DNA of 64,000 nucleotides from Methanothermococcus thermolithotrophicus DSM 2095. Lineage in GTDB: Archaea > AGJL01 > Methanococci > Methanococcales > Methanococcaceae. The notes beneath the pieces are model-generated. The model was not told the DNA's origin. It was given only the letters and a program-made list of their open reading frames with translations, and searched no databases. Below are positions 1 through 64,000 of this stretch, piece after piece (the stretch's first letter is position 1; the number at the start of each line of letters is the position of its first letter). A program made the position numbers and the translations under genes. The stretch lies in contig NZ_OX296583.1 in the NCBI RefSeq assembly GCF_946463545.1, positions 186,001 through 250,000 on the forward strand. Direction: 5' to 3'.

Positions 1-373
1 GACCTTTTGTAGATCTACTTGGTTTGTGAGGTTCTGTCCTTCTTGCATCGCTAACAAGTAAGGTCCTGTCGTAAGCTACAAATTTCTCTTTTAATTCCAT
101 GTTTCCAGTAAACTCAACAATAGCTTTACCAATAGCAGTTCTTGCAGCTTCCATCTGACCTGCAATTCCACCGCCTTTAACAACAACATCAATATCAATG
201 TTGTTTAAAGCATCTCCTGCCAATATAATAGGTTCCATTAATCTCATTTTAATGTATTTTGGTTCCATAATTTCTAAGGGTTTTTTGTTTATTCTAACCC
301 TTCCATTACCTTCTTTTGCAACTGCCCTAGCAACTGCACTTTTTCTTTTACCAACGGTATGGATGATTTTCAA
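1..373 (-). CDS. rpsI: 30S ribosomal protein S9 (uS9), 3' end cut by the window
   Basis: Last visible gene of the minus-strand ribosomal operon; only about 124 codons are inside the window. The start is a TTG at 371-373, because a clear GAGGTGG ribosome site lies just upstream (378-384) and the translation then begins [17 protein letters not shown], the classic S9 N-terminus. The later stretch with GGG, AAR and the [20 protein letters not shown] end is also S9-like. S9 is a small-subunit protein whose C-terminal tail reaches the P-site tRNA. It follows rpl13 by 13 bp, the usual archaeal order L18e-L13-S9. The rest of the operon lies outside the window. Confidence 0.95.
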
Positions 374-386
374 TATACCACCTCAA

Positions 387-800
387 TTAAAATTTAGCTC
401 CTAAATATTTACTGAGCTCTCCAATAGTTACAAATTTGTTCGTGTTTGGGTTGCTTGCAAAGTTAACATCTACAACTGTTCCCTCAGGAACTCCAACATT
501 AACTTTAACTTTTTTGAATGCGTCTCTTCCTCTTGGTTTTTTGTAAGGGAGCATTCCTCTTATTATTCTTCTTACTATATCTTCAGGTCTTCTAGGGTAT
601 TTTGGACCCATTCTTCTAGGGTTTGTTATACTCTTTCTTGTTCTATTTTGCAAGTATTTTTTGAATATAAATTCTTTATTTCCTGTCATTATCGCCTTTT
701 CAGCGTTTACTATAACAACTTCTTCCCCGCTTAATGCAAGTTTTGCAGCATAAGAAGCCAACCTTCCAACAACGGCATTTTCGGCATTTATAACAACCAT
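387..800 (-). CDS. rplM: 50S ribosomal protein L13 (uL13)
   Basis: A 137-residue protein beginning MVVINAENAVVGRLAS, with the RKSITNPRRMGPKYPRRP and RRIIRGMLPYKKPRGR segments typical of archaeal/eukaryotic L13 (L13a). It is a large-subunit rRNA-binding protein. The start ATG has a GGAGGT-like site in the 28 bp separating it from rpl18e. Position between L18e and S9 agrees with the conserved archaeal operon, so co-transcription is likely. Length is normal for the family and nothing is missing. Confidence 0.97.
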   Translation of the reverse strand: MVVINAENAVVGRLASYAAKLALSGEEVVIVNAEKAIMTGNKEFIFKKYLQNRTRKSITNPRRMGPKYPRRPEDIVRRIIRGMLPYKKPRGRDAFKKVKVNVGVPEGTVVDVNFASNPNTNKFVTIGELSKYLGAKF

Positions 801-828
801 AGTATACCTCCACTCGTGTTTTATCTGA

Positions 829-1191
829 TTATGCCATAATTCTTACATTTGAACCTTTAGGATTTTCTTTAACTAATTCTTCAATTGTTAAGCACTTTCC
901 ACCTGCAGCTTCAACTGCCTTTTTAGCTGTTTCTGTGAATGCAAATGCTGCAATAGTCACCTTTTGTTTAAGTGATCCAGCACCTAAAACTTTACCTGGA
1001 ACTATTACAACTTCTCCTTCTTTTGCATATCTGTTTATTTTACTCAAATTAACTTCAGCCCTCTTTCTTGCTGGCTTGGATAATCTTTTAGCAATTTCTT
1101 TCCAAATTTTTGCATCGTTTTTAAAAGCTGCTACTTTCAAATCTTGTACCAATTCGACAATTTGTGGATTGGTAGCCAATAATTTTCTCAT
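829..1191 (-). CDS. rpl18e: 50S ribosomal protein L18e (eL18)
   Basis: A 120-residue archaeal/eukaryotic-type large-subunit protein, recognised by order in the operon and by the central KRAEVNLSKINRYAKEGEVV and VVPGKVLGAGSL segments of L18e, which is homologous to L15. The start is supported by GGTGAAATT immediately before ATG. About 106 bp separate it from the end of rpoD upstream, the widest gap in this operon. An extra promoter or leader could lie there, but I see no clear TATA box. Confidence 0.95.
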   Translation of the reverse strand: MRKLLATNPQIVELVQDLKVAAFKNDAKIWKEIAKRLSKPARKRAEVNLSKINRYAKEGEVVIVPGKVLGAGSLKQKVTIAAFAFTETAKKAVEAAGGKCLTIEELVKENPKGSNVRIMA

Positions 1192-1297
1192 AATTTCACC
1201 TTATGCCATTAAATCCCCATATTCAATCATTCGCTTAATTACAACTGATAATGTATAGATAATATAACCAATCTGTTTAGTACTTAATCTATAAAAA

Positions 1298-1894
1298 TTA
1301 TTGGTCTTTTAACTCATAACCTTCCAATTCATATAAAAAAATCTCTGCCTTGTTTTTTAATATTTCCACAGAGGATCTCAAAATATCTTCAGAGTCCATG
1401 TTTCCAAAAGATTCGACCAAAAACTCAACTTCATCTTCATCTGTTTGTTTATAAACAACATTACATGGCTGCCATTTGGCATGGATCTTTCCAATACCTA
1501 CCAAAGCCTCACATTCCAACTCTACTTTTTGCCCTTCAGACAGCTTAACTATTGGAATGTTTTCAAATGCAACTTCACCAACTTCAGATTTTAAATCTGA
1601 AGAATAAACCGTACAAGGGCCCTCTTTAACAAGTGTGAAGGTTATTACTTCATCATTACTAACTGGTTTCCCCTTGATCGGAATTAAACCTAATCTATGG
1701 GCCAATACTTCATCGTACATTGAGGAAGTATTTTCATAAATATATACATTTTCAACTGCATAAGTAGGAACTTCAGATATCATGATCCTCCTTACTGCAC
1801 TAGAAAAAGATAAGGGAGCTTTTAATTTAAACTTAAGTGATTCCCCTATCTTTGTTTTTTCTTTTTGAACATCATTAATCAAATAGATCACCAA
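1298..1894 (-). CDS. rpoD: DNA-directed RNA polymerase subunit D (Rpo3)
   Basis: A 198-residue archaeal RNA polymerase subunit, homologous to bacterial alpha and eukaryotic Rpb3, which pairs with subunit L to seed enzyme assembly. The dimerisation segment FSSAVRRIMISEVPTYAVE and the HRLGLIP motif are visible. There is no cysteine-rich ferredoxin-like insert of the kind present in some other archaeal D subunits; this matches the shorter Methanococcales form. The start abuts the rps11 stop, which implies translational coupling. An alternative start a few codons in (before DVQKEK) is possible. Confidence 0.95.
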   Translation of the reverse strand: MVIYLINDVQKEKTKIGESLKFKLKAPLSFSSAVRRIMISEVPTYAVENVYIYENTSSMYDEVLAHRLGLIPIKGKPVSNDEVITFTLVKEGPCTVYSSDLKSEVGEVAFENIPIVKLSEGQKVELECEALVGIGKIHAKWQPCNVVYKQTDEDEVEFLVESFGNMDSEDILRSSVEILKNKAEIFLYELEGYELKDQ

Positions 1895-2269
1895 TTATCT
1901 ATTCTTTCTTTTTGGTGTAGTTCCGTCATGAGGGATTGGTGTTGCATCTTCGATTCTTCCAATTCTAATTCCGGCCCTTGATAATGCCCTAATAGCAGCC
2001 TGTGCACCTGGACCAGGGTTTTTTGATTTTTGTCCACCTGCAGCCCTAACTTTTACGTGAACGTGATCTATACCTTTTTCTCTTATTAAGTCAGCTATTT
2101 TGAAAGCAGCCTGCATTGCTGCGTAAGGGGATGATTCATCTCTCTGGTTTCTTACAATCATACCACCGGAAATCTTAGCGATTGTTTCCGCCCCGGTTAT
2201 GTCTGTAACGTGTATGATCGTGTTGTTGTATGATGCATAAATATGTACTACGCCCCATTTTTCACTCAT
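1895..2269 (-). CDS. rps11: 30S ribosomal protein S11 (uS11)
   Basis: A 124-residue small-subunit platform protein. Diagnostic segments are [31 protein letters not shown] and the C-terminal [17 protein letters not shown] followed by PKRKNR. It binds 16S rRNA near the 3' end. It is separated from rps4 by 9 bp and abuts rpoD, the conserved archaeal order S13-S4-S11-RpoD. Confidence 0.97.
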
Positions 2270-2278
2270 CTAATCACC

Positions 2279-2818
2279 TTATTGATTTTCTTCTTCGCTA
2301 ACGGCATTTGTTCTCTCAGGATGGTTTTCGGATGCTAGCGGGGAGTTTGGAACATATGATATAGTGTCTTCCTCACTTACTGGAACTAAGTAGCTTGGTG
2401 AAGTAACCCCTCTTCCGTTTACCGCTATATGTCCGTGTACGATGAATTGTCTAGCTTGTTTTGGTGTTTTTGCGAGACCTTTTTTGAATACAAGTGTTTG
2501 TAATCTTCTTTCCAATATGCATTCAACATCTAATGAGAGAACGTCATCTAATGTAGGGTCTTCTTTAGACAATATACCGTATCTTTTTAAAACATTGAAT
2601 AACTGAACGGCTTCTTTTGCACCTTGTTTTGTGGTGTCGCTAATTAAGGTTCTAGCTTTACCTCTGTAGTTTCTTAATTTTGTTTCCATTTTCCAGAATT
2701 CTTTCTTGTTTACTAAGCCGTATTTCCTACATAATTCGTGTTCTCTTTTAATCCTATCTCCAATCCATGGATGGTTAGGAGTATCATACTTTTTACTTAA
2801 TCTCCTTGGATCTCCCAT
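2279..2818 (-). CDS. rps4: 30S ribosomal protein S4 (uS4)
   Basis: Primary 16S rRNA-binding protein with an S4 RNA-binding domain (LERRLQTLVFKKGLAKTPKQ, then ARQFIVHGHIAVNGR) in the second half. I chose the ATG at 2816-2818 (MGDPRRLSKKYDTPNHPW), which fits the archaeal N-terminus and has GGTGAAAA upstream; an in-frame ATG three codons earlier would lie inside that ribosome site. Length is about 179 residues, normal for archaeal S4. It lies 37 bp after rps13. Confidence 0.95.
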   Translation of the reverse strand: MGDPRRLSKKYDTPNHPWIGDRIKREHELCRKYGLVNKKEFWKMETKLRNYRGKARTLISDTTKQGAKEAVQLFNVLKRYGILSKEDPTLDDVLSLDVECILERRLQTLVFKKGLAKTPKQARQFIVHGHIAVNGRGVTSPSYLVPVSEEDTISYVPNSPLASENHPERTNAVSEEENQ

Positions 2819-2855
2819 GTTTTTCACCTTCTTTAATTTAATTTACTTTTTTAAT

Positions 2856-3305
2856 TTATTTCCTCCTCTTAACACCAACTGTTGTACCGTGTCTGAATGA
2901 ACCTCTTGTTCTTTGTCCTCTACATGGTAATCTCAATTCGTGTCTTATACCTCTGTAGCATCTTATCTTTTTCATTGTGGTTATATCCTCTTGGACAGCA
3001 AGCATCAAGTCTGTTTCAATTAAGTGTTTATCCACACCTGAATAAACATCTTTTCTTCTGTTAAACATCCATGATGGGATTCCATGTTTCGCAGGATCTA
3101 ATAAAACATCCTCTATTTTTTTAACATCCTCATCAGATAAGTAACCTGCTTGTTGTTTTCCATCTAATCCGGTTACTCTTAATATGGCTTTAGCCATAGC
3201 CCTACCAATACCTGCTATATCTTGTAAAACATATTCTAATGGATATTGACCTTCAACATCGGTTTTTGAAATCCTAATTCTGTGTCTAAATTCTGTCTGA
3301 GTCAA
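2856..3305 (-). CDS. rps13: 30S ribosomal protein S13 (uS13)
   Basis: First protein gene of the ribosomal operon, 149 residues. The reading frame stays open upstream into the tRNA-Ser gene. The true start is a TTG at 3303-3305, since GGAGGTG lies just before it and the protein then reads MTQTEFRHRIRISKTDVEGQY. The helix-two-turns-helix segment DIAGIGRAMAKAILRVTGLD and the basic tail LRLPCRGQRTRGSFRHGTT are visible. S13 contacts the P-site tRNA and the subunit bridge at the head. The leader contains a tRNA gene flanked by an inverted repeat (see 3334-3500). Confidence 0.95.
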   Translation of the reverse strand: MTQTEFRHRIRISKTDVEGQYPLEYVLQDIAGIGRAMAKAILRVTGLDGKQQAGYLSDEDVKKIEDVLLDPAKHGIPSWMFNRRKDVYSGVDKHLIETDLMLAVQEDITTMKKIRCYRGIRHELRLPCRGQRTRGSFRHGTTVGVKRRK

Positions 3306-3333
3306 GTTTGCACCTCCAGAGATAATCGTGTTT

Positions 3334-3500
3334 AGTGACTGAAATAATGAAATTAAAAAAAATAAGTGGCGCAGAGGGGGGGATTTGAACCCCCGCGGGG
3401 CAGTGCCCCATGGGATTTCCAGTCCCACGCCTTTCCAGGCTAGACTACCTCTGCTCGATCATAATGTCTAGACTAATAGTATGTTATTATTTCAGTCACT
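3334..3500 (-). repeat. 15-bp perfect inverted repeat enclosing the tRNA-Ser gene
   Basis: AGTGACTGAAATAAT at 3334-3348 is the exact reverse complement of ATTATTTCAGTCACT at 3486-3500. In the minus-strand transcript these arms would pair and close a long stem around the 88-nt tRNA, bringing the sequences just before the tRNA and just before the rps13 ribosome site together. A possible promoter for this transcript is the TATA-like TTTATATATG on the minus strand at about 3570-3581. The arms are seen; the processing role is inference. Confidence 0.75.
3367..3454 (-). tRNA. tRNA-Ser (GGA), CCA encoded
   Basis: Reading the minus strand, the acceptor GCAGAGG (5' end at 3454) pairs with CCTCTGC, followed by discriminator G and an encoded CCA (3367-3369). 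The anticodon stem TGGGA/TCCCA holds loop CTGGAAA, giving anticodon GGA. A long variable arm (GGGGCACTGCCCC) confirms a class II serine tRNA. It lies directly upstream of rps13 on the same strand and is probably cut out of the operon transcript. Other tRNAs in this window do not encode CCA. Confidence 0.95.
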
Positions 3501-3980
3501 TTCTCGTGTTTTTTTACCAACCAATATCTTGGCAATTTCATTTATATATGTTTCGATTTGTGTATAACACATATATAAATTAAATATTCGTATTTCTGCC
3601 TCGTGTTTCATATCGGATGATTTTCAGTATAAATAACGATATTATAGTATATATCCTTTTCTATTTTATGATCACTTATTGATACATTAGTACTGTAAAT
3701 ACACTAATTATATACACCTGGTTGTTTGCGGATTTACGTAGTCATTCAGTAAATAAATTTTTGAAATAACAATAAATTATGCGTGAAAAATAAATAAAGT
3801 ATGATTATACTTTTAATTTCATTGAAGATTGTGATCATCGAACGAAAGTTCGAGCTACAGAATTCAAAGATTTTATCTAATTTATAACGCAAAATAATAT
3901 AAAAATTAAAACAAACCTTAATAAACGTACTTTCTCAAAATAAGATGGTTAAAAAATACCTATAAAATGAGGGTGAATTC
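3501..3980. other. 480-bp intergenic region, no gene seen
   Basis: AT-rich sequence between the divergent ribosomal operon and the transporter gene. It holds the putative minus-strand TATA box near 3570-3581 and, close to the transporter, a T/A-rich stretch with GGGTGA (3971-3976) as its ribosome site. A possible weak hairpin is ATCGAACGAAAGTTCGAGC around 3836-3855. I see no protein-coding or RNA gene. Confidence 0.5.
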
Positions 3981-5321
3981 GTGAAAAAAGCACTTATAAT
4001 TATCTCAATATTTGCACTGATACTTGGTTTTGTATCGGTAACATTTGCCGATACCTACACTGGAGTGAACGCTTTCAACAGTAAAGCCATTATGACAATT
4101 ATTATACTTATCATGGTAGCTGTCCTATTTCTTACAGATGCTTTGCCGCTACCAATAACTGCAATGCTTGCTCCAATTACACTTAGTTTTCCAGGTATTG
4201 ACATACTAACAAGTGCAGATGCATTTAAAGAGTTTGGTAATAAATGGGTAGTTTTATTCATGGCCGCATTTATAATTGGCGAAGCAGTTTTTAAAACAGG
4301 GTTTGCCGATAAAGTAGGTAGGGCCACAGTTAAAGCGGCAAATGCCAGCCAGCTTAAATTAACAATTTTAATAATGATCACTATAGGTTTTATGTCTGCA
4401 TTTTTGTCAAATACGGGGACCATTGCGGTTTTTATCCCCATAGTCATTGGTATCTGCGCATCTGCAAACATAAAACCAGGTAAAATTTTAATGCCAATGG
4501 CATTTGCTGCATCCTTGGGAGGTACTATGACCCTAGTTGGTACCCCTCCTAACGCGATTGTAAATAGTGCATTAGAAAGCGCAGGTTTGGAACCATTTGG
4601 TTTTTTTGAATTTGCCAAAATCGGTGCTATTTTATTTATTGCAGGTGTTCTTTACCATGCATTAATAGGTTACAGATTATTGCCAGATACCGACCCCATT
4701 ACAAAATCATTTGAAAACAAGCGTTTAGAATACCGTACTGAAAAAATGTGGATTTCTGTTGCAATACTTGTGTTCGTTATATTAATGACAGCCACTAAGA
4801 TGATACCGTTAGTAACTGCCTTTATGTTAGGTGCATGTTTAGCAGTATCTACCGGATGCATTACTATGAAGGAAGCATTTGATAGCATTTCTTGGACTAC
4901 AATCTTTCTGTTTGCAGGAATGATTCCACTAGGTACTGCTATGAACACTACAGGAGCTGCAAAATTAATAGCCGATATAGTGGTCTCCCATGTTGGTAGT
5001 CCAATTGCCCTTTTAGCAGCTACCTTTATAATTACTGCAATAGTTACAAACTTCATGTCCAATACTGCAACCACAGTTCTAATGACCCCAATTGGAATTG
5101 CATTAGCCAATGGATTTGGTGTTAATCCAGAACCTATAGTTATAGGCATAGCCATGGCAGCTTCAGCCTGTTTCCTGACACCAATCGCCACACCACCTAA
5201 TACCATAGTTTTAGAGTATGGAGGATACAAATTTATAGACTATCTAAAAGCGGGCTGGATACTACAAGTTATAGTTGCGATTTTGAGCATAACATTAATT
5301 CCAATAATTTGGCCATTTTAA
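3981..5321 (+). CDS. DASS/SLC13-family anion:Na+ symporter
   Basis: A 446-residue polytopic membrane protein. A cleavable-looking N-terminal hydrophobic segment (residues 3-23, ending FADTY) precedes about ten further membrane segments. The two inverted halves each show the family hallmark: SNTGT near residue 150 with GTPPNAIVN near 190, and SNTAT near 355 with ATPPNTIV near 400. These SNT motifs bind Na+ and substrate in divalent anion symporters (sulfate, phosphate or di-/tricarboxylate). Substrate cannot be told from sequence. Start is GTG with GGGTGA upstream. It stands alone; its downstream neighbour is convergent. Confidence 0.85.
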   Translation: MKKALIIISIFALILGFVSVTFADTYTGVNAFNSKAIMTIIILIMVAVLFLTDALPLPITAMLAPITLSFPGIDILTSADAFKEFGNKWVVLFMAAFIIGEAVFKTGFADKVGRATVKAANASQLKLTILIMITIGFMSAFLSNTGTIAVFIPIVIGICASANIKPGKILMPMAFAASLGGTMTLVGTPPNAIVNSALESAGLEPFGFFEFAKIGAILFIAGVLYHALIGYRLLPDTDPITKSFENKRLEYRTEKMWISVAILVFVILMTATKMIPLVTAFMLGACLAVSTGCITMKEAFDSISWTTIFLFAGMIPLGTAMNTTGAAKLIADIVVSHVGSPIALLAATFIITAIVTNFMSNTATTVLMTPIGIALANGFGVNPEPIVIGIAMAASACFLTPIATPPNTIVLEYGGYKFIDYLKAGWILQVIVAILSITLIPIIWPF

Positions 5322-5385
5322 AAAAGAAGCAATAAACAATGACTAAAAATAAAATATTAAAAAAGTAAAATGTAAAAATACTTCC

Positions 5386-6771
5386 TTACCTTCTTCTTCT
5401 ATTATTGTTGTGGAAAGGTCTGTTTTTTCTTCTTTTATCTGTACGAACTTCCCTTATTTCATTATATTTTTCCTTATTCAATTCATCCTGGAATGAATAT
5501 TTTAAGAGAGCGGCTAAAACTTTTTCAGCATCATCTACGTTCAGCATGTCCTGTGCAAGTTTAAGGTACTCGTTGTAGTCTCCCGATTCAATGATACTCT
5601 CAATTTCATTTTTTATTTTAGACTTTTTTGCATTTATTACGTCATCCACTTGAGGTAGTTGTCCTTTTCTAATATCTGCCTTTGCTATTTTTTTAATGTA
5701 ACTGAGTTTTCTATATTCCCCAGGTTCTATGAAAGTTATGGCAGTTCCTTGATTTCCTGCTCTTCCAGTTCTTCCTATTCTATGTACATAGGATTCAGGA
5801 TCTTGTGGTAATGCATAATTTATTACGTGAGTTAAATTATTCACATCTATGCCCCTAGCTGCAACATCGGTAGCCACAAGGATGTTAATTCTCTGCCCCT
5901 TAAATTTTTTTAATATTCTTTCTCTTTGATACTGGGATATGTCACCATGTAAAGCCTCTGAATTATAGCCTTTCTCTATAAGCTTGTTTGCAACATTCTC
6001 TACATCGAGTTTTGTTCTACAAAATATAATTCCGTAAAACTCTTTTTCAATGTTAATGATTCTACACAGTGCTTCAAACTTATCTAAAGGAGATACTTCA
6101 AAATAAAGCTGTTCTGTTAAATTTGTGGTGAGCTGTTCCTTTTTTACAGATACAAGTTCATACTTTCCCATGTACCTTTTGGCAAGGGCCAATATTCTTT
6201 TTGGCATTGTAGCAGAAAATAGAAGCATCCTTTTGTTTGGATTTGTATTTCTTAAAATTTCTTCAATATCATCTATAAAACCCATATTTAACATTTCATC
6301 TGCTTCATCTAAAACTGCATATGATATGTTTTCCAGTTTTAAAGTTCCTCTGCTAATGTGGTCCAATACCCTTCCAGGAGTCCCTACTACAATATGAGCT
6401 CCTCTTTTTAACATTCTAATTTGTTCTCCTATTGACTGGCCCCCATATATCGGCAATATATTTAATCTTTTATTACCTTTTAAAGAGTTTAACTCTTCTG
6501 AAACCTGAATAGCCAATTCCCTAGTTGGAGTAAGGATAATGGCCTGAACAGTTCTTGACGTATCATCTATATTTTCAATTAATGGTATTCCAAATGCTGC
6601 AGTCTTTCCAGTACCTGTCTGAGCCTGCCCTACAACATCCAGTTCCCTGTTTAGAAGAAGTGGGATAGTTTTTTCTTGAATCGGCGTAGGTTTTTTAAAA
6701 CCTTTCTTCTCTAATGCATTTAATATATTTTCTGATAAACCAAGTGCTCTAAATTCACTCAATGTTTCCAT
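5386..6771 (-). CDS. DEAD-box ATP-dependent RNA helicase
   Basis: A 461-residue superfamily 2 helicase. Visible motifs in order: the Q-motif region with PTPIQEKTIP, AQTGTGKT (Walker A), PTRELAIQV, GTPGR, DEAD (Walker B), SAT, then in the second RecA domain ALHGDISQ, VATDVAARGIDV and HRIGRTGRAG. The C-terminus ends in a basic Arg/Asn-rich tail (DKRRKNRPFHNNNRRRR) likely to hold RNA, as in CsdA/CshA-type cold-shock helicases. It unwinds or remodels structured RNA. Single gene, preceded by a long 478-bp leader or intergenic region that could carry regulation. Confidence 0.93.
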   Translation of the reverse strand: METLSEFRALGLSENILNALEKKGFKKPTPIQEKTIPLLLNRELDVVGQAQTGTGKTAAFGIPLIENIDDTSRTVQAIILTPTRELAIQVSEELNSLKGNKRLNILPIYGGQSIGEQIRMLKRGAHIVVGTPGRVLDHISRGTLKLENISYAVLDEADEMLNMGFIDDIEEILRNTNPNKRMLLFSATMPKRILALAKRYMGKYELVSVKKEQLTTNLTEQLYFEVSPLDKFEALCRIINIEKEFYGIIFCRTKLDVENVANKLIEKGYNSEALHGDISQYQRERILKKFKGQRINILVATDVAARGIDVNNLTHVINYALPQDPESYVHRIGRTGRAGNQGTAITFIEPGEYRKLSYIKKIAKADIRKGQLPQVDDVINAKKSKIKNEIESIIESGDYNEYLKLAQDMLNVDDAEKVLAALLKYSFQDELNKEKYNEIREVRTDKRRKNRPFHNNNRRRR

Positions 6772-7249
6772 ACTTATTCCTCTTTTCTTTCAATTTTAAC
6801 TATTTTTGGAGCATGTAATTCAAATTCATCAAGGTAATTCGTATATTTTTCCTATTCAACAAATATGCCTGTGTTACTACAACTCCAATCTTTAAAAGAG
6901 AGTTAAGGCCCTAAAAACACAATAACCTATCTATTTTACATAATACTTTTAAAATATGTATATTGCATAAAATAGCATTATTTCCTATATTTTAGCTTAG
7001 ACTTTTAAAAACTTCCAAACTTAAAATAGGTACTGGAAGTTTCCATGCTAAAAAAGATGAGAGACATGTGGGATATTAATCTTAATCTCTCAAATAATTG
7101 ATTTTGAAAATTCTGTTTCCATCCATATCAATTGGTGTTTTTAAACCCTTAACTTTCTCTTTTGTACTATGCTGGCATCACTTATATATCTTTCTAATAT
7201 GTTGTACTACAGCTCACTATAAAAACATGTGAACCATGTAATTACCAGT
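6772..7249. other. 478-bp intergenic region, no gene seen
   Basis: Lies between the helicase start and the 3' end of the aminotransferase, both on the minus strand. It should hold the helicase promoter and possibly a long 5' leader. I see only AT-rich sequence with scattered TATA-like words (for example near 7184-7190) and no open frame with a ribosome site. Confidence 0.45.
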
Positions 7250-8440
7250 TTAGTTTTTAGATAATTCTTCATCTAAAACTTTACCCAATCGTTTAATCCC
7301 TTCCACTATTTTTTCTTCAGGCATGTTTGAGTAGTTTAGACGGAGAGTATTTTCATGTCCCTCATTCGGGAAAAATGGGCCCCCGGGTACAAACGCCACA
7401 TTCTTTTCAAGCGATTTTACCAGCAACTTCCTTGCATTGATGTGTTCAGGGAGCTCTACCCATATGAATAATCCACCTTCTGGATATGTGTATTTTACAT
7501 CCTGTGGGAAATACCTTTCAATAGCTTCAATCATCAAATCACGGCGTTTTTTATAAACTTTTTTAAGTTTTTCAATGTGTAATTCTAGATCATAAGTTTC
7601 CATGAATGCGTTGAGCTCTCTCTGTGACATTGAATTACTTTGAAGGTCTGCAGCCTGTTTTACTAAAACATACTTTTCTAAAACACTTTTATCTGCACAT
7701 ACCCAACCTATTCTTAGGCCCGGGCAGAAAGTTTTCGAAAATGTTCCTAGAAATACAACCCTTCCTTCTTTATCAAATGATTTAATTGCAGGTGGTATTT
7801 CACCTTCGTACCTTAAATCCCCATATGGATTATCTTCTATTATTGGTAGATTGTATTTATTTGCCAATTCAATCAATTTCTTACGTCTATCTATCGACCA
7901 AGTTCTTCCAGAGGGATTTTGGAAATCAGGGATTACATAGATTAGTTTGGCATTTGGAGTATTTTCTAGTATTTTTTCAAGCTCTTCAATAATCATTCCA
8001 TTATTGTCAGTGGGCACCTCTACAAACTTACATTGATACGCTTTAAATGCAGTGATCGCCCCTAAATAGCTGGGACTTTCGCATATAACAACGTCATCAG
8101 CGTCTAAAAATATTTTTCCACTAAAATCAAGTCCTTGCTGAGAACCGCTTGTAATCAATATATTATCAGCTGTTACATCTACCCCAAATTTACTCATCCT
8201 TTTTGCAATTTTTTCCCTCAGGGGCAAAAATCCCCTTGTAGGACAGTACTGCAGAGCTCCATGACCATCTTCATCTAAAACTTTAACTGAAATTTTTTTC
8301 ATTTCATCTATTGGAAAGAGCTCAGGAGCTGGCAGTCCCCCTGCAAAAGATATAATTTCTGGGTTGGATGTTAATTCCAATATTTCACGAATTTCTGAAG
8401 TTCTAACTTCATTCATGCGGACTGCATATCTCAAAGTCAT
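7250..8440 (-). CDS. PLP-dependent aminotransferase, class I/II (LysN/ARO8-like)
   Basis: A 396-residue fold-type I aminotransferase. Recognisable elements are FAGGLPAPELFP near residue 35, LQYCPTRGFLPLREKIA near 65, TSGSQQGLDF (cofactor phosphate), PDFQNPSGRTW, DNPYGDLRYEG and the PLP lysine in LGTFSKTFCPGLRIGW near 235. This subgroup transaminates aromatic, branched-chain or 2-aminoadipate substrates; methanogens need such enzymes for aromatic and branched amino acids. The exact substrate cannot be assigned. The start ATG follows AAGGTGTTTAA. Single gene with divergent tRNA-Cys upstream. Confidence 0.87.
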   Translation of the reverse strand: MTLRYAVRMNEVRTSEIREILELTSNPEIISFAGGLPAPELFPIDEMKKISVKVLDEDGHGALQYCPTRGFLPLREKIAKRMSKFGVDVTADNILITSGSQQGLDFSGKIFLDADDVVICESPSYLGAITAFKAYQCKFVEVPTDNNGMIIEELEKILENTPNAKLIYVIPDFQNPSGRTWSIDRRKKLIELANKYNLPIIEDNPYGDLRYEGEIPPAIKSFDKEGRVVFLGTFSKTFCPGLRIGWVCADKSVLEKYVLVKQAADLQSNSMSQRELNAFMETYDLELHIEKLKKVYKKRRDLMIEAIERYFPQDVKYTYPEGGLFIWVELPEHINARKLLVKSLEKNVAFVPGGPFFPNEGHENTLRLNYSNMPEEKIVEGIKRLGKVLDEELSKN

Positions 8441-8611
8441 TTAAACACCTTTTTGCAATTTGAATGTATAATGGAATAATATATCCAGCTATTTTTACAC
8501 ATGTGGTGTGTTAATTAATCAAATATACTTAAATATTAAATTTTTTAATTAATATATACTATTAGCTATTGGTATCTTTTAGTGTCTTAAATTGTAGTCA
8601 AGACAATCACA

Positions 8612-8630
8612 ACCGAAAAGTTTATATATT
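8612..8630 (+). promoter_or_regulatory. BRE/TATA promoter of tRNA-Cys
   Basis: ACCGAAAAGTTTATATATT, a strong archaeal BRE (CGAAAAG) plus TATA box. The tRNA starts about 75-90 bp downstream, so a leader of roughly 50 nt is expected. A 22-bp stretch including this box is identical to the tRNA-Gly promoter at 46915-46936. Confidence 0.85.
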
Positions 8631-8704
8631 AGAAGAATAATCTTTATTGTGAATCTTACGAACAGATGATGAATCACGTAAAATAAGTCAGAAGTTGGTT
8701 AAGT

Positions 8705-8778
8705 GCCAGGGTAGTCTAGTCCGGCGAGGCAGCGGACTGCAGATCCGCTTTAGGAGGGTTCAAATCCCTTCCCTGGCT
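8705..8778 (+). tRNA. tRNA-Cys (GCA)
   Basis: Acceptor GCCAGGG pairs with CCCTGGC, discriminator U. The anticodon stem GCGGA/TCCGC holds loop CTGCAGA, giving anticodon GCA. The T arm GAGGGTTCAAATCCCTT is regular. No CCA is encoded; a T-run follows at once and probably terminates transcription. Confidence 0.96.
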
Positions 8779-8950
8779 CTTTTTTTATTTTAGTAATAAT
8801 CTATATATTTAAATTAATAATATTAATTTTAGTCATAGTGCAAATATATATAAAATACAATATATTAAATGCAAAAACAATAGTTTAATTTTGTTCGTTT
8901 AAAAAACATTTTAGATTTTATATTATTTATTATTTTAAGGAGGCGATTAT

Positions 8951-10552
8951 TTGCATTGGGCTGATGGTATATCTGAAAAAATAGTGAATAAAAGAGAAAC
9001 AGAAAAATACGTGGTTTCAAGCGGTATTACTCCATCAGGACACATCCACATAGGTAACGCAAGGGAAACACTAACTGCGGATGCCATATACAAAGGATTA
9101 GTTAGTAAAGGGGTTAATGCTGAACTTATTTTTGTTGCAGATACCTACGACCCACTTAGAAAGGTGTATCCATTTCTACCAGAGGAATATGAAAAATACA
9201 TAGGAATGCCACTTAGTGAGATTCCATGTCCAGAGGGTTGCTGTGAAAGTTATGCAGAGCATTTTTTAAAGCCATTTTTGGACAGTTTGGAAGATTTGGG
9301 TATAAACTTAACAACCTACAGAGCAGACAAGTGCTATAAAGATGGATTATATGATGAAAAAATAATTTTGGCACTTGAAAACAGGGACAAAATCAAGGAA
9401 ATACTGGACAAATATAGAAAGGAACCATTACCTGAAAACTGGTACCCTTTGAATGTTATTTGTGAAGAATGTGGAAAACAGAGCTCCACAAAAGTTATAG
9501 AATACGACAGTGAAAATCAAACTGTAACCTATGAATGTTCATGTGGTTTCAAAAACACTGTAAAACCATTTAAAGGAAGGGCAAAACTACCGTGGAGAGT
9601 TGACTGGCCTGCTAGATGGAGCATATTCAATGTTGTTGCTGAACCTATGGGTAAAGACCATGCCGCTTCAGGTGGTTCATACGACACAGGATTAAAGATA
9701 GCTAGGGAAATTTACAACTACCGAGCTCCAGAAAAAATAGTTTATGAATGGATACAGTTGAAGATTGGGGATAAGGCAGTTCCAATGTCATCTTCATCAG
9801 GTGTGGTATTTGCAGTTAAAGACTGGATGAAAGTATGCCATCCAGAAGTATTGAGATTCTTACTATTGAGAAGTAAGCCTACAAAACATATAGACTTTGA
9901 TTTAAAGGCTATTTCAAACTTGGTGGATGACTACGACGAACTTGAAAGAAATTACTTTGCATTAAAAGATAAAGCGGAAAAAGAAGAATTAAATGAAAAT
10001 GAAAAGGATAAAATTAGGCTTTACGAACTTATAACACCTAATATACCTGAGAAGTTACCTTTGCAGGTGCCTTATAGATTCTGTTCAATAATAGCCCAGA
10101 TAGCCTACGATATGGAATCAAAAGAAATTAACATGGAAAGAGTAATGGATATACTCAGAAGAAACAATTACGATTTAGAATCAGTTGATGAATACGACCT
10201 AGAAAGATTAAAAACAAGGCTTTCAATGTCTAGAAACTGGGCTTTAACCTATGGAGAAAAGTTGGAAATAATAGACATAAATAAGGCAAAGGAAATATAC
10301 GAAGAACTAAATGAAAAACAGAAGGAATGGATTAAAACATTTGGCGAAAAATTAAAGGATGTTGAATTCGATGCAATAACTCTCCATGAACTGATATACA
10401 ACAGTGCAAAGGATTTGGAATTAAATCCAAAAGAAGCATTCCAAGCATCCTACAAGATAATACTTGGAAAAAAATACGGCCCTAAATTAGGAAGTTTCCT
10501 TGCTTCATTAAACAAAGACTTTGTTGTAGATAGGTATTGTCTTTCTAGATAA
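8951..10552 (+). CDS. lysS: Lysyl-tRNA synthetase, class I
   Basis: A 533-residue class I LysRS, the archaeal type unrelated to bacterial class II LysRS. The HIGH motif appears as SGHIHIGN (about residues 28-35) and the KMSKS-equivalent as PMSSSSG (about 280). Paired cysteines near 158-161 and in the following ECSCGF suggest a zinc-binding insertion. It charges tRNA-Lys. The start is TTG with AAGGAGGCGAT upstream, giving [12 protein letters not shown]. Its AT-rich leader follows tRNA-Cys but has its own likely promoter. Confidence 0.95.
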
Positions 10553-10704
10553 CTAACTTACAAATATTTATTTACATTTTATTACTTTTTTATAATCTTG
10601 CGGGAATTTTATATACTATTGTGGTATACTTTTTTTATCAATGAGTTAAGGTCTAATTTTAATATAATATGTTAAAAACACCATTTTTCCATATGGGTGA
10701 TTAA

Positions 10705-11478
10705 ATGATCGAAGTTGTAGCCTATCAGGAGTTTAAAGGAAACGATAAAGAAATCATAAACTCCGAATTTGAAAAACTAATTGAAGAATTAAAAACCAAT
10801 TACAATGCTGAACTATTATCCCTGGATGAAGAAGAGGGTGAACTATACACAAAAGTCGGAGAATTAAAGGTAAAATTCGATTCTTTTTTAGATTATATCA
10901 AGTTTTGTTTAAAATATGGCGTAGATTTAGACGTTGTTGAGCCTTCAAAACTAAAAATAAGCTCAAAAGAGTTTGGAGAAGCTATAGCACATATTATAGA
11001 TTTTTTCCGAATATTTTGCAATAAATACGGAGTTATGTTTAATGTATATGTACGTGAGGAAAAAGAGTTCGAGCTCGATAAATACAAAGAAGGAATATAT
11101 GATGAAGATGATATATTTGCTTTTCAGGATGAAGACAGTCTTTTAAGGATAAAGGCTGTTTTTGAAGGGGAAGGGAAATCAGAAGAGGATATTGTCAAAA
11201 AAATACTGATGTCATTAAATGAAGAAATGTTAGTTAATAAAATAATAACAAAAGAAATTGATGATAGCAAAGAAGGATTTCATGGATTGATTGCAGTTGA
11301 AATATTCTGCAAACCTTTCGATGTTGTAGAATTGGCGTACAAGTTCTTACCTGTAACAATTTCAATTGAAAATAAAGATATCGAAATTGACGCTTTGGAA
11401 TTGCAGGACATAGGAAATGATTTAGGAGGTGCAGTTTTCGAACTATCCCATGCTGCAGCTACCATGAAGAAAAAATAA
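10705..11478 (+). CDS. Conserved-looking protein of unknown function
   Basis: A 257-residue acidic soluble protein that I do not recognise. It has no signal peptide, membrane segment or cysteine cluster. It shows alternating helical and strand-like segments, a Glu/Asp-rich middle (ELDKYKEGIYDEDD) and a C-terminal AAATMKKK. ATG follows GGGTGATTAA. Flanks are a LysRS gene and korBC on the same strand with separate promoters, so context says little. Confidence 0.6.
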   Translation: MIEVVAYQEFKGNDKEIINSEFEKLIEELKTNYNAELLSLDEEEGELYTKVGELKVKFDSFLDYIKFCLKYGVDLDVVEPSKLKISSKEFGEAIAHIIDFFRIFCNKYGVMFNVYVREEKEFELDKYKEGIYDEDDIFAFQDEDSLLRIKAVFEGEGKSEEDIVKKILMSLNEEMLVNKIITKEIDDSKEGFHGLIAVEIFCKPFDVVELAYKFLPVTISIENKDIEIDALELQDIGNDLGGAVFELSHAAATMKKK

Positions 11479-11722
11479 ATTTTAAAATGATTAGAATAAT
11501 CTATTTATTTTAAAGTTCCATCTATAACTTACCATATTTTTTTATAGACATAAAGTATATTATAAATCAATCCATTACATGACACTATTGATCATAATAT
11601 TTTGTAGGTACGATACATTCTATAATACGATATATTCATCCATATATTATATAATCATCATAAAGTCATACACTCATTAATTTAAGATACTATATATTTC
11701 ATATTCAGATTAAGGTGATAAT

Positions 11723-12520
11723 ATGCATCCAGCAATAAAATATATGAGAGAGGATAGACTCCCACACATATTCTGTGCAGGTTGTGGAAACGGTATTGTT
11801 TTAAACTGTTTTGTAAATGCAATTGAAAAATTAGACATAAAGCCTGAAGATTATATTGCATTATCCGGAATTGGCTGTTCTTCAAGAGTTCCTGGGTACT
11901 TGTACTGTGATTCAATCCACACCACACATGGAAGACCAATAGCCTTTGCAACAGGCATTAAGGTATCAAGACCTGACAAAAAAGTTGTAGTATTTACTGG
12001 AGACGGTGATTTAGCAGCCATTGGTGGAAACCATTTCATACACGGATGTAGAAGAAACATAGATATTACTGTCATCTGTATAAACAACAACATATATGGA
12101 ATGACCGGAGGTCAGTGCTCCCCAACAACACCACATGATGAAAAAGCCACAACTGCACCGTATGGAAACCCTGAAAATAATATGGATTTATGTAAACTTG
12201 CAGAAGCTGCAGGAGCTACCTATGTTGCAAGATGGACAACTGCCCATCCGATCCAACTTGTAAATGCAATAAAAAAAGGTATGGAAAAGAAAGGATTCTC
12301 ATTTATTGAAGTAGTATCTCAATGTCCAACATACTATGGGAGATTTAATGTTTCAAGAAAACCTGCCGACATGATTAAATTCTTAAAGGAAAACTCAGTT
12401 AACATTAAAAAGGCCGAAACATTATCCAATGAAGAATTAAATGGTAAAGTAGTAGTTGGCGAGTTTTTAAACATTGAAAAACCAGAGTACATTGAACAGT
12501 TGAAAGAATTATTACATTAA
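11723..12520 (+). CDS. korB: 2-oxoglutarate:ferredoxin oxidoreductase, beta subunit
   Basis: A 265-residue thiamine-diphosphate subunit of a 2-oxoacid:ferredoxin oxidoreductase. An N-terminal CAGCGNG contains cluster-binding cysteines, followed by SGIGCSSR, THGRPIAFATG, and the TPP/Mg motif GDGD with downstream NNNIYGMTGGQ. In methanogens this complex reductively carboxylates succinyl-CoA to 2-oxoglutarate in the incomplete reductive TCA route. The 2-oxoglutarate assignment rests on similarity of the beta subunit to KorB and its pairing with a separate gamma gene; alpha and delta genes are not in the window. ATG follows AAGGTGATA. Confidence 0.85.
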   Translation: MHPAIKYMREDRLPHIFCAGCGNGIVLNCFVNAIEKLDIKPEDYIALSGIGCSSRVPGYLYCDSIHTTHGRPIAFATGIKVSRPDKKVVVFTGDGDLAAIGGNHFIHGCRRNIDITVICINNNIYGMTGGQCSPTTPHDEKATTAPYGNPENNMDLCKLAEAAGATYVARWTTAHPIQLVNAIKKGMEKKGFSFIEVVSQCPTYYGRFNVSRKPADMIKFLKENSVNIKKAETLSNEELNGKVVVGEFLNIEKPEYIEQLKELLH

Positions 12521-12583
12521 TTGCAGTAAAACCTATATGGAGATGTAACTGAAAATAAAATATCATCATTAAAGGTGAATAAA

Positions 12584-13120
12584 ATGAGAAAAGAAGTGAG
12601 ATTTTCCGGTTTCGGTGGCCAGGGAATTATACTTTCAGGAGTTATCCTTGGTAGGGCAGCTTCCCTTTACGATAAAAAAGAATCCGTTCAAACACAATCT
12701 TACGGTCCTGAAGCAAGAGGGGGAGCAAGTAAATCTGAAGTGGTAATTTCAGACGAGGAAATAGACTTCCCTAAAGTTATAGTACCAGATGTTTTAGTAT
12801 GTATGTCACAACCAGCATTTGATAAATACGGTATGGATATTAAAGAAGGAGGATGTGTTTTAGTCGATAAAGACCTTGTAACCATTCCTGAAAACTACGA
12901 CAACGGAAGCTTCAAAGTTTATCAAGTCCCATTTACAGAAATTGCAAACAAAGAAGTAGGATTAGGGATAGTTGCAAATATTGTTATGCTCGGAGCATTA
13001 ACAAAAATAACCAAACTTGTTTCAAAAGAATCCATGGAAAAAGCCATACTTGATAGCGTACCTAAAGGAACCGAAGAAAAGAACATCAAAGCGTTTGAAA
13101 AAGGATACGATTATTTCTAG
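12584..13120 (+). CDS. korC: 2-oxoglutarate:ferredoxin oxidoreductase, gamma subunit
   Basis: A gamma-type domain (POR_gamma) starting RKEVRFSGFGGQGIILSG, with QTQSYGPEARGGASKSE, of about 178 residues. It completes the beta subunit encoded 63 bp upstream; the two are surely one operon. I place the start at 12584 because AAGGTGA lies 6 nt before; a GTG three codons earlier would overlap the ribosome site. A palindromic repeat begins about 10 bp after the stop. Confidence 0.87.
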   Translation: MRKEVRFSGFGGQGIILSGVILGRAASLYDKKESVQTQSYGPEARGGASKSEVVISDEEIDFPKVIVPDVLVCMSQPAFDKYGMDIKEGGCVLVDKDLVTIPENYDNGSFKVYQVPFTEIANKEVGLGIVANIVMLGALTKITKLVSKESMEKAILDSVPKGTEEKNIKAFEKGYDYF

Positions 13121-13129
13121 ATTATAATA

Positions 13130-13200
13130 TAGGGCAAAACCTTTTAGAAAAAGGTTTTGATTCCAAAATCTGATACCTACTCAACTTCGTTGAGTAGATA
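13130..13200 (+). repeat. Palindromic repeat cluster R1 at the korC 3' end
   Basis: Two hairpins: AAAACCTTTT/AAAAAGGTTTT around 13134-13159, and CTACTCAAC-ttc-GTTGAGTAG at 13177-13197. The first half resembles the 'caacctttagaaaaggttg' hairpin of clusters R5 and R8, and the linker CCAAAATCTGA recurs at 51902-51912. The rest of the 328-bp gap to the next gene (13201-13448) holds only AT-rich promoter-like sequence. Confidence 0.7.
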
Positions 13201-13448
13201 TATTTTAGTCCGTTTATGTCAGAGGTAGTATTAATTGTTATGCACCGGACTATATAAGAATAAATCATTTCATTTCAAAAATCAAAAAATCTACTTTTTT
13301 GACTATATGGTATCTACCATATATATTCATTAAATTTTTATAACTAAAGACCTAATTATTCTACAATATTTAACAATATTGATGTGGATAACTCAATTTT
13401 CACAACTTATCATTAAAACAATATGAAATAATTATTACGGGTGTAACG

Positions 13449-15725
13449 ATGATAGATAACTGCAAAATATGTGGTGGATCTGGAAAAAAAATTATTAATT
13501 ATAAAACATGTCCGGAATGTGATGGGACCGGATTTTTAGAGGAATTTAACACTAAAGAACATTTTAAAAGGGCTTCTAAAAACACAAAATATGATTTGGA
13601 TATTGCAGAAGTGCCTTGTAGTAACTGTAATGGTTCTGGAAAAGTGCCAATATATGGAGATTGTGACTACTGCGGTGGAAGCGGTAAAGTAGTCAAATGT
13701 GATAATTGTGGAAAAGAAATTGGAAGGTATCCACAAGATAAAGACAAAAAACTCTGTGAAAAATGTAAAAAGGAAGAAGAATCACGTAGAAGTAATTTAA
13801 AAACAGTATATGTTATAGACGAATTATGTGGGATGGGAGATTTAGAGGAAGGTAAATTCTACAAAGGTAAAGTTTCAAGGATTGAAAAGTACGGGATATT
13901 CATATCATTAAACAACCAGACAAGGGGGTTGTTAAGGGCAAGAGAAATGGTTGGAAAAAGGCTAAACGATTTCAAATTAGGGGACGAGGTAATAGTCCAA
14001 GTTTCTGAACTTAAACTTGGAAAAAGAGAAGTTGATTTTAGATACCTGCCAATTACAGACTATCAAATTGAAAAACTTGAGAAAGAAGTTCAATTAACCA
14101 CCCTAAGAGAAATAATAGATAAAGGAATACTTGAAATGAAGGATAAAGTTGTCCATATCCAAGGTGAGATAGTTCAAGTTGTCCAGACTCCAGGTCCTAC
14201 AGTATTTACAGTAACTGATGGAACCGATGTAACCTGGGTAGCTGCATTTGAAATGGCTGGTTTAAGAGCTCACCCTGAAATTAAAGTAGGAGATATTGTA
14301 GATGTTGTAGGTTCTGTTTCAGTAAGGGATGGAAAACTCCAAATTGAAAGAATTAAAATGGCAAAACTTGAAGGAGAAGAAGCAGAACGTGTAAAAAATA
14401 AAATCGAACAGGAAATAGATAGAAAAGCAGAACCTGCAAGGGACATTGAATTCCTTGTTGAAAGTGAGGTTCTAGAAAAATTAAGGCCAAAAATGGCAGA
14501 TGTTGCAAAAAGAATAAGAAGAGCAGTATTGGATGGAAGACCTATAATAATAAGACATCATGCTGACACCGATGGCTACTGTGGAGGGTTGGCATTAGAA
14601 AGGGCCATATTACCGATACTTGAGGAGTTCTCAATAGATACAGATGCTCAATGGCATTACTTCAGAAGAAGTCCTTCAAAAGCTCCATTCTATGAACTGG
14701 AAGATGCCACTAAGGATTTGGTATTTTCGATAGAAGATTACCTTAGATTTGGTCAAAAGATGCCTTTAATTGTACTGGTGGATAACGGAAGTACTGATGA
14801 AGATATTCCTGCAATATCAAAAGTTAAGGCATACGATATAGAAGTTGTTGTAGTTGACCATCACTATCCTGGTGAGGTAATAGATGGTAGGGTTGAAATA
14901 GACGATTATATAGATGCCCACGTGAACCCATACCTTGTAGGTGGAGATAGCAACTTGACCGCAGGGGTTCTAGCAACTGAAGTAGCTAGAATGATAAACA
15001 AAGATGTCACCGAAGAAATAAAGCATTTACCTGGTATTGCCGTAGTTGGTGACCATGCAAAAGGAGATGAAGTTGAAAGTTATATTAAAATAGCATTGGA
15101 TAAGTTAACAAAGTGCAGTAAAAAATACGATATTGGAAAAGAATACACAAGAGAAGATTTAGAAAAAATAGCACTTTGTATGGACTTTGAAGCATTCTAC
15201 CTAAGATTTATGAATGGAAAGGGTATTGTGGATGATATATTAGGAAAAGATGAAGAATCATTTAAAAGACATAGAAAGTTGGTAGATATACTGTATGAAC
15301 AAGCCATGAAGATGGTTGATAGACAGATGAAGGCTGTTATTCCAGCAATAAAAACTGAAGAGCTCGAAAATGGAATAATCCTAAACATACTGGATGTTGA
15401 AAAATATGCCCATAAATTCACATTCCCTGCACCAGGTAAAACCTGCGGTTTTGCCCATGATTCAATAGTTCAGAAGTATGGTGAGGAAAAACCTATAATT
15501 ACAATAGCTTATGGACCTGATTTCGGTGTGGTCAGAGCTACCGATGCCGTTAGCGAGAAATTCAACTTTAACTTAAACCATATTGTAACGCAGCTCATAG
15601 AGGAAATTCCTGAAGCTTCCTTAGATGGTGGGGGACACGAATGTGCAGGAAGCCTGAAATTTGTTGAAGGGCTTAGGGGAAAGGTATTGGATAGGTTCTT
15701 GGAAATTATAAAGTCCATGAAATAA
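13449..15725 (+). CDS. DHH-family phosphoesterase with DnaJ-type zinc, S1 and OB domains
   Basis: A 758-residue multidomain protein. Residues 5-90 carry paired CxxCxGxG-type motifs (CKICGGSGK, CPECDGTG, CSNCNGSGK, CDYCGGSG) like the DnaJ zinc domain, then CDNCG...CEKC. Residues about 115-200 are an S1 RNA-binding fold (GKVSRIEKYGIFISL), and about 220-325 an OB-fold (VVHIQGEIVQVVQTPGP). The C-terminal half is a RecJ-like DHH domain: HHADTDG at 370-376, DNGSTDED and VVDHHYPG, then a GGGHECAGS DHHA1-type motif near the end. This euryarchaeal architecture suggests a single-strand nuclease acting on RNA or DNA. FEN1 lies downstream. Substrate is not known from sequence. Confidence 0.85.
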   Translation: MIDNCKICGGSGKKIINYKTCPECDGTGFLEEFNTKEHFKRASKNTKYDLDIAEVPCSNCNGSGKVPIYGDCDYCGGSGKVVKCDNCGKEIGRYPQDKDKKLCEKCKKEEESRRSNLKTVYVIDELCGMGDLEEGKFYKGKVSRIEKYGIFISLNNQTRGLLRAREMVGKRLNDFKLGDEVIVQVSELKLGKREVDFRYLPITDYQIEKLEKEVQLTTLREIIDKGILEMKDKVVHIQGEIVQVVQTPGPTVFTVTDGTDVTWVAAFEMAGLRAHPEIKVGDIVDVVGSVSVRDGKLQIERIKMAKLEGEEAERVKNKIEQEIDRKAEPARDIEFLVESEVLEKLRPKMADVAKRIRRAVLDGRPIIIRHHADTDGYCGGLALERAILPILEEFSIDTDAQWHYFRRSPSKAPFYELEDATKDLVFSIEDYLRFGQKMPLIVLVDNGSTDEDIPAISKVKAYDIEVVVVDHHYPGEVIDGRVEIDDYIDAHVNPYLVGGDSNLTAGVLATEVARMINKDVTEEIKHLPGIAVVGDHAKGDEVESYIKIALDKLTKCSKKYDIGKEYTREDLEKIALCMDFEAFYLRFMNGKGIVDDILGKDEESFKRHRKLVDILYEQAMKMVDRQMKAVIPAIKTEELENGIILNILDVEKYAHKFTFPAPGKTCGFAHDSIVQKYGEEKPIITIAYGPDFGVVRATDAVSEKFNFNLNHIVTQLIEEIPEASLDGGGHECAGSLKFVEGLRGKVLDRFLEIIKSMK

Positions 15726-15749
15726 TTCAAAATAAAACCTTTTTCAGTT

Positions 15750-15912
15750 TCTCGACAAAAATCTTCGAATTTGTGAGTCTCAACGATCCACCGCAACACA
15801 GTTGCGAGGAAGTTGAATAATCTATGATTATTCAACTAAATCAAAGATTTTCGTGAGTTAGTAGGTCCTTCGGATTTACTTCGACAGCAAATCCTTCGGA
15901 ATTTGTCTCGAT
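15750..15912 (+). repeat. Palindromic repeat cluster R2
   Basis: The gap between the DHH gene and fen holds serial hairpins: CGACAAAAATC-ttc-GAATTTGTGAGTC (about 15752-15779), CGCAAC-aca-GTTGCG (15792-15806), AGTTGAATAATC-tat-GATTATTCAACT (15811-15837), GTAGGTCC-ttc-GGATTTAC (15861-15879) and GCAAATCC-ttc-GGAATTTGT (15888-15906). Linkers GAGTC, TTCGACA and TCTCGA are shared with clusters R4-R6. Confidence 0.85.
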
Positions 15913-15965
15913 AGCCAATATGTGATACATTCTCCTTAGTTAAATCTAACTTTTTTGGTGGAACA

Positions 15966-16937
15966 ATGGGAGTTCAATTCAACGACATAATCCCAAGAAA
16001 GGAAATTACCTTAAAATTTTTAAAAAATAAAACTGTGGCAATAGATTCAATGAATGTACTCTATCAATTCCTGTCAAGTATAAGATTAAGGGATGGGAGC
16101 CCGTTGACAAACTCAAAGGGTGAGATAACTTCCACATACAACGGGGTATTCTATAAAACAATACACATGCTGGAAAATAACATAACTCCTGTATGGGTAT
16201 TTGACGGAGTAGCTCCAGTACTTAAAGAGAAAACCAGAGAAGAACGTAGAAAAATTAGACAGGATGCTTTAGATAGTTACTTAGAAGCGAAAAAGAAGGA
16301 CGATATTGAAGAAATGCAAAAATATGCAAAAAGAGCCAATTTCTTAGATAGCACCATCGTAGAAAACTCAAAAAAATTACTTGATTTGATGGGAATTCCT
16401 TATATAAATGCACCGTCTGAAGGGGAAGCTCAGTGTGCCCACATGGTTAAAAAAGGAGATGCATTTGTAGTTGTCAGCCAAGATTACGATGCAATACTGT
16501 ACGGTGCTGAAAGAATCGTTAGAAACATGACTTCCAACAAAGCTATTGAATTAATTGAACTAAAAGATGTTTTAAAAGAATTGGACCTAGATTTAGATCA
16601 GATTATTAATATTGCAATACTAATTGGTACTGACTATAATCCCGGGGGAATTAAAGGTATTGGACCAAAAAAGGCCCTTGAAATTGTAAAAAACAATAAA
16701 GTTCAAAACTACATAGATAAAATAGAAAACTATGAAGAGATATACAACATATTTAAGAATCCAGCTGTTACGGATGAATACAATATAAAGCTTAAAACTC
16801 CTAAAAAAGAAGAATTAATTGATTTTTTAGTTAACAAAAATGATTTCTCATACGATAGGATAGTGCCATACGTGGATAAATTGTGTAAAATTATAGAAGA
16901 GAAAAATACTCAAACCAGTTTGGAAGCTTGGTTTTAA
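15966..16937 (+). CDS. fen: Flap endonuclease 1
   Basis: A 323-residue structure-specific nuclease that removes 5' flaps in Okazaki fragment processing and base excision repair. Catalytic features seen: VAIDSMN near residue 29, VFDG near 80, SEGEAQCA (EGEA) near 150, SQDYDAILYG near 170 and GTDYNPGGIKGIGPKKAL (helix-hairpin-helix) near 225. The protein ends QTSLEAWF, a textbook PIP box for PCNA binding. The first residues MGVQFNDIIP fix the start; GGTGG lies upstream. Confidence 0.97.
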   Translation: MGVQFNDIIPRKEITLKFLKNKTVAIDSMNVLYQFLSSIRLRDGSPLTNSKGEITSTYNGVFYKTIHMLENNITPVWVFDGVAPVLKEKTREERRKIRQDALDSYLEAKKKDDIEEMQKYAKRANFLDSTIVENSKKLLDLMGIPYINAPSEGEAQCAHMVKKGDAFVVVSQDYDAILYGAERIVRNMTSNKAIELIELKDVLKELDLDLDQIINIAILIGTDYNPGGIKGIGPKKALEIVKNNKVQNYIDKIENYEEIYNIFKNPAVTDEYNIKLKTPKKEELIDFLVNKNDFSYDRIVPYVDKLCKIIEEKNTQTSLEAWF

Positions 16938-16946
16938 AGTGATACT

Positions 16947-17594
16947 ATGTTAAAAGTTTATAGATTAAATGGACTTTCACTGATACTTTTATTGCTACTA
17001 ATCTTGGGAGTTTTTATAGTTGGCTTAATGCTACTTGGACCCATTGTATTGGCGGGATTATTTCTAATTTTCCTTTATATAGGCTATATGAAATTTAGAA
17101 GGTCCATTAATGAGTTCATAAAGAATATCAAGAAAAAGAAGATAAAAATAAAAAACGAATCCGACAATGGGGAGGTAAAAATAAACTTTGCAAAAACTAT
17201 TGAAATTAATGATGAAAATAGTAATAATGAAAATAAAAACAAAAAAGAAAGTGGTACCATAACTTTAGATAAACAGAATGACCCTGCCCAAAAGTATATC
17301 GAAAAAGATCAAGACCTTTCTCAATTCATTAACTATCTTAAGGAGCATGGATTTGAATTAAAAGATGGTATTTTATACCATGGCGATAAAATCGCTTATC
17401 CGATCTATAAAAAATCCTATCCAGTAAATGAAATCATAAAATTGTATGATGAAAGACCAGTATGCGATATTGTTGTTATAGGACTTAAAGGAGAGCCTTC
17501 AAATCCCAAATTTATATATATTCTTCCAATTGATAAAACAGAAAACAGAATGGGTATTGAAGAATTGAAAAAATACGAAACAAAATTAAAATAG
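16947..17594 (+). CDS. Unknown membrane-anchored protein
   Basis: A 215-residue protein I do not recognise. Two N-terminal membrane segments (about residues 10-32 and 33-50, Leu/Ile/Gly rich) are followed by a basic stretch (IKKKKIKIK), a low-complexity Asn/Glu/Lys linker (about 80-100) and a soluble C-terminal domain of about 110 residues. It begins 9 bp after fen and is probably co-transcribed with it and the ferredoxin downstream. Confidence 0.6.
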   Translation: MLKVYRLNGLSLILLLLLILGVFIVGLMLLGPIVLAGLFLIFLYIGYMKFRRSINEFIKNIKKKKIKIKNESDNGEVKINFAKTIEINDENSNNENKNKKESGTITLDKQNDPAQKYIEKDQDLSQFINYLKEHGFELKDGILYHGDKIAYPIYKKSYPVNEIIKLYDERPVCDIVVIGLKGEPSNPKFIYILPIDKTENRMGIEELKKYETKLK

Positions 17595-17601
17595 TGAAAC
17601 C

Positions 17602-17772
17602 ATGACGATGGTAATATTAGATAATTGTGTTGGATGTGGTGGATGCGTCCCATTCTGCCCTTTTGATGCCATTAGCACATATGGAGTGGCAACAATTGAT
17701 GGGGAAAAATGTACAGAATGTAAAACCTGTATAAGCTACTGCCCATTAAATGCAATAATATATAATAAATAG
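17602..17772 (+). CDS. Small 2[4Fe-4S] ferredoxin, 56 residues
   Basis: A short gene between the membrane protein and purO. It translates to a 56-residue protein with two complete CxxCxxCxxxCP motifs: C9-C12-C15-C19 (CVGCGGCVPFCP) and C37-C40-C43-C47 (CTECKTCISYCP). It is thus a classic clostridial-type ferredoxin, a low-potential electron carrier in the cytoplasm. It starts 7 bp after the preceding stop, with only a weak GTGA ribosome site, consistent with translational coupling. Which oxidoreductase it serves is not shown. Confidence 0.9.
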   Translation: MTMVILDNCVGCGGCVPFCPFDAISTYGVATIDGEKCTECKTCISYCPLNAIIYNK

Positions 17773-17826
17773 CCAATATATCGAGTTAAATAATATAATA
17801 TCGATAATAATTAGAGGTGACCTGAC

Positions 17827-18435
17827 GTGTATATTGGAAGATTTTTAGTTGTAGGAAAGACAAGCGAAGGAAAGCCGTTTGTATCATACAGAGTTTCAAG
17901 TAGGAGTTTCCCAAACAGAGAGGCAAAAACTCTAAACGAAAGTACTGTTTCAATTATACCTAAGGACCTAAATGAAATATTTTCAAACCCATATATTACC
18001 TACAACTGTGTAAAAATAGTAAACAACAATATAATAGCAACTAACGGCTCCCATACCGATGTTATTGCTGATAAAATAAAGTTAGGACTTCCAATAAGAG
18101 ACTCATTGGCCTACTCATTGGTTACAATGGACTACGAAAAGGACGACTACAACACCCCAAGAATAGCGGTGGTTTTAAACGAAAACGAGTGCTACATGGG
18201 TTATGTTGCAGATAAGGATATAAGAATCAAAAAAGTTGAATTAGAAAATGGAAAAGGCTACTATTTAAGTACATATGAAGCCTGCACCATTTCAGAAGAT
18301 CAATACATACCAGTTGAAGGAGAATCTCCAGAAGAAATCTGTAAGTATGTAATGGACTACAAAGAATTTGAACATCCGGTTACTTGTGCAACTGCAGTTA
18401 TTGAAGGGGATAAAATAAATATAGCAACGTTATAA
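17827..18435 (+). CDS. purO: IMP cyclohydrolase, archaeal type
   Basis: A 202-residue PurO, the archaeal enzyme closing FAICAR to IMP in the last step of purine synthesis, unrelated to bacterial Pur[36 protein letters not shown] and the [10 protein letters not shown] segments are typical. The start is GTG with GAGGTGACC upstream. The TAA overlaps the ATG of the next gene by one base, so the two are translationally coupled. Confidence 0.92.
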
Positions 18436-19112
18436 TGACTATTCCCCAGGATAAGAAATACAAATTCCCTTGGGATTTTATTAATATTTTTATATTTATT
18501 ACAAGTGGAAAGATGAATAACCATAAAATTCCCTATAAACACCCGACTAAACTTTTCATTGGAGGTTTACACGGGGATGAAGGGAACTACACTGAGCTGA
18601 TACTTGAAGATCTAACAAAGGAAAAGAATTACAAAGGAAAAGTTATTATTATACCAAAACTAACTGAAAATAGCAAATACGTAAGTACGCTGCATAAAGA
18701 ATACTACAAAACAGGAGAAGGCAAATATTTAATAGATATCATTGACAAATATAAACCTAATTTTTATTTTGAGCTCCATTCCTATAGTGATAAATCATAT
18801 TCTAAACTAACTGATCCCAATAGGGCCGATAAAATAGGAATTCCACCTTTTATAGATATTGGAGACAGAGTTCTTATAGCATCAATATCACCTGTGTTAA
18901 GGAACAAATTTACTCAGGATGACTTTTGTATGACTATTGAAATCCCAAAATGGAAGGTAGATCAGAGCAAAGGTCGAGTTTTAGAAATCTTAAAAATGGG
19001 GCTCGATAGTGAGAGTAGAAGAGAAATGATAGAAAGACTTGAAGAAAAGTATCCTGAACAGGTGAGAATAGCAAGATATCTCTCTAAAAAATATAACTTG
19101 ATATTGTTTTAA
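18435..19112 (+). CDS. DUF2119 protein, resembling zinc carboxypeptidase/aspartoacylase fold
   Basis: A 225-residue protein from the ATG overlapping the purO stop; an internal ATG at 18512 would remove 26 residues and could be the true start. GGLHGDEGN resembles the first zinc-binding motif of the M14/AstE family and FELHSYS could supply the second histidine. Methanogen members are known as DUF2119, of unknown function. Coupling to purO is positional only. Confidence 0.7.
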   Translation: MTIPQDKKYKFPWDFINIFIFITSGKMNNHKIPYKHPTKLFIGGLHGDEGNYTELILEDLTKEKNYKGKVIIIPKLTENSKYVSTLHKEYYKTGEGKYLIDIIDKYKPNFYFELHSYSDKSYSKLTDPNRADKIGIPPFIDIGDRVLIASISPVLRNKFTQDDFCMTIEIPKWKVDQSKGRVLEILKMGLDSESRREMIERLEEKYPEQVRIARYLSKKYNLILF

Positions 19113-19318
19113 ACTATGGTTAGAACTATGGTATAACATAATATATATTTAATAAAAGTCAATATTCATGAGAAACTACTAAATATAACTAAAAAATATT
19201 ATGAAAGGTAATTTGAAACATCGGTCCTAAAGAGACGTGAAAATCAGAATTGTTTATAACATATATACCGAAAAACTACAACTTAAAAACTTGTTTAAAA
19301 AACTAAAAAGGTGAAATA

Positions 19319-19966
19319 ATGAAATTTTTCTTAGACACTGCAAATGTAGAAAAGATCAAAGAATTTGCTGAATTAGGAATTGTAGATGGAGTTACAACAA
19401 ACCCTAGTTTAATAGCAAAAGAAGGAAGAGACTTCCACGAAGTTATTAAAGAAATATGTTCCATCGTAGATGGCCCAGTTAGTGCAGAGGTAATTTCGTT
19501 GGAAGCTGAAGGAATGATAAAAGAAGCTAGAGAACTTGCAAAGATTGCAGACAATGTTGTAATAAAAGTTCCAATGACCAAGGAAGGATTAAAAGCCGTA
19601 AATGTTTTATCAAAAGAAGGAATAAAAACAAATGTTACATTGGTATTCTCTGCAAATCAAGCTTTAATGGCTGCAAAAGCTGGAGCAACATACGTTTCAC
19701 CATTTGTCGGTAGATTAGACGATATCGGACATGATGGAATGAAGTTAATTGAGGACGTTGTTAAAATATTCAGAAACTACGACATAAAAACAGAAGTAAT
19801 CGTAGCTTCAGTAAGACATCCAATACATGCTTTAGAATCTGCAAAAATAGGTGCAGACATTGCAACAATACCATTTGATGTTTTAGATAAGATGTTCAAA
19901 CACCCACTAACAGACATTGGTATTGAAAAATTCTTGAAGGACTGGGAATCACACATTAACAAATAA
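19319..19966 (+). CDS. tal: Transaldolase (TalC/MipB subfamily)
   Basis: A 215-residue short transaldolase or fructose-6-phosphate aldolase-type TIM barrel. [29 protein letters not shown], the Schiff-base lysine in NVVIKVPMT (about residue 83), [31 protein letters not shown] and [10 protein letters not shown] are diagnostic. In methanogens it takes part in the non-oxidative pentose phosphate route that makes ribose and erythrose phosphates. Own promoter: TATA-like TTTATAACATATATACC near 19252-19268. Confidence 0.93.
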
Positions 19967-20029
19967 TTCTTTTTTATAATATTTTTTTATATTTTTCATT
20001 TCATTAGATTTGTTATTTTAGGTGATTTA

Positions 20030-21172
20030 ATGAACCATATTGAGATAGACAAAAGAGCGTATGGCTCTATTACCAATTTTTCAAGAGTAATTTACAGAAA
20101 TGGAATCCTGAATAAAGAGGACCTACCTGAAAAGGAAGATATTATATCACTAAATTACAAAAATAAATTTGTAGCTAAGGCGATATACATTCCAAAGTCC
20201 CCCATAATCAAAATATTGACGCTAAAAAACGAAGAGATGGATAAAAAGTTTTTTTACGATAGGATAAAAAAAGCCAATGATTACAGGACCAATATATTAA
20301 ATTACAAAGATACCTATAGGATGATATATGCTGAAGCCGATTATCTACCTACAATTATTTTAGACAAATACAATGAAATAGCTTCAATGCAAGTTTCATC
20401 AAAGGTTATGGAACGTTATTTGGACCTAATATTTGAATGTCTGAGTGAAATAACAGATATTGAAACACTTTATGTTCAAAGAGGTAAAAAGGGAGACAAA
20501 ATAAAAAGCAGAATATATGGAAATAAAAACAAAATGGAAACGACCATAGAAGAAGGAAAAGCCAAATTCAAAGTAAATCTAAAAGGCCATAAAACAGGGT
20601 TCTTCCTGGACCAGAGGGAAAATAGAATAGATTTAGAAAATTACATAAAAGAAGGCGATAGAGTACTCGATATATGTTGCTATACTGGAGGTTTTTCAGT
20701 CCATTGTGGCATAAAAGGTGCCAAAGTCGTCGGGGTTGATCTATCGGATAAAGCCATTGAGGTTGCCAAAGAGAACATGGAACTAAATAATTTAAAGGAC
20801 TATGAGTTCATAGTTGGAAACGCCTTTGATGTTATGAAGGGCATGATAAAGAAAGGTGAACAATTTGATGTTGTAATACTCGACCCTCCTGCATTTACTA
20901 AGACTTCAAAGGATATTAAAAATGCGTTGAGTGCATACAATACATTAAACTACTTGGGGCTAAAACTTGCAAAGAGAATGCTTGTAACATGTTCTTGCTC
21001 CTTCCATGTTGATAGGGAAAAATTCAAAAACACAGTAGTTTCCTCTGCATTTAGGGCAAAAAAAGAAATTAGGCAGATTGGACCCTACAGAACTCAAGCC
21101 CCTGACCACATAATTACGATGGTAAATAAAGATCTGGAATACTTAAAATGTTTGTTCTTTAGTGTATGTTAA
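20030..21172 (+). CDS. RlmI-like SAM-dependent rRNA methyltransferase
   Basis: A 380-residue protein with an N-terminal PUA-like domain and a C-terminal Rossmann methyltransferase. KTGFFLDQRENR precedes motif I (DICCYTGGFSVHCGIKGA near residue 215), VVGVDLS, and the catalytic ILDPPAFTK near 285. TCSCSFHV near 325 matches the family's conserved cysteine region. Family members make 5-methylcytidine in 23S rRNA (RlmI) or act as related RNA methyltransferases; the target here is not shown. ATG follows AGGTGATTTA. Confidence 0.88.
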   Translation: MNHIEIDKRAYGSITNFSRVIYRNGILNKEDLPEKEDIISLNYKNKFVAKAIYIPKSPIIKILTLKNEEMDKKFFYDRIKKANDYRTNILNYKDTYRMIYAEADYLPTIILDKYNEIASMQVSSKVMERYLDLIFECLSEITDIETLYVQRGKKGDKIKSRIYGNKNKMETTIEEGKAKFKVNLKGHKTGFFLDQRENRIDLENYIKEGDRVLDICCYTGGFSVHCGIKGAKVVGVDLSDKAIEVAKENMELNNLKDYEFIVGNAFDVMKGMIKKGEQFDVVILDPPAFTKTSKDIKNALSAYNTLNYLGLKLAKRMLVTCSCSFHVDREKFKNTVVSSAFRAKKEIRQIGPYRTQAPDHIITMVNKDLEYLKCLFFSVC

Positions 21173-21199
21173 AATTCAAAACACGTGGATGGTGGAAAA

Positions 21200-22012
21200 A
21201 TGATAGTTAAAAAAAATAATAAATTTTGTAGTTTTTCAAGTGATAATGAGAAAACCGAAAGTATTGTTCCTAAAACACATCCAAGATATAAATCATTGTT
21301 AAATCGAGAGAAAATTGTGGAAGCTTTTGAAAGCGGAGTATTGGCAAAAAGTGGAATGATTGCCCATGGAAGAGGCGAAACATTCGATTACTTGATAGGT
21401 GAAAAAACCACAGAAATGGCATTGGAGTCTATAAAAACTGCAGCTGCGATGTTGGTGTTGGCAAAAAATCCAGTTATATCAATTAATGGAAACTGTGTTG
21501 CACTTGCAAAGGACGAACTTGTAGAACTTGCAGAGGCACTAAACGGAAAAATAGAAGTCAATTTATTTTATAGAACAAAGGAGAGGGAAGAAAAAATAAA
21601 AGAACTATTTGAAAATGATATCCAAGAAGGTAGAATAAAACTACTTGGTGTAGATGATGCAAATAAACAGATACCTAATTTAGATAGTTTAAGGGGAAAG
21701 GTTTCAGAAGAAGGAATATACACTGCAGATGTGGTTCTTGTACCTTTGGAAGATGGGGACCGTGCAGGAGCTCTTGTTAACATGGGGAAAAAAGTCATTG
21801 CAATAGACTTAAATCCACTCTCCAGAACTGCAAAGACCTCAACGGTAACCATTGTAGATGAACTAACTAGGTGTATACCTCTTATCACAAAATACGTCAA
21901 AGATTTCAAAAATAAAAATACAGATGAATTAATGAACATAATAAATAGCTACGACAACAATAATAACTTAAAGAAAGTATTGGCACATATTTCAAAAAGA
22001 CTTGAACAATAA
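21200..22012 (+). CDS. 4-phosphopantoate-beta-alanine ligase (phosphopantothenate synthetase)
   Basis: About 270 residues; archaeal enzyme that condenses 4-phosphopantoate with beta-alanine using ATP, replacing bacterial PanC in coenzyme A synthesis. [44 protein letters not shown] and the DLNPLSRTA segment are typical of COG1701. The start is the ATG at 21200 because GGATGGTGG precedes it; an upstream GTG in frame would lie inside this site. The N-terminus is about 20 residues longer than the conserved core. Confidence 0.9.
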
Positions 22013-22091
22013 AAAGGATAATAGAAAAATGGATAAAACGACCAGACTAATAATTTAGCAGATTTAAAAAAGTTTTTATTTAATTTATTTT

Positions 22092-23588
22092 TTATTTAAA
22101 TCCAAATTTTAATAGTAATTTCCCAAACTCTGTTATTTTTACCATTGCATGATTTTTTTCAACAAAACCATATTGAAGAAGCGGCTCTACCCTATCGTAT
22201 GCGGTTCTCCTATGGATCCCAAGTTCTTTTGCGAGCTCATCGATTTTTGCCGAACCACCCATATCATTAATTTTTAGGATTGTTTCTTTTGTTGCAGGGT
22301 GTTTTGTAATCATGTGAATTCCTTCTTTTGCACTGATTGAAATTAAATCAGGAATTATGGAACACATTGAAACAGTGTAGTTCATATACTCTTTGAATAT
22401 TATTTCCCCATAGGATGTAAAACCAAACATCGGATTTAAAGGACATTCCTTTAAACTGTTTTCTACAGCATCTTTAGATACTTCAGGTAAAAATGCAGAA
22501 ATACAGCAGAAGGTCACGAATGGAGAATATTTGGGGGGAGTATTTAGTATCAAATCAATGGGCTTTTTGAATAAACTTTCAATGGTTTTGTTGTCAATAT
22601 CGACAAGTTTTAACTCATTGTCCTTCATAATATTCGAGCCAAACACCAGCATATCATTCTTTATGGAGATAGGACCTTTTAGGTAGATTTCACCATCTGA
22701 ATTGATTACACCAAATGGATGGGAGAGATAAAAACTTCTATTTTTTCGAAGGTCCTCATTGGAACCTCTAAAGTTTGAGATGTCATTATAATACTCTATT
22801 GCATCGATATTATTCAATGTATAGACATATCTCTTGTTGGTTTCCGTTACTATGGTTTTATCCTCTTTTCCACCTAAATCCATTTTTAAATTTTCCTTAT
22901 GTTCATAACCCTGTGTCAAAATTTTTGATTTTGAGGATATTTGCGACTCTTTTGTGACATACGATGATATATTTGAATAACTTCCAAAGGATATCTTTGG
23001 TAAAATATCTCCTCCAAATGCGGCACAAACTACACTATCAAAATAAACATCATTACAGTATTGATAAGTTTTTTTAAATTCAAAATCATCCGAAGTGGTT
23101 CCTCCAAAAATTGGGGTTGTAATCCCTATGATGTCAACAATTCCCTTTAAAACATCTTCCTCAAACTTACAATAATCCATGAAAACCATCATTAATTTGG
23201 GCATCATTCCTAGATTTTCTATTGCATCATGTGCCGCCCTTCTTCCAGATTCTCTCGGATTTATGGAAACTCCTAAACCAACACCCAAGCCTACATTGAA
23301 ATATTTTGAGGCTAAAATCCCAACTGAAACTCCATCTTCAACCATATCGTTGTTTGTTATCCCAAATTTAGAAGTACCGCCAACTATTGGGGTTTTATTA
23401 CCCAAAATTAATTTTACCCCATTTAAAATTTCCTCCGGATCATAATCTGGTGAAGAGAATAAAAATGCAACTTTTGATTTTTCCGCATATTCATCTAAAT
23501 ACTTTAATGCATCCGATGTGGCATGAGCCCCTGCTTTTAGTGGGTTATCATCATTTGACGTTCCATGCCCAAACTCTATGAACTTCAC
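22092..23588 (-). CDS. FIST-domain sensor fused to a C-terminal winged helix
   Basis: About 498 residues. The N-terminal two thirds match the FIST_N and FIST_C ligand-sensing modules (PIVGGTSKFGI, GLGVGLGVSINPRESGR, LMMVFMDYC, PIFGGTTSDDF, PMFGFTSYGEI). The last about 75 residues form a winged helix (IDELAKELGIHRRTAYDRVE, then LLQYGFVEKN). I place the start at GTG 23586-23588: GGTG lies 5 nt before, and the likely TATA element (about 23620-23635 on the minus strand) puts transcription start after the upstream ATG. FIST proteins usually pair with signalling modules; here the DNA-binding tail suggests a one-component transcription factor. It is divergent from the two-component genes. Confidence 0.82.
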   Translation of the reverse strand: MKFIEFGHGTSNDDNPLKAGAHATSDALKYLDEYAEKSKVAFLFSSPDYDPEEILNGVKLILGNKTPIVGGTSKFGITNNDMVEDGVSVGILASKYFNVGLGVGLGVSINPRESGRRAAHDAIENLGMMPKLMMVFMDYCKFEEDVLKGIVDIIGITTPIFGGTTSDDFEFKKTYQYCNDVYFDSVVCAAFGGDILPKISFGSYSNISSYVTKESQISSKSKILTQGYEHKENLKMDLGGKEDKTIVTETNKRYVYTLNNIDAIEYYNDISNFRGSNEDLRKNRSFYLSHPFGVINSDGEIYLKGPISIKNDMLVFGSNIMKDNELKLVDIDNKTIESLFKKPIDLILNTPPKYSPFVTFCCISAFLPEVSKDAVENSLKECPLNPMFGFTSYGEIIFKEYMNYTVSMCSIIPDLISISAKEGIHMITKHPATKETILKINDMGGSAKIDELAKELGIHRRTAYDRVEPLLQYGFVEKNHAMVKITEFGKLLLKFGFK

Positions 23589-23722
23589 GCTAACACCAAT
23601 CATTACTTTCAGCTTTTATATTTATAATTCTGGATTATTAATACTTTATTCTATATATACTATATCCGTATTGGCAAACTTTAAATACAAAAATTAGAAA
23701 ACTTAGTACAATAGTTTGTGAT

Positions 23723-23743
23723 TAGTGACCCACAACACCACAA
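23723..23743 (+). promoter_or_regulatory. Formate-region operator-like site, copy B
   Basis: TAGTGA followed by CCCACAA-c-ACCACAA, with TGTG just upstream. It lies in the divergent region between the FIST regulator and the response regulator, about 145 bp before the latter and downstream of a TTTAAATAC-like TATA element (about 23680). It shares 18 of 21 positions with copies A and C. Confidence 0.75.
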
Positions 23744-23887
23744 GATGTAATATAGATTAGATACATAATCCATACCCATAATACTATGCAAGTATTGTTT
23801 ATATGCCACAGTGAACTGTGAATATTTATGAATATTTAAGTATACTATGGATATACAGGGTTATATAATAGGTTATATGGGGATAGT

Positions 23888-24259
23888 ATGTCTAAAATTT
23901 TGATAGTTGAAGATGAAGAAGATATTTTGAATTTAGTAAAAATAATTCTAGAAGTAAATGGGTATGAGGTACTAACGGCCAACAATGGATATGAAGCCAT
24001 AGAGCTCATGGAAGAAAGACCTGATTTGGTGCTACTGGATATAATGATGCCTGGGATGAGTGGTTGGGAAGTGCTAGATACCTTAAGATCCAAGGATGAT
24101 TGGAAAAAAACTCCTGTAATAATATTAACCGCAAATGCTCAAATAGAACATATAGAAATAGGTATCAAAAAAAATGTTGATGGGTATATTATAAAACCAT
24201 TTGAGAAAGAAGAGCTATTGGAAAGACTAAAAGAAGTTTTATCAAACAATACGGTGTGA
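23888..24259 (+). CDS. Single-domain response regulator
   Basis: A 123-residue CheY-like receiver with all key residues: E8/D9 acidic pair, phospho-acceptor D51 (LLDIMMPG), T81 and K103 (IKPF). There is no output domain, so it must act through a partner protein. The histidine kinase begins 4 bp after its stop. Candidate partners for output include the divergent FIST-winged-helix protein. ATG follows GGGGATAGT. Confidence 0.92.
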   Translation: MSKILIVEDEEDILNLVKIILEVNGYEVLTANNGYEAIELMEERPDLVLLDIMMPGMSGWEVLDTLRSKDDWKKTPVIILTANAQIEHIEIGIKKNVDGYIIKPFEKEELLERLKEVLSNNTV

Positions 24260-24263
24260 TTCT

Positions 24264-26183
24264 ATGAATACTATCCCAACTATCAAAAAACTTGGAACAA
24301 AACTTACTATTTTTTCAATAATTATTGCAGTAATTCCAATTTTGACGCTGGGAATGGTATCAACAACTACCATAACAGACACAATGGAAATACAGGCCCA
24401 GCAAAAAATTACCAATGATCTAAAAATTGCAGAAAATATTGTAAACAACAAAATAGAAAAATTACATGTGGCAGTTGTACATACGGCAAATGCTGAAGAA
24501 ACTGTGTCCGCCCTTAAAAATGGGGATAGTAAGAAACTTAAAGAAATGGCCAAACTAACAAAAGAGTCAGCAGGTGCTGATTTTGTAACAATTTTTGATA
24601 ATCGGGGGCGAGTAATTGCAAGGTCCAATAACGAAGTTATTGGGGATTATGAACTACCAAATTTAATTAAAAAAGTATTAAATGGGACTGAAATAAATTC
24701 CATTGAAATGTTGGATGAAGAAACCCTTAAAATGGAAAATTTGGAAAATGATGTAGAAATAAATATTTCAAAGACGTATAACTCAGCTGATGTCGATAAA
24801 TCCATTGAAAACAAGGGGATGGCGTTAGTATCAATTAAACCAATTAAGGACCATGATGGAAATATTGTTGGGGCGATAGTGGCTGCAGATGTTTTAAATG
24901 GGGATTACACTGTTGTGGATAAAGTAAAAGAAATTACTGGAGATACCGCCACAATATTTTTAGAGGGACTTAGAATATCCACAAATGTTCAAAAAGAAGA
25001 TAGCCGGGCCATTGGGACATTGGTTTCTAAAGAAGTATATCATGAAGTGATAAATAATGGAGAAACATACTATGGAAGAGCATTTGTTGTTACAGATTGG
25101 TATTTAACAGCATATAAGCCCATTAGAAATAGTGAAGGGGACATCATAGGAATGCTCTTCGTAGGTACGCCTGAAAAGCCATTCATAACCCTTGAGAACA
25201 ATATTAGAAATCAGTCTATAATAGTTGGAATTATTGGTTTGTCAGCTGCTTTAGGGGTTTCCCTTGTATTGAATAGAAAAATCACCAGACCTCTTGAAGA
25301 GTTGAAAAAAGGAGCTGAACTAGTAAGTAGTGGGAATTACAACTCCAGGGTGGAGGTTAAAACCGCCGATGAATTTGGAGAACTTGCCAAAGCATTTAAT
25401 AAAATGGCAGAGGAAATACGGATATCACATGAAAAACTTAAAAAACATGCTGAGGAACTGGAAAAGTCATATAACGAGTTAAAAGAACTCGATAAAATGA
25501 AATCAGACATTATAGTAATAGTCTCTCATGAATTAAGAACACCATTAACCTCAATTAAAGGTTATGTGGAGCTCGTTTTAGATGGAACTATAGGGCCTAT
25601 AACTGAATCACAGAGGAAATGTCTTGAAATTGCAGAAGACAATATTAAAAGATTAAAAAGACTCATAGAAAGTATGCTCGACTTATCCAAGATTGAGCGT
25701 GGAGAACTTGAAATGAATATGGAAGAAATTGGTATAAAGCATTTTGTAGAAAAAATTTTAAGTTCCCTAAAACCACTGGCCGATGAAAAAAATATCAACA
25801 TGAACCACGATGTTGAAGATATTGCCATTAAAGGGGATAAAGATAGAATAGCTCAAGTGTTAACCAATTTAGTGGAAAATGCTATAAAATTCACACCCAT
25901 AAACGGGAATATTGGAGTTAATGCTTTTAAAGAGAATGAGTACGCTCACATAACTGTTACCGATAACGGACCAGGAATTCCTGAAAAGGATTTGTGCAGA
26001 ATATTTGACAGGTTTTATCAAGTTGATTCATCAGCAAAACGGAAAAAGGGCGGTTCCGGATTAGGCTTGGCAGTATGTAAGAGTATCGTTGAAGCCCATG
26101 GTGGATCAATTTGGGTCGAAAGTAAACATGGAAAAGGAAGTACATTCCACATATTGTTACCTTTAAATCAAGACGAGGTATAA
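24264..26183 (+). CDS. Membrane sensor histidine kinase (Cache-HAMP-HisKA-HATPase)
   Basis: A 639-residue kinase. Membrane segments at about 13-35 and 317-337 enclose a roughly 280-residue extracellular sensor resembling the single-Cache sensors (TIFDNRGRVIARSN, IVGAIVAADVLNGDYTVVDKV, YYGRAFVVTDWYLTAYKPI). HAMP is about 338-392, then a coiled coil, HisKA with phospho-accepting H422 (VSHELRTPLTS), N box NLVENAIKF, G1 DNGPGIP, F box and G2 GGSGLGLAV. It senses an outside small ligand and phosphorylates the adjoining receiver. The placement upstream of fdhC suggests formate or a related signal, which is inference. Confidence 0.93.
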   Translation: MNTIPTIKKLGTKLTIFSIIIAVIPILTLGMVSTTTITDTMEIQAQQKITNDLKIAENIVNNKIEKLHVAVVHTANAEETVSALKNGDSKKLKEMAKLTKESAGADFVTIFDNRGRVIARSNNEVIGDYELPNLIKKVLNGTEINSIEMLDEETLKMENLENDVEINISKTYNSADVDKSIENKGMALVSIKPIKDHDGNIVGAIVAADVLNGDYTVVDKVKEITGDTATIFLEGLRISTNVQKEDSRAIGTLVSKEVYHEVINNGETYYGRAFVVTDWYLTAYKPIRNSEGDIIGMLFVGTPEKPFITLENNIRNQSIIVGIIGLSAALGVSLVLNRKITRPLEELKKGAELVSSGNYNSRVEVKTADEFGELAKAFNKMAEEIRISHEKLKKHAEELEKSYNELKELDKMKSDIIVIVSHELRTPLTSIKGYVELVLDGTIGPITESQRKCLEIAEDNIKRLKRLIESMLDLSKIERGELEMNMEEIGIKHFVEKILSSLKPLADEKNINMNHDVEDIAIKGDKDRIAQVLTNLVENAIKFTPINGNIGVNAFKENEYAHITVTDNGPGIPEKDLCRIFDRFYQVDSSAKRKKGGSGLGLAVCKSIVEAHGGSIWVESKHGKGSTFHILLPLNQDEV

Positions 26184-26348
26184 CAATATATTCTATTTAT
26201 TCTATTTTTTATTAATAACTTTTATAATGGGTAACTGAAATTCTCCTTTCATGGAGATTTTGAATTATTCTAAAATTTAAACAATCTAATACCTTCCCAT
26301 ATTTTTTAAACAATAAGGTATATATAATTGGAAAAAAAATAGATCTTA

Positions 26349-26369
26349 TTGTGGTTTTGTGGGGCACTA
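26349..26369 (-). promoter_or_regulatory. Formate-region operator-like site, copy C
   Basis: On the minus strand: TAGTGC, then CCCACAA-a-ACCACAA. It sits about 25-30 bp after the TATA element GGTATATATAATT (26317-26330) of the YbjQ-like gene, that is, over the predicted transcription start, as expected of a repressor site. The GGGGTG ribosome site follows at 26381. Confidence 0.75.
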
Positions 26370-26391
26370 TATTCACAATTGGGGTGTCTCA

Positions 26392-26661
26392 ATGAATAAA
26401 GTTATGGAAAAAAAATTTATAATTGCAACAACCTGTGAAATTCCAGGAATAGATGTCTATATATTGGATATAATATCAGTAACAGTTGATGATCTAAATA
26501 TGGAAGAGGTAATAAGCAAAATAAAAGAAAAAGCACGATCTATAGGGGCCAACGGAATAGTTGGATTTAATGTAGAAGCTGCAAATGATGGCAATTCAGT
26601 TAAGTTAATAGGATATGGTACAGCAGTTAAGTTTGTTGAAGGCCAGTGGGCGATAGATTAA
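26392..26661 (+). CDS. Small YbjQ/DUF74-like protein
   Basis: An 89-residue protein; start ATG at 26392 is supported by GGGGTG 6 nt before. The pattern of a helix around NMEEVISKIKEKARSIGANGIVGFNVE followed by a beta strand resembles the YbjQ pentameric heavy-metal-binding fold. It is shorter than typical YbjQ (about 105) and lacks metal-binding cysteines or histidines, so the metal role is doubtful. It lies between the kinase and fdhC with its own promoter and operator-like site, suggesting a part in the formate response. Confidence 0.55.
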   Translation: MNKVMEKKFIIATTCEIPGIDVYILDIISVTVDDLNMEEVISKIKEKARSIGANGIVGFNVEAANDGNSVKLIGYGTAVKFVEGQWAID

Positions 26662-26904
26662 AATACTTCTATAAAATAGCGAAAGTCTTATTTTATTACA
26701 TTTTATATTTATATTTTTGTTTTTTAGGATCTATCTGGAAATATTCACAAAAATATGTATTATTTAGTAACTAAAAAGAATTTCTTTTTTTAAATTTAGT
26801 TAAGTTCCTTAAATTGCTTCCAAATTGGAAATAAAATATTATTTATAGTTTTTGATATGATTTTAATCGAAAATTATATATTGATATAATCTTATATGTG
26901 TGGT

Positions 26905-26925
26905 TAGTACCCCACAAGACCACAA
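26905..26925 (+). promoter_or_regulatory. Formate-region operator-like site, copy A
   Basis: TAGTAC, then CCCACAA-g-ACCACAA, with TGTGGT upstream. It lies about 25 bp downstream of a BRE/TATA (CGAAAATTATATATTG, about 26868-26883), so it overlaps the likely start of the fdhC transcript. TGTGGT and ACCACA also form an inverted repeat. Confidence 0.78.
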
Positions 26926-26950
26926 CTACCATTATATAGGAGGTATGATT

Positions 26951-27775
26951 ATGGACTTAAATCCCCCAGATAAAGTAGTAGAATTAGCAGGAAATGTAGG
27001 ACAATATAAAGCAAATTTAGGGGTAAATCAACTCCTATTAAGGGGAATTATGGGAGGGGCCTATATTGCCATGGGTGCTGGACTTTGCACCATCTGTAGT
27101 ACAGGTATAGCTCAATATCTAGGTCCAGGATTTGCAAAACTCATAGGAGCTTCAGTGTTTCCTGTTGGGCTTATTTTAATCATACTAACAGGTATGGAAC
27201 TTGTTACCGGAGACATGATGCTTTTACCTATAGCAATGTTTCAGAAAAAGGCATCACTCTCACAGCTTCTGAAAGTCTGGATTTGGGTATATATCGGAAA
27301 CCTTATAGGTTCCTTAATATATGTGGCAATAATGATATACGGTCCGCTTAGAACATTCAACACCGGAACAGGAGAATTTGCAGTTAACGCATTTGGTCAA
27401 ACCGCAATCAAAATAGCTGAAGCCAAAATTCTTCCATACGTGGCTGGTGGAGCCTTTGGATGGCTGTCCTGCCTTCTGAAAGGTATTGGATGTAATTGGT
27501 TAGTTAATCTAGCTATAATGGGTTCAATGGCATCTACGAGTGTCCTGGGGAAATTTTTCATGATATGGTTCCCAATAATGACATTCGTTGCATCAGGATT
27601 TGAGCACTGTGTGGCCAACATGTACTTTATCCCTGCCGGAATGTTACTTGGAGCAAATGTTACAGTCGCACAATGGTGGATATGGAATATAATCCCTGCC
27701 ACAATAGGAAACATAATTGGAGCAACATTATTCGTAGCTATGGTGTATCAATATGCATATGGTAAAAAAATCTAA
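26951..27775 (+). CDS. fdhC: Formate transporter (FNT family)
   Basis: A 274-residue FdhC with six membrane segments. MGGAYIAMGAGLC and TGMELVTGDMM, then LLKGIGCNWLVNLA and GFEHCVANMYFIPAG, are the FNT pore signatures. It imports formate, the electron donor for methanogenesis. I chose the ATG at 26951: the AGGAGGT ribosome site (26938-26944) is 6 nt upstream, whereas an ATG two codons earlier touches it. It heads the fdhC-unknown-carbonic anhydrase-fdhA-fdhB series, the same order as the Methanococcus maripaludis fdh1 locus as I recall it. Confidence 0.95.
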   Translation: MDLNPPDKVVELAGNVGQYKANLGVNQLLLRGIMGGAYIAMGAGLCTICSTGIAQYLGPGFAKLIGASVFPVGLILIILTGMELVTGDMMLLPIAMFQKKASLSQLLKVWIWVYIGNLIGSLIYVAIMIYGPLRTFNTGTGEFAVNAFGQTAIKIAEAKILPYVAGGAFGWLSCLLKGIGCNWLVNLAIMGSMASTSVLGKFFMIWFPIMTFVASGFEHCVANMYFIPAGMLLGANVTVAQWWIWNIIPATIGNIIGATLFVAMVYQYAYGKKI

Positions 27776-28301
27776 TACAAGTATGAAAGAGATAATAAAG
27801 CATGCTAAAACCACTCCGTCTGCAACTCTATCTTTAATAGTCTGGTCTTTAATAACAATTTGGGCCACAATCTACTCAAAAAATATTTGGGTATTTATTT
27901 GTTCTTTACCCTTTATAGTAGGTTTAACTATAATTCCACTAAAAATTTCAGAAATGAACAGTGAACTTTCCCAAAAACTCAGTGCACTATATGGGGCCAG
28001 CTTAACTATCAATAAAATTGAAGATGTCACTAAAGATATGCTAAACAGCCAGGTTAAAATAGCAGGAATTATAGAAAAAATAACCTATGGGATCTCGCCC
28101 AAACCCACAATTAAAATTAAAGATGAAACTGGAGAAATATATTCCATGCTATTTACGCCATTACCTGACGGTGTAAAAAAGGGAGATAAAATAGAACTTT
28201 ATGGTGTTGTAACTAAGCACTATAAGTTTTTTGGATTTATGGGGATTCCACGACTCTGGAAACCAAAAATCTATGGTATTGGTGTTAAAAAGTTGGATTG
28301 A
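27753..28301 (+). CDS. Two-TM protein with a C-terminal OB-like domain, function unknown
   Basis: Up to 182 residues. Its frame overlaps the last 23 bp of fdhC; the exact start is uncertain (ATG at 27753, 27759 or 27783). Two membrane segments (about 25-43 and 47-66) precede a soluble domain with a beta-rich OB-like pattern (QVKIAGIIEKITYG, IYSMLFTPLPDGVKKGDKIELYGVV). Located between the formate transporter and carbonic anhydrase, it is probably in the formate operon. I do not recognise the family. Confidence 0.65.
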   Translation: MHMVKKSNTSMKEIIKHAKTTPSATLSLIVWSLITIWATIYSKNIWVFICSLPFIVGLTIIPLKISEMNSELSQKLSALYGASLTINKIEDVTKDMLNSQVKIAGIIEKITYGISPKPTIKIKDETGEIYSMLFTPLPDGVKKGDKIELYGVVTKHYKFFGFMGIPRLWKPKIYGIGVKKLD

Positions 28302-28314
28302 TGGAGGTTAGACC

Positions 28315-28767
28315 TTGAGCTCCGATGCAAAACCTAAGAAGAAACTTGCAATAGTTACTTGTATGGATTCTCGTCTGGTAAACTTTCTCTCTGAGAAACT
28401 TGGAATAAAGAGAAATGATGCCAAGGTTATTAAAAATGCCGGAAATATCGTAACCGATGATGTAATAAGATCCCTTGTAGTGTCGATATATCTTCTTGAT
28501 GTTGAAAAAATTATGGTTGTGGGACACACAGATTGTGGTATGGCTTCAGCAGATGCTGAATTGATTAAAAAGAAGATAATCGAAAGAGGCGGAAATCCTC
28601 ATTTCACTCCTAACTTTGAATGCTGGTTAGGTAAAATGGAGTCCATAGAAGATAACGTAATTGAAGGAGTTAATTTAATAAAAAATCACCCTGCAATTCC
28701 AAAGGATGTTACTGTTGAAGGATATCTAATAGATATTGAAACTGGAGATCTTGAAAAATTGTGTTAA
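28315..28767 (+). CDS. cab: Beta-class carbonic anhydrase
   Basis: A 150-residue enzyme interconverting CO2 and bicarbonate. Zinc ligands C16, H71 and C74 (TCMDSR and VGHTDCGM) and the D18/R20 dyad are intact. It is shorter at the N-terminus than the Methanothermobacter Cab. Start is TTG with GGAGGT 6 nt upstream. Placed between fdhC and fdhA, it likely handles the CO2 made from formate. The frame stays open for 20 further codons after the TAA, probably by chance. Confidence 0.9.
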   Translation: MSSDAKPKKKLAIVTCMDSRLVNFLSEKLGIKRNDAKVIKNAGNIVTDDVIRSLVVSIYLLDVEKIMVVGHTDCGMASADAELIKKKIIERGGNPHFTPNFECWLGKMESIEDNVIEGVNLIKNHPAIPKDVTVEGYLIDIETGDLEKLC

Positions 28768-28926
28768 TCCCTTGTGGATGATGCTTTTGCTGACACACTT
28801 AAAAACTACATGCCCGTAGAGTCACCATAAATGCATAAAATACCATTTTTTATCTTTAGTATTTATTATTTTATTATTTGTATCAATTAACAATCATGAC
28901 ACATATAAATGTACAAAAATAGCACC

Positions 28927-28960
28927 CGCTATTTGTGAACCTTTTAAGGAACAGGTAGCG
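28927..28960 (+). promoter_or_regulatory. SECIS element in the fdhA 5' leader
   Basis: CGCTATTTGT (28927-28936) pairs with ACAGGTAGCG (28951-28960), closing an asymmetric internal loop with GAA (28937-28939) on the 5' side and a single A (28950) opposite. A short CCT/AGG stem with loop TTTA caps it. This is the archaeal SECIS layout (GAA/A loop plus a short GC stem). It lies 54 nt before the fdhA ATG, and the M. jannaschii fdhA SECIS is likewise known in the 5' UTR. It directs the UGA at 29408 to be read as selenocysteine. Confidence 0.88.
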
Positions 28961-29014
28961 AAGAAAGACCCAAAACTTCCCTACGTTACTTATGATTAAT
29001 ATAGGTGATTATAA

Positions 29015-31042
29015 ATGAAGCTGGAATTTGTCCACACAATTTGTCCTTACTGCGGTACTGGCTGCGGTGTGGATCTAGTTGTAAAGGATGGAAAAATTGT
29101 TGGAACAGAGCCCTTCAAAAGACATCCTGTAAACGAAGGAAAAACTTGCATTAAAGGAAATTATTGTTACGAGTTTGTCCACCGGGAAGACAGATTAACA
29201 AAACCATTAATCAAGAAGAATGGTGAGTTTGTTGAAGCTACATGGGACGAAGCTTTGACTTTAATTGCAGATAAATTGAAAGGTTATAGCCCAGATGAAA
29301 TCGGATTTTTTTCATCTGCAAGATGTACAACCGAAGATAATTATGCCCTTCAAAAGTTTGCAAGGGCGGTAATGAAAACTAATAACATAGATCACTGTGC
29401 AAGGCTTTGACACTCTGCAACTGTTAAAGGTCTTGGGGAAGCTTTTGGGTCCGGTGCTATGACAAATTCAATTGGAGACATTGAAGATGCAGATTGTATA
29501 TTGATAATAGGTTCAAATACATTTGAACAACATCCACTTATTGCAAGGAGAGTAATTAAGGCAAAAGAGAAAGGTACCAAGGTTATTGTTATTGATCCTA
29601 GGGAAACTCCAACTGCAAAACAGGCCGACTTATATCTCCAAATAACTCCAGGTTCAAATACTGCATTTTTAAACGGTCTAATGAACGTTATCATAAATGA
29701 AGGTTTGATTGATGAAGAATTTATAAGAAATAGAACAAAAGGTTTTGATGAATTAAAAAAGACTGTGGAAAAATATACTCCAGAATATGTCTCAAAGATT
29801 TGTGGCGTATCGCCTGAATTAATTGTAGAAGCAGCAAAGATGTATGGGAGTGCAGACAAAGCTTCAATACTTTACTGTATGGGTGTAACTCAATTTATAC
29901 ATGGGGTGGACAACGTAAAATCATGCTGTAATTTAGCAATGATAACTGGGAACATAGGTAAAAGAGGAACTGGAGTCAATCCATTAAGAGGTCAAAATAA
30001 CGTTCAAGGAGCCTGCGATATGGGAGCTCTACCTAATGTATTCCCAGGGTATCAAAAAATAGAAGAGGCTTATGAAAAATTTGAAAAGGAATGGGGTGTT
30101 GAATTAAACCATGAACCTGGTTTATCAATTCCTGAAATCCTTGAAAAAGCAGGAAAAGAAATAAAATGCATATACATTATGGGTGAAAACCCAATGGTTT
30201 CTGATCCAGATGTTAACCACGTGAAACACGCTTTGGAATCTTTAGATTTTATGGTTGTTCAGGATATATTCCTAACTGAAACTGCTCAATTAGCCGATGT
30301 AGTTCTTCCAGCGGCGTGTTGGGCAGAGAAAGATGGAACATTTACAAACTCTGAAAGAAGGGTTCAAAGAGTAAGAAAAGCGATAGATCCTCCTGGAGAA
30401 GCACTTGAAGACTGGAAGATAATAAAGAGACTTGCTGAAAAAATGGGGTATGGCGAACTGTTCGACTTCAACTCTCCGGAAGAAATTTTCGAAGAAATAA
30501 GAAGAGTCACTCCGCAGTATGCAGGAATTAGCTACAAAAGATTAGGCGTTGATGGATTACACTGGCCATGTAAAACTGAAGATGATCCCGGAACCCCAAT
30601 TTTACATACTGAAAAATTCTTAACAAGTGATGGATTAGGAAATATATTCCCTGTTGAATATGGGGATCCTGCAGAGCTCCCTGACGATGAATATCCATAC
30701 ATACTTACAACAGGAAGGATAATATTCCACTACCACACAGGAAGTATGACTAGGAGAAGTAAGCACATGGCCGACGAAATAAACGAGGGATTTATTGAAA
30801 TTCATCCTGAAGATGCCAGAAAATTGGGAATTAAAAACAAAGATCTTGTAAAAGTAGTTTCAAGAAGAGGAGAAGTAACTGTAAAAGCAAATGTTACTGA
30901 AAACATTAAAAAAGGTGTAGTATTCATGCCATTCCACTTTGCAGAAACTACTGCAAACACATTGACAAATCCTGCTCTTGATCCAAACTGTAAAATCCCG
31001 GAGCTCAAAGTTTGTGCAGTTAAAATAGAAAAAGCCGAATAA
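29015..31042 (+). CDS. fdhA: Formate dehydrogenase alpha subunit, selenocysteine-containing
   Basis: A 675-residue molybdopterin oxidoreductase, read through an in-frame TGA at 29408-29410 (Sec132, context [15 protein letters not shown]). The frame is clean on both sides and the Sec sits where the FDH active-site Sec/Cys belongs. An N-terminal [4Fe-4S] site (C10, C13, C17 and CIKG) and bis-MGD motifs are visible ([46 protein letters not shown]). It oxidises formate to CO2 and hands electrons to FdhB and F420. ATG follows AGGTGATTATAA. Software that stops at TGA would split the gene in two. Confidence 0.97.
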
Positions 31043-31086
31043 ATACCAATACCTCCTATTATATATTCTGGTAATTGAGGGATAAT

Positions 31087-33653
<2,567 letters not shown>

Positions 33654-34982
33654 TTAATCACAACTTATGGTGTACTTGCCGTTATACTGATAATTTTCTA
33701 TACACATTAACTCTTCCAAAGGAGTCCCTCTTAATATTTCACGGGCAATCTCTTTTTCCTGTTCAACTGCAGGTTGGTTAAATGCATTAACTCCGTGGAG
33801 TTCTCCAGAGAATGCTGTTTGTAACTCATACATATATAACAGCTTTCCTAAGGATAATTCATTTAATTCCTCAAGAACTACCTTAACATTTGGAACCCCA
33901 TGACATGTCAAGGAGGCTTCGGTAGCACTTTGTTCTGAATTTATTATTTCTGATAGGTTGTGATTGTTCAGATTACTTTCGAGCTCGTGGTTGATTTTTA
34001 AGTCATACTTAAATTTATTTACCCTCATAAATGTTACAATCTTATCCTTTGGACCGTCTATATAGAGTTGGAGCTGAGAATGTTGATCTTTTGCCCCCAT
34101 TGAAACTATAGGGGTTTGTCCTTTTCCATCCTTTCCCAAACTTTCAGCCCATAATTGCCTGTACCACATACCAAACTTATGCAATCTTTCAGCGTATGGC
34201 ATGATAACAGACATGTTTTTTCCCTTATTATACATTAGATAATGAATTACTGCATTCATTAGGGCAGGGTTTTTAAACACATCTTCATTATTGCAGGAGT
34301 TGTTCATTTTTATAGCTCCCTTTACCAGCTTTTCAATATCTATACCAAGGCAAGATAATGGAGCTAAACCTACCGCAGAAAGTACGGAGTATCTTCCACC
34401 AACGTTTTCAGGGATTTCAAAAAACATGTAATTTTCTTTTTCCGTAAGTTCTTTTAACGTTCCACCATTGGCTATAGCCACTATATTTTTTTCATAATCA
34501 TCCACTTTTTTCATCATCAAGTTCCTTATGATAAAAAAGTTAGCCAGCGTTTCTACAGTATTTCCAGATTTACTTACCGCAAATACCAAAGTTTTCTCCA
34601 AATCCACCAATTTAAGAATTCGATATGTTTTCTCGGGATCAGAATTGTCTAAGAAATAAACTTTTGGAGAACTATATTCATTATAATACAATCCATTTAT
34701 TGCCTCGTGTACCATTTGGGTACCTAGTACTGAACCCCCCATTCCTACAACTATAATGTACTCAAAATCTTTTGAATGCTCCTTTACTTTATCATACTGG
34801 CTCAAATCGGAGTCGAGTATGTCTATAAAACCCAATTCTCCAGCTTCAGCTTTTTCTAATATGCCGTTATATGCACTTTCTATTTTATTTTCGATCTTTC
34901 CTATGTCTGCTATTGATATTCCGTCTTTACCTATAACCTCATCCATTACATTGTCGTATTTAAACATGTAGTCCCTGTTCAT
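33654..34982 (-). CDS. pgi: Glucose-6-phosphate isomerase
   Basis: About 442 residues, phosphosugar isomerase fold. VVGMGGSVLGTQM near residue 85, SKSGNTVETLANF near 135, GGRYSVLSAVGLAPL near 195 and the C-terminal ELHGVNAFNQPAVEQ (catalytic His/Lys region) are intact. It interconverts glucose 6-phosphate and fructose 6-phosphate. I use the second ATG (34980-34982), which has GGGGGAAA before it. The gene ends 12 bp before the ADP-dependent kinase; co-transcription is near certain. Confidence 0.93.
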   Translation of the reverse strand: MNRDYMFKYDNVMDEVIGKDGISIADIGKIENKIESAYNGILEKAEAGELGFIDILDSDLSQYDKVKEHSKDFEYIIVVGMGGSVLGTQMVHEAINGLYYNEYSSPKVYFLDNSDPEKTYRILKLVDLEKTLVFAVSKSGNTVETLANFFIIRNLMMKKVDDYEKNIVAIANGGTLKELTEKENYMFFEIPENVGGRYSVLSAVGLAPLSCLGIDIEKLVKGAIKMNNSCNNEDVFKNPALMNAVIHYLMYNKGKNMSVIMPYAERLHKFGMWYRQLWAESLGKDGKGQTPIVSMGAKDQHSQLQLYIDGPKDKIVTFMRVNKFKYDLKINHELESNLNNHNLSEIINSEQSATEASLTCHGVPNVKVVLEELNELSLGKLLYMYELQTAFSGELHGVNAFNQPAVEQEKEIAREILRGTPLEELMCIENYQYNGKYTISCD

Positions 34983-35030
34983 CGTTTCCCCCATAATACT
35001 GTACCTAAAACATTATAGTTTATCTTATTT

Positions 35031-36599
35031 TTAAAAGTAATGTTTGTATATTGCTCCTCCAAACAATGCCTTGTACTTGTCTGCACTATCGTTGTTTTGC
35101 CAGCTCAGGTTTCTATATGCATGATAATAACAATTCTTCATCATTAATGAAAGTGGAGCGTTTGTATCATATGGACTTTTTGGGCAGTTTACATGATTAT
35201 AGTTGATAAATAAACAAATCTCTCCCAGTTTATAAAATGTCCAATTTAAGGCATGTTCTATACCCCATTTTAAACCATTTTTATCATAATCTTTAAAGAG
35301 AACTCCTGTAGCTACGTCAAAATTAGGATCGTTATGTGGATCAGGATTTAAGGATATTACAGTGTCTTTTAAACCACCAGTTTCCCGAGCTACAACTGGG
35401 GTACAGTAGGCCATTGACTCCATCTGAATTAAGCCACAGGGCTCCCAAAGGGACGGAACTATGGTCCAATCGCTTCCGGCATACACCAGCGATGTAAGGG
35501 GGGGACAGAAACCCACCATGGAAATTACTTTTCCAGGATAGCTTTCGGCTAAGTCTTTCATACCTTCTTCAATCCGTTTTTCCCCCTTGGAAAGCATGAC
35601 AAATCTTATATCGTGTTCATCGAGTATTTCGGGAAGTGCCTGGAATATTAAGTCAAATCCTTTTTGATACGTGGCCCTCCCAACAAATCCGATTAATGGA
35701 GTATCAAGACCATCTTCAAGATTTCCATATATTTCTACATCTGTTCCAGTAATTTTGGTTTTATCCATATTATTCCAATCTTCAACATATCTTGTTAAAC
35801 ATTCAGAGTTATAAAACCATGCGAACTTTATTTTGGGTTTTATAGCATGTGCATCTTCTGAGCTATAGTTACTTATAAATGCGTATTTTCTAGGGTCCAA
35901 CTTTCCATCACTCAAATTAATCATCCTTTCTATCATACTAGAAGGACCATGAGATTCAAAATCTATTCCATTAATAATACCATGAAAAGGTTTTATACTA
36001 CTCTGTTTGTTTATGAGCTCAATGGATTTTATTTCTTCTGCATGGGTTGGACTCACAGTATTAAAAGCATTACTAAAGTAAATACCGAGCTCTAAATATG
36101 TCATTACATGCCCCTTATAGTTCCTGACCGGCCCCCTGAAAGCTTCGTTGTGTATCGTCATAGTAGTTGGTAGATTGAGTTTTTCGTGGCATTTTGCTAC
36201 AGCAAGCCCACATGGCCAATCATGCCCTGAAACACAATCTATATCATCAAAATTACTCAAATAACTTACGACCAAGTCTGCAAATAGATCATATTTTACA
36301 GGATCCCAAGTATCTAATTCGTTAAAATTTTTGTTACTAAATGCAATTATATCCAAACCAGTAATTGGATGTTTTACCTTTATCACGTCAAATTTAAACT
36401 TGCTCCCTTGATACTTAATATTTAATTCAGTTACTTTTTCATTTGGTAGGTTTGAAATCTTATTTTGATGGTCAAAAGTTATACTAACTACTTCATTCCC
36501 AATTGACTTTAGAAATTTTGGCAAATATTGTAACACTTCACCTAAACCCCCAATTGATGTCAAAGGTGCTATGGTAGGCATTAATATTGCTATTTTCAC
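35031..36599 (-). CDS. glgA: Glycogen synthase, GT5 family
   Basis: A 522-residue GT-B glycosyltransferase of the starch/glycogen synthase type. N-terminal SIGGLGEVLQYLPKFLKSIG, SGHDWPCGLAVAK and INGIDFESH, then C-terminal GFVGRATYQKGFDLI and PSLWEPCGLIQMESMAYCTPVVARETGGLKDTV are the expected donor-site motifs. The first glycine loop is SIGGLGE rather than the bacterial KTGGLGD. It extends alpha-1,4-glucan chains. Divergent from the GT4 gene; head of the glgA-pgi-pfkC operon. Confidence 0.92.
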   Translation of the reverse strand: MKIAILMPTIAPLTSIGGLGEVLQYLPKFLKSIGNEVVSITFDHQNKISNLPNEKVTELNIKYQGSKFKFDVIKVKHPITGLDIIAFSNKNFNELDTWDPVKYDLFADLVVSYLSNFDDIDCVSGHDWPCGLAVAKCHEKLNLPTTMTIHNEAFRGPVRNYKGHVMTYLELGIYFSNAFNTVSPTHAEEIKSIELINKQSSIKPFHGIINGIDFESHGPSSMIERMINLSDGKLDPRKYAFISNYSSEDAHAIKPKIKFAWFYNSECLTRYVEDWNNMDKTKITGTDVEIYGNLEDGLDTPLIGFVGRATYQKGFDLIFQALPEILDEHDIRFVMLSKGEKRIEEGMKDLAESYPGKVISMVGFCPPLTSLVYAGSDWTIVPSLWEPCGLIQMESMAYCTPVVARETGGLKDTVISLNPDPHNDPNFDVATGVLFKDYDKNGLKWGIEHALNWTFYKLGEICLFINYNHVNCPKSPYDTNAPLSLMMKNCYYHAYRNLSWQNNDSADKYKALFGGAIYKHYF

Positions 36600-36715
36600 A
36601 AAACCACTCCCCTTAGATTTAATATATATACTAGTAATATATGTAAATATTATATATAAAATAATATTAACCCGATATTCGACGACAGGGCAATATAATT
36701 AAGAGTTGTGAAAAA
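36600..36715. promoter_or_regulatory. Divergent promoter region glgA / GT4
   Basis: The 116 bp between the two divergent glycan genes contains overlapping TATA words, including AATATATATACTAGTAATAT around 36621-36640, nearly symmetrical about ACTAGT. It may serve both directions. Confidence 0.45.
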
Positions 36716-37891
36716 ATGAAAATAGCCATGGTAACTTGGGAATATCCTCCAATCATGGTGGGGGGGCTGTCAGTACACTGCAGAGGCCTTGCTGAAGCGC
36801 TTGTTAGAAATGGACATCAAGTTGATGTTATAACAGTAGGTTATGAACTACCAGAATATGAAAATATCAATGGAGTTAATGTTTATCGTGTAAAACCTAT
36901 AGGACATAATCATTTCTTAACTTGGGCCACATTTATGGCAAACTTTATGGAAAAGAAATTGGGTATGTTGGGAATTAATAACTACGACGTGATCCACTGT
37001 CACGACTGGATGACATCATTTGTTGGAACAAACATAAAACACCTTTTTAATAAACCCTACGTACAGTCCATTCATAGTACAGAGCGGGGACGATGTGGAG
37101 GAATTCATTCTGAAGACTCACGGGCCATTAATGATATAGAATGGTGGAGCACATACGAATCCCATGCAGTTATAACTGTAAGTAATTCAATAAAGAGCGA
37201 AATATGTGGTGCATTTGACACACCTTGGGAAAAAGTGAATGTTATTTACAATGGAATAAACCCTTGGGAATTTGACATTCCTTTAAGTGACTACGATAGG
37301 AATGAATTTAGAATGAATTTGGGAGTACACCCTCATGAAAAAATGATACTATTTGTTGGAAGATTGGTTTATCAAAAAGGTGTAGAATATTTAATTAGAG
37401 CATTTCCTAAAATACTCAATAGTCATCCTGATTCAAAACTTGTAATTGCCGGAACTGGAGATATGAAGGATTACTTAGAAGGTATAGCTTCCCAGCTAGG
37501 ATGTAGAGATAGAGTTATTTTTTTAGGATTTACCAATGGAGATTCTTTAAAGAAATTATACAAATGTGCAGATATTTGTGTTATACCATCTGTTTATGAG
37601 CCTTTTGGAATTGTGGCTTTGGAAGCCATGGCGGCTGGTACCCCAGTAGTAGCCAGTAGTGTGGGAGGATTGAGTGAAATTATTCAACACGAACACAATG
37701 GAGTTTGGGTTTATCCAGAAAATCCTGATTCCATTGCATGGGGTGTAAATAGGGTTCTTTCAGATTGGGGTTTTAAAGAGTATATTGTAAGTAATGCAAA
37801 ACATGATGCATATACAAAATATAGTTGGGATGTTATTGCAAACCATACAGTTGACGTATATCATAAAGTTTCAGAAATGACAAAATATTAA
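36716..37891 (+). CDS. GT4-family glycosyltransferase, glycogen cluster
   Basis: A 391-residue GT-B enzyme. MKIAMVTWEYPPIMVGGLSVH at the start, HCHDWMTSFVG, VSNSIKSEI, VNVIYNGINPWEF, FVGRLVYQKGVEYLI and PSVYEPFGIVALEAMAAGTPVVASSVGGLSEII are the acceptor and donor site motifs. Homologues beside archaeal glycogen synthase are thought to make or extend glucans; a sugar-nucleotide-dependent role in glycogen synthesis fits, but the acceptor is not shown. Confidence 0.85.
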   Translation: MKIAMVTWEYPPIMVGGLSVHCRGLAEALVRNGHQVDVITVGYELPEYENINGVNVYRVKPIGHNHFLTWATFMANFMEKKLGMLGINNYDVIHCHDWMTSFVGTNIKHLFNKPYVQSIHSTERGRCGGIHSEDSRAINDIEWWSTYESHAVITVSNSIKSEICGAFDTPWEKVNVIYNGINPWEFDIPLSDYDRNEFRMNLGVHPHEKMILFVGRLVYQKGVEYLIRAFPKILNSHPDSKLVIAGTGDMKDYLEGIASQLGCRDRVIFLGFTNGDSLKKLYKCADICVIPSVYEPFGIVALEAMAAGTPVVASSVGGLSEIIQHEHNGVWVYPENPDSIAWGVNRVLSDWGFKEYIVSNAKHDAYTKYSWDVIANHTVDVYHKVSEMTKY

Positions 37892-38029
37892 TAAAATTAA
37901 AACCATAATTTAGTATTCAACAAATGAAGTTATATATTCTATATTACTAAATTTTTATTAAAAATTTAGGAAATTTTAGTTTAATAAGAAGAAAAATGAA
38001 TTAAGAATTGTACGGCCCACATCGAGGAT

Positions 38030-38085
38030 ATGATTGAACGAAAATCGGGGATTTCATAGCTCGAAACTACTTCGTTCGTTTCAAT
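38030..38085 (+). repeat. Family A palindromic unit R3
   Basis: GATTGAACGAAAATC-ggg-GATTTCATAGCTC followed by CTACTTCGTTCGTTTCAAT. It matches the two tandem units at 53243-53345 (GATTGAATGAAAACC, hairpin, ATAGCTCAC, then CTTCGTTC). It lies 40 bp before the small winged-helix gene. Confidence 0.7.
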
Positions 38086-38125
38086 ACTCTACTTTGTATG
38101 ACTGTACTTCACATGAGGTGAAATT

Positions 38126-38338
38126 ATGGAGGAAATGTGGGGTAAAATAGGCGAAACTGCCGGTGAAATTTACCATGTTTTAGAGGGGGGCGAAAAAAAC
38201 CTCACAACACTAACAAAAACCTTGAAAAAAGGAGGGTGTAATGAAAATATTGTTATAATGGCTATTGGATGGCTTGCTAGAGAAGGTAAAATAAATGTAA
38301 TACGTGATAATAGAAAATGGATTATAAGTCTTAAATAA
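38126..38338 (+). CDS. Small winged-helix protein (DUF2582-like)
   Basis: A 70-residue protein, MEEMWGKIGETAGEIYHVLEG onward, with helices and a C-terminal wing (REGKINVIRDNRKWIISL). This is the pattern of the small winged-helix family DUF2582. Such proteins may bind DNA or protein; no regulatory role has been shown. It lies between the GT4 and glucoamylase genes and could be a local regulator. ATG follows GAGGTGAAATT. Confidence 0.75.
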   Translation: MEEMWGKIGETAGEIYHVLEGGEKNLTTLTKTLKKGGCNENIVIMAIGWLAREGKINVIRDNRKWIISLK

Positions 38339-38491
38339 TTTCAGTTGATTTACAGTTACATGATCGAATATTGTCGTTCTGCAATGATGTTATAAATATT
38401 TATTAAATTTATTGCATAATGACCCCATATTTACAAAGCAAATTAATGTAATAAATTATATAATATGTCCAAAAATTAACGAGTGGTTAGC

Positions 38492-40516
38492 ATGGTAGGA
38501 ATTATTGGGAATGGGAAAATCCTCGCAAAGATTGATGACTCAGGCTCTTTGGAATACATATTTTTTCCACATTTGGGGCATGAGAAACATATTTTTGATT
38601 CATCATTTGCCATATTTTATGATAATAAGTTGAAATGGAATTGGGACAATTCCTGGGATATTAATCAGAACTATTTAAAAGATACAAACATATTGAAAAC
38701 ATCATATGAAAACGAGGATTTTCTAATAGAATCAAAGGACTACGTGCCTATATCCCATAACTCGATAATTAAGCAAATATCAATATTAAACAAATCCAGC
38801 GAAAAAAAGAATTTAAAACTGTTTTTTTATGAAAATTTAAGAATGGGAGAAATTCCTGAAGTAAGTACTGTAAAGTATAGAAAGAACAGGGAGTGCATTA
38901 TTAAATACGATAAGAATTATGTTTTTTGTATCGGCAGTAATAAAAAAGTATCTTCATACCAATGTGGTGTTAGGTCATCCGAGAGTAGTGCCCTAAATGA
39001 TCTCAAAAATGGTATTTTAAAGGAATACGATAGTGCTGAAGGCCTAATCACAGATAGCGCACTGGGTTGGGACCTTGAGTTGAGTCCAAATCAGGAACAG
39101 AAAGTCTCAATATTTATATTTGCAGATAAGTATGGTGGGGATTATACCAAAATTATGAATTTATTGGATACACTAAATATAGTTATAACCAATCACGCAG
39201 ACATATATGATCTTACAATGGCATACTGGAAGAACATGATTGAAACCACTGCGAATAGTCTATGCAATTCAAATCAAGCCTTTAAAGATTTAACACATAT
39301 AAAAGACGACGCAAATATTTCAAATTTAAAAAGAATAAAACAGTATGAAGCTATTTGTAAAAGATCCCTATTAACCATTTTACTCCTTTGTGATCATAAT
39401 GGTGGAATAATTGCATCACCATCACTCTATCCAGATTATAGATATGTATGGTGTAGGGACGCAGGTTATATGGCCGTCGCACTTGACCTATGTGGTCAGC
39501 ATGGAATAAGCGAAAAATACTTTGAATGGTGCAAAAAAACACAAAATAGTGATGGCTCATGGGTTCAAAACTACTACGTAGAAGGAAATCCAAGGCTTAC
39601 GGCAATTCAAATTGACCAAGTTGGTACTACAATCTGGGCCGCACTTGTACATTATAGAATAACTAGGGACAAATTATTCCTGAACAGATATTGGGAAATG
39701 ATTAAAAAAGCAGGGGATTATTTAAGTAGTGTTGCCAATCCACCATCACCAAGCTATGATTTATGGGAAGAAAAATATGGTGTATTCGCATACACACTTG
39801 GCGCAATTTATGGAGGATTAAAATCTGCCTACAACATTTGTAAAATACTGGGCAAGGAAGAACACGATATCCAAAATTGGAAAGAGAGCATGGACTTCCT
39901 TAAAAACGAAATGGTAGATAGGCTTTATTTAAAAGATGAAAATAGATTTGCAAAATCATTGGATCCATTGGACAAAGCTCTAGATGCTAGTATTTTAGGG
40001 CTCAGTTTTCCATATAATTTGGTACCTGTTGATGACCCTAGAATGATTAGCACCGCCAACCAAATTGAAAATGCGTTTAAGTATAAGGTTGGAGGTATAG
40101 GAAGGTACCCTGAAGATGTTTATTTCGGAGGGAATCCTTGGATAATAACCACAATATGGCTCCATATGTACTATGAAAACTTGATTAAATCATTATCTAA
40201 ACATGGTAAAAATGCCATACATTCTGATCAAATCCCTGATTCTTCAGGGGACCTTAAGGATTTTGTCTCAATTATAGGGTCCATTGAAAACCATGGTGAA
40301 AAGTCAGATGAAACCCCTAGTTCCGACACACTCCTTACTTATGCCCAAAAATGTAACAATTTGTTTGATTGGACTTTAAAGTATAACTTTAATGAACTAT
40401 TTCCAGAACAGGTTCACAAAGATCTTGGAGCTCCGATATCTGCAATTCCACTTGGGTGGTCACATGCAATGGTCATAATTGCCATCCATGGTAACTTTGA
40501 TATATTAATACCTTAA
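38492..40516 (+). CDS. GH15 glucoamylase-like enzyme
   Basis: About 674 residues. An N-terminal beta-sandwich (about 1-260) precedes an (alpha/alpha)6 barrel. YPDYRYVWCRDAGYMAVAL near residue 325 is the GH15 WxRD signature, and DLWEEKYGVFAYTLGAIYGGL near 425 carries the catalytic-acid WEE. The C-terminal PLGWSHAM completes the active site. It releases glucose from alpha-1,4-glucans and fits the glycogen-breakdown half of the cluster. No signal peptide, so cytoplasmic. Start ATG 38492 with GTGG upstream. Confidence 0.9.
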   Translation: MVGIIGNGKILAKIDDSGSLEYIFFPHLGHEKHIFDSSFAIFYDNKLKWNWDNSWDINQNYLKDTNILKTSYENEDFLIESKDYVPISHNSIIKQISILNKSSEKKNLKLFFYENLRMGEIPEVSTVKYRKNRECIIKYDKNYVFCIGSNKKVSSYQCGVRSSESSALNDLKNGILKEYDSAEGLITDSALGWDLELSPNQEQKVSIFIFADKYGGDYTKIMNLLDTLNIVITNHADIYDLTMAYWKNMIETTANSLCNSNQAFKDLTHIKDDANISNLKRIKQYEAICKRSLLTILLLCDHNGGIIASPSLYPDYRYVWCRDAGYMAVALDLCGQHGISEKYFEWCKKTQNSDGSWVQNYYVEGNPRLTAIQIDQVGTTIWAALVHYRITRDKLFLNRYWEMIKKAGDYLSSVANPPSPSYDLWEEKYGVFAYTLGAIYGGLKSAYNICKILGKEEHDIQNWKESMDFLKNEMVDRLYLKDENRFAKSLDPLDKALDASILGLSFPYNLVPVDDPRMISTANQIENAFKYKVGGIGRYPEDVYFGGNPWIITTIWLHMYYENLIKSLSKHGKNAIHSDQIPDSSGDLKDFVSIIGSIENHGEKSDETPSSDTLLTYAQKCNNLFDWTLKYNFNELFPEQVHKDLGAPISAIPLGWSHAMVIIAIHGNFDILIP

Positions 40517-40643
40517 TTTGATTGGAAAATGTATCTTGTTCTTTGTTTGTAGAAAATAAAATTAGGAAAATTAAGCATACTTTGAATTAAATAACTATCA
40601 TATTTTTATTTATTTAATCTTATAACTTTGATCGGAGGATATT

Positions 40644-41969
40644 ATGTTGGTTTCTTTTAACTTTGAAGTGCACCAACCACATAGATTGAAGAAATCTGTA
40701 GATATTGGTTGTAAAAATTTATGGGAACGGTATATTGATACGAATTTAAACAAGGATATTTTTAATAAAGTAGCCAATAAGTGTTATATACCCGCAAATA
40801 GGACTATTCTCGATTTAATTGATGAATATGACATTAAAGTATCCTACAGCATAACTGGAGTATTTTTAGAACAAGCCATGGAATTTAACGATGAGGTTTT
40901 AGATTTATTTAAGGATCTGGTAAAAACTGGAAATGTAGAGCTCATTGGAGAAACATACCACCACTCCCTTTCAAGCTTTTTTGAAGACCATGGTGAGTTT
41001 AGGGAAGATATAAAACTGCACCAAAAAATGATAAAAGAATTATTTGGTTATAAAACAGAGGTTTTCAGAAATACTGAATTAATATACAACAACAAAATAG
41101 CAGAAACTATCAAAGATTTAGGATTTAAAGGCATATTTACAGAAGGTACTGAAAGAATACTTGGATGGAAATCTCCAAATTACGTTTATAATGCACTCTG
41201 TGGACTAAAAGTCCTATTAAGAAATTATAAACTAAGCGATGATATAGGATTTAGGTTTTCTTGTCAAGATTGGGAAGAATATCCCTTAACTGCAGATAAA
41301 TATGCAACATGGCTTTCAAAAACTCCTGGAGACTGCATAAACCTTTATATGGATTATGAAACATTTGGGGAACACCAATGGAAAGATACGGGAATATTTG
41401 AATTTTTAAGACATCTTCCCCAAGAGCTCCAAAAATACGATCATATAGAATATGCCACCCCTTCTGAGATCTTGGAAAGATGCATCCCGAGGGGAAATAT
41501 TGATGTACATGAGTTTTCAACCATTTCTTGGGCAGATACTGAAAGAGATGTAAGTGCATGGATAGGCAATAGAATGCAGCAACTTTCATTTAGTAAATTA
41601 AAAGAGATAAGAGAACATCTTGGAAGATATATGTCAATGAAAGATAAAGAAAACCCTGAAAAATCGAAGCAAATTTCAAAAAATTCACCGATCGAGACAA
41701 ATTCCGAAAGGAATTTGTCGATTCACGAACCCAAAGGTTTCGTCGAGACTTTAGAATACAAAATATATAAAAACCTTCAAACAAGTGATAATTTATATTA
41801 CATGTGCACAAAAGGTTTCAATGACATGAATGTACATTCTTACTTCAGCCATTTTGAGAGTCCATTTGACGCTTATGCAGCATACTTAGATGTAATGTAT
41901 GACTTTAAAAACCACCTAATGATCGAACCTATTTTAAGAAAATATTTAAAATACAAAAACCATAAATAA
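40644..41969 (+). CDS. GH57 alpha-amylase-type enzyme carrying an in-frame palindromic repeat
   Basis: A 441-residue GH57 protein. HQPHR near residue 10 (region I), GETYHHS near 105 (region II), the nucleophile E145 in FRNTELIY and the acid D237 in MDYETFGEHQW are present. It degrades or rearranges glycogen in the cytoplasm. Residues about 340-369 (ISKNSPIETNSERNLSIHEP and following) are encoded by a palindromic repeat otherwise found between genes (41661-41750), apparently inserted without breaking the frame, past the catalytic core. ATG follows GGAGGATATT. Confidence 0.88.
   Translation: MLVSFNFEVHQPHRLKKSVDIGCKNLWERYIDTNLNKDIFNKVANKCYIPANRTILDLIDEYDIKVSYSITGVFLEQAMEFNDEVLDLFKDLVKTGNVELIGETYHHSLSSFFEDHGEFREDIKLHQKMIKELFGYKTEVFRNTELIYNNKIAETIKDLGFKGIFTEGTERILGWKSPNYVYNALCGLKVLLRNYKLSDDIGFRFSCQDWEEYPLTADKYATWLSKTPGDCINLYMDYETFGEHQWKDTGIFEFLRHLPQELQKYDHIEYATPSEILERCIPRGNIDVHEFSTISWADTERDVSAWIGNRMQQLSFSKLKEIREHLGRYMSMKDKENPEKSKQISKNSPIETNSERNLSIHEPKGFVETLEYKIYKNLQTSDNLYYMCTKGFNDMNVHSYFSHFESPFDAYAAYLDVMYDFKNHLMIEPILRKYLKYKNHK
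41661..41750 (+). repeat. Palindromic repeat R4 inside the GH57 coding sequence
   Basis: Contains GACAAATTCC-gaaa-GGAATTTGTC (41696-41719, perfect) and ACGAACCC-aaa-GGTTTCGT (41725-41743, one mismatch), preceded by ATCGAAGCAAAT and followed by CGAGA. The same word order (TCGAAGCAAAT, ACTCACGAA, GGTTTCGTCGAGA) occurs in intergenic cluster R5 at 51812-51866. The frame stays open through it. Confidence 0.85.
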
Positions 41970-42054
41970 CCTCCCTAAGAATTGAAATTAAAGCATGGAT
42001 ATAAACTTAGTTTTATCTAATCTTTATATAACACAAAACACGGAAAGTGGTAAA

Positions 42055-42735
42055 ATGGTTGGAATAAACACAGAAAAAGATTTTGACATTGAAAAATTCA
42101 AAAAGATGATAAACCCGAAAAGAAACGAAAATGAAAATAAGCCCAAAGTGATAGCAGTAGGACGCTCTAATGTTGGTAAATCCACTTTTGTAAGACTAAT
42201 GACTGGAAAAAGCGTTAGAGTTGGAAAAAAGCCGGGAGTCACATTGAAAATAAGAGAATACGATTTAGGAAACTATTTATTGGTTGACCTGCCAGGATTT
42301 GGATATATGCATGGGCTTGATAAAACAGCTCAAGAACAGATAAAAAATGAAATAATAAGATATATTGAGGATAATCAAAAATCTATTGTAGCTTCAGTTC
42401 TAATAATCGATGCAAAATCATTCCTTGAAATAGTTGAAAGATGGGATAAGAGAGGAGAAATACCAATAGACATTGAAATGTTCGACTTCTTAACTGAATT
42501 GGAACTCAACCCAATATTGGTTGTAAATAAGATGGATAAAATCAAACGAAATCAGTGGGACAGTCATCTTGATAAAATAGTTGAGACACTAGGATATCTT
42601 CCACCGTGGAGACAGTGGTTGGATTTTGTTGTTCCCACGATTTTAAAAAATGAAATTGGTTTAGAGGCTGTAAAAAATAAAATAAATTACCATGTCAGGT
42701 CATCAACTAAATCTGGCCGTTCTGCGGATGATTAA
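42055..42735 (+). CDS. engB: EngB-type GTP-binding protein
   Basis: A TRAFAC GTPase of about 226 residues. G1 [10 protein letters not shown]2-region [11 protein letters not shown]3 DLPGFGY, G4 NKMD and the C-terminal SA-like [10 protein letters not shown] are seen. EngB/YsxC proteins assist large-subunit assembly. I start at ATG 42055, since a CTTTATATAAC TATA-like box at about 42021-42031 predicts transcription start after the upstream ATG at 41995. The last residues (SGRSADD) are read from the left arm of an inverted repeat. Confidence 0.85.
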
Positions 42736-42765
42736 CACTTACTGCAGAATGCAGAACGACCATAA
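42715..42765 (+). repeat. TIR-type element copy III at the engB 3' end
   Basis: GGCCGTTCTGC (42715-42725) and GCAGAACGACCATAA (42751-42765) are inverted arms 25 bp apart. They match the outer arms of the elements at 59867-59983 and 61537-61663 (TTATRGTCGTTCYRC). Only about 50 bp in all, so it may be a solo remnant or double as a terminator. Confidence 0.6.
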
Positions 42766-42918
42766 TTGAGCCCATACCGGGCCTGTTCACCATAATACCA
42801 AAAACAATAACAGAAAAGAAATAAACAAAGAAAGATTTATATACTATTAGATAGAGTTATAATTAGTTTTCTAAGATAGTTTTTTTATACTAAACACGAC
42901 GGATTATGGAGGAATATT

Positions 42919-43440
42919 ATGGCACTAAGACCAGGTAGATGTTACAGAAGCACAGATAAACAAGCATATACAAGAAAAGAATACGTAAGAGGAGTACCTC
43001 AGCCAAAAGTTGTTCACTACATAATGGGTAACTTAAGCTACGACTTCCCTGTAGAAGTGCATTTAGTATCTAAAAACGATGTTCAAATAAGACACAACGC
43101 ATTAGAATCAGCAAGGATCGCAGGAAACAAGTACATTTTAAGTAAATGTGGTAGGACAGGATACAAATTCCAAATAAGAGTGTACCCACACCAAATCTTA
43201 AGAGAAAACAAGATGGCTGCTGGAGCTGGGGCAGACAGGATTTCCGATGGTATGAGATTGGCATTCGGTAAACCTGTTGGAACCGCTGCAAGAGTTAAAA
43301 AAGGTCAAAAAATAATTACAATATACGTAAACCCTGACAAAGTTCAAGATGCTAAAGAAGCTCTAAGAAGAAGTGCTATGAAGCTCCCTACAGCATGTAA
43401 AATAGAAATAGGAAAAGGAGCAGAATTAGTTAAAAATTAA
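42919..43440 (+). CDS. rpl10e: 50S ribosomal protein L10e (uL16)
   Basis: A 173-residue large-subunit protein, the archaeal counterpart of bacterial L16. [25 protein letters not shown] and the [19 protein letters not shown] loop identify it. It sits near the central protuberance and helps place tRNA. It has its own promoter (GATTTATATACT, about 42834-42845), and ATG follows GGAGGAATATT. Standing alone outside the main ribosomal clusters is normal for this gene. Confidence 0.96.
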
Positions 43441-43464
43441 ATAATATAAATTATTTTTTATTTA

Positions 43465-44742
43465 TTATTCATCTTCTTCAGGCACTTCAGCTCTTATAAA
43501 CTCTTTTTTACCTTTTCTAAAACTTATGGTTGCGTCAATACCTATTTTTGCTGTTAATTTATTTTTGTGATCTGCAGAAGGGTCTAAAGATGAACCCTTG
43601 GCACCTTTAATTATTATAACGTCTTCATCAGCCTGAGCTCTTGTTGCAATTGCATATTCAACATCGTTTGGATCGTAGATATTAATATCATCATCAACAA
43701 TTACAACGTGTTTTAAACTTGGATGTGCAGCAAGTGCAGCAAGTATGGCGTTTTTACCGTCCCCTTCTGTTTTCTTCTCAATTGAAACTACGGCATGAAG
43801 CCAGCAACATCCCCCTTCTGTTAAGGCAACATTTTTGATTGATGGAACTGTGTTTCTAACCCCTTTGTAAATTCTTGGTTCCTGAGGTAGCCCCATAAGT
43901 ATTTTGTGTTCAGTCCCTCCAGGAAGTAAAGCATGGAAAATTGGTTTCTCTTTCCTTCTCAAGGATGTGATTTTTATTACTGGTTGTTTCCTAACTATAT
44001 CGTATGTTCCGGTTATATCAACAAATGGTCCCTCATCATCCATTTCTTTCGTTATCTTTCCCTCAATTATAAATTCAGCTTCAGGAACTTCTAAATCTAC
44101 AGTTTCACATTTAACCAATTTTAAAGGTTTTCCCATTAACGCTGATGCATACTTTAACTCATTGAATGATATATCTCCAGAAGTGGAAGCTGCCAAAAGC
44201 ACTGCAGGATGAACACCTATGGCAATTGCTACATCAACGTCTCCTTTTTCAATATTCTTTGTATAGATGTAATGCAAGTGTCTCTGTTCTACCATTCTTA
44301 TTACTAAACTACCGTCTTCTTTAACTAAAATTCTATGTATTGATGCATTTATCCCGTGTTCTTTATCCTTGACTATAACTACCCCAGAAGTTAGATAAGG
44401 TCCTGCATCTTTGCCATAGTATGTAGGTATTGGATATTCGTTTATCTTTTCCAAATCATCTTTAACGTATAATTTATTTAGGTCATCATCCACTACCAAT
44501 TCTCCACTCTTTTCATTATCCATGGCTTTAATCATGTGTTTCATTAAATCTTCCTGATTTATCCCTAGGCTCTTTGCAATAACTTCCCTAGTACAAAGAT
44601 TACCAATAACCTCATAACCGTTTACATCTTTTATATAAACTGGTTTTCCATCGTTTTCTTTTAAAATCCTTGAAACTCCATATTTTTTAGTAGATTTTTC
44701 CACCATTACTTTATCAATTGAATCTATTAGCTCTCTTAACAT
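43465..44742 (-). CDS. UbiD-family decarboxylase (probable anhydromevalonate phosphate decarboxylase)
   Basis: About 425 residues, prenylated-FMN dependent UbiD fold. Key segments: YLTSGVVIVKDKEHGINASIHRI, MVEQRHLHYI, AIAIGVHPAVLLAASTS, EAEFIIEGKI and the acidic core EGPFVDITGTYD; also IVDDDINIYDPNDVEYAIATR. Archaea use a UbiD homologue to decarboxylate trans-anhydromevalonate 5-phosphate in isoprenoid synthesis, the best guess for a single-copy archaeal UbiD. Start ATG 44740-44742 with GGTGG upstream. Confidence 0.85.
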   Translation of the reverse strand: MLRELIDSIDKVMVEKSTKKYGVSRILKENDGKPVYIKDVNGYEVIGNLCTREVIAKSLGINQEDLMKHMIKAMDNEKSGELVVDDDLNKLYVKDDLEKINEYPIPTYYGKDAGPYLTSGVVIVKDKEHGINASIHRILVKEDGSLVIRMVEQRHLHYIYTKNIEKGDVDVAIAIGVHPAVLLAASTSGDISFNELKYASALMGKPLKLVKCETVDLEVPEAEFIIEGKITKEMDDEGPFVDITGTYDIVRKQPVIKITSLRRKEKPIFHALLPGGTEHKILMGLPQEPRIYKGVRNTVPSIKNVALTEGGCCWLHAVVSIEKKTEGDGKNAILAALAAHPSLKHVVIVDDDINIYDPNDVEYAIATRAQADEDVIIIKGAKGSSLDPSADHKNKLTAKIGIDATISFRKGKKEFIRAEVPEEDE

Positions 44743-45035
44743 ATAACCACCTATCATTTACAGTTTAGTATATAGCAGTTTACGTTTACGTCATGATACA
44801 TATAGACATTCAATAATTTAATAAAATTTAAAACATCCTCTAAAAATTACAAAAATCATAATTTATTAGATTTATAAACCTATAAACAACTATACTTTAA
44901 AATAGTATATAAATATACATAAAACACTTAAAAGAAGCTCGTACTATATATTCGTAAAAATAGCAAATCACGCTTTTCAACTATGACTACAGAGAATGTA
45001 GTAAGGTTCTTAGACCCTAAATACTTCAATCGAGT

Positions 45036-45317
45036 CTATCTCTTTTTCCTGGCGATTTCCTTACCTACCTTTTCCCCAGTATCTTTTAACCTACTCGCCA
45101 CACTTCTTGGAACATTTCCATTTTCAGAAAGTATCTTTGCGATACTACTTGAAAGTAAAAATATGGCATAGGTATGTTCTGATTTTGTTCTATGAATGTG
45201 ATGAGGATGAATATTCAACTCATCATACTTTGCAAAATCCTCACTAAACTTCCCATTTAAATTTTTTCTCATATAAACCAAAAGTTGGTGTAACTGGATG
45301 AGCTCATCTTTATGCAT
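45036..45317 (-). CDS. UPF0058 family protein
   Basis: A 93-residue helical protein: MHKDELIQLHQLLVYMRKNL, then a His-rich NIHPHHIHRTKSEHTYAIFLL and a basic C-terminus (GKEIARKKR). This matches the archaeal UPF0058 family, whose function is unknown. The start with GGGTGGTTGC before ATG is better than the ATG four codons earlier. It lies 15 bp after the dnaG stop region on the same strand and could share its transcript. Confidence 0.82.
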   Translation of the reverse strand: MHKDELIQLHQLLVYMRKNLNGKFSEDFAKYDELNIHPHHIHRTKSEHTYAIFLLSSSIAKILSENGNVPRSVASRLKDTGEKVGKEIARKKR

Positions 45318-45344
45318 GCAACCACCCAAAAAGTTATAAAAATA

Positions 45345-46727
45345 TTAAGCTAGTATTTCGTCAAAAGAAAACAATCTTAAATCCACAGGTTTTTTAGTAA
45401 CCTTTATTTCCCTCCCTACTATAAGGGGTGTCTTTCCATAAAGTAAATCAACGATTCTCTGAGTAATTGGCCCATCTACAACGAGGAAATCCATATTATC
45501 TATATTTTTTATGTTATTTAATATATCCTTAAGATCCTTAATTTCCTCATCCCCATTAATTATCACTTTTACCATACTGGTCCCCATAACTTCCCTAACA
45601 GCAGATTTAATATTATCAAATTTGTTTTTCTCAGTTTTCTCAGTTTTAATTCTATCCACTGGTTCGGAAACTGCAATATCTTGGGCCGGCGTACATTTTT
45701 TCTCCCCAGTTTGGCAAGAAGTCTCAACTGAGTTTTCAATATGACTTATGTGATTTATATTATCTTGAGTATCAGCGACTGAATTGGGTGAAACCCCTTG
45801 GCTTTCGCCATGTTCTGTTTGTACGCACCCATGACTTGAAGATTTTTCATGTTTTTGTTCCGCAGGGGATTCCTCTGCAATACTGCCTAGAATATCATCT
45901 TTAATAACGCTACCTGGATGAAACACCTGTTCAACAGGTATTTTTGATCTTAAACACTTTACTATCTCTTTTTTAGAAAGCTCTTCAACTTCTCTTCCAT
46001 GCGGAGCTCTTGCAATACAGTCAACATCACATGTTTGAAGTAATTCCTTTAATATTAGCTCTCCGCCCCTATCCCCATCTGTGAATACAGTTGTAGTTTT
46101 CTTTTTTGAGAGCTCCACTATAGTCTTAGGTACCGAGGTACCTTCAACTGCAATAACGTTCTTTATTCCACATCTTAAGAGATTCAAAACATCTGCCCTT
46201 CCTTCAACCACAATTATTGCATCAGAATAATCAATGTTAGGTCCTGCAGGAAGTTTTTCGTCACCATACTCTATTATCTCTTCAGTCCGTATCTGCTCTT
46301 TTATTTCCTCTGTAATTTCATAGGTATCCATCATATTGTCCATAAGGGACCTTAAAATATCTCTTGCCCTGTTCGTTATGTACTGTCTCTTTGTAACACG
46401 AATATCTTCAACATAAGTTACTTTAACAGTTGCTAGGCAGGGTCCGACCCTATCAATTGTTTCCAATGTTGCTGCAAGTATGGATGTCTCAACTTTATCT
46501 AAACTCGATGGAAGTGTTATCTTTGCAAAGGACTTCCCGTTCACATTTTCAAGTTCAACATCTATTCTTCCTATTCTTCCGCTTTTTTGAAGATCTCTTA
46601 AATCAAGTTCACTACTTAGCAACCCTTCTGTCTGCCCAAATATTGCCCCTATAACATCATGTTTTTCTACGTATCCATCAGCCATGAGCTCTGCATAAAT
46701 AATATATTTGGTAGTACCTAGATCCAT
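45345..46727 (-). CDS. dnaG: Archaeal DnaG (primase-like, exosome-associated)
   Basis: A 460-residue protein. The N-terminal domain begins [24 protein letters not shown]; the Toprim domain is [26 protein letters not shown] (about residue 170) with FTDGDRGG (about 215). Archaeal DnaG binds the RNA exosome via its ends and has primase activity in vitro. Residues about 285-370 are a low-complexity Ser/Glu/His/Thr linker. The C-terminal domain ([23 protein letters not shown]) is intact. ATG follows GGAGGTTTATTT. Confidence 0.93.
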
Positions 46728-46914
46728 AAATAAACCTCCTGAAACTTATAAACCTACCCGCCTCACAAACCTAGATTCTCATATACCAAAATATTCGTTT
46801 TGATAATATTTTAGATTATCGTCTTTTTATATAAATAATGATCTATTAACCATCTAGTACCTTTGTGGACGATAGAACACGATGATAGAACAATGGTAAT
46901 GACATAAAATCACA

Positions 46915-46936
46915 CAACCGAAAAGTTTATATATGA
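46915..46936 (+). promoter_or_regulatory. BRE/TATA promoter of the tRNA-Gly pair
   Basis: CACAACCGAAAAGTTTATAT and two further bases, the same 22 bp as upstream of tRNA-Cys. It lies about 55 bp before the first tRNA-Gly and should start transcription near 46960. Confidence 0.85.
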
Positions 46937-46989
46937 GATAGTACATTCTATTGTTTGCCCTTGAAACGGGGAAAATAGAAGGAAACATA

Positions 46990-47062
46990 GCGGCCTTGAT
47001 GTAGCCTGGTATCATACGGCCCTGCCACGGCCGATACCCGGGTTCAAATCCCGGAGGCCGCA
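46990..47062 (+). tRNA. tRNA-Gly (GCC)
   Basis: Acceptor GCGGCCT pairs with AGGCCGC, discriminator A. Anticodon stem CGGCC/GGCCG holds loop CTGCCAC, giving GCC. No CCA encoded. First of two tRNA-Gly genes 16 bp apart in one transcript. Confidence 0.96.
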
Positions 47063-47078
47063 TTGAAAAATTTTATGT

Positions 47079-47151
47079 GCGCCAGTGGTGTAGCCTGGTA
47101 TCACTCTGGCCTTCCAAGCCAGTAACTCGGGTTCAAATCCCGACTGGCGCA
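47079..47151 (+). tRNA. tRNA-Gly (UCC)
   Basis: Acceptor GCGCCAG pairs with CTGGCGC, discriminator A. Anticodon stem CTGGC/GCCAG holds loop CTTCCAA, giving TCC. D and T arms closely resemble those of the preceding tRNA-Gly. CTTTTTATTTT follows and probably ends the transcript. Confidence 0.96.
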
Positions 47152-47339
47152 CTTTTTATTTTAGATGGTTATATTTATAAGTTTATATATATGGATAATA
47201 TAAAATAATATATATTTTAACTACTATTTTTTTATTATATTCAATTATATCAATTATGCAATGATATTCATTCAAAAAATGTGAATAGGTGGCTAATTTT
47301 TAGGCTATTTTAAACAAAATTAAAAATCTGAGGGGGAAT

Positions 47340-48182
47340 ATGAGGTTTTTAAAATATAAAAAATATGCCAGTTTATTTTTAGCATCTTCAGTTACTTTGG
47401 TTATTTTATCGACACTGGGACAGTTTGCTGATTTTGGAAACAACAATCACGACGATATTCCTTCTGAAAACATTGAAAACGCTAAAAATAGCAGCTACAT
47501 AAACAGCACTACAGATAATACAGAACATGAATCTCAAAAACCTATCCTACTTGTGCATGATGTGTCTCCTCCCTACTTCGATGAGCTAAAAGAAATTGTA
47601 GAAATTATCGATAAACACAATTATGGCAGAAGTACAGTTTTATTCGTGATTCCAGACTTTGAAAACATGACATATGACGGAAAATGGGATTTAAGAAAAA
47701 ATAAAGAATTTGTAGATTATCTCCACGAATTAAAAGAAAGAGGCTATAGGATTGAGCTTCATGGATACAAACATACATACCATGAATTTAAATGTCCAAA
47801 AAATATGGCTTTAGATAAACTTCAAAAAGCAACTATTATTATGAGAGATTGTGGTTTTAACAATACGACACTATTTCTTCCGCCTGCATGGGCATTGAGC
47901 AACGAATCCATAGAAATACTTACAGAAAACAACTATACAATAATACTAACTGACAAAATTATCCTTCCAAACGGCACTACCAAGAAAATTTCAAATCATG
48001 AATATACCTGGTATCTTAAAAATCACAGTGTAGAATCGTATCTAAAAAAAGCTAAATTGGACTACTATATTGCATCCAAGAATAAAATCCCATACTATAT
48101 CTCGATGCATCCTGGTGTTGTTAATTATGGTGGGGGGCCAATATTTTTAGATAAATTTTTAAATGAAACTGAAAAAATGTAA
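47340..48182 (+). CDS. Membrane-anchored polysaccharide deacetylase-like protein (DUF2334)
   Basis: A 280-residue protein. An N-terminal hydrophobic segment (about 10-30) without an obvious cleavage site suggests an outward-facing anchored domain, followed by an Asn/Ser/Thr-rich linker with NSS and NST glycosylation sequons. The catalytic domain has LLVHDVSPPY (HD metal motif) and IELHGYKHTYHEF (HxxxH), the NodB/DUF2334 metal site. It probably removes acetyl or a similar group from a surface glycan; no target is known. ATG follows GAGGGGGAAT. Confidence 0.82.
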   Translation: MRFLKYKKYASLFLASSVTLVILSTLGQFADFGNNNHDDIPSENIENAKNSSYINSTTDNTEHESQKPILLVHDVSPPYFDELKEIVEIIDKHNYGRSTVLFVIPDFENMTYDGKWDLRKNKEFVDYLHELKERGYRIELHGYKHTYHEFKCPKNMALDKLQKATIIMRDCGFNNTTLFLPPAWALSNESIEILTENNYTIILTDKIILPNGTTKKISNHEYTWYLKNHSVESYLKKAKLDYYIASKNKIPYYISMHPGVVNYGGGPIFLDKFLNETEKM

Positions 48183-48213
48183 AAAAGAGATTTTTATATT
48201 TATTTTAATTAAT

Positions 48214-50727
48214 TTATTTTTTTGTTTTTCTGCCATTGTTTTTGTTGCTTTTGTTACCTTTAACTTTTTTAGATGTTTGATTTTTATAAGGATTTTCTAT
48301 CTTTCTTTTTATTTTGGCAGTTTCAGCTGATTTATTCTCATTAAATATGTATGCTATCCTTTCCATAGCATCCAAAATTTTGATTGTATTTTCTAAATAG
48401 GAATAAATATCCCCAACATAAGTTTGAAGCCTGAAATTCTCATAAAGTATTCTTGAGATTTGTAGTGGTGTTTTTTTATTCATCCTTAAATTAAGGATAC
48501 TCTTTGAAATATGGCGTATTATATCCTCCTCAATCATACCATCAAATTCAATCATCCATAATGTTACCTCATCCCTCAGAGCTCTGTCTTTTATTTTTTC
48601 AAAGTTTTCCTTTATAATTTCAAAGGCATCTACAAACTTTGTAGGAATGTTTGAATTGATAACTTTGGACAGCTTATTTTTAAGATTGTTTGGAACGTAT
48701 ATGCTTTCAAATGGAGATATTAGAACTGCCAAATCAATAACATCCATGTTTAAATTGTTTCTAATATTTTCAGCATCTTTTGGATAAAGAAAAGACACTG
48801 CCGTAGCATAACCGTACTTTGTAATACGTATATTTTTATTTTTACCGCCATCGTAGTTTAGGCTTATCATCTCATAACTATCCAGTTTTTCAAGGACATA
48901 ATCCAAATCTAAATTTCGTCCCATAAGTGGAACTTTATTTATTTCCCATTTGTCAACTGATTTCTTGTATCTTTGAATGGAGGATATTGTTGACAGTACT
49001 TGCTCCAATTCTTCATCTTCATTATACTCGATAAAAACATCTGCAGGTTCTGAGTTTAAAAGTTTAAACGCAATTTCATCCTCTGTTAATTCCATCTTAG
49101 CGTGGTATTTTCTTCCAATCTCAACAAGCATATAGACCTTTCCTGTGTCATGCATTCCCTTTCTTCCAGCCCTTCCACACATCTGTTGAAATTCAGAAGG
49201 ATTTAACCAATCTCCACCCATGGCCAAACTTTCGAGAACTACCGTGGATGCAGGGAAATCCACACCTGCTGCAAGAGCTGCGGTGGTTACTACACACATG
49301 GTTCTTTGATTTAAAAAATCGTCCTCAACTTTTCTTCTTTTGGAATATTCCATCCCACCGTGATAGTAGTCAGCTTTTATGCCCTTTGTATTCAAAAAGT
49401 TGGAGATGTATTCTGCCCTCTTTCTTGAGTAAGTAAATATTAAGCTCTGACCTCTAAAACCATATTTTGACCTACTGTTAAATTCCTTTTTGACAATATC
49501 TTTTATTAAATTAAGTTTGTTGTATTCGTTCTTCGCAAAAATAAGGTGCCTCTCAAGTGGAACAGGTCTGCCGTTGTAGATAACCACGTTTGCACCTAAC
49601 TTCTTTGAAAGTTCTTCGGGATTACCTATTGTAGCAGATAGATAGATCATTTGACATTTGAACAGATGTCTAAGCCTACCTATTAAACCATCCAATCGAG
49701 CTCCCCTTTCTTCCATATTCAAAGAATGAACCTCATCGATTACTACGGTACCTATATCCCTCAACTTCCCAGACCTAATCATAAAATCTATTCCTTCGTA
49801 GGTACCTACAATAATATCCGAATTTATATCGGTATTAATATCCGAGTATTTACCTTCAGATAATCTACCTGTTCCAACTCTTAAACTAACCGATAAGCCT
49901 ATTTTTTCATATCGTTCTTTAAATTCAAGATACTTCTGGTTTGCCAGTGCCACCAAAGGTACTAAAAATAGAAACCTTCCCTTACCTTCAATTAAATTCT
50001 TTATACCTGCAAGTTCTCCGATTAAAGTCTTTCCTGAAGAAGTTGCCGATGTTATTATTAGATTTTCTCCTTTTAGAAGTCCTCCCTTCACTGAAAGAGT
50101 TTGAACTGGAAGGAGCTCTTTTATACCTCTCTCAACTATAACCTCTTTTAGTTCATCAGGTATTGGGAGCTCATCTACCTTGTAGTTCTCAATTTTATCT
50201 TCTTCACTACTCGTTAAAACATCGTATTTAGTTAAGTCAGGATTATCCAGTGGATTGGCTGTTTTAAAAAGACTTAGTACTTTATTTGCATCTTTAAATC
50301 TCCTTAAAAGCTTTCTAATGAACTCTTCGTTAATGTCGATCTCATTTTTTATTTCATCTAACACACATTCAAGACAGACTTCGCTGTTATAAAGACGATA
50401 TTTCTCCTTAATCTCATTATAATTTCCCTTAATAATACAGAACGGACAGAGCTCTATATATCCATACTTTAGGTTATTTTGCTTTAAAAATTCTTCAAGT
50501 TTTAATGATTCTTCGTCCTTACTTAAAAGTAACTTACTATTTCTGATAATATTCAGGAGCTTCGACGGCTGGATAGGTTTTACATTGTTTTCCTTTTCTT
50601 CTCTACATTTATAAAAAACCGTCCTGTTTCCCGCCTTTCTCAAAAGTCCATAGTACGTTTTTTCATCGGTTAAATCCACAATTTCAATCTCATCCTTTTT
50701 CTTTTTTAATTTCCGCATGATAAGCAT
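48214..50727 (-). CDS. Large archaeal DEAD/DEAH-box helicase (Hel308/Ski2-like core)
   Basis: About 837 residues. The N-terminal about 200 residues hold paired cysteines (CPFC and CLEC, about 40 residues apart) that may bind zinc. The core shows TSATSSGKTLIGE, FLVPLVALANQK, VGTYEGIDF, DEVH, YLSATIGNPEEL, FTYSRKRAEYIS, VTTAALAAGVDFPA and FQQMCGRAGRKG, then a winged-helix/ratchet-like region and a Lys/Asn-rich tail. It is a euryarchaeal family of unclear nucleic-acid substrate. Start ATG 50725-50727, with GGTGATT before it. Confidence 0.85.
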   Translation of the reverse strand: MLIMRKLKKKKDEIEIVDLTDEKTYYGLLRKAGNRTVFYKCREEKENNVKPIQPSKLLNIIRNSKLLLSKDEESLKLEEFLKQNNLKYGYIELCPFCIIKGNYNEIKEKYRLYNSEVCLECVLDEIKNEIDINEEFIRKLLRRFKDANKVLSLFKTANPLDNPDLTKYDVLTSSEEDKIENYKVDELPIPDELKEVIVERGIKELLPVQTLSVKGGLLKGENLIITSATSSGKTLIGELAGIKNLIEGKGRFLFLVPLVALANQKYLEFKERYEKIGLSVSLRVGTGRLSEGKYSDINTDINSDIIVGTYEGIDFMIRSGKLRDIGTVVIDEVHSLNMEERGARLDGLIGRLRHLFKCQMIYLSATIGNPEELSKKLGANVVIYNGRPVPLERHLIFAKNEYNKLNLIKDIVKKEFNSRSKYGFRGQSLIFTYSRKRAEYISNFLNTKGIKADYYHGGMEYSKRRKVEDDFLNQRTMCVVTTAALAAGVDFPASTVVLESLAMGGDWLNPSEFQQMCGRAGRKGMHDTGKVYMLVEIGRKYHAKMELTEDEIAFKLLNSEPADVFIEYNEDEELEQVLSTISSIQRYKKSVDKWEINKVPLMGRNLDLDYVLEKLDSYEMISLNYDGGKNKNIRITKYGYATAVSFLYPKDAENIRNNLNMDVIDLAVLISPFESIYVPNNLKNKLSKVINSNIPTKFVDAFEIIKENFEKIKDRALRDEVTLWMIEFDGMIEEDIIRHISKSILNLRMNKKTPLQISRILYENFRLQTYVGDIYSYLENTIKILDAMERIAYIFNENKSAETAKIKRKIENPYKNQTSKKVKGNKSNKNNGRKTKK

Positions 50728-50984
50728 GATAATCACCAAAGTATTTACTAATATTTTCCATTATTTGTTTTGACTAAGAAACTGATTAAATAAAAGGTAT
50801 AAAAGTTATAAAATGTTATATATTAGTTCATCTCGTATATCTTTCAATGAGTAATAATTTTTTTAATAATTAATGAATTTTTATTCTTAACAATCCCATA
50901 TCTTGGTTTTTAATAAAATTATATGTATTAAATAGTAGAGATAAACTATAGTTTGGGAGCATATATTCCAATAGGGTGGTGAAA

Positions 50985-51188
50985 ATGTCGTTATTGATAA
51001 GAAAACTTTTTTCTTCTAGAGGGCAGCTTAGTTTAGAATTTTCTATTCTTATACTTGCATTAGTCGCTGCCGCTGCAATTTTAGGATATTATATGATTTC
51101 AAGTTCAAAAGAAGTTCAAAAACTCCATATAAACAGCATAAACAAAACCTACAATGCTACAATGGAAAACCTTCAAACAGTGGATTAA
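50985..51188 (+). CDS. Class III signal peptide (type IV pilin-like) protein, 67 residues
   Basis: A short basic N-terminus (MSLLIRKLFSSRG) is followed directly by QLSLEFSILILALVAAAAIL, matching the archaeal class III signal sequence cleaved before Q by EppA. The hydrophobic helix would form the pilus core; only about 30 residues remain outside, with two NxT/NxS-type sequons. Pilin subunits of this size occur in Methanococcus. ATG follows GGGTGGTGAAA. It lies 18 bp before the kinase-like gene; a functional link is not evident. Confidence 0.85.
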   Translation: MSLLIRKLFSSRGQLSLEFSILILALVAAAAILGYYMISSSKEVQKLHINSINKTYNATMENLQTVD

Positions 51189-51206
51189 TTAACTATAGGG
51201 GATAAC

Positions 51207-51761
51207 ATGAAGCTAATAGGGATTACAGGAATGCCAGGCTCTGGAAAGAGTGCAATAAAAGAAATAGCTGAAAAATACGGGATAAAAGTAGTTTCTATGG
51301 GTGACGTAGTTAGACATGAAACAAAAAAGAGAGGATTAGAATTAAACCCTGAAAATGTTGGAAACACGGCGATAAAATTAAGGGAAATGTACGGAAAAGA
51401 GGCCGTAGCAATCCCATGTATCCAATACATTGAAGAACATTATAGGGATGAAGATATCGTTATCATTGAAGGAATCAGGAGTCTTCATGAAGTTATTTAT
51501 TTTAAAAAACACTATCCTCTTGAAATAATTGCAATTCATTCCTCTCCAAAAACTAGATTTAACCGACTAATGGAAAGGAATAGGAAAGATGATACAGCAG
51601 ATTGGGAAAAATTTGTTGAAAGGGACATGAGAGAAATAGAATTCTCCATTGGTGGGGTAATATCGCTGGCTGATTACATGATTATAAACGAAGGTAGCTA
51701 TGAAGAATATCTGAAAGAATTGGAAAAAACCTTGGCTGAAATAATAAAAAATAAAACTTAA
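51207..51761 (+). CDS. UPF0200 P-loop kinase (dephospho-CoA kinase-like)
   Basis: A 184-residue nucleoside/nucleotide kinase fold. [15 protein letters not shown] is the P-loop at residues 5-19; [19 protein letters not shown] and an [10 protein letters not shown] lid-like segment follow. The UPF0200 family resembles dephospho-CoA kinases and adenylate kinases; in archaea its substrate is not settled. ATG follows GGGGATAAC. Confidence 0.85.
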
Positions 51762-51778
51762 CAAATAAGTAAAAAAGT

Positions 51779-52019
51779 GAGCCCGGAGGGATTACCACCC
51801 AACCTTTAGAAATCGAAGCAAATCCGAAGGATTTACTGACTCACGAAACCTTCGGTTTCGTCGAGAGGTTGCATCCCAACCCTTTTTAAAAGTGTTGGAT
51901 CCCAAAATCTGAAAGCTTAATCGTCCAACCGAAGTTTCGTCGAACTCACGAAACTTTTTGCATCAAAGCTTTTTTAAAGCTTTGGGTTGGATCCAAAAGT
52001 TACTATAATATAAAAAAAG
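51779..52019. repeat. Palindromic repeat cluster R5, bordered by a copy of the tRNA-Arg 3' end
   Basis: Starts with GAGCCCGGAGGGATT (51779-51793), an exact copy of tRNA-Arg 3'-end sequence at 52021-52035; the A-run before it is copied too. Inside are hairpins GCAAATCC-gaa-GGATTTAC (51818-51836), ACGAAACC-ttc-GGTTTCGT (51843-51861), CCAACCCTTTTT/AAAAGTGTTGG (51876-51898), AAGTTTCGT/ACGAAACTT (51932-51956) and CAAAGCTTT/AAAGCTTTG (51964-51984). About 40 bp around 51868-51906 recur at 55066-55106. Confidence 0.85.
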
Positions 52020-52094
52020 CGAGCCCGGAGGGATTTGAACCCCCGACTACAGGGTCCGAAGCCCTGCGTCCTATCCTGGCTAGACCACGGGCCC
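52020..52094 (-). tRNA. tRNA-Arg (UCG)
   Basis: Minus strand: GGGCCCG pairs with CGGGCTC (one G-U), discriminator G. Anticodon stem CAGGG/CCCTG holds loop CTTCGGA, giving TCG. No CCA encoded. Its 3' 15 bp and the following T-run are duplicated 242 bp downstream (51771-51793). Confidence 0.95.
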
Positions 52095-52284
52095 AAAAAT
52101 AGATATACCATGTTTCATGTTTAAACTACTGCATGGATATTTTATTGCATTATGTTTCTATGAGCTCCTTATTTAAAAGATACCATATGCCATATGTGTT
52201 ATTTAGTATATAAATATTTTAGTCACAATAATAACTTTTTAATGGGATATGCACATTTAAGTCATTTACTACTATGGTGGTTAG

Positions 52285-52656
52285 GTGAGAGAACTTCTAT
52301 TAATAGGTATTGGAGGATTTTTTGGAGCAATGCTTAGATATTTAATAAGTGGTATATTGCCTACAAAATTTGGGTTGCCAACTGGAACGATGATGGTAAA
52401 CCTTATAGGGAGTTTTTTAGTAGGCATTATTATGTATTCCTCAATGTTTTTTCAAATTTCTCCAGAATCGAGGTTGTTTATTATCACAGGATTCTGTGGG
52501 GCCTTAACAACGTTTTCAACGTTTAGTTATGAAACCTTTTCATTGATCGAACATGGGTATATAATAAAATCTGGGTTAAATATAGTTTTGAACCTATTTG
52601 GATGCCTCTTTATGATTTACTTAGGGAGAGCATTCTCTTTTATTCTCTTTGGGTGA
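52285..52656 (+). CDS. crcB: CrcB/Fluc fluoride channel
   Basis: A 123-residue protein with four membrane segments: IGIGGFFGAMLRYLIS near the start (conserved GGxxGAxxRY), GLPTGTMMVNLIGSFLVG near residue 35, and GFCGALTTFSTFSYE near 75, the Fluc Phe-box and Na+-site region. It exports fluoride as a dimer. Start is GTG at 52285 with GGTGG upstream. The stop lies inside a family A repeat unit. No fluoride riboswitch pattern was seen upstream. A DUF190 gene, its frequent partner, lies downstream. Confidence 0.93.
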   Translation: MRELLLIGIGGFFGAMLRYLISGILPTKFGLPTGTMMVNLIGSFLVGIIMYSSMFFQISPESRLFIITGFCGALTTFSTFSYETFSLIEHGYIIKSGLNIVLNLFGCLFMIYLGRAFSFILFG

Positions 52657-52880
52657 TTGAACAAAAACCGTTAGGTTTTTGTAACTCACCTTCACTACTC
52701 GACGAAACCGAAGGTTTCGTGAGTCTTAACGAAAACCTTTCAGGTTTTCGTAAGTCAGCGAATTTTTTGAAATTCGCTTCGACTCGACAAAAATTCAAAG
52801 AATTTCTGTGAGTCAGCGAATCCAAAGGATTCGCTTCGACAGCAAATTTCAAAGAAATTTGCTTCGACGTTCAGGTGATT
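52650..52880 (+). repeat. Palindromic repeat array R6: seven hairpins between crcB and the DUF190 gene
   Basis: A family A unit (GGTGATTGAAC, hairpin 52661-52682, AACTCACCTTCACTAC) is interrupted at 52699-52868 by six more hairpins: 52702-52720, 52729-52751, 52758-52777, 52787-52809, 52816-52834 and 52842-52862. Stems are 8-10 bp with 3-4 nt loops (gaa, ttc, aaa). Linkers alternate GAGTCA-type and TTCGAC-type. After 52868 the family A unit resumes (GTTCAGGTGAT) and supplies the ribosome site of the next gene. Confidence 0.9.
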
Positions 52881-52882
52881 TT

Positions 52883-53203
52883 ATGGAGATTATACCTGCT
52901 AAATTATTAAGAATATACTTAAAAGAGGAAGATAAATACGAGAAAGAACCGTTGCTTGAGTTAATAGTAAAAATACTTAAAAAAAATAATGTATCTGGAG
53001 TAACTGTCCTAAGGGGGCTATATGGTCATGGAATGAGAGGAACTTCTAGAATTGATATAATTAGGCTTTCTATGAATTTACCAATAGTAATTGAGTGTGT
53101 AGAGTACGAAGATAAATTGATGAAGATTCTACCAAAAATAACCGACATTATAGGCGAAAATGGGCTTATACACATACTTGATGTAGAAGTAGTAAAAAAA
53201 TAA
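52883..53203 (+). CDS. DUF190 protein, partner of CrcB
   Basis: A 106-residue protein of the DUF190 (COG1993) family: AKLLRIYLKEEDKYEKEPLLELIV, GVTVLRGLYGHGMRG and IIRLSMNLPIVIECVEYEDKL. It has a PII-like ferredoxin fold and is often fused to or beside CrcB fluoride channels, suggesting a regulatory or ligand-binding role. The ATG at 52883 uses an AGGTGAT ribosome site contributed by the repeat array. The frame is open further upstream only through the repeats. Confidence 0.88.
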   Translation: MEIIPAKLLRIYLKEEDKYEKEPLLELIVKILKKNNVSGVTVLRGLYGHGMRGTSRIDIIRLSMNLPIVIECVEYEDKLMKILPKITDIIGENGLIHILDVEVVKK

Positions 53204-53242
53204 TATATTTTATAACGGTCGTAATTTACTAGTTTAATTTCC

Positions 53243-53345
53243 GGTGATTGAATGAAAACCTAAACGGTTTTCATAGCTCACCTTACACTTCGTTCAGGTG
53301 ATTAAACGAAACCTACGGTTTCGTAGCTCACCTTCACTACGTTCA
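53243..53345 (+). repeat. Two tandem family A palindromic units, R7
   Basis: Unit 1 (53243-53296) and unit 2 (53297-53345) each read GGTGATTRAA, a hairpin (GAAAACC/GGTTTTC; CGAAACC-tac-GGTTTCG), TAGCTCACC and then CTTCGTTCA or CTACGTTCA. They end directly in GGTGATATT-ATG, so a third GGTGAT acts as the ribosome site for tfrA. Confidence 0.88.
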
Positions 53346-53354
53346 GGTGATATT

Positions 53355-54950
53355 ATGATAACTGATGTTTTAATTATTGGTGGCGGAGGAGCAGCAGCCA
53401 GAGCTGCGATAGAGTGTAGTAACAAAAATGTTGTTGTGGCAGTTAAAGGACTCTTTGGAAAAAGTGGATGTACAGTAATGGCAGAAGGCGGATATAACGC
53501 AGTCTTTAATCCAGAGGATAGTTTTGAAAAACATTTTTATGACACCATGAAAGGTGGAGGATTTATAAACAATCCAAAACTTGTAGAAATCCTTATAAAA
53601 AACGCTCCAAAAGAGCTTAAAAACTTAGAAAAATTTGGATGTATTTTTGATAGAACTGAAGAAGGTAAAGTGGCTCAAAGGCCATTTGGTGGTCAAAGCT
53701 TTAATAGAACATGCTACAGTGGAGATAGAACCGGCCATGAAATTATTAGCGGTTTAATGGAATATATAAATAGATTGGATAAGGTAGATATCAAAGAAGA
53801 TGTAATGGCCGTTAAGCTCATAGTCAAAGACAACCGTTGTTATGGAGCAATATTCTTGGACTTAATCAATGGAAACTTGTTTCCAATTTATGCCAAGGCT
53901 ACAATACTTGCTACAGGTGGGGCAGGACAGCTCTACCCAATAACATCAAATCCTATTCAAAAAGTTGGAGATGGTTTTGCAATTGCATACAATGAAGGTG
54001 TTGAATTAATCGATATGGAAATGGTTCAATTCCACCCAACAGGTATGGTAGGAACTGGAATTTTAGTTACTGAAGCAGTTAGGGGGGAAGGCGGAATACT
54101 GTACAACAGCAATAAAGAACGATTCATGAAAAATTATGACAAAGAAAAAATGGAGCTCTCCACAAGAGACGTTGTAGCCAGAGCAATATATACAGAAATA
54201 AAGGAAGGAAGAGGCATAAACGGTGGAGTATATTTGGATGTTAGTCATTTAGACGATAGGATTATTGAGGAAAGACTAGAAACCATGTTTAGTCAGTTTT
54301 TAGATGTTGGAATTGATATAAGAAAAGAACCTATGATCGTAGCTCCTACTGCTCACCACTTCATGGGAGGAATTAAGATAAACGAAAAATGTGAAAGTAA
54401 CATTGCTGGATTGTTTGCCTGTGGTGAGGTAGCAGGAGGAATCCATGGAGCAAATAGACTTGGAGGAAATGCCCTTGCAGATACCCAGGTTTTTGGAGCA
54501 ATAGCCGGAAGATATGCCAGTGAATTTGCTGAGAACCACGATTTTAACCTATCAAAAGTTAAGGAACTAACAAATAATATCATACAAAACCTTGAGGGCG
54601 AATTCAAAGAAAGAGGAGAAAACGCCCATGAGTCCATTGAAAAATTGAGAAATATTATGTGGAATTATGTATCCATAGTTAGAGATGAAAAAGGCTTGGA
54701 ACAGGCTTTAAAAGAAATAAAAGGTTTGAAAAATAAGAAAATATCTGTAAATGGAACTGTTGACGTTCAGAAATACTTTGAACTTAAAAACATGCTTCAA
54801 GTTGCTGAAATTGTAACAAAATGTGCATTGATAAGAAAAGAAAGCAGAGGAGCACATTGCAGGTCAGATTATCCTGAAACCTTAGAAGAATGGAAAGGAA
54901 ACTTGGTAGCAAATAAAAAAGAAATAAAATTCATAAAATTGAATCATTAA
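53355..54950 (+). CDS. tfrA: Thiol:fumarate reductase subunit A (flavoprotein)
   Basis: A 531-residue fumarate reductase/succinate dehydrogenase flavoprotein. VLIIGGGGAAARAAIE binds FAD; GLFGKSGCTVMAEGGYNAV near 35 (covalent-FAD type region), FHPTGMVGTGILVTEAVRGEGG, STRDVVARAI, HHFMGGIKIN, LFACGEVAGGIHGANRLGGNALADTQVFG and the C-terminal RGAHCRSDYPE are intact. In methanogens TfrAB reduces fumarate with coenzymes M and B, giving succinate and heterodisulfide. TfrB is not adjacent here. Start ATG 53355 follows AGGTGATATT; the frame is open further up only through the repeat units. Confidence 0.92.
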   Translation: MITDVLIIGGGGAAARAAIECSNKNVVVAVKGLFGKSGCTVMAEGGYNAVFNPEDSFEKHFYDTMKGGGFINNPKLVEILIKNAPKELKNLEKFGCIFDRTEEGKVAQRPFGGQSFNRTCYSGDRTGHEIISGLMEYINRLDKVDIKEDVMAVKLIVKDNRCYGAIFLDLINGNLFPIYAKATILATGGAGQLYPITSNPIQKVGDGFAIAYNEGVELIDMEMVQFHPTGMVGTGILVTEAVRGEGGILYNSNKERFMKNYDKEKMELSTRDVVARAIYTEIKEGRGINGGVYLDVSHLDDRIIEERLETMFSQFLDVGIDIRKEPMIVAPTAHHFMGGIKINEKCESNIAGLFACGEVAGGIHGANRLGGNALADTQVFGAIAGRYASEFAENHDFNLSKVKELTNNIIQNLEGEFKERGENAHESIEKLRNIMWNYVSIVRDEKGLEQALKEIKGLKNKKISVNGTVDVQKYFELKNMLQVAEIVTKCALIRKESRGAHCRSDYPETLEEWKGNLVANKKEIKFIKLNH

Positions 54951-54998
54951 TAATAATAATCATCAATATTCTTTTTAAATTATATCTTCACTTCTTTA

Positions 54999-55281
54999 GA
55001 TATTCTTTTAGCACTTCTAACAATCCTACACATCCTGTAATCGTACATGGGCAACCTTTAGAAAAGGTTGCATCCCAACCCTTTTTAAAAAGTGTTGGAT
55101 CCCAAAGTTTGCATCCAAGCTTTTTTAAAGCTTGGTTAGAAAAGGTTGCATCGAAACTTAGGGAATATCTCTCTTTAGATATTCTTTTAGCACTTCTAAC
55201 AATCCTACACATCCTGTAATCGTACATGGGCAACCTTTAGAAAAGGTTGCATCGAAAATTATAAAATATCTCACTTTGTTC
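54999..55281 (-). repeat. Cluster R8: duplicated 3' ends of the DUF1786 gene with palindromes between
   Basis: The 44-bp end of the next gene (55282-55325) recurs at 55179-55222 and 54999-55042 with few changes. The two outer copies stay identical for about 75 bp, through GCAACCTTT-aga-AAAGGTTGC. Between them lie CCAACCCTTTTT/AAAAAGTGTTGG and CCAAGCTTT/AAAGCTTGG hairpins shared with R5. The outermost copy still encodes TGCVGLLEVLKEYLKK followed by TGA. Confidence 0.88.
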
Positions 55282-56284
55282 GATATTTTTTTAGCACTTC
55301 TAACAATCCTACACATCCTGTAATCATCACATCGCCACCGGGATATGCATATTCTCCGTATTTTTTAAATAATGCTCTGTTTGGTCCTGCAATTAAAACT
55401 GTTTCAGGTTCTATTTTATCCAATACTGTTGCACCATGACCCTTGTCATTGAATATTTCCTCATTTGTCAGAGCTCCGTTGGATAACTTTTCAACAATCT
55501 CTTTTAATTTTTCAGGTGTTAAAAGTCTAGTATGGTGTTCAAAAAGACCTTTTATTTTTCCATCTTTTATTGAAACCCCTAACGTGTGGCCATTTCCAAT
55601 ATCGAGACCTACAAACTCTTTTATATCATTTTCATTTGCATAACTTAAAATACCGCAAATTGAAGCTACCTTACTGTCCATTACAATACCATTATATTTA
55701 TTTTCCCTTAAAGTTTCCAATACTGTATCGAATCTTGAAAAATAACCTACTTTATTGTTTTTACCATCAAAATAAAAATCATAAGGATTATCTGTTTCCT
55801 TCAGCCTTTCTTCAAAGTATTTAAACCTTGTAATTCTGTCACTTTGTCCCTTAACAAAACCATGATCCTGGCATGCCACACATACAAAATCTGGTTTAAA
55901 TTCTTCCCCAAACGATGAGAATATATTTTTTAGCATTTCAAAGTCCAAATCTCCAAAAATAACGTTTGGATTATCTATTTTTTCCTTAATGACTATTCCC
56001 CTGGCAGTTACTTCTTCTAAATCGTCCCTAATAGTTCTTGCCGCACTTTTGGAAATCTCAACTTTAAATCCTTTTTTCATGTGCTGCATAACGGCATGAG
56101 CTACAGGGCCTCCCCCCATTATTTTTCCATCTATTCTAAGATCTTCGTTTATTCCTTTTATTTTATTTGCAATTATTGTTGTTGGAGATGGAAGAATAAG
56201 TTTTATAGAATTTTCAATATTTTTGTTGTTGTAGTACAAAATATCCTGAGTCCCCTTCCCAATATCTATGCAAAGAACATTCAT
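55271..56284 (-). CDS. DUF1786 (COG4012) protein with actin-like ATPase fold
   Basis: A 337-residue protein with two ASKHA-type phosphate loops, VLCIDIGKGTQDIL at the start and FVGLDIGNGHTLGVSI near residue 225, and IAGPNRALFKKYG near 305. Methanogen homologues are listed as DUF1786, sometimes annotated loosely as PFL-activase-related; function unknown. The C-terminus (VLKKYRTK) differs from the KEYLKK endings of the two duplicate copies beyond the stop, so the original end may have been displaced by the repeat. ATG follows AAGGTGGTTCT. Confidence 0.8.
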   Translation of the reverse strand: MNVLCIDIGKGTQDILYYNNKNIENSIKLILPSPTTIIANKIKGINEDLRIDGKIMGGGPVAHAVMQHMKKGFKVEISKSAARTIRDDLEEVTARGIVIKEKIDNPNVIFGDLDFEMLKNIFSSFGEEFKPDFVCVACQDHGFVKGQSDRITRFKYFEERLKETDNPYDFYFDGKNNKVGYFSRFDTVLETLRENKYNGIVMDSKVASICGILSYANENDIKEFVGLDIGNGHTLGVSIKDGKIKGLFEHHTRLLTPEKLKEIVEKLSNGALTNEEIFNDKGHGATVLDKIEPETVLIAGPNRALFKKYGEYAYPGGDVMITGCVGLLEVLKKYRTK

Positions 56285-56580
56285 AGAACCACCTTAAAGT
56301 TGATAATTAAAATATATGATTAAATATACTATTTTTTAATGAAATTTATTTACACTAAGGTTTTAATATTTAACGGTTATTAACTGATTACTAGTTATAT
56401 ATGGATTGTTCTATGAATGTATGGTGGTGTACGTTACACGAAATAATAAATAATAAATAAAATTTATTTTAATTGTTTTATTTGTTAAATTAAACAATAT
56501 GATGGTTTTTTAATTTTAGATGGAACTGTTTAAAAACTAAATAGCTAATATTACACATTCAATATACAAAAGGTGAAAAA
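56285..56580. other. 296-bp divergent intergenic region, no gene seen
   Basis: Between DUF1786 (minus) and gatD (plus). It is AT-rich, with poly-A/T tracts and TATA-like words such as AGTTATATATGG near 56393-56404. No open frame or clear repeat. Confidence 0.45.
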
Positions 56581-57828
56581 ATGGATGTTGGAGACCTTGT
56601 AGAAATTCATACCGAGGGCACTAAATACACTGGAACAATTATGCCTTCACTTGATGAAAACACGATAGTAATCAAAATGACCAATGGTTATAACGTTGGA
56701 ATATCAAAGGAAAAAATCAAAAAAATTGAAATTATCGAAAAAGGGGAACAGCCAAAGTATGAGCTCCCACCACTTAAGATTTCAAAAGATCCAAATTTAA
56801 AGAATATCTCTATTTTATCTACTGGAGGTACTGTAGCTTCAAGAGTGGATTATAAAACAGGTGCAGTACATCCAGCATTTACTGCAGATGATTTAATAAG
56901 GGCAGTCCCTGAACTTTTGGAAGTTGCCAATATCAAAGGTAAGGCGATATTAAACATATTAAGCGAAAATATGACTCCAAAATATTGGAAAATGATTGCC
57001 GAGGAAATAAAAAAAGAAATAGAAAATGGGGCAGATGGGATTGTTATAGCTCATGGTACCGACACCATGCACTACACTGCAGCGGCATTATCCTTCATGA
57101 TAGATGCAGATGTCCCAATAATTATGGTAGGAGCTCAGAGGAGTAGCGATAGACCTTCTTCAGATTCTGCGTTAAACTTAATAAGTGCGGTAAAAGCTGC
57201 AACAGAACCTATAAAGGGAGTTTATGTAGTAATGCATGGAGAAATGAACGATTCTTTCTGTTATTTACATGAAGGTTTAAAGGTTAGAAAACTCCATTCA
57301 TCAAGAAGGGACGCATTTAAATCTGTAAATACAATCCCTGTTGCAAAGATTGATCCATTTACAAAAGAGATAGAGTATTTAAGAGAGCCAAAAAAACAGA
57401 AAAACGGTAAAAATGTATCAATAAACACCAATTTAGAGGAAAAAGTAGCTTTAATCAAGATCTATCCCGGAATCGATAAAGAGATATTCAAATTCTATGT
57501 TGATAAGGGATACAAAGGCATCGTAATTGAAGGAACTGGTTTAGGGCATACACCAGAAACTATTTTTGATGGAATAAAATATGCGGTAGAAAACGATGTT
57601 TTAGTGGCAATGACTACTCAAACAATTAACGGAAGAGTAAATATGAACGTTTATTCAAATGGAAGGGAACTCCAAAAACTGGGAGTTATTGGATGTGAAG
57701 ACATGCTTCCAGAAGTTGCATTAGTTAAAATGATGTATCTTTTAGGGAACTACGATCTTGAAGAAGCTAAAAAACTAATCTGCAAAAATTTAGTAGGGGA
57801 AATTAAACAAAATCAAATGATTTTGTAG
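56581..57828 (+). CDS. gatD: Glu-tRNA(Gln) amidotransferase subunit D
   Basis: A 415-residue asparaginase-like subunit of the archaeal GatDE. An N-terminal beta-barrel domain (1-70) precedes the L-asparaginase fold: [14 protein letters not shown] (catalytic Thr near residue 83), [19 protein letters not shown] with the second Thr and Asp near 160, and [10 protein letters not shown]. It frees ammonia from glutamine for GatE to amidate Glu-tRNA(Gln). The final residues (IKQNQMIL) are encoded by a palindrome (57808-57828). gatE follows after 76 bp. Confidence 0.95.
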
Positions 57829-57862
57829 CTCTTCGCTCACTTCGTTCGCTCCGATTAAAGAA
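57805..57862 (+). repeat. Family A palindromic unit R9 at the gatD 3' end
   Basis: ATTAAACAAAATC-aaat-GATTTTGTAGCTC followed by CTCACTTCGTTCGCTCC. It has the same order as units R7 and R3 (ATTRAAC, hairpin, TAGCTC, CTTCGTTC). The gatD stop TAG lies in the TAGCTC word. Confidence 0.75.
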
Positions 57863-57904
57863 TTTACCCCTCCTTCATGTTAAATAACAGTTATTGGTGA
57901 TATT

Positions 57905-59803
57905 ATGGAATTGGATTATGAAAAATTGGGATTAAAGGTAGGTTTGGAAATACATCAGCAGTTAAACACTAAAAGAAAGTTATTCTGTAACTGCCCTACA
58001 TTGATTAGAGATGACGAACCACACGGAAAAATCGAGAGAATTTTAAGACCTTCCCAAAGTGAAATGGGAGAGATTGACAAAGCCGCACTTTTAGAGTCAA
58101 AAAAAGAAAAGAAATATATTTACCAGTACTACAACGATACAACCTGTCTCGTTGAGTTAGATGAAGAACCACCACATTTACCATCAGAAGAAGCCATAGA
58201 AACTGCTCTGGAAGTTTCATCCTTAATGAATATGAATATAGCCGATGAAATGCACGTAATGAGAAAAATAGTTATAGACGGTTCAAACACTTCAGGATTT
58301 CAAAGAACAATGTTTGTTTCAAAAGAAGGTTTTATTGAAACAGAATTTGGTAAAGTTAGAATAACAAGCTTATGTTTAGAAGAAGATGCCTGTAGAAAAA
58401 TAGAGGGCGGAAATGACTACACAATATACAACGTGGATAGACTGGGGATTCCACTTTTGGAAATAACCACAGAACCAGACATAACATCTCCAAAAATGGG
58501 AAAAGAGGCTGCCAGAAGAATTGGTACCATATTAAGAGCCACAGGAAAAGTAAAAAGAGGGCTTGGAACAATAAGGCAGGATGTTAACATATCCATTAAA
58601 AATGGTGCCAGGATAGAAGTTAAAGGGGTTCAAAACTTAGATTTAATCGAAAAGGTAATTGAAAATGAAGTTATAAGGCAGATAAACCTAATAGAAATAA
58701 GAGACATTTTAAAAGAAAGAAATGCAGAAGTTTTAGAGGAAATAATTGACATAACAGACTTGCTCAAAGATACAGAATCTAAAATCCTAAAAAATGCGTT
58801 GAAAAAGAAAAATGGAAAAATAAAAGCCATACTGTTAAAAGGATTTGGTGGATTGGTTGGAAGAGAAGTTCAACCTGGAAGAAGACTTGGAACAGAGCTC
58901 TCAGACAGGGCAAAAGTCTTAGCAGGAGTTGGAGGACTTTTCCACACTGACGAACTTCCGAAATACGGAATCACCCAGGAAGAAGTTGACAAATTAAAAG
59001 AATACATGAAAGCCGAAGAAAATGATGCGGTTATACTGGTGGCAGACGAAGAAAGCAAAGTAGATAACGCCTTAAATGCAATTTTAGAAAGGGCAAAAGA
59101 ATGTTTGATTGGAGTTCCAGAAGAAACTAGGAAAGCTTTAGACGATGGAAACACTTCATACTTAAGGCCACTCCCTGGAGCTGCCAGAATGTATCCTGAA
59201 ACAGACATTCCTTCAATAAAATTGGAAGAAGAGCTGATAGAAAAAATCAGAAACAATTTGCCAGAAATGCCTGAAGAAAAACTAGAAAGATTCATTAAAG
59301 AATACGAATTGAATGAAGATCTAGGAAAACAGATGGTAATGTCCTACTACGTTGATTTATTTGAAGAGCTCTGTAAAACATACAAAAACATAAAACCTAC
59401 TCTCATAGCAACTACCTTAGAATCCACACTGAAAGAAATTAGAAGGGACGGATATGACATAGAAAAGATAACCGAAGAACATTTGAAAGAAATATTTGAT
59501 GGACTATCTCAGGAAAAAATGTCTAAAGAAGCCATCATAGAAGTATTAAAAGGATTTGCCGAACACCCTGAAGAAAGCTTAGATAAAATATTGGAAATTA
59601 AGGGATTGAAGTCACTTTCAAAAGAGGAAGTTGAAAAAATAATAGATGATATCATAAATCAAAACATAGAAGTCGTTAAAAACAAAGGTATGGGAGCTAT
59701 GGGAATGTTGATGGGTAGATGTATGGCAGTTTTAAGAGGTAAAGCAGACGGTAAATTGATAAATACCATATTAAAAGAAAAATTAATGAAGCATACCGCA
59801 TAA
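57905..59803 (+). CDS. gatE: Glu-tRNA(Gln) amidotransferase subunit E
   Basis: A 632-residue GatB-like transamidase. KVGLEIHQQLNTKRKLFCNCP near the start, then DTTCLVELDEEPPHLPSEEA, the conserved DGSNTSGFQRTMFVS, CLEEDACRKI and LGTIRQDVNISI make up the cradle; an AspRS-like insert (about 280-410, including LKGFGGLVGREVQPGRRLGTELSDRAK) and a C-terminal YqeY-like helical tail follow. It activates and amidates Glu on tRNA(Gln). ATG follows GGTGATATT. Confidence 0.96.
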   Translation: MELDYEKLGLKVGLEIHQQLNTKRKLFCNCPTLIRDDEPHGKIERILRPSQSEMGEIDKAALLESKKEKKYIYQYYNDTTCLVELDEEPPHLPSEEAIETALEVSSLMNMNIADEMHVMRKIVIDGSNTSGFQRTMFVSKEGFIETEFGKVRITSLCLEEDACRKIEGGNDYTIYNVDRLGIPLLEITTEPDITSPKMGKEAARRIGTILRATGKVKRGLGTIRQDVNISIKNGARIEVKGVQNLDLIEKVIENEVIRQINLIEIRDILKERNAEVLEEIIDITDLLKDTESKILKNALKKKNGKIKAILLKGFGGLVGREVQPGRRLGTELSDRAKVLAGVGGLFHTDELPKYGITQEEVDKLKEYMKAEENDAVILVADEESKVDNALNAILERAKECLIGVPEETRKALDDGNTSYLRPLPGAARMYPETDIPSIKLEEELIEKIRNNLPEMPEEKLERFIKEYELNEDLGKQMVMSYYVDLFEELCKTYKNIKPTLIATTLESTLKEIRRDGYDIEKITEEHLKEIFDGLSQEKMSKEAIIEVLKGFAEHPEESLDKILEIKGLKSLSKEEVEKIIDDIINQNIEVVKNKGMGAMGMLMGRCMAVLRGKADGKLINTILKEKLMKHTA

Positions 59804-59866
59804 TGCCTATTATAGCACATCAACATATAATATATTTTAATTTTTTAAATCTATTTTATTTTTTCA

Positions 59867-59983
59867 TTATAGTCGTTCTACAATTAAGTGACTGTTCTAT
59901 AACTTAATTTTAAATTATAGAAGTTTTAAATAATATATAATTGAAATTAAGGTAATATTATGCGATACATTCGTAGAACGACT
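59867..59983 (+). repeat. TIR-type element copy I between gatE and herA
   Basis: Left arm TTATAGTCGTTCTACAA (59867-59883) and right arm TTCGTAGAACGACT (59970-59983) are inverted over 11-13 bp and about 117 bp apart end to end. An inner inverted repeat TTCTATAA/TTATAGAA is also present. No coding potential. The arms match copy II at 61537-61663. Confidence 0.72.
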
Positions 59984-60008
59984 CTATATTTTTCATTAGG
60001 TGGTAACT

Positions 60009-61505
60009 TTGGACAAAGAAATATTGGGATATGTTGTAGGGGAAACTGCAACTACGGAGCTCTCATTTCTATCCTACAATGTTCCAGAGGTAGGGGAGTA
60101 CGTCACAATATACTACGATGGGATAGAAGTTTTAGGAATGGTTGAAGCAGTTACCCAAGGGTGTCCTGTTTTTGAAGATGTTTTAAATGTAAAAGACCTG
60201 GAAAAACTGAAAAAATTTGAAGACGATGATTCCTACTACATTATGGGGAAAATAAAGGTTCTCGGCGATGTAAAGAATATGCAAATCCCAAGGATTCCGC
60301 CGAGACCAGGTACTGAAGTTTATAAGGCAGAAGAAAGAATTTTAAAAAAGATCTTCTCGAATGGTCATATAGAAATAGGTTCTTTGATTTCAAGAGATAT
60401 TCCTGTTTGTTTGGATGTGGACAAACTATGCTCAAGACATCTGGCAATTTTGGCAATTACTGGAATGGGTAAATCAAACACAGTTTCGGTATTACTCGAA
60501 GAACTAAACAAACTAAATGCTACAGTTTTAGTTTTTGACATGCATAGGGAGTATGCAGACATAAAATCAGAAAATACCACCATACGAAAAAACATTATAA
60601 AGCCGAAAATAAATATATACAATATGTCCTATGACTATCTTATGGATCTGGCAGGGGTGGATGCACAGGCCACTGTCCAGAGGGCCATAGGAAGAAAAGC
60701 CATTAAGAAGATTAAGGAAAATAGCAAAGAGCATGATTTTAATACTCCTGAAGAATTTATCGATAGGATAATACGTGAACTTGAGGGATATATGGAGTAT
60801 GACGAGTATAAAGGTAAAGTGGATAGCATCCTTACCCTTATAATGAGATTCGAGGATATGAAGATATTCAAGAAGAAAATGATAGGAATCAACTACAATC
60901 CTATAGCCAATATTAGAGAAAACTACATAAATATTTTAGATATTAGCGAATTAGATGAGTTCAGCATAGATACTGTCATATCATACTTCACAAAAGAAAT
61001 TTTAAATGACAGAAAATTGGCTCTATGGAATACTAAAAAACCTAAACCAATATTCCTGATATTTGAAGAAGCTCATTTGATAGTTCCAGATAATCGAACC
61101 ACAAAATCAAAAGGTCCTATTTCAAAAATAGCGAGAGAGGGAAGGAAGTTTGGCGTTGGGATCTGCCTTGTATCCCAAAGGCCAAAAACTTTAGATCAGG
61201 AATCACTTTCACAGTGTAACAACTTCATCATCTCCAAATTGATTGAACCTAGTGATCAGAGGCACGTTCAGCATGCTTCAGAAAGTTTAAGCGAAGACTT
61301 GCTTAAGCAGCTCCCTGGATTAAATGTCGGGGAAGCTGTGATCATAGGACCTTCGGTTAAAATTCCCGCAATAGTTAAAATAAAGAAATTCAAAGGTAAA
61401 TACGGTGGGGAAGACGTAAAATTTGGAGAGTTATGGAAAAATCAGGAGGACGAATACGAATCCCAGTCTTTAGAATCCGATGACATGTATGGAGGATTGG
61501 ATTAA
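60009..61505 (+). CDS. herA: HerA-type hexameric DNA translocase/helicase
   Basis: About 498 residues. An N-terminal HAS-barrel (GYVVGETATTELSFLS) precedes the FtsK/HerA ATPase: Walker A ILAITGMGKSNTVSVLLEEL near residue 155, FDMHREYAD, Walker B PIFLIFEEAHLIVP near 350, and the arginine-finger region ARREGRKFG-like IAREGRKFGVGICLVSQRPKTLD. Archaeal HerA works with NurA in DNA end resection; nurA is not adjacent here. A TTG start at 60009 is best placed after AGGTGG; a GTG at 60000 lacks a ribosome site. Confidence 0.9.
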   Translation: MDKEILGYVVGETATTELSFLSYNVPEVGEYVTIYYDGIEVLGMVEAVTQGCPVFEDVLNVKDLEKLKKFEDDDSYYIMGKIKVLGDVKNMQIPRIPPRPGTEVYKAEERILKKIFSNGHIEIGSLISRDIPVCLDVDKLCSRHLAILAITGMGKSNTVSVLLEELNKLNATVLVFDMHREYADIKSENTTIRKNIIKPKINIYNMSYDYLMDLAGVDAQATVQRAIGRKAIKKIKENSKEHDFNTPEEFIDRIIRELEGYMEYDEYKGKVDSILTLIMRFEDMKIFKKKMIGINYNPIANIRENYINILDISELDEFSIDTVISYFTKEILNDRKLALWNTKKPKPIFLIFEEAHLIVPDNRTTKSKGPISKIAREGRKFGVGICLVSQRPKTLDQESLSQCNNFIISKLIEPSDQRHVQHASESLSEDLLKQLPGLNVGEAVIIGPSVKIPAIVKIKKFKGKYGGEDVKFGELWKNQEDEYESQSLESDDMYGGLD

Positions 61506-61536
61506 GATTCCATTTATAAAAATATTTATACAGCAC

Positions 61537-61663
61537 TTATGGTCGTTCCACGAAGTTAATATAGTATGGATCAAATTGGAAATTTCAATAAGATAAAACA
61601 TACTAAGTAATATAATTAAAATTTAATAGTATGATATATTAAATAATTGTGGAATGACTATAA
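61537..61663 (+). repeat. TIR-type element copy II downstream of herA
   Basis: Left arm TTATGGTCGTTCCACGAA (61537-61554) and right arm TTGTGGAATGACTATAA (61647-61663) are inverted with few mismatches; the reverse complement of the right arm reads TTATAGTCATTCCACAA. About 127 bp in all, AT-rich inside, no open frame. It ends about 10 bp before the ribosome site of the next gene. Confidence 0.72.
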
Positions 61664-61681
61664 AATCCAAAAGGTGGGATC

Positions 61682-62512
61682 ACGAACTGGGAAATAACCT
61701 TCGATGGAATAACTTATGAGTGTACAAACTGTACTTACTGCTGTAGTTGTGAAAGCTGGAGAATATATTTATCCTACTTTGACACCCTTAGATTAAGGGG
61801 CTATGAAGAATATATTGAAACTACCAACTTTGAAGACTTCAAAAAAAGATTGAAGGTAAATGATAAAGGATGTAGCCTTTTAGATGATAATTTATGTAGA
61901 ATTCAGCTTGAGAAGGGCTACGATTTAAAACCCACAATGTGTAAATTATTTCCCTTTAGTTTCATGGTTAAATGGAACGGCGACTTACTTTTGATAATCA
62001 AACATTTCTGTAAGGGGATCAAAAAAGGACATTGTGAGGATAATACAATTAAACATGTTATAGAATGTTGTGAAGAGCTGTACTTGGATTCATTGGAGGA
62101 AATACTCTTAATGGGTATGGAGCAAAGTTCTAAAACCAAATTAAATAAAACTGAAGAAATCTCATGGGAGGAGAGGGAAGAGTTGGGGAGATATATATTC
62201 AAAAGTGAAAATTTAGATGAATTATCCGAAAAATGTAAAGAAATATTAAACTATGATATTTCAGAGAGAATTGAAAGTATTAAAAATAATCTAAATAGAT
62301 TAAAACTAAATGACAATAAATACAAAGAAAATGAAAAAGAAATAATAAGATTCCTAGGGGAGCTCAACAGACGAGAACACTTTAGAAAGCTAGATCTAAA
62401 AAAAGAAGTGGATAAGCTTATAGGCATCGGAGAAGAAATAAGTAAATACCGAGATGTCCTAAAAGGTGAAGGAGTTGTGGATTTAAAACTACTAAATCAA
62501 ATTAATATTTGA
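61682..62512 (+). CDS. YkgJ-family cysteine-cluster protein with a probable ACG start
   Basis: A 276-residue protein. The first 30 residues hold CTNCTYCCSC (Cys 14, 17, 20, 21, 23), the zinc/iron-chelating motif of the YkgJ (PF03692) family, followed by CSLL, CRI and KPTMCKLFPF in the family's order. Then comes a long charged helical tail with coiled-coil character. No ATG, GTG or TTG exists in frame between the upstream TAA and the cysteine motif. An AAAGGTGG site lies 5 nt before ACG (61682-61684), which is the only well-placed start. Family function is unknown, possibly methylation or metal related. Confidence 0.78.
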   Translation, partial: TNWEITFDGITYECTNCTYCCSCESWRIYLSYFDTLRLRGYEEYIETTNFEDFKKRLKVNDKGCSLLDDNLCRIQLEKGYDLKPTMCKLFPFSFMVKWNGDLLLIIKHFCKGIKKGHCEDNTIKHVIECCEELYLDSLEEILLMGMEQSSKTKLNKTEEISWEEREELGRYIFKSENLDELSEKCKEILNYDISERIESIKNNLNRLKLNDNKYKENEKEIIRFLGELNRREHFRKLDLKKEVDKLIGIGEEISKYRDVLKGEGVVDLKLLNQINI

Positions 62513-62547
62513 CTCCCTTAACATCATCATCCATGACACGTGAAAAT

Positions 62548-63075
62548 ATGATGAAGAAAGAATACATAATATTATTTTTTATAATAATGATTTTAGCCAT
62601 ATCACCGTTGATATTGTTAGAATATCAAAAAAGCAGATATACGCCTACAGAAGAGCTGAAAAGATTTGGGGTTTACTCGATAGAAAAAAAAACAATTGAA
62701 AATAAGGACGTAATTATAGCATACCAAATTAAAAATAAAATTGAAAATAGGCTCCCAGGAGACATAGATCCAGGTAGTAAAGTCGAAATATGTTATATAA
62801 CATGGTATTTGTTTAATAATTTTGAAGACAGGGACGAAGTTCAGATCATATCATATTATAACAATAGTGGTAAGTTAGCCATTTACTACAAGTTTAAAAT
62901 TGATAGAAGAGATGCAGAAGTTGCGGGTATTTTAGATGTTCCCAAATCTGAGATTTTCCCAAATGTATATTATTACTATCGTAAAATAATTAAATTAGGA
63001 ACTTTAAAAGTTAAAGATGTAAATATTCCTTACTGGAGGAGGGTAAACAATGGTAACAATAATACCTATCAATGA
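62548..63075 (+). CDS. Unknown protein with one N-terminal membrane segment
   Basis: About 175 residues. An N-terminal hydrophobic helix (about residues 6-27, IILFFIIMILAISPLILL) anchors an outward or peripheral domain rich in beta-like segments, with YNNSG. I do not recognise it. I take the ATG at 62548, after CGTGAAAAT; the frame is open from 62509, overlapping the previous stop. Its 3' end overlaps the zinc-ribbon gene by 26 bp, so the three genes are probably one operon. Confidence 0.6.
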   Translation: MMKKEYIILFFIIMILAISPLILLEYQKSRYTPTEELKRFGVYSIEKKTIENKDVIIAYQIKNKIENRLPGDIDPGSKVEICYITWYLFNNFEDRDEVQIISYYNNSGKLAIYYKFKIDRRDAEVAGILDVPKSEIFPNVYYYYRKIIKLGTLKVKDVNIPYWRRVNNGNNNTYQ

Positions 63076-63616
63076 AGAAGAGAAAATGAGCATTATTACA
63101 GGTCTCAGGAGCTCAGTACCTGCTACAAAATTAATTACCTTAAAGAAAATTGCAGATATTGCCGATATGAGACCTGAATCATTACAATATATGGAAATGA
63201 CAGACAAGACATCAATAAATGAAATAATCACCAGTATCGAATCAATAGCTGAAATCAACCAAGATGAAGTTTTAAAAAGAGAGGCCATGATAACACTTGA
63301 AAAGATAAAAAAGGCCCTCGGGACAAAATTCACTGAAAATATCATATACTGTAAAAACTGTGAAACTGTTGTAGATGTGGGGTGGGAACACTGTGCAAAC
63401 TGTGGAGCTGATCTTAATAAAATGGAATTTGAAGATGTAGAACCGTGTCCAAATTGTAAAAAGCACACATCTGAAAGTTGGATACACTGTGCACATTGTG
63501 GTGTGTCCTTAAAAGAGGAAAATAAAATATTAAGATGTCCGAACTGTAAAAGGCCGATAGATTCAACTTGGATGGTTTGCCCCTACTGCGGATATAGGTT
63601 AAAGAAAATAAAATAA
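63050..63616 (+). CDS. Triple zinc-ribbon protein
   Basis: A 188-residue protein. An N-terminal helical domain (about 1-100; KLITLKKIADIADMRPESLQYM, REAMITLEKIKKALG) is followed by three four-cysteine zinc ribbons: CKNC...CANC, CPNC...CAHC and CPNC...CPYC with the repeated W..C..CG pattern. Such DUF/zinc-ribbon proteins may bind nucleic acid or protein; function unknown. Start after GGAGGGTAAACA is well supported. Confidence 0.75.
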   Translation: MVTIIPINEEEKMSIITGLRSSVPATKLITLKKIADIADMRPESLQYMEMTDKTSINEIITSIESIAEINQDEVLKREAMITLEKIKKALGTKFTENIIYCKNCETVVDVGWEHCANCGADLNKMEFEDVEPCPNCKKHTSESWIHCAHCGVSLKEENKILRCPNCKRPIDSTWMVCPYCGYRLKKIK

Positions 63617-63685
63617 GGATAATTAGCCAGTTAACTTAATTTTTTTTGAATTGTTGTATTTAAATCAGTTTTTCGACATGTAATA

Positions 63686-64000
63686 TTAATCTACTATTTT
63701 CTTACCAATAATGGATATTATATGAGAATCATTCAATAATTCAATTTTCAAACCAATTTTTGCAGGAATTACATTAACTCCTCCAGTATTCTCATTAATA
63801 TACTCTGCTTCTTTAATAGGGTTGGTCATCTTTATTCCCATGTGGTTCATAACTACCAATTCAGGTTTTTTACTCATGGCGTTTAGTAAATCTATCAAAT
63901 CATTTGCACATAGATGCCCAATTACACGTTCATTTTTCTTTCTAATAACATTGGCAATAAGAACCCTGGTTCCATCAAAGTCTTCAACTAAAGACTCTAA
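63686..64000 (-). CDS. C-terminal part of a probable metallo-hydrolase (MBL fold), 5' end outside
   Basis: The last 104 codons of a minus-strand gene that continues past the window. VIGHLCANDLIDLLNAMSKKP, then ELVVMNHMGIKMTNP and a C-terminal beta-rich HIISIIGKK resemble the end of metallo-beta-lactamase-fold hydrolases, where a conserved His follows a strand. Only the end is visible, so the call is tentative. Confidence 0.5.
   Translation of the reverse strand, partial: LESLVEDFDGTRVLIANVIRKKNERVIGHLCANDLIDLLNAMSKKPELVVMNHMGIKMTNPIKEAEYINENTGGVNVIPAKIGLKIELLNDSHIISIIGKKIVD

Follow-up and report, generated by a model that had tools for sequence, protein, structure and literature searches.

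For about two decades it has been unsettled how H2 represses the use of formate in Methanococcus. In M. maripaludis, according to Wood 2003 and Sattler 2013 as summarised in PMC10025317, H2 represses an fdhC-lacZ fusion, and the fdhA1 transcript rises when the response regulator beside fdhC is disrupted. This regulator is implicated genetically, yet it is without a DNA-binding domain, and the formate locus of strain DSM 2095 raises the question of which DNA site and which protein could act at the fdhC promoter. The locus lies in the 64-kb stretch of DNA analysed here (the window), in which a first-pass annotation had pointed out a 21-bp operator-like site at three promoters.

Three copies of an operator in the formate locus

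The pattern TAGTRMCCCACAANACCACAA occurs with 0 mismatches three times in the window, twice on the plus strand and once on the minus strand, just as the first-pass annotation had claimed (Table 1), and its claim that there is no further copy held even when as many as 3 mismatches were allowed, for which shuffled windows would give 0.03 matches. The search of the complete genome (1,706,496 bp) combined sequence patterns with the site model R1 described below. No match with 2 or fewer mismatches was found elsewhere in it, and the two extra matches both had 3 mismatches; one was rejected as intragenic, the other as lacking TGTG and being unrelated to formate genes. The same pattern read backwards, used as a control, gave 0 matches in the whole genome. 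The direct repeat CCACAA/CCACAA with its period of 8 bp was present in the sites as had been described, and so was the upstream TGTG, which lies 2 bp ahead of the site between the FIST-winged-helix and response-regulator genes (site 1) and 4 bp ahead of the one that belongs to the selenium-binding-protein gene; at fdhC it reads TGTGTG, so that the distance is 2 or 4 bp. The sequence of the 21-bp site was right, but the element proved to be longer, since it includes this TGTG. The operator of the selenium-binding-protein gene is inverted relative to its gene, and site 1 scores 25.2 bits with R1.

Among the genes of the locus, the one that had been labelled YbjQ-like was found to encode the methanogen selenium-binding protein of TIGR03884. 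For the FIST-winged-helix gene, the alignment of orthologues suggests a start at GTG 23588. The response regulator is a receiver only, in which no DNA-binding output domain was found, so it falls outside the classical DNA-binding class, and no recognised DNA-binding domain was found in the histidine kinase. Between fdhC and fdhA there are genes for a 182-aa protein without family and then for a carbonic-anhydrase-like protein. The gene fdhA has an in-frame TGA at 29408-29410, where residue 132 is probably selenocysteine; the formate dehydrogenase of M. maripaludis is a selenoprotein.

Table 1. Features of the formate locus, with positions in the window
Feature	Coordinates	Strand	Basis and remarks
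FIST-winged-helix protein	22092..23603	-	Pfam FIST 6.5e-28, FIST_C 1.8e-07
TATA-like TTTAAATA upstream of site 1	23680..23687	+	sequence only
Operator between FIST-winged-helix and response-regulator genes (site 1)	23717..23743	+	exact match; 23723-23743 plus TGTG
Single-domain response regulator	23888..24259	+	Pfam Response_reg, 4-114 of 123 aa
Cache-HAMP-HisKA-HATPase histidine kinase	24264..26183	+	Pfam
TATA box of selenium-binding-protein gene	26319..26327	+	sequence; about 30 bp before inverted site
Operator at selenium-binding-protein gene	26349..26377	-	exact match; 26349-26369 plus TGTG at 26374-26377
Selenium-binding protein	26392..26661	+	TIGR03884 equivalog, 86.5 bits vs cut-off 44.65
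TATA box of fdhC	26874..26881	+	sequence; centre about 27 bp before first base of TAGT
Operator at fdhC	26897..26925	+	exact match; 21-bp site 26905-26925 plus upstream TGTGTG; spans predicted transcription start
fdhC, formate transporter	26951..27775	+	Pfam Form_Nir_trans 9.9e-78
fdhA, formate dehydrogenase catalytic subunit	29015..31042	+	translation
fdhB, formate dehydrogenase beta subunit	31075..32241	+	NCBIfam F420-hydrogenase-beta-like match

Conservation of the element among Methanococcales

The comparison covered 36 genomes of Methanococcales by pattern search and by comparison of neighbourhoods, and a search of the whole phylum brought in none from outside the order. The gene fdhC is present in 14 of the 36 genomes and fdhA in 24; the formate-growing thermophiles surveyed in PMC10025317 are three, the same as those with fdhC. 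The site lies at the predicted fdhC start in all 14 genomes with fdhC, where the orthologous promoters align without gaps at the site and its core TAGTACCCCACAAGACCACAA is identical in DSM 2095, G015-G019, G021 and G034. The mean major-base frequency is 0.96 over the 21 bp against 0.55 at positions -200 to -70 of the same 14 promoters, in two families. Moreover, a second fdhAB operon occurs in seven Methanococcus-like genomes, four of which (G015-G018) we take to be Methanococcus by their gene order, and the site precedes this operon in 7/7. At the promoter of the selenium-binding-protein gene, inverted counterparts are present in 9 genomes besides DSM 2095; the inverted site is complete in DSM 2095, G002, G007 and G034, can still be recognised in G023, and is partly decayed in G015-G018 and G030, where the promoter-proximal half is degenerate. 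None of the 22 genomes that lack fdhC has the site, although 10 of them have fdhA. Site 1 has no counterpart in the 12 other genomes whose FIST/response-regulator intergenic region is whole (that of G034 is split by a contig end), and the site at the response-regulator promoter is peculiar to DSM 2095 among the genomes compared. Thus, of the regulon first proposed to join signalling genes to formate genes, the formate part stands, and the signalling link, which depends on site 1, does not extend beyond DSM 2095. The conserved regulon, as predicted from the sites, is fdhC, the second fdhAB operon and the selenium-binding-protein gene.

The model (A1, R1) uses sequence alone and was trained on 22 sites. 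Over the 36 genomes, R1 gave 27 strong matches (24.5-41 bits), all at formate-related promoters, namely 14 at fdhC, seven at the second fdhAB operon, five at the selenium-binding-protein gene and one at the response-regulator promoter; nothing elsewhere exceeded 16.8 bits, about 8 bits below the weakest strong match. The scores of the model's own training sites are high by construction, while the lack of other matches is not. Neither these matches, which are bound to promoters, nor the copies in the DSM 2095 genome, which are confined to the three promoters, show random scatter. Several matches with 3 mismatches in other genomes, for example a repeated one of the TAGTACCCTCCAATACCACAT type in one transporter-like gene, are intragenic; we dismissed them as products of chance or of conservation of the coding sequence. 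Judged by the recurrence of the site and its placement at promoters, the element is a real conserved operator of a small formate/selenium regulon.

Anatomy of the element

The full element has the form TGTG-N12-CACA-N4-CACA and comprises 29 bases, with the consensus CATATGTGAGGNTAGTACCCCACAAGACCACAA. Of the 22 aligned sites, 18 have TGTG 16 bp ahead of the first CACA, and the second CACA follows 8 bp further on. In G015-G018, the copy ahead of the second fdhAB operon has an extra TGTG at the vacant position of this lattice, giving TGTG-N4-TGTG-N4-CACA-N4-CACA, that is, four half-sites in an inverted arrangement. In the fdhC sites, TAGT stands at that position. In addition, a third repeat, CCACAAG, is found at fdhC in G019-G021. 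The layout of four half-sites suggests that two dimers may bind cooperatively. A dyad scan placed the best centre at column 18.5 with 48% complementarity, by a margin that is modest among sites related by ancestry, and the putative palindrome leans mainly on the second fdhAB sites.

A candidate protein for the operator

The FIST-winged-helix protein contains FIST domains above the cut-off (98.4 vs 23.2 bits for PF08495 and 31.8 vs 28.5 for PF10442), and its C-terminal 78 aa, scanned alone, match the TrmB winged helix with 27.3 vs 25.6 bits. Membership of the TrmB family was rejected because the whole protein scores 23.2 bits, below the gathering score of 25.6, and identity with NosP was rejected as well (NF041558, 33.4 bits vs a cut-off of 450). 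Among the orthologues, the winged helix shows the strongest conservation of all the domains and has an invariant HRR..YDR in the recognition helix; in the AlphaFold model of the protein (mean pLDDT 61), the winged-helix part (430-494) alone is fairly confident.

Full-length orthologues of this protein (51-67% identity) are found in exactly the 14 genomes with fdhC and in 0 of the 22 others, which have only unrelated FIST proteins (E above 1e-13). Orthologues of the kinase, with the response regulator alongside, occur in the same 14 genomes, and the same 14 of 36 have a selenium-binding protein over the TIGR03884 cut-off. The 10 genomes with fdhA and without fdhC have neither site nor regulator, so that site and regulator track fdhC, not fdhA, as is seen in the sister contrasts G034/G035, G007/G001 and G002/G012. 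On a single-gene GatE tree, the pattern takes about 5 parsimony changes, and the 4 supported independent pairs all agree (sign test p 0.125, too few pairs for significance). Where the module of FIST protein, response regulator and kinase is linked to fdhC, gain or loss of one block would explain the co-occurrence. In G023, G024 and G030 the module is unlinked to fdhC, lying in G030 on another contig, and has nonetheless been kept. A search of contigs with a profile from the FIST alignment gave one locus, which we take to be that of G030, and says little on other orders. The co-occurrence shows functional linkage; it is not proof of binding.

Within the module, the FIST protein alone has a recognised DNA-binding domain, which makes it the best candidate for binding the operator. 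An unlikely alternative is that the operator is real and is the target of a different transcription factor of wider conservation, with the FIST protein and the two-component pair acting elsewhere in formate physiology; co-occurrence is linkage only, and the tie of the FIST protein to DNA is its winged-helix content alone. A general regulator would, however, be expected to have other targets, whereas the site is absent from 22/22 genomes without fdhC, and the gene for the one module member in which a DNA-binding domain was found adjoins a site in DSM 2095. HrsM, a LysR-type selenium-dependent repressor of Methanococcus, is known to bind the frc-vhc intergenic region (PMC11097638). The operator was rejected as an HrsM site on indirect grounds, as the genome-wide scan with R1 gave no match above noise at the remaining loci of the Methanococcus-like genomes.

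Placement of the operator at promoters

Archaeal repressors typically overlap the transcription start, downstream of the TATA box, and archaeal activators usually bind upstream of it. No mapped transcription start at fdhC was found in the literature; with a TATA box some 27 bp ahead of TAGT, the fdhC start is predicted where the site begins on its left side. A TATA-like stretch is present at the matching position of the aligned orthologous fdhC promoters, with a shift of 8 bp in G002, and across the orthologues the inverted site keeps the same spacing from the TATA box of the selenium-binding-protein gene. The position of the element towards the core promoter is therefore conserved across species, the alignment being ungapped over the start region of the 14 fdhC promoters, and likewise at the selenium-binding-protein promoters. 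These TATA boxes bear out the earlier proposal that the site covers the likely start at both genes, as they predict a start at or just inside it. The TATA-like TTTAAATA ahead of site 1 is a possible promoter of the response-regulator/kinase operon. A further conserved element is found at fdhC upstream of the TATA box, at -65 to -46.

This last element occupies the usual position of an archaeal activator, and disruption of the response regulator slowed growth on formate (PMC10025317); both would suit the same regulator working as an activator that stimulates fdhC on formate or low H2. We consider this quite unlikely, considering that the operator itself occupies the usual repressor position and that the disruption raised, not lowered, the fdhA1 transcript (PMC10025317). 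The response-regulator phenotype is equally explained by lost repression or by altered activation. The published M. maripaludis data fit a repressor.

It is a very remote prospect that the element acts in RNA, as a structure or processing signal of the 5' leader; the predicted fdhC leader does begin with it, but wherever the selenium-binding-protein gene has the element, it is in the inverted orientation, no Rfam match was found in 22000-32300, and the flips of orientation between genes point to a DNA operator and not an RNA element. Chance or duplicated promoters of shared ancestry without function could account for one long word common to the sites, and can practically be dismissed given 0.03 expected matches per window, conservation of 96% within the site as compared with 55% in the intergenic DNA around it in two families, and the fact that the fdhC and selenium-binding-protein promoters have unrelated flanks and carry the site in different orientations.

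Proposed mechanism

We infer that the FIST-winged-helix protein probably binds the operator and acts as a repressor at the start site, with the two-component pair as modulator. Bound over the start, it would block RNA polymerase at fdhC and the partner promoters when formate is not needed (high H2), and the response regulator and the Cache histidine kinase would tune its binding through protein contact, because neither has a recognised DNA-binding domain. Selenium depletion lowered the mRNA of the selenium-binding protein and of fdhC together by 2.4-2.7 log2, with fdhA1/B1 mRNA constant, and the authors inferred from these transcripts that the promoters there are incompletely mapped (PMC11097638). 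The operator shared by the fdhC and selenium-binding-protein promoters fits this joint drop; it offers a reason for joint changes that leave out fdhA1/B1, and ties selenium supply to formate uptake. In the same study, the selenium-binding protein changed by +3.3 while its mRNA fell (PMC11097638), a rise opposite to the mRNA that counts against this explanation.

More tentatively, and somewhat short of probable, the three proteins may form one regulator, in which the Cache kinase, in the membrane, signals to the receiver-only regulator and this to the FIST winged-helix protein as both ligand sensor and DNA binder. With the same reserve, it might repress formate uptake, the second formate dehydrogenase and selenium supply through the four-half-site operator. 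If true, this would be a two-input switch for an outer signal and an inner ligand, of a kind for which we found no description in archaea in the literature.

Comparison with known systems

The FIST-winged-helix protein resembles NosP/FIST sensors in having FIST N and C domains and differs from them by its own DNA-binding domain. With TrmB regulators (PF01978) it shares the winged helix, which in the FIST protein is C-terminal, behind the FIST domains; no TrmB sensor domain was found in it. The nitrogen repressor NrpR of M. maripaludis has the operator GGAA-N6-TTCC, which sits close to the start on the downstream side of the TATA box. The formate operator is alike in position, whereas its sequence and gene set are unrelated. 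HrsM is likewise a repressor of methanogenesis genes in the same organisms, in which fdhC and the selenium-binding-protein gene also respond to selenium status (PMC11097638). The closest counterpart is the fdhC-fdhA1B1 cluster of M. maripaludis (PMC10025317), which has the same cluster order as DSM 2095 with the response regulator and histidine kinase adjacent. For its control by H2, we found no operator or DNA-binding protein named in the literature, and the regulator in DSM 2095 is receiver-only. The operator and the FIST-winged-helix protein are candidates to fill this gap, and an operator with a single candidate binder, present only together, makes the question testable in the genetically tractable M. 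maripaludis.

Sequence features around fdhC and the signalling module

Upstream of the fdhC TATA box there is a second conserved stretch, TATTTA-NNN-TTTTTGAWATGA, which is common to the aligned fdhC promoters, where it spans positions -65 to -46 counted from the TAGT opening the 21-bp site, and its mean major-base frequency is 0.73 versus 0.55 for the background. It is possibly an activator site or a second promoter. In genomes G019-G021 (promoter loci L053, L054 and L096), the fdhC operator is lengthened by a third CCACAAG repeat, and the FIST/response-regulator/kinase module is located beyond fdhB, not upstream of fdhC.

The gene following fdhC, which occupies this place in all 14 genomes that carry fdhC, encodes a 182-aa protein with hydrophobic stretches at the N-terminus and an OB-like C-terminus, for which Pfam and NCBIfam scans gave no match. 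The reading frame of fdhA is interrupted by an in-frame TGA (context CARL-TGA-H) that divides the ORF call in two and probably encodes selenocysteine.

Features of the fdhC region
Feature	Window position
TATTTA-NNN-TTTTTGAWATGA	26840-26859
Gene for 182-aa protein	27753-28301
In-frame TGA of fdhA	29408-29410

The Methanococcus-like genomes G015-G018 have paralogues of the Cache kinase at other loci (37-44% identity). Resequencing of the M. maripaludis laboratory strains S2/S0001 showed that a substitution in mmp1305 is fixed in them (PMC8479958); judged by the order of locus tags, mmp1305 could be the FIST-winged-helix gene.

Follow-up and report, generated by a model that had tools for sequence, protein, structure and literature searches.

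Small palindromic repeats are present in most prokaryotic genomes, and their origin and spread are mostly open. The MJRE palindromic repeats of Methanocaldococcus jannaschii, studied by Suyama, Lathe and Bork in 2005, are said to fall into three old and diverged groups, and that study is not known to deal with nesting, a bracket-like order, exactly defined ends or flipped loops. IS200/IS605 (Y1 HUH) elements and their non-autonomous derivatives carry a hairpin near each end, leave no target-site duplication and have strict targets. Mitochondrial double-hairpin elements are cited to Paquin (2000). In fungi and sponges such elements are pairs of adjacent hairpins, optional between relatives and with a few in-frame insertions, and the sponge double hairpins are ascribed to tandem insertion (accessible parts of PMC2800124 and PMC7218506). 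Rickettsia palindromic elements of about 150 bp are inserted in frame into unrelated genes (accessible part of PMC10969869), and REP dimers or BIMEs are pairs of palindromes tagged by GTAG or CGTC, some of the dimers lying inside longer palindromes and some encoding 20–30 residues in genes (accessible part of PMC3733652). The known kinds are the palindromic repeats of M. jannaschii, the Rickettsia elements, REP dimers within palindromes, and the double hairpins of mitochondria; bracket nesting, targeting of the own centre and loop flipping were not found for related known palindromes in the accessible parts of the sources, and a literature search which had most subscription papers outside its range gave no report of nested double-hairpin elements in Methanococcales.

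The window analysed here, a 64-kb stretch (G000:C1:186001-250000) of the 1.71 Mb genome of a methane-producing archaeon in a single contig (G000, the own genome below), carries between crcB and a DUF190 gene a block that is probably a nest of small mobile double-hairpin DNA elements, inserted without duplication, recognised by structure and targeting palindromes. We call the element P-Q after its two hairpin classes. With the MJRE repeats it shares the archaeal order, the many palindromic copies and the presence of some of these in frame within genes. Unlike the REP palindromes as described in the accessible text, P-Q has no GTAG or CGTC foot, its stems are variable while its feet are constant, and it inserts into its own centre. 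In-frame insertion into unrelated genes is common to P-Q and the Rickettsia elements, but P-Q copies in genes measure 51–111 bp and are hierarchically nested. The mitochondrial elements resemble P-Q in the paired hairpins, the optional presence and the in-frame insertions, but they are organellar, and the word 'nested' is absent from the accessible parts of both papers; the likeness is one of form, and no common descent is claimed. Subterminal hairpins and missing duplications are as in IS200/IS605 elements, whereas P-Q targets are loose, without fixed 4–5 nt on one side, and the own genome is negative for Y1 (PF01797). As for traits of classical MITEs, neither target-site duplications nor long terminal inverted repeats were seen, the two ends sharing TCGA alone.

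The block between crcB and DUF190

The features of the junction are the following:

52285..52656, + strand, crcB, fluoride channel family (ORF; PF02537, E 4.7e-30)
52652..52697, + strand, 5' part of unit A with GGTGAT, a hairpin at 52661-52682, CTCACC and a linker that ends where the block is inserted, as judged from unbroken A units
52698..52867, + strand, composite array CTCG...TCGA of 170 nt, P1[P2 Q3][P4 Q5]Q6 (98% copy with the same limits elsewhere; hairpin classes)
52702..52720, + strand, hairpin P1, opener of the outer element
52725..52782, + strand, inner double-hairpin element 1, CTTA-P2-AAGTC-Q3-TCGA (model match G000:C1:238726-238783)
52783..52839, + strand, inner double-hairpin element 2, CTCG-P4-GAGTC-Q5-TCGA (model match G000:C1:238784-238840)
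52841..52863, + strand, hairpin Q6, closer of the outer element
52868..52882, + strand, 3' part of unit A with CGTTCA, a Shine-Dalgarno-like GGTGAT (52874-52879) and then the DUF190 start
52883..53203, + strand, DUF190 gene downstream of the block, start at 52883 (PF02641, E 1.1e-25)
53243..53351, + strand, two tandem unbroken A units before the next, fumarate-reductase-like gene, taken as the empty site in the original prediction

A units have the layout GGTGATTGAAC-hairpin-GTAACTCACC-TTCACTACGTTCA-GGTGAT, and at the crcB-DUF190 junction, where the crcB stop TGA (52654-52656) lies within the first GGTGAT, 170 bp split the unit after CTTCACTA. The original prediction, made from the letters of this DNA, had described one word as split here and whole in the tandem units. 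This is borne out, with CTTCACTAC at 52690-52698, GTTCAGGTGAT at 52869-52879 and the unbroken CTTCACTACGTTCAGGTGAT in the tandem A units, and exact restoration of the host gives the expected insert of 170 nt at 52698-52867 (or 52699-52868, one C being ambiguous). Six hairpins had been expected as well and are present (52702-52720, 52729-52751, 52757-52778, 52787-52809, 52815-52835 and 52841-52863), but they are not six equals with repeated linkers, as had been thought, and belong to two classes in the order P P Q P Q Q. The idea that hairpins are added in pairs was right, each pair combining a P with a Q.

The unit measures about 51–60 bp and has two hairpins, 5'-CTCG-(hairpin P)-GAGTC-(hairpin Q)-TCGA-3', in which P is TCG-AC..GT-GAGTC and Q is AGC..GCT-TCGAC; in a variant pair a P with GAATC is combined with a hairpin R (GAC..GTC-TCGAT). 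Over 24 aligned units the feet are TCG/TTA/TCT/TCA, GAGTC/AAGTC/GAATC and TCGAC/TCGAT. The inner junctions within the block are exact (GAGT^CTTA..TCGA^CTCG..TCGA^CAGC), and the block is three copies of the double-hairpin element, one outer and two inner ones, P[PQ][PQ]Q. Folded as single-stranded DNA the region gives z = -11.6, with 0 of 200 shuffles as good.

Copies, empty sites and insertions within genes

A whole-genome search with the block returned a 98% copy, corresponding exactly to window positions 52699-52867, at G000:C1:1108751-1108919, 870 kb off, and a further copy with 82% identity at 1157764-1157935. Block and 98% copy are identical at 165 of 169 positions, and the four mismatches amount to a single substitution plus a loop flipped from AAA to TTT. 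The 98% copy is set in a different palindrome, with joined flanks CAACCT^TTTCTAAAGGTTG. The three-copy composite exists at two unrelated places with the same limits, which gives independent confirmation of the extent of the insert.

For the census a covariance model was built from 24 of 29 P-Q units, two malformed ones and three near-repeats being left out. It has 74 matches in the own genome (E <= 0.01), some of them overlapping or on opposite strands of the same palindromes, and many of the P-Q copies there are decayed. At E <= 0.001 matches were obtained in 8 of 41 genomes, namely the own one, G003, G004, G006, G009, G015, G026 and G028, with weak matches in G006 and G026 and a single strong P-Q match, within a methyltransferase-like gene, in G028. 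Seven of the ten G009 matches are one sequence, and the four of these inspected sit in copies of one transposase-like gene, so that the G009 number reflects its carrier. Viral contigs had no match to a strict Q pattern, and four matched a loose P pattern. The window holds three further copies:

51812..51864, - strand, single P-Q element in a family C palindrome (model match G000:C1:237812-237864; joined flanks)
15832..15885, + strand, decayed P-Q copy beside the second element family F (model match G000:C1:201832-201885)
41664..41747, - strand, 84-nt P-R-Q copy in frame in a gene that looks like a glycoside hydrolase (model match G000:C1:227691-227746; the ORF spans the copy)

DUF190 matches were found in 26 of 36 genomes including the own one; of the 25 relatives, six are without crcB within 1.5 kb and 19 have it adjacent. 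An array kept in the crcB-DUF190 gap of all close relatives had been named in the original prediction as the sign of an RNA leader. In our comparison, made at the level of the relatives' genomes and not of strains of one species, the array occurs in 0 of the 19 relatives with adjacent genes, which upholds the inserted element, and none of the covariance-model matches of the relatives lies at this site. In G002, G005, G010 and G012 the gap has 4 nt and reads GGTGATTTAATG or GGTGATTTTATG; this junction apparently is the state before A and the block arrived. The 272-nt gap of G006 (L172), in which the first DUF190 codons are repeated after crcB and other hairpins are present, looks like a different insertion at the same junction with partial duplication.

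The clearest pair of a filled and an empty site is found in a gene which we take, from the look of its protein, to encode leucyl-tRNA synthetase. G015 has a 57-nt insert CTTGAC..TTCGA where G009, 89.5% and 91.4% identical on the two sides, is uninterrupted, and the insert is also missing from 12 other aligned genomes including the own one (query matches in 34 of 36 genomes; 14 of 24 fetched loci aligned). This pair fixes a 57-bp insertion without target-site duplication. Rad50 has an insert of about 25 residues in the own genome alone among 20 aligned; it is absent in 18 of 19 relatives, and the 19th, G010, has other residues in part of the insert gap. The window's gene resembling a glycoside hydrolase has, against its relatives, additional residues in a linker; since this linker varies in all relatives, it is the softer case.

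All nine gene-borne copies with CTCG..TCGA ends have lengths that are multiples of three (57, 57, 57, 57, 105, 105, 111, 84 and, in Rad50, 51), two pairs of them share a common site (L012/L010 and L014/L156), and ORFs span them in frame and without stops, as is the case for Rickettsia palindromic elements. The original prediction, that a small non-coding element had entered an older repeat or expanded inside it, is supported in both halves: the outer copy was placed in A, and two more in the centre of that copy. The element is not confined to non-coding DNA, because copies also lie in frame within genes. Such in-frame copies show protein segments born from hairpin DNA; they are found in Rad50, an intein, leucyl-tRNA synthetase and a DNA polymerase. 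A 111-nt PPQQ array stands in frame near the start of a family-B-DNA-polymerase-like gene (L122, G000:C1:427097-427199). A helicase gene with an intein and an identical PPQQ insert (L156, G000:C1:1456026-1458476) is 100% identical over 2451 nt to L014 of G004, from another genus, which may point to either a recent transfer or an assembly issue.

The 98% pair could stem from gene conversion between two older elements instead of transposition, and in a wider form of this explanation gene conversion spreads arrays among older, independently inserted elements, with true transposition long ceased. The many decayed copies would fit, as would the enzyme not found by the Y1 search of the own genome, but the initial insertions are left unexplained, as is the exact empty site in the comparison of genes of 89% identity, and we regard this explanation as unlikely.

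Target sites and the search for an enzyme

Once the arrays (ends CTCG and TCGA) are taken out, a hairpin spans the joined flanks at 15 of 28 arrays compared with 70 of 1039 random positions at the same loci, and by eye several of the remaining arrays lie in the A linker or between the two hairpins of element F (AGTTGAATAATC..GATTATTCAACT plus CCGCAAC..GTTGCGG). At 437252, for example, a P-Q stands in F and F in A, before a start codon. Lifting out F likewise leaves a perfect host hairpin (GGTTT^TTGT). The longest abutting flank repeat has 0 nt at 10, 1 nt at 13, 2 nt at 3 and 3 nt at 1 of 27 sites, hence 0–1 nt at 23 of the 27. These sites are 24 of the 28 joined-flank arrays and three gene sites of relatives; the four arrays left out include repeats in the same host, and for the window gene site the flank is that beyond its last Q. 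The 5' flanks end variously in CCT, ACT, CTA, AAAA, GAAG, AATA and others. Joined flanks and empty sites taken together show insertion without target-site duplication and a preference for resident palindromes including the element's own centre, and this preference may partly reflect survival in intergenic DNA.

Two arrays lie in or beside an arm of an inverted R hairpin (L126, 780877-780978, and L144, 1432042-1432170), the joined flanks of the former giving GACAAATTTCCTTGGAATTTGTC. The fetched loci have nine distinct places where a start codon follows the GGTGAT at the end of an A unit; these places include window 53243-53351, L116, L117, L119, L138, L145, L147 and L154. A seems to be an element family that settles on ribosome-binding sites and leaves them usable. 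In L157 (1159-1420, G000:C1 around 993.6 kb) and L114 (979-1515, 71.2-71.7 kb) CRISPR repeats (GTCTGAAAGACACATCCATTAAAACAAGGATGGAAAC) or their relics harbour yet another double-hairpin element, which interrupts them at CATCCATT^AAAACAAGG; the 3' junction of this element has five genome matches with at most three mismatches, including 90765, and P-Q is nested in two of them.

In the model we favour, the hairpins would extrude as single-stranded or cruciform DNA, and template switching would keep their stems perfect. The element, presumably non-autonomous and recognised via its hairpins, would move alone or together with the copies nested in it, through a duplication-free reaction that recognises hairpins and has an outcome like that of IS200/IS605, and the exposed hairpins of resident repeats would be its favoured targets. 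It is probably selfish DNA, any effect on the translation of DUF190 being a by-product. More tentatively, P-Q, F, the CRISPR-repeat element and perhaps A might share one structure-directed kind of movement in which hairpins are the mobile body as well as the favoured target. If true, nests would grow by a bracket grammar and be movable as wholes, and such targeting, by structure and not by sequence, would be new among the mobile DNA of prokaryotes.

A REP-type Y1 transposase, suggested in the original prediction, was not found in the own genome: PF01797 has no match there, while 5 of 14 control genomes are positive. In the whole group PF01797 occurs in 5 of 36 genomes, of which the own is not one; these five and the eight genomes with P-Q model matches have G003, G004 and G015 in common, which is a lead at best. 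The hairpins upstream of the Y1 genes L236 (G029) and L239 (G004, a broken gene) are of another type than P-Q. Filing P-Q under IS200/IS605 is not justified, because no Y1 was found, the readable Y1 hairpins of relatives differ and the targets are loose. If the block were an array of the REP/BIME type, mobilised by a REP-associated Y1 tyrosine transposase (RAYT), it would also consist of short paired palindromes, intergenic and sometimes intragenic, and REP dimers inside palindromes have already been published (PMC3733652, accessible part). Against such an array stand the missing PF01797 match and units with variable stems on constant feet that carry no GTAG or CGTC, so that we consider it improbable.

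Bracket order and paired changes in stems

Insertion of the element into its own centre (GAGT^CAGC) gives arrays that can be read as balanced brackets. The class of each hairpin was taken from its letters alone, the hairpins were then read in order along each array, and the test covered the 17 arrays with at least four tokens out of 22 with at least three. Balanced words (PPQQ, PPRQ, PPQPQQ, PPQPRQ and PPQPPRQQ) were obtained for 13 of the 17, where shuffling, a null that ignores the shared ancestry of the arrays, expects 3.9 for untyped and 3.1 for typed brackets; without three near-copies 11 of 14 are balanced. Among the 17 arrays, all those with as many openers as closers are balanced, and a GAATC-type P is directly followed by R in 9 of 9 cases. 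In array 1496014 a spurious trailing token was removed by hand, and array 1285974, with P P and Q separated by a decayed hairpin, was not counted.

The unbalanced long arrays are 119518, 423994, 861551 and 1432042. The first has a chimeric hairpin ATGAAAATC..ATTTTTGT, as would be expected from recombination of two P units in an array like 1157717. The five three-token arrays are unable to balance; four are broken by or stand beside another element, and the fifth, 78094 (PQQ), clearly lacks balance. Several of the unbalanced arrays, though not all, can be put down to recombination or to another element interrupting them, with 423994, 861551, 1432042 and 78094 not fully accounted for.

Growth in place, by slippage or unequal recombination multiplying hairpins in an old A unit, would agree with the recombination between units seen in 119518. 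Tandem growth gives PQPQ, however, which none of the 22 arrays with at least three tokens shows throughout, whereas PPQQ and P[PQ][PQ]Q require central insertion and single elements have exact empty sites in unrelated genes; this makes growth in place very unlikely as the source of the block. A bracket word is a history of which element came first and which went into which, so that the sequence itself records the succession of insertions, and such histories make age, choice of target and movement en bloc testable by counting.

Stem pairing is kept in 97.9% of 373 cells over 21 distinct units, with 68 two-sided against 5 one-sided changes and few G-U steps. Of 110 three-base loops 101 are GAA/TTC or AAA/TTT, and of 25 distinct pairs of loops borne on one and the same stem, 10 are related as exact reverse complements. 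The copies at the same site of the methyltransferase-like gene in G028 and G003 differ in both loops alone, TTC against GAA. GNA loops form very stable DNA minihairpins, and this stability could also favour these four loops without flipping. Homogenised arms and inverted spacers are marks of template switching at inverted repeats (accessible parts of PMC8604942 and PMC8794818). Paired stem changes, few G-U steps and flipped loops therefore point to hairpin copying at the DNA level and not to an RNA leader; they provide a clean natural example of the pattern predicted for template switching at DNA hairpins, and a caution that such covariation does not prove an RNA to be functional.

A structured RNA leader or riboswitch, associated with crcB, controlling DUF190 and maintained by compensatory change, would suit the very stable fold, the position of the block before a start codon next to the Shine-Dalgarno-like GGTGAT and the nine places where A units join GGTGAT to a start codon, but is highly improbable given the unconserved position (0 of 19 relatives), the same array at an unrelated place, the copies within genes, the loops in both orientations, the lack of any Rfam family at gathering score over the block and a predicted pairing of GGTGAT that is alike with and without it. 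As the origin of the block such a leader is refuted by the empty sites and the placement. A fluoride riboswitch or other known RNA was rejected at the Rfam gathering level, a sub-threshold mir-148 match over two hairpins being a resemblance of fold, and masking of the Shine-Dalgarno sequence was rejected on the unchanged GGTGAT pairing. Tandem repeats also occur further downstream at window 55055-55325; one of them has a 104-nt unit and overlaps the DUF1786 gene at its end.
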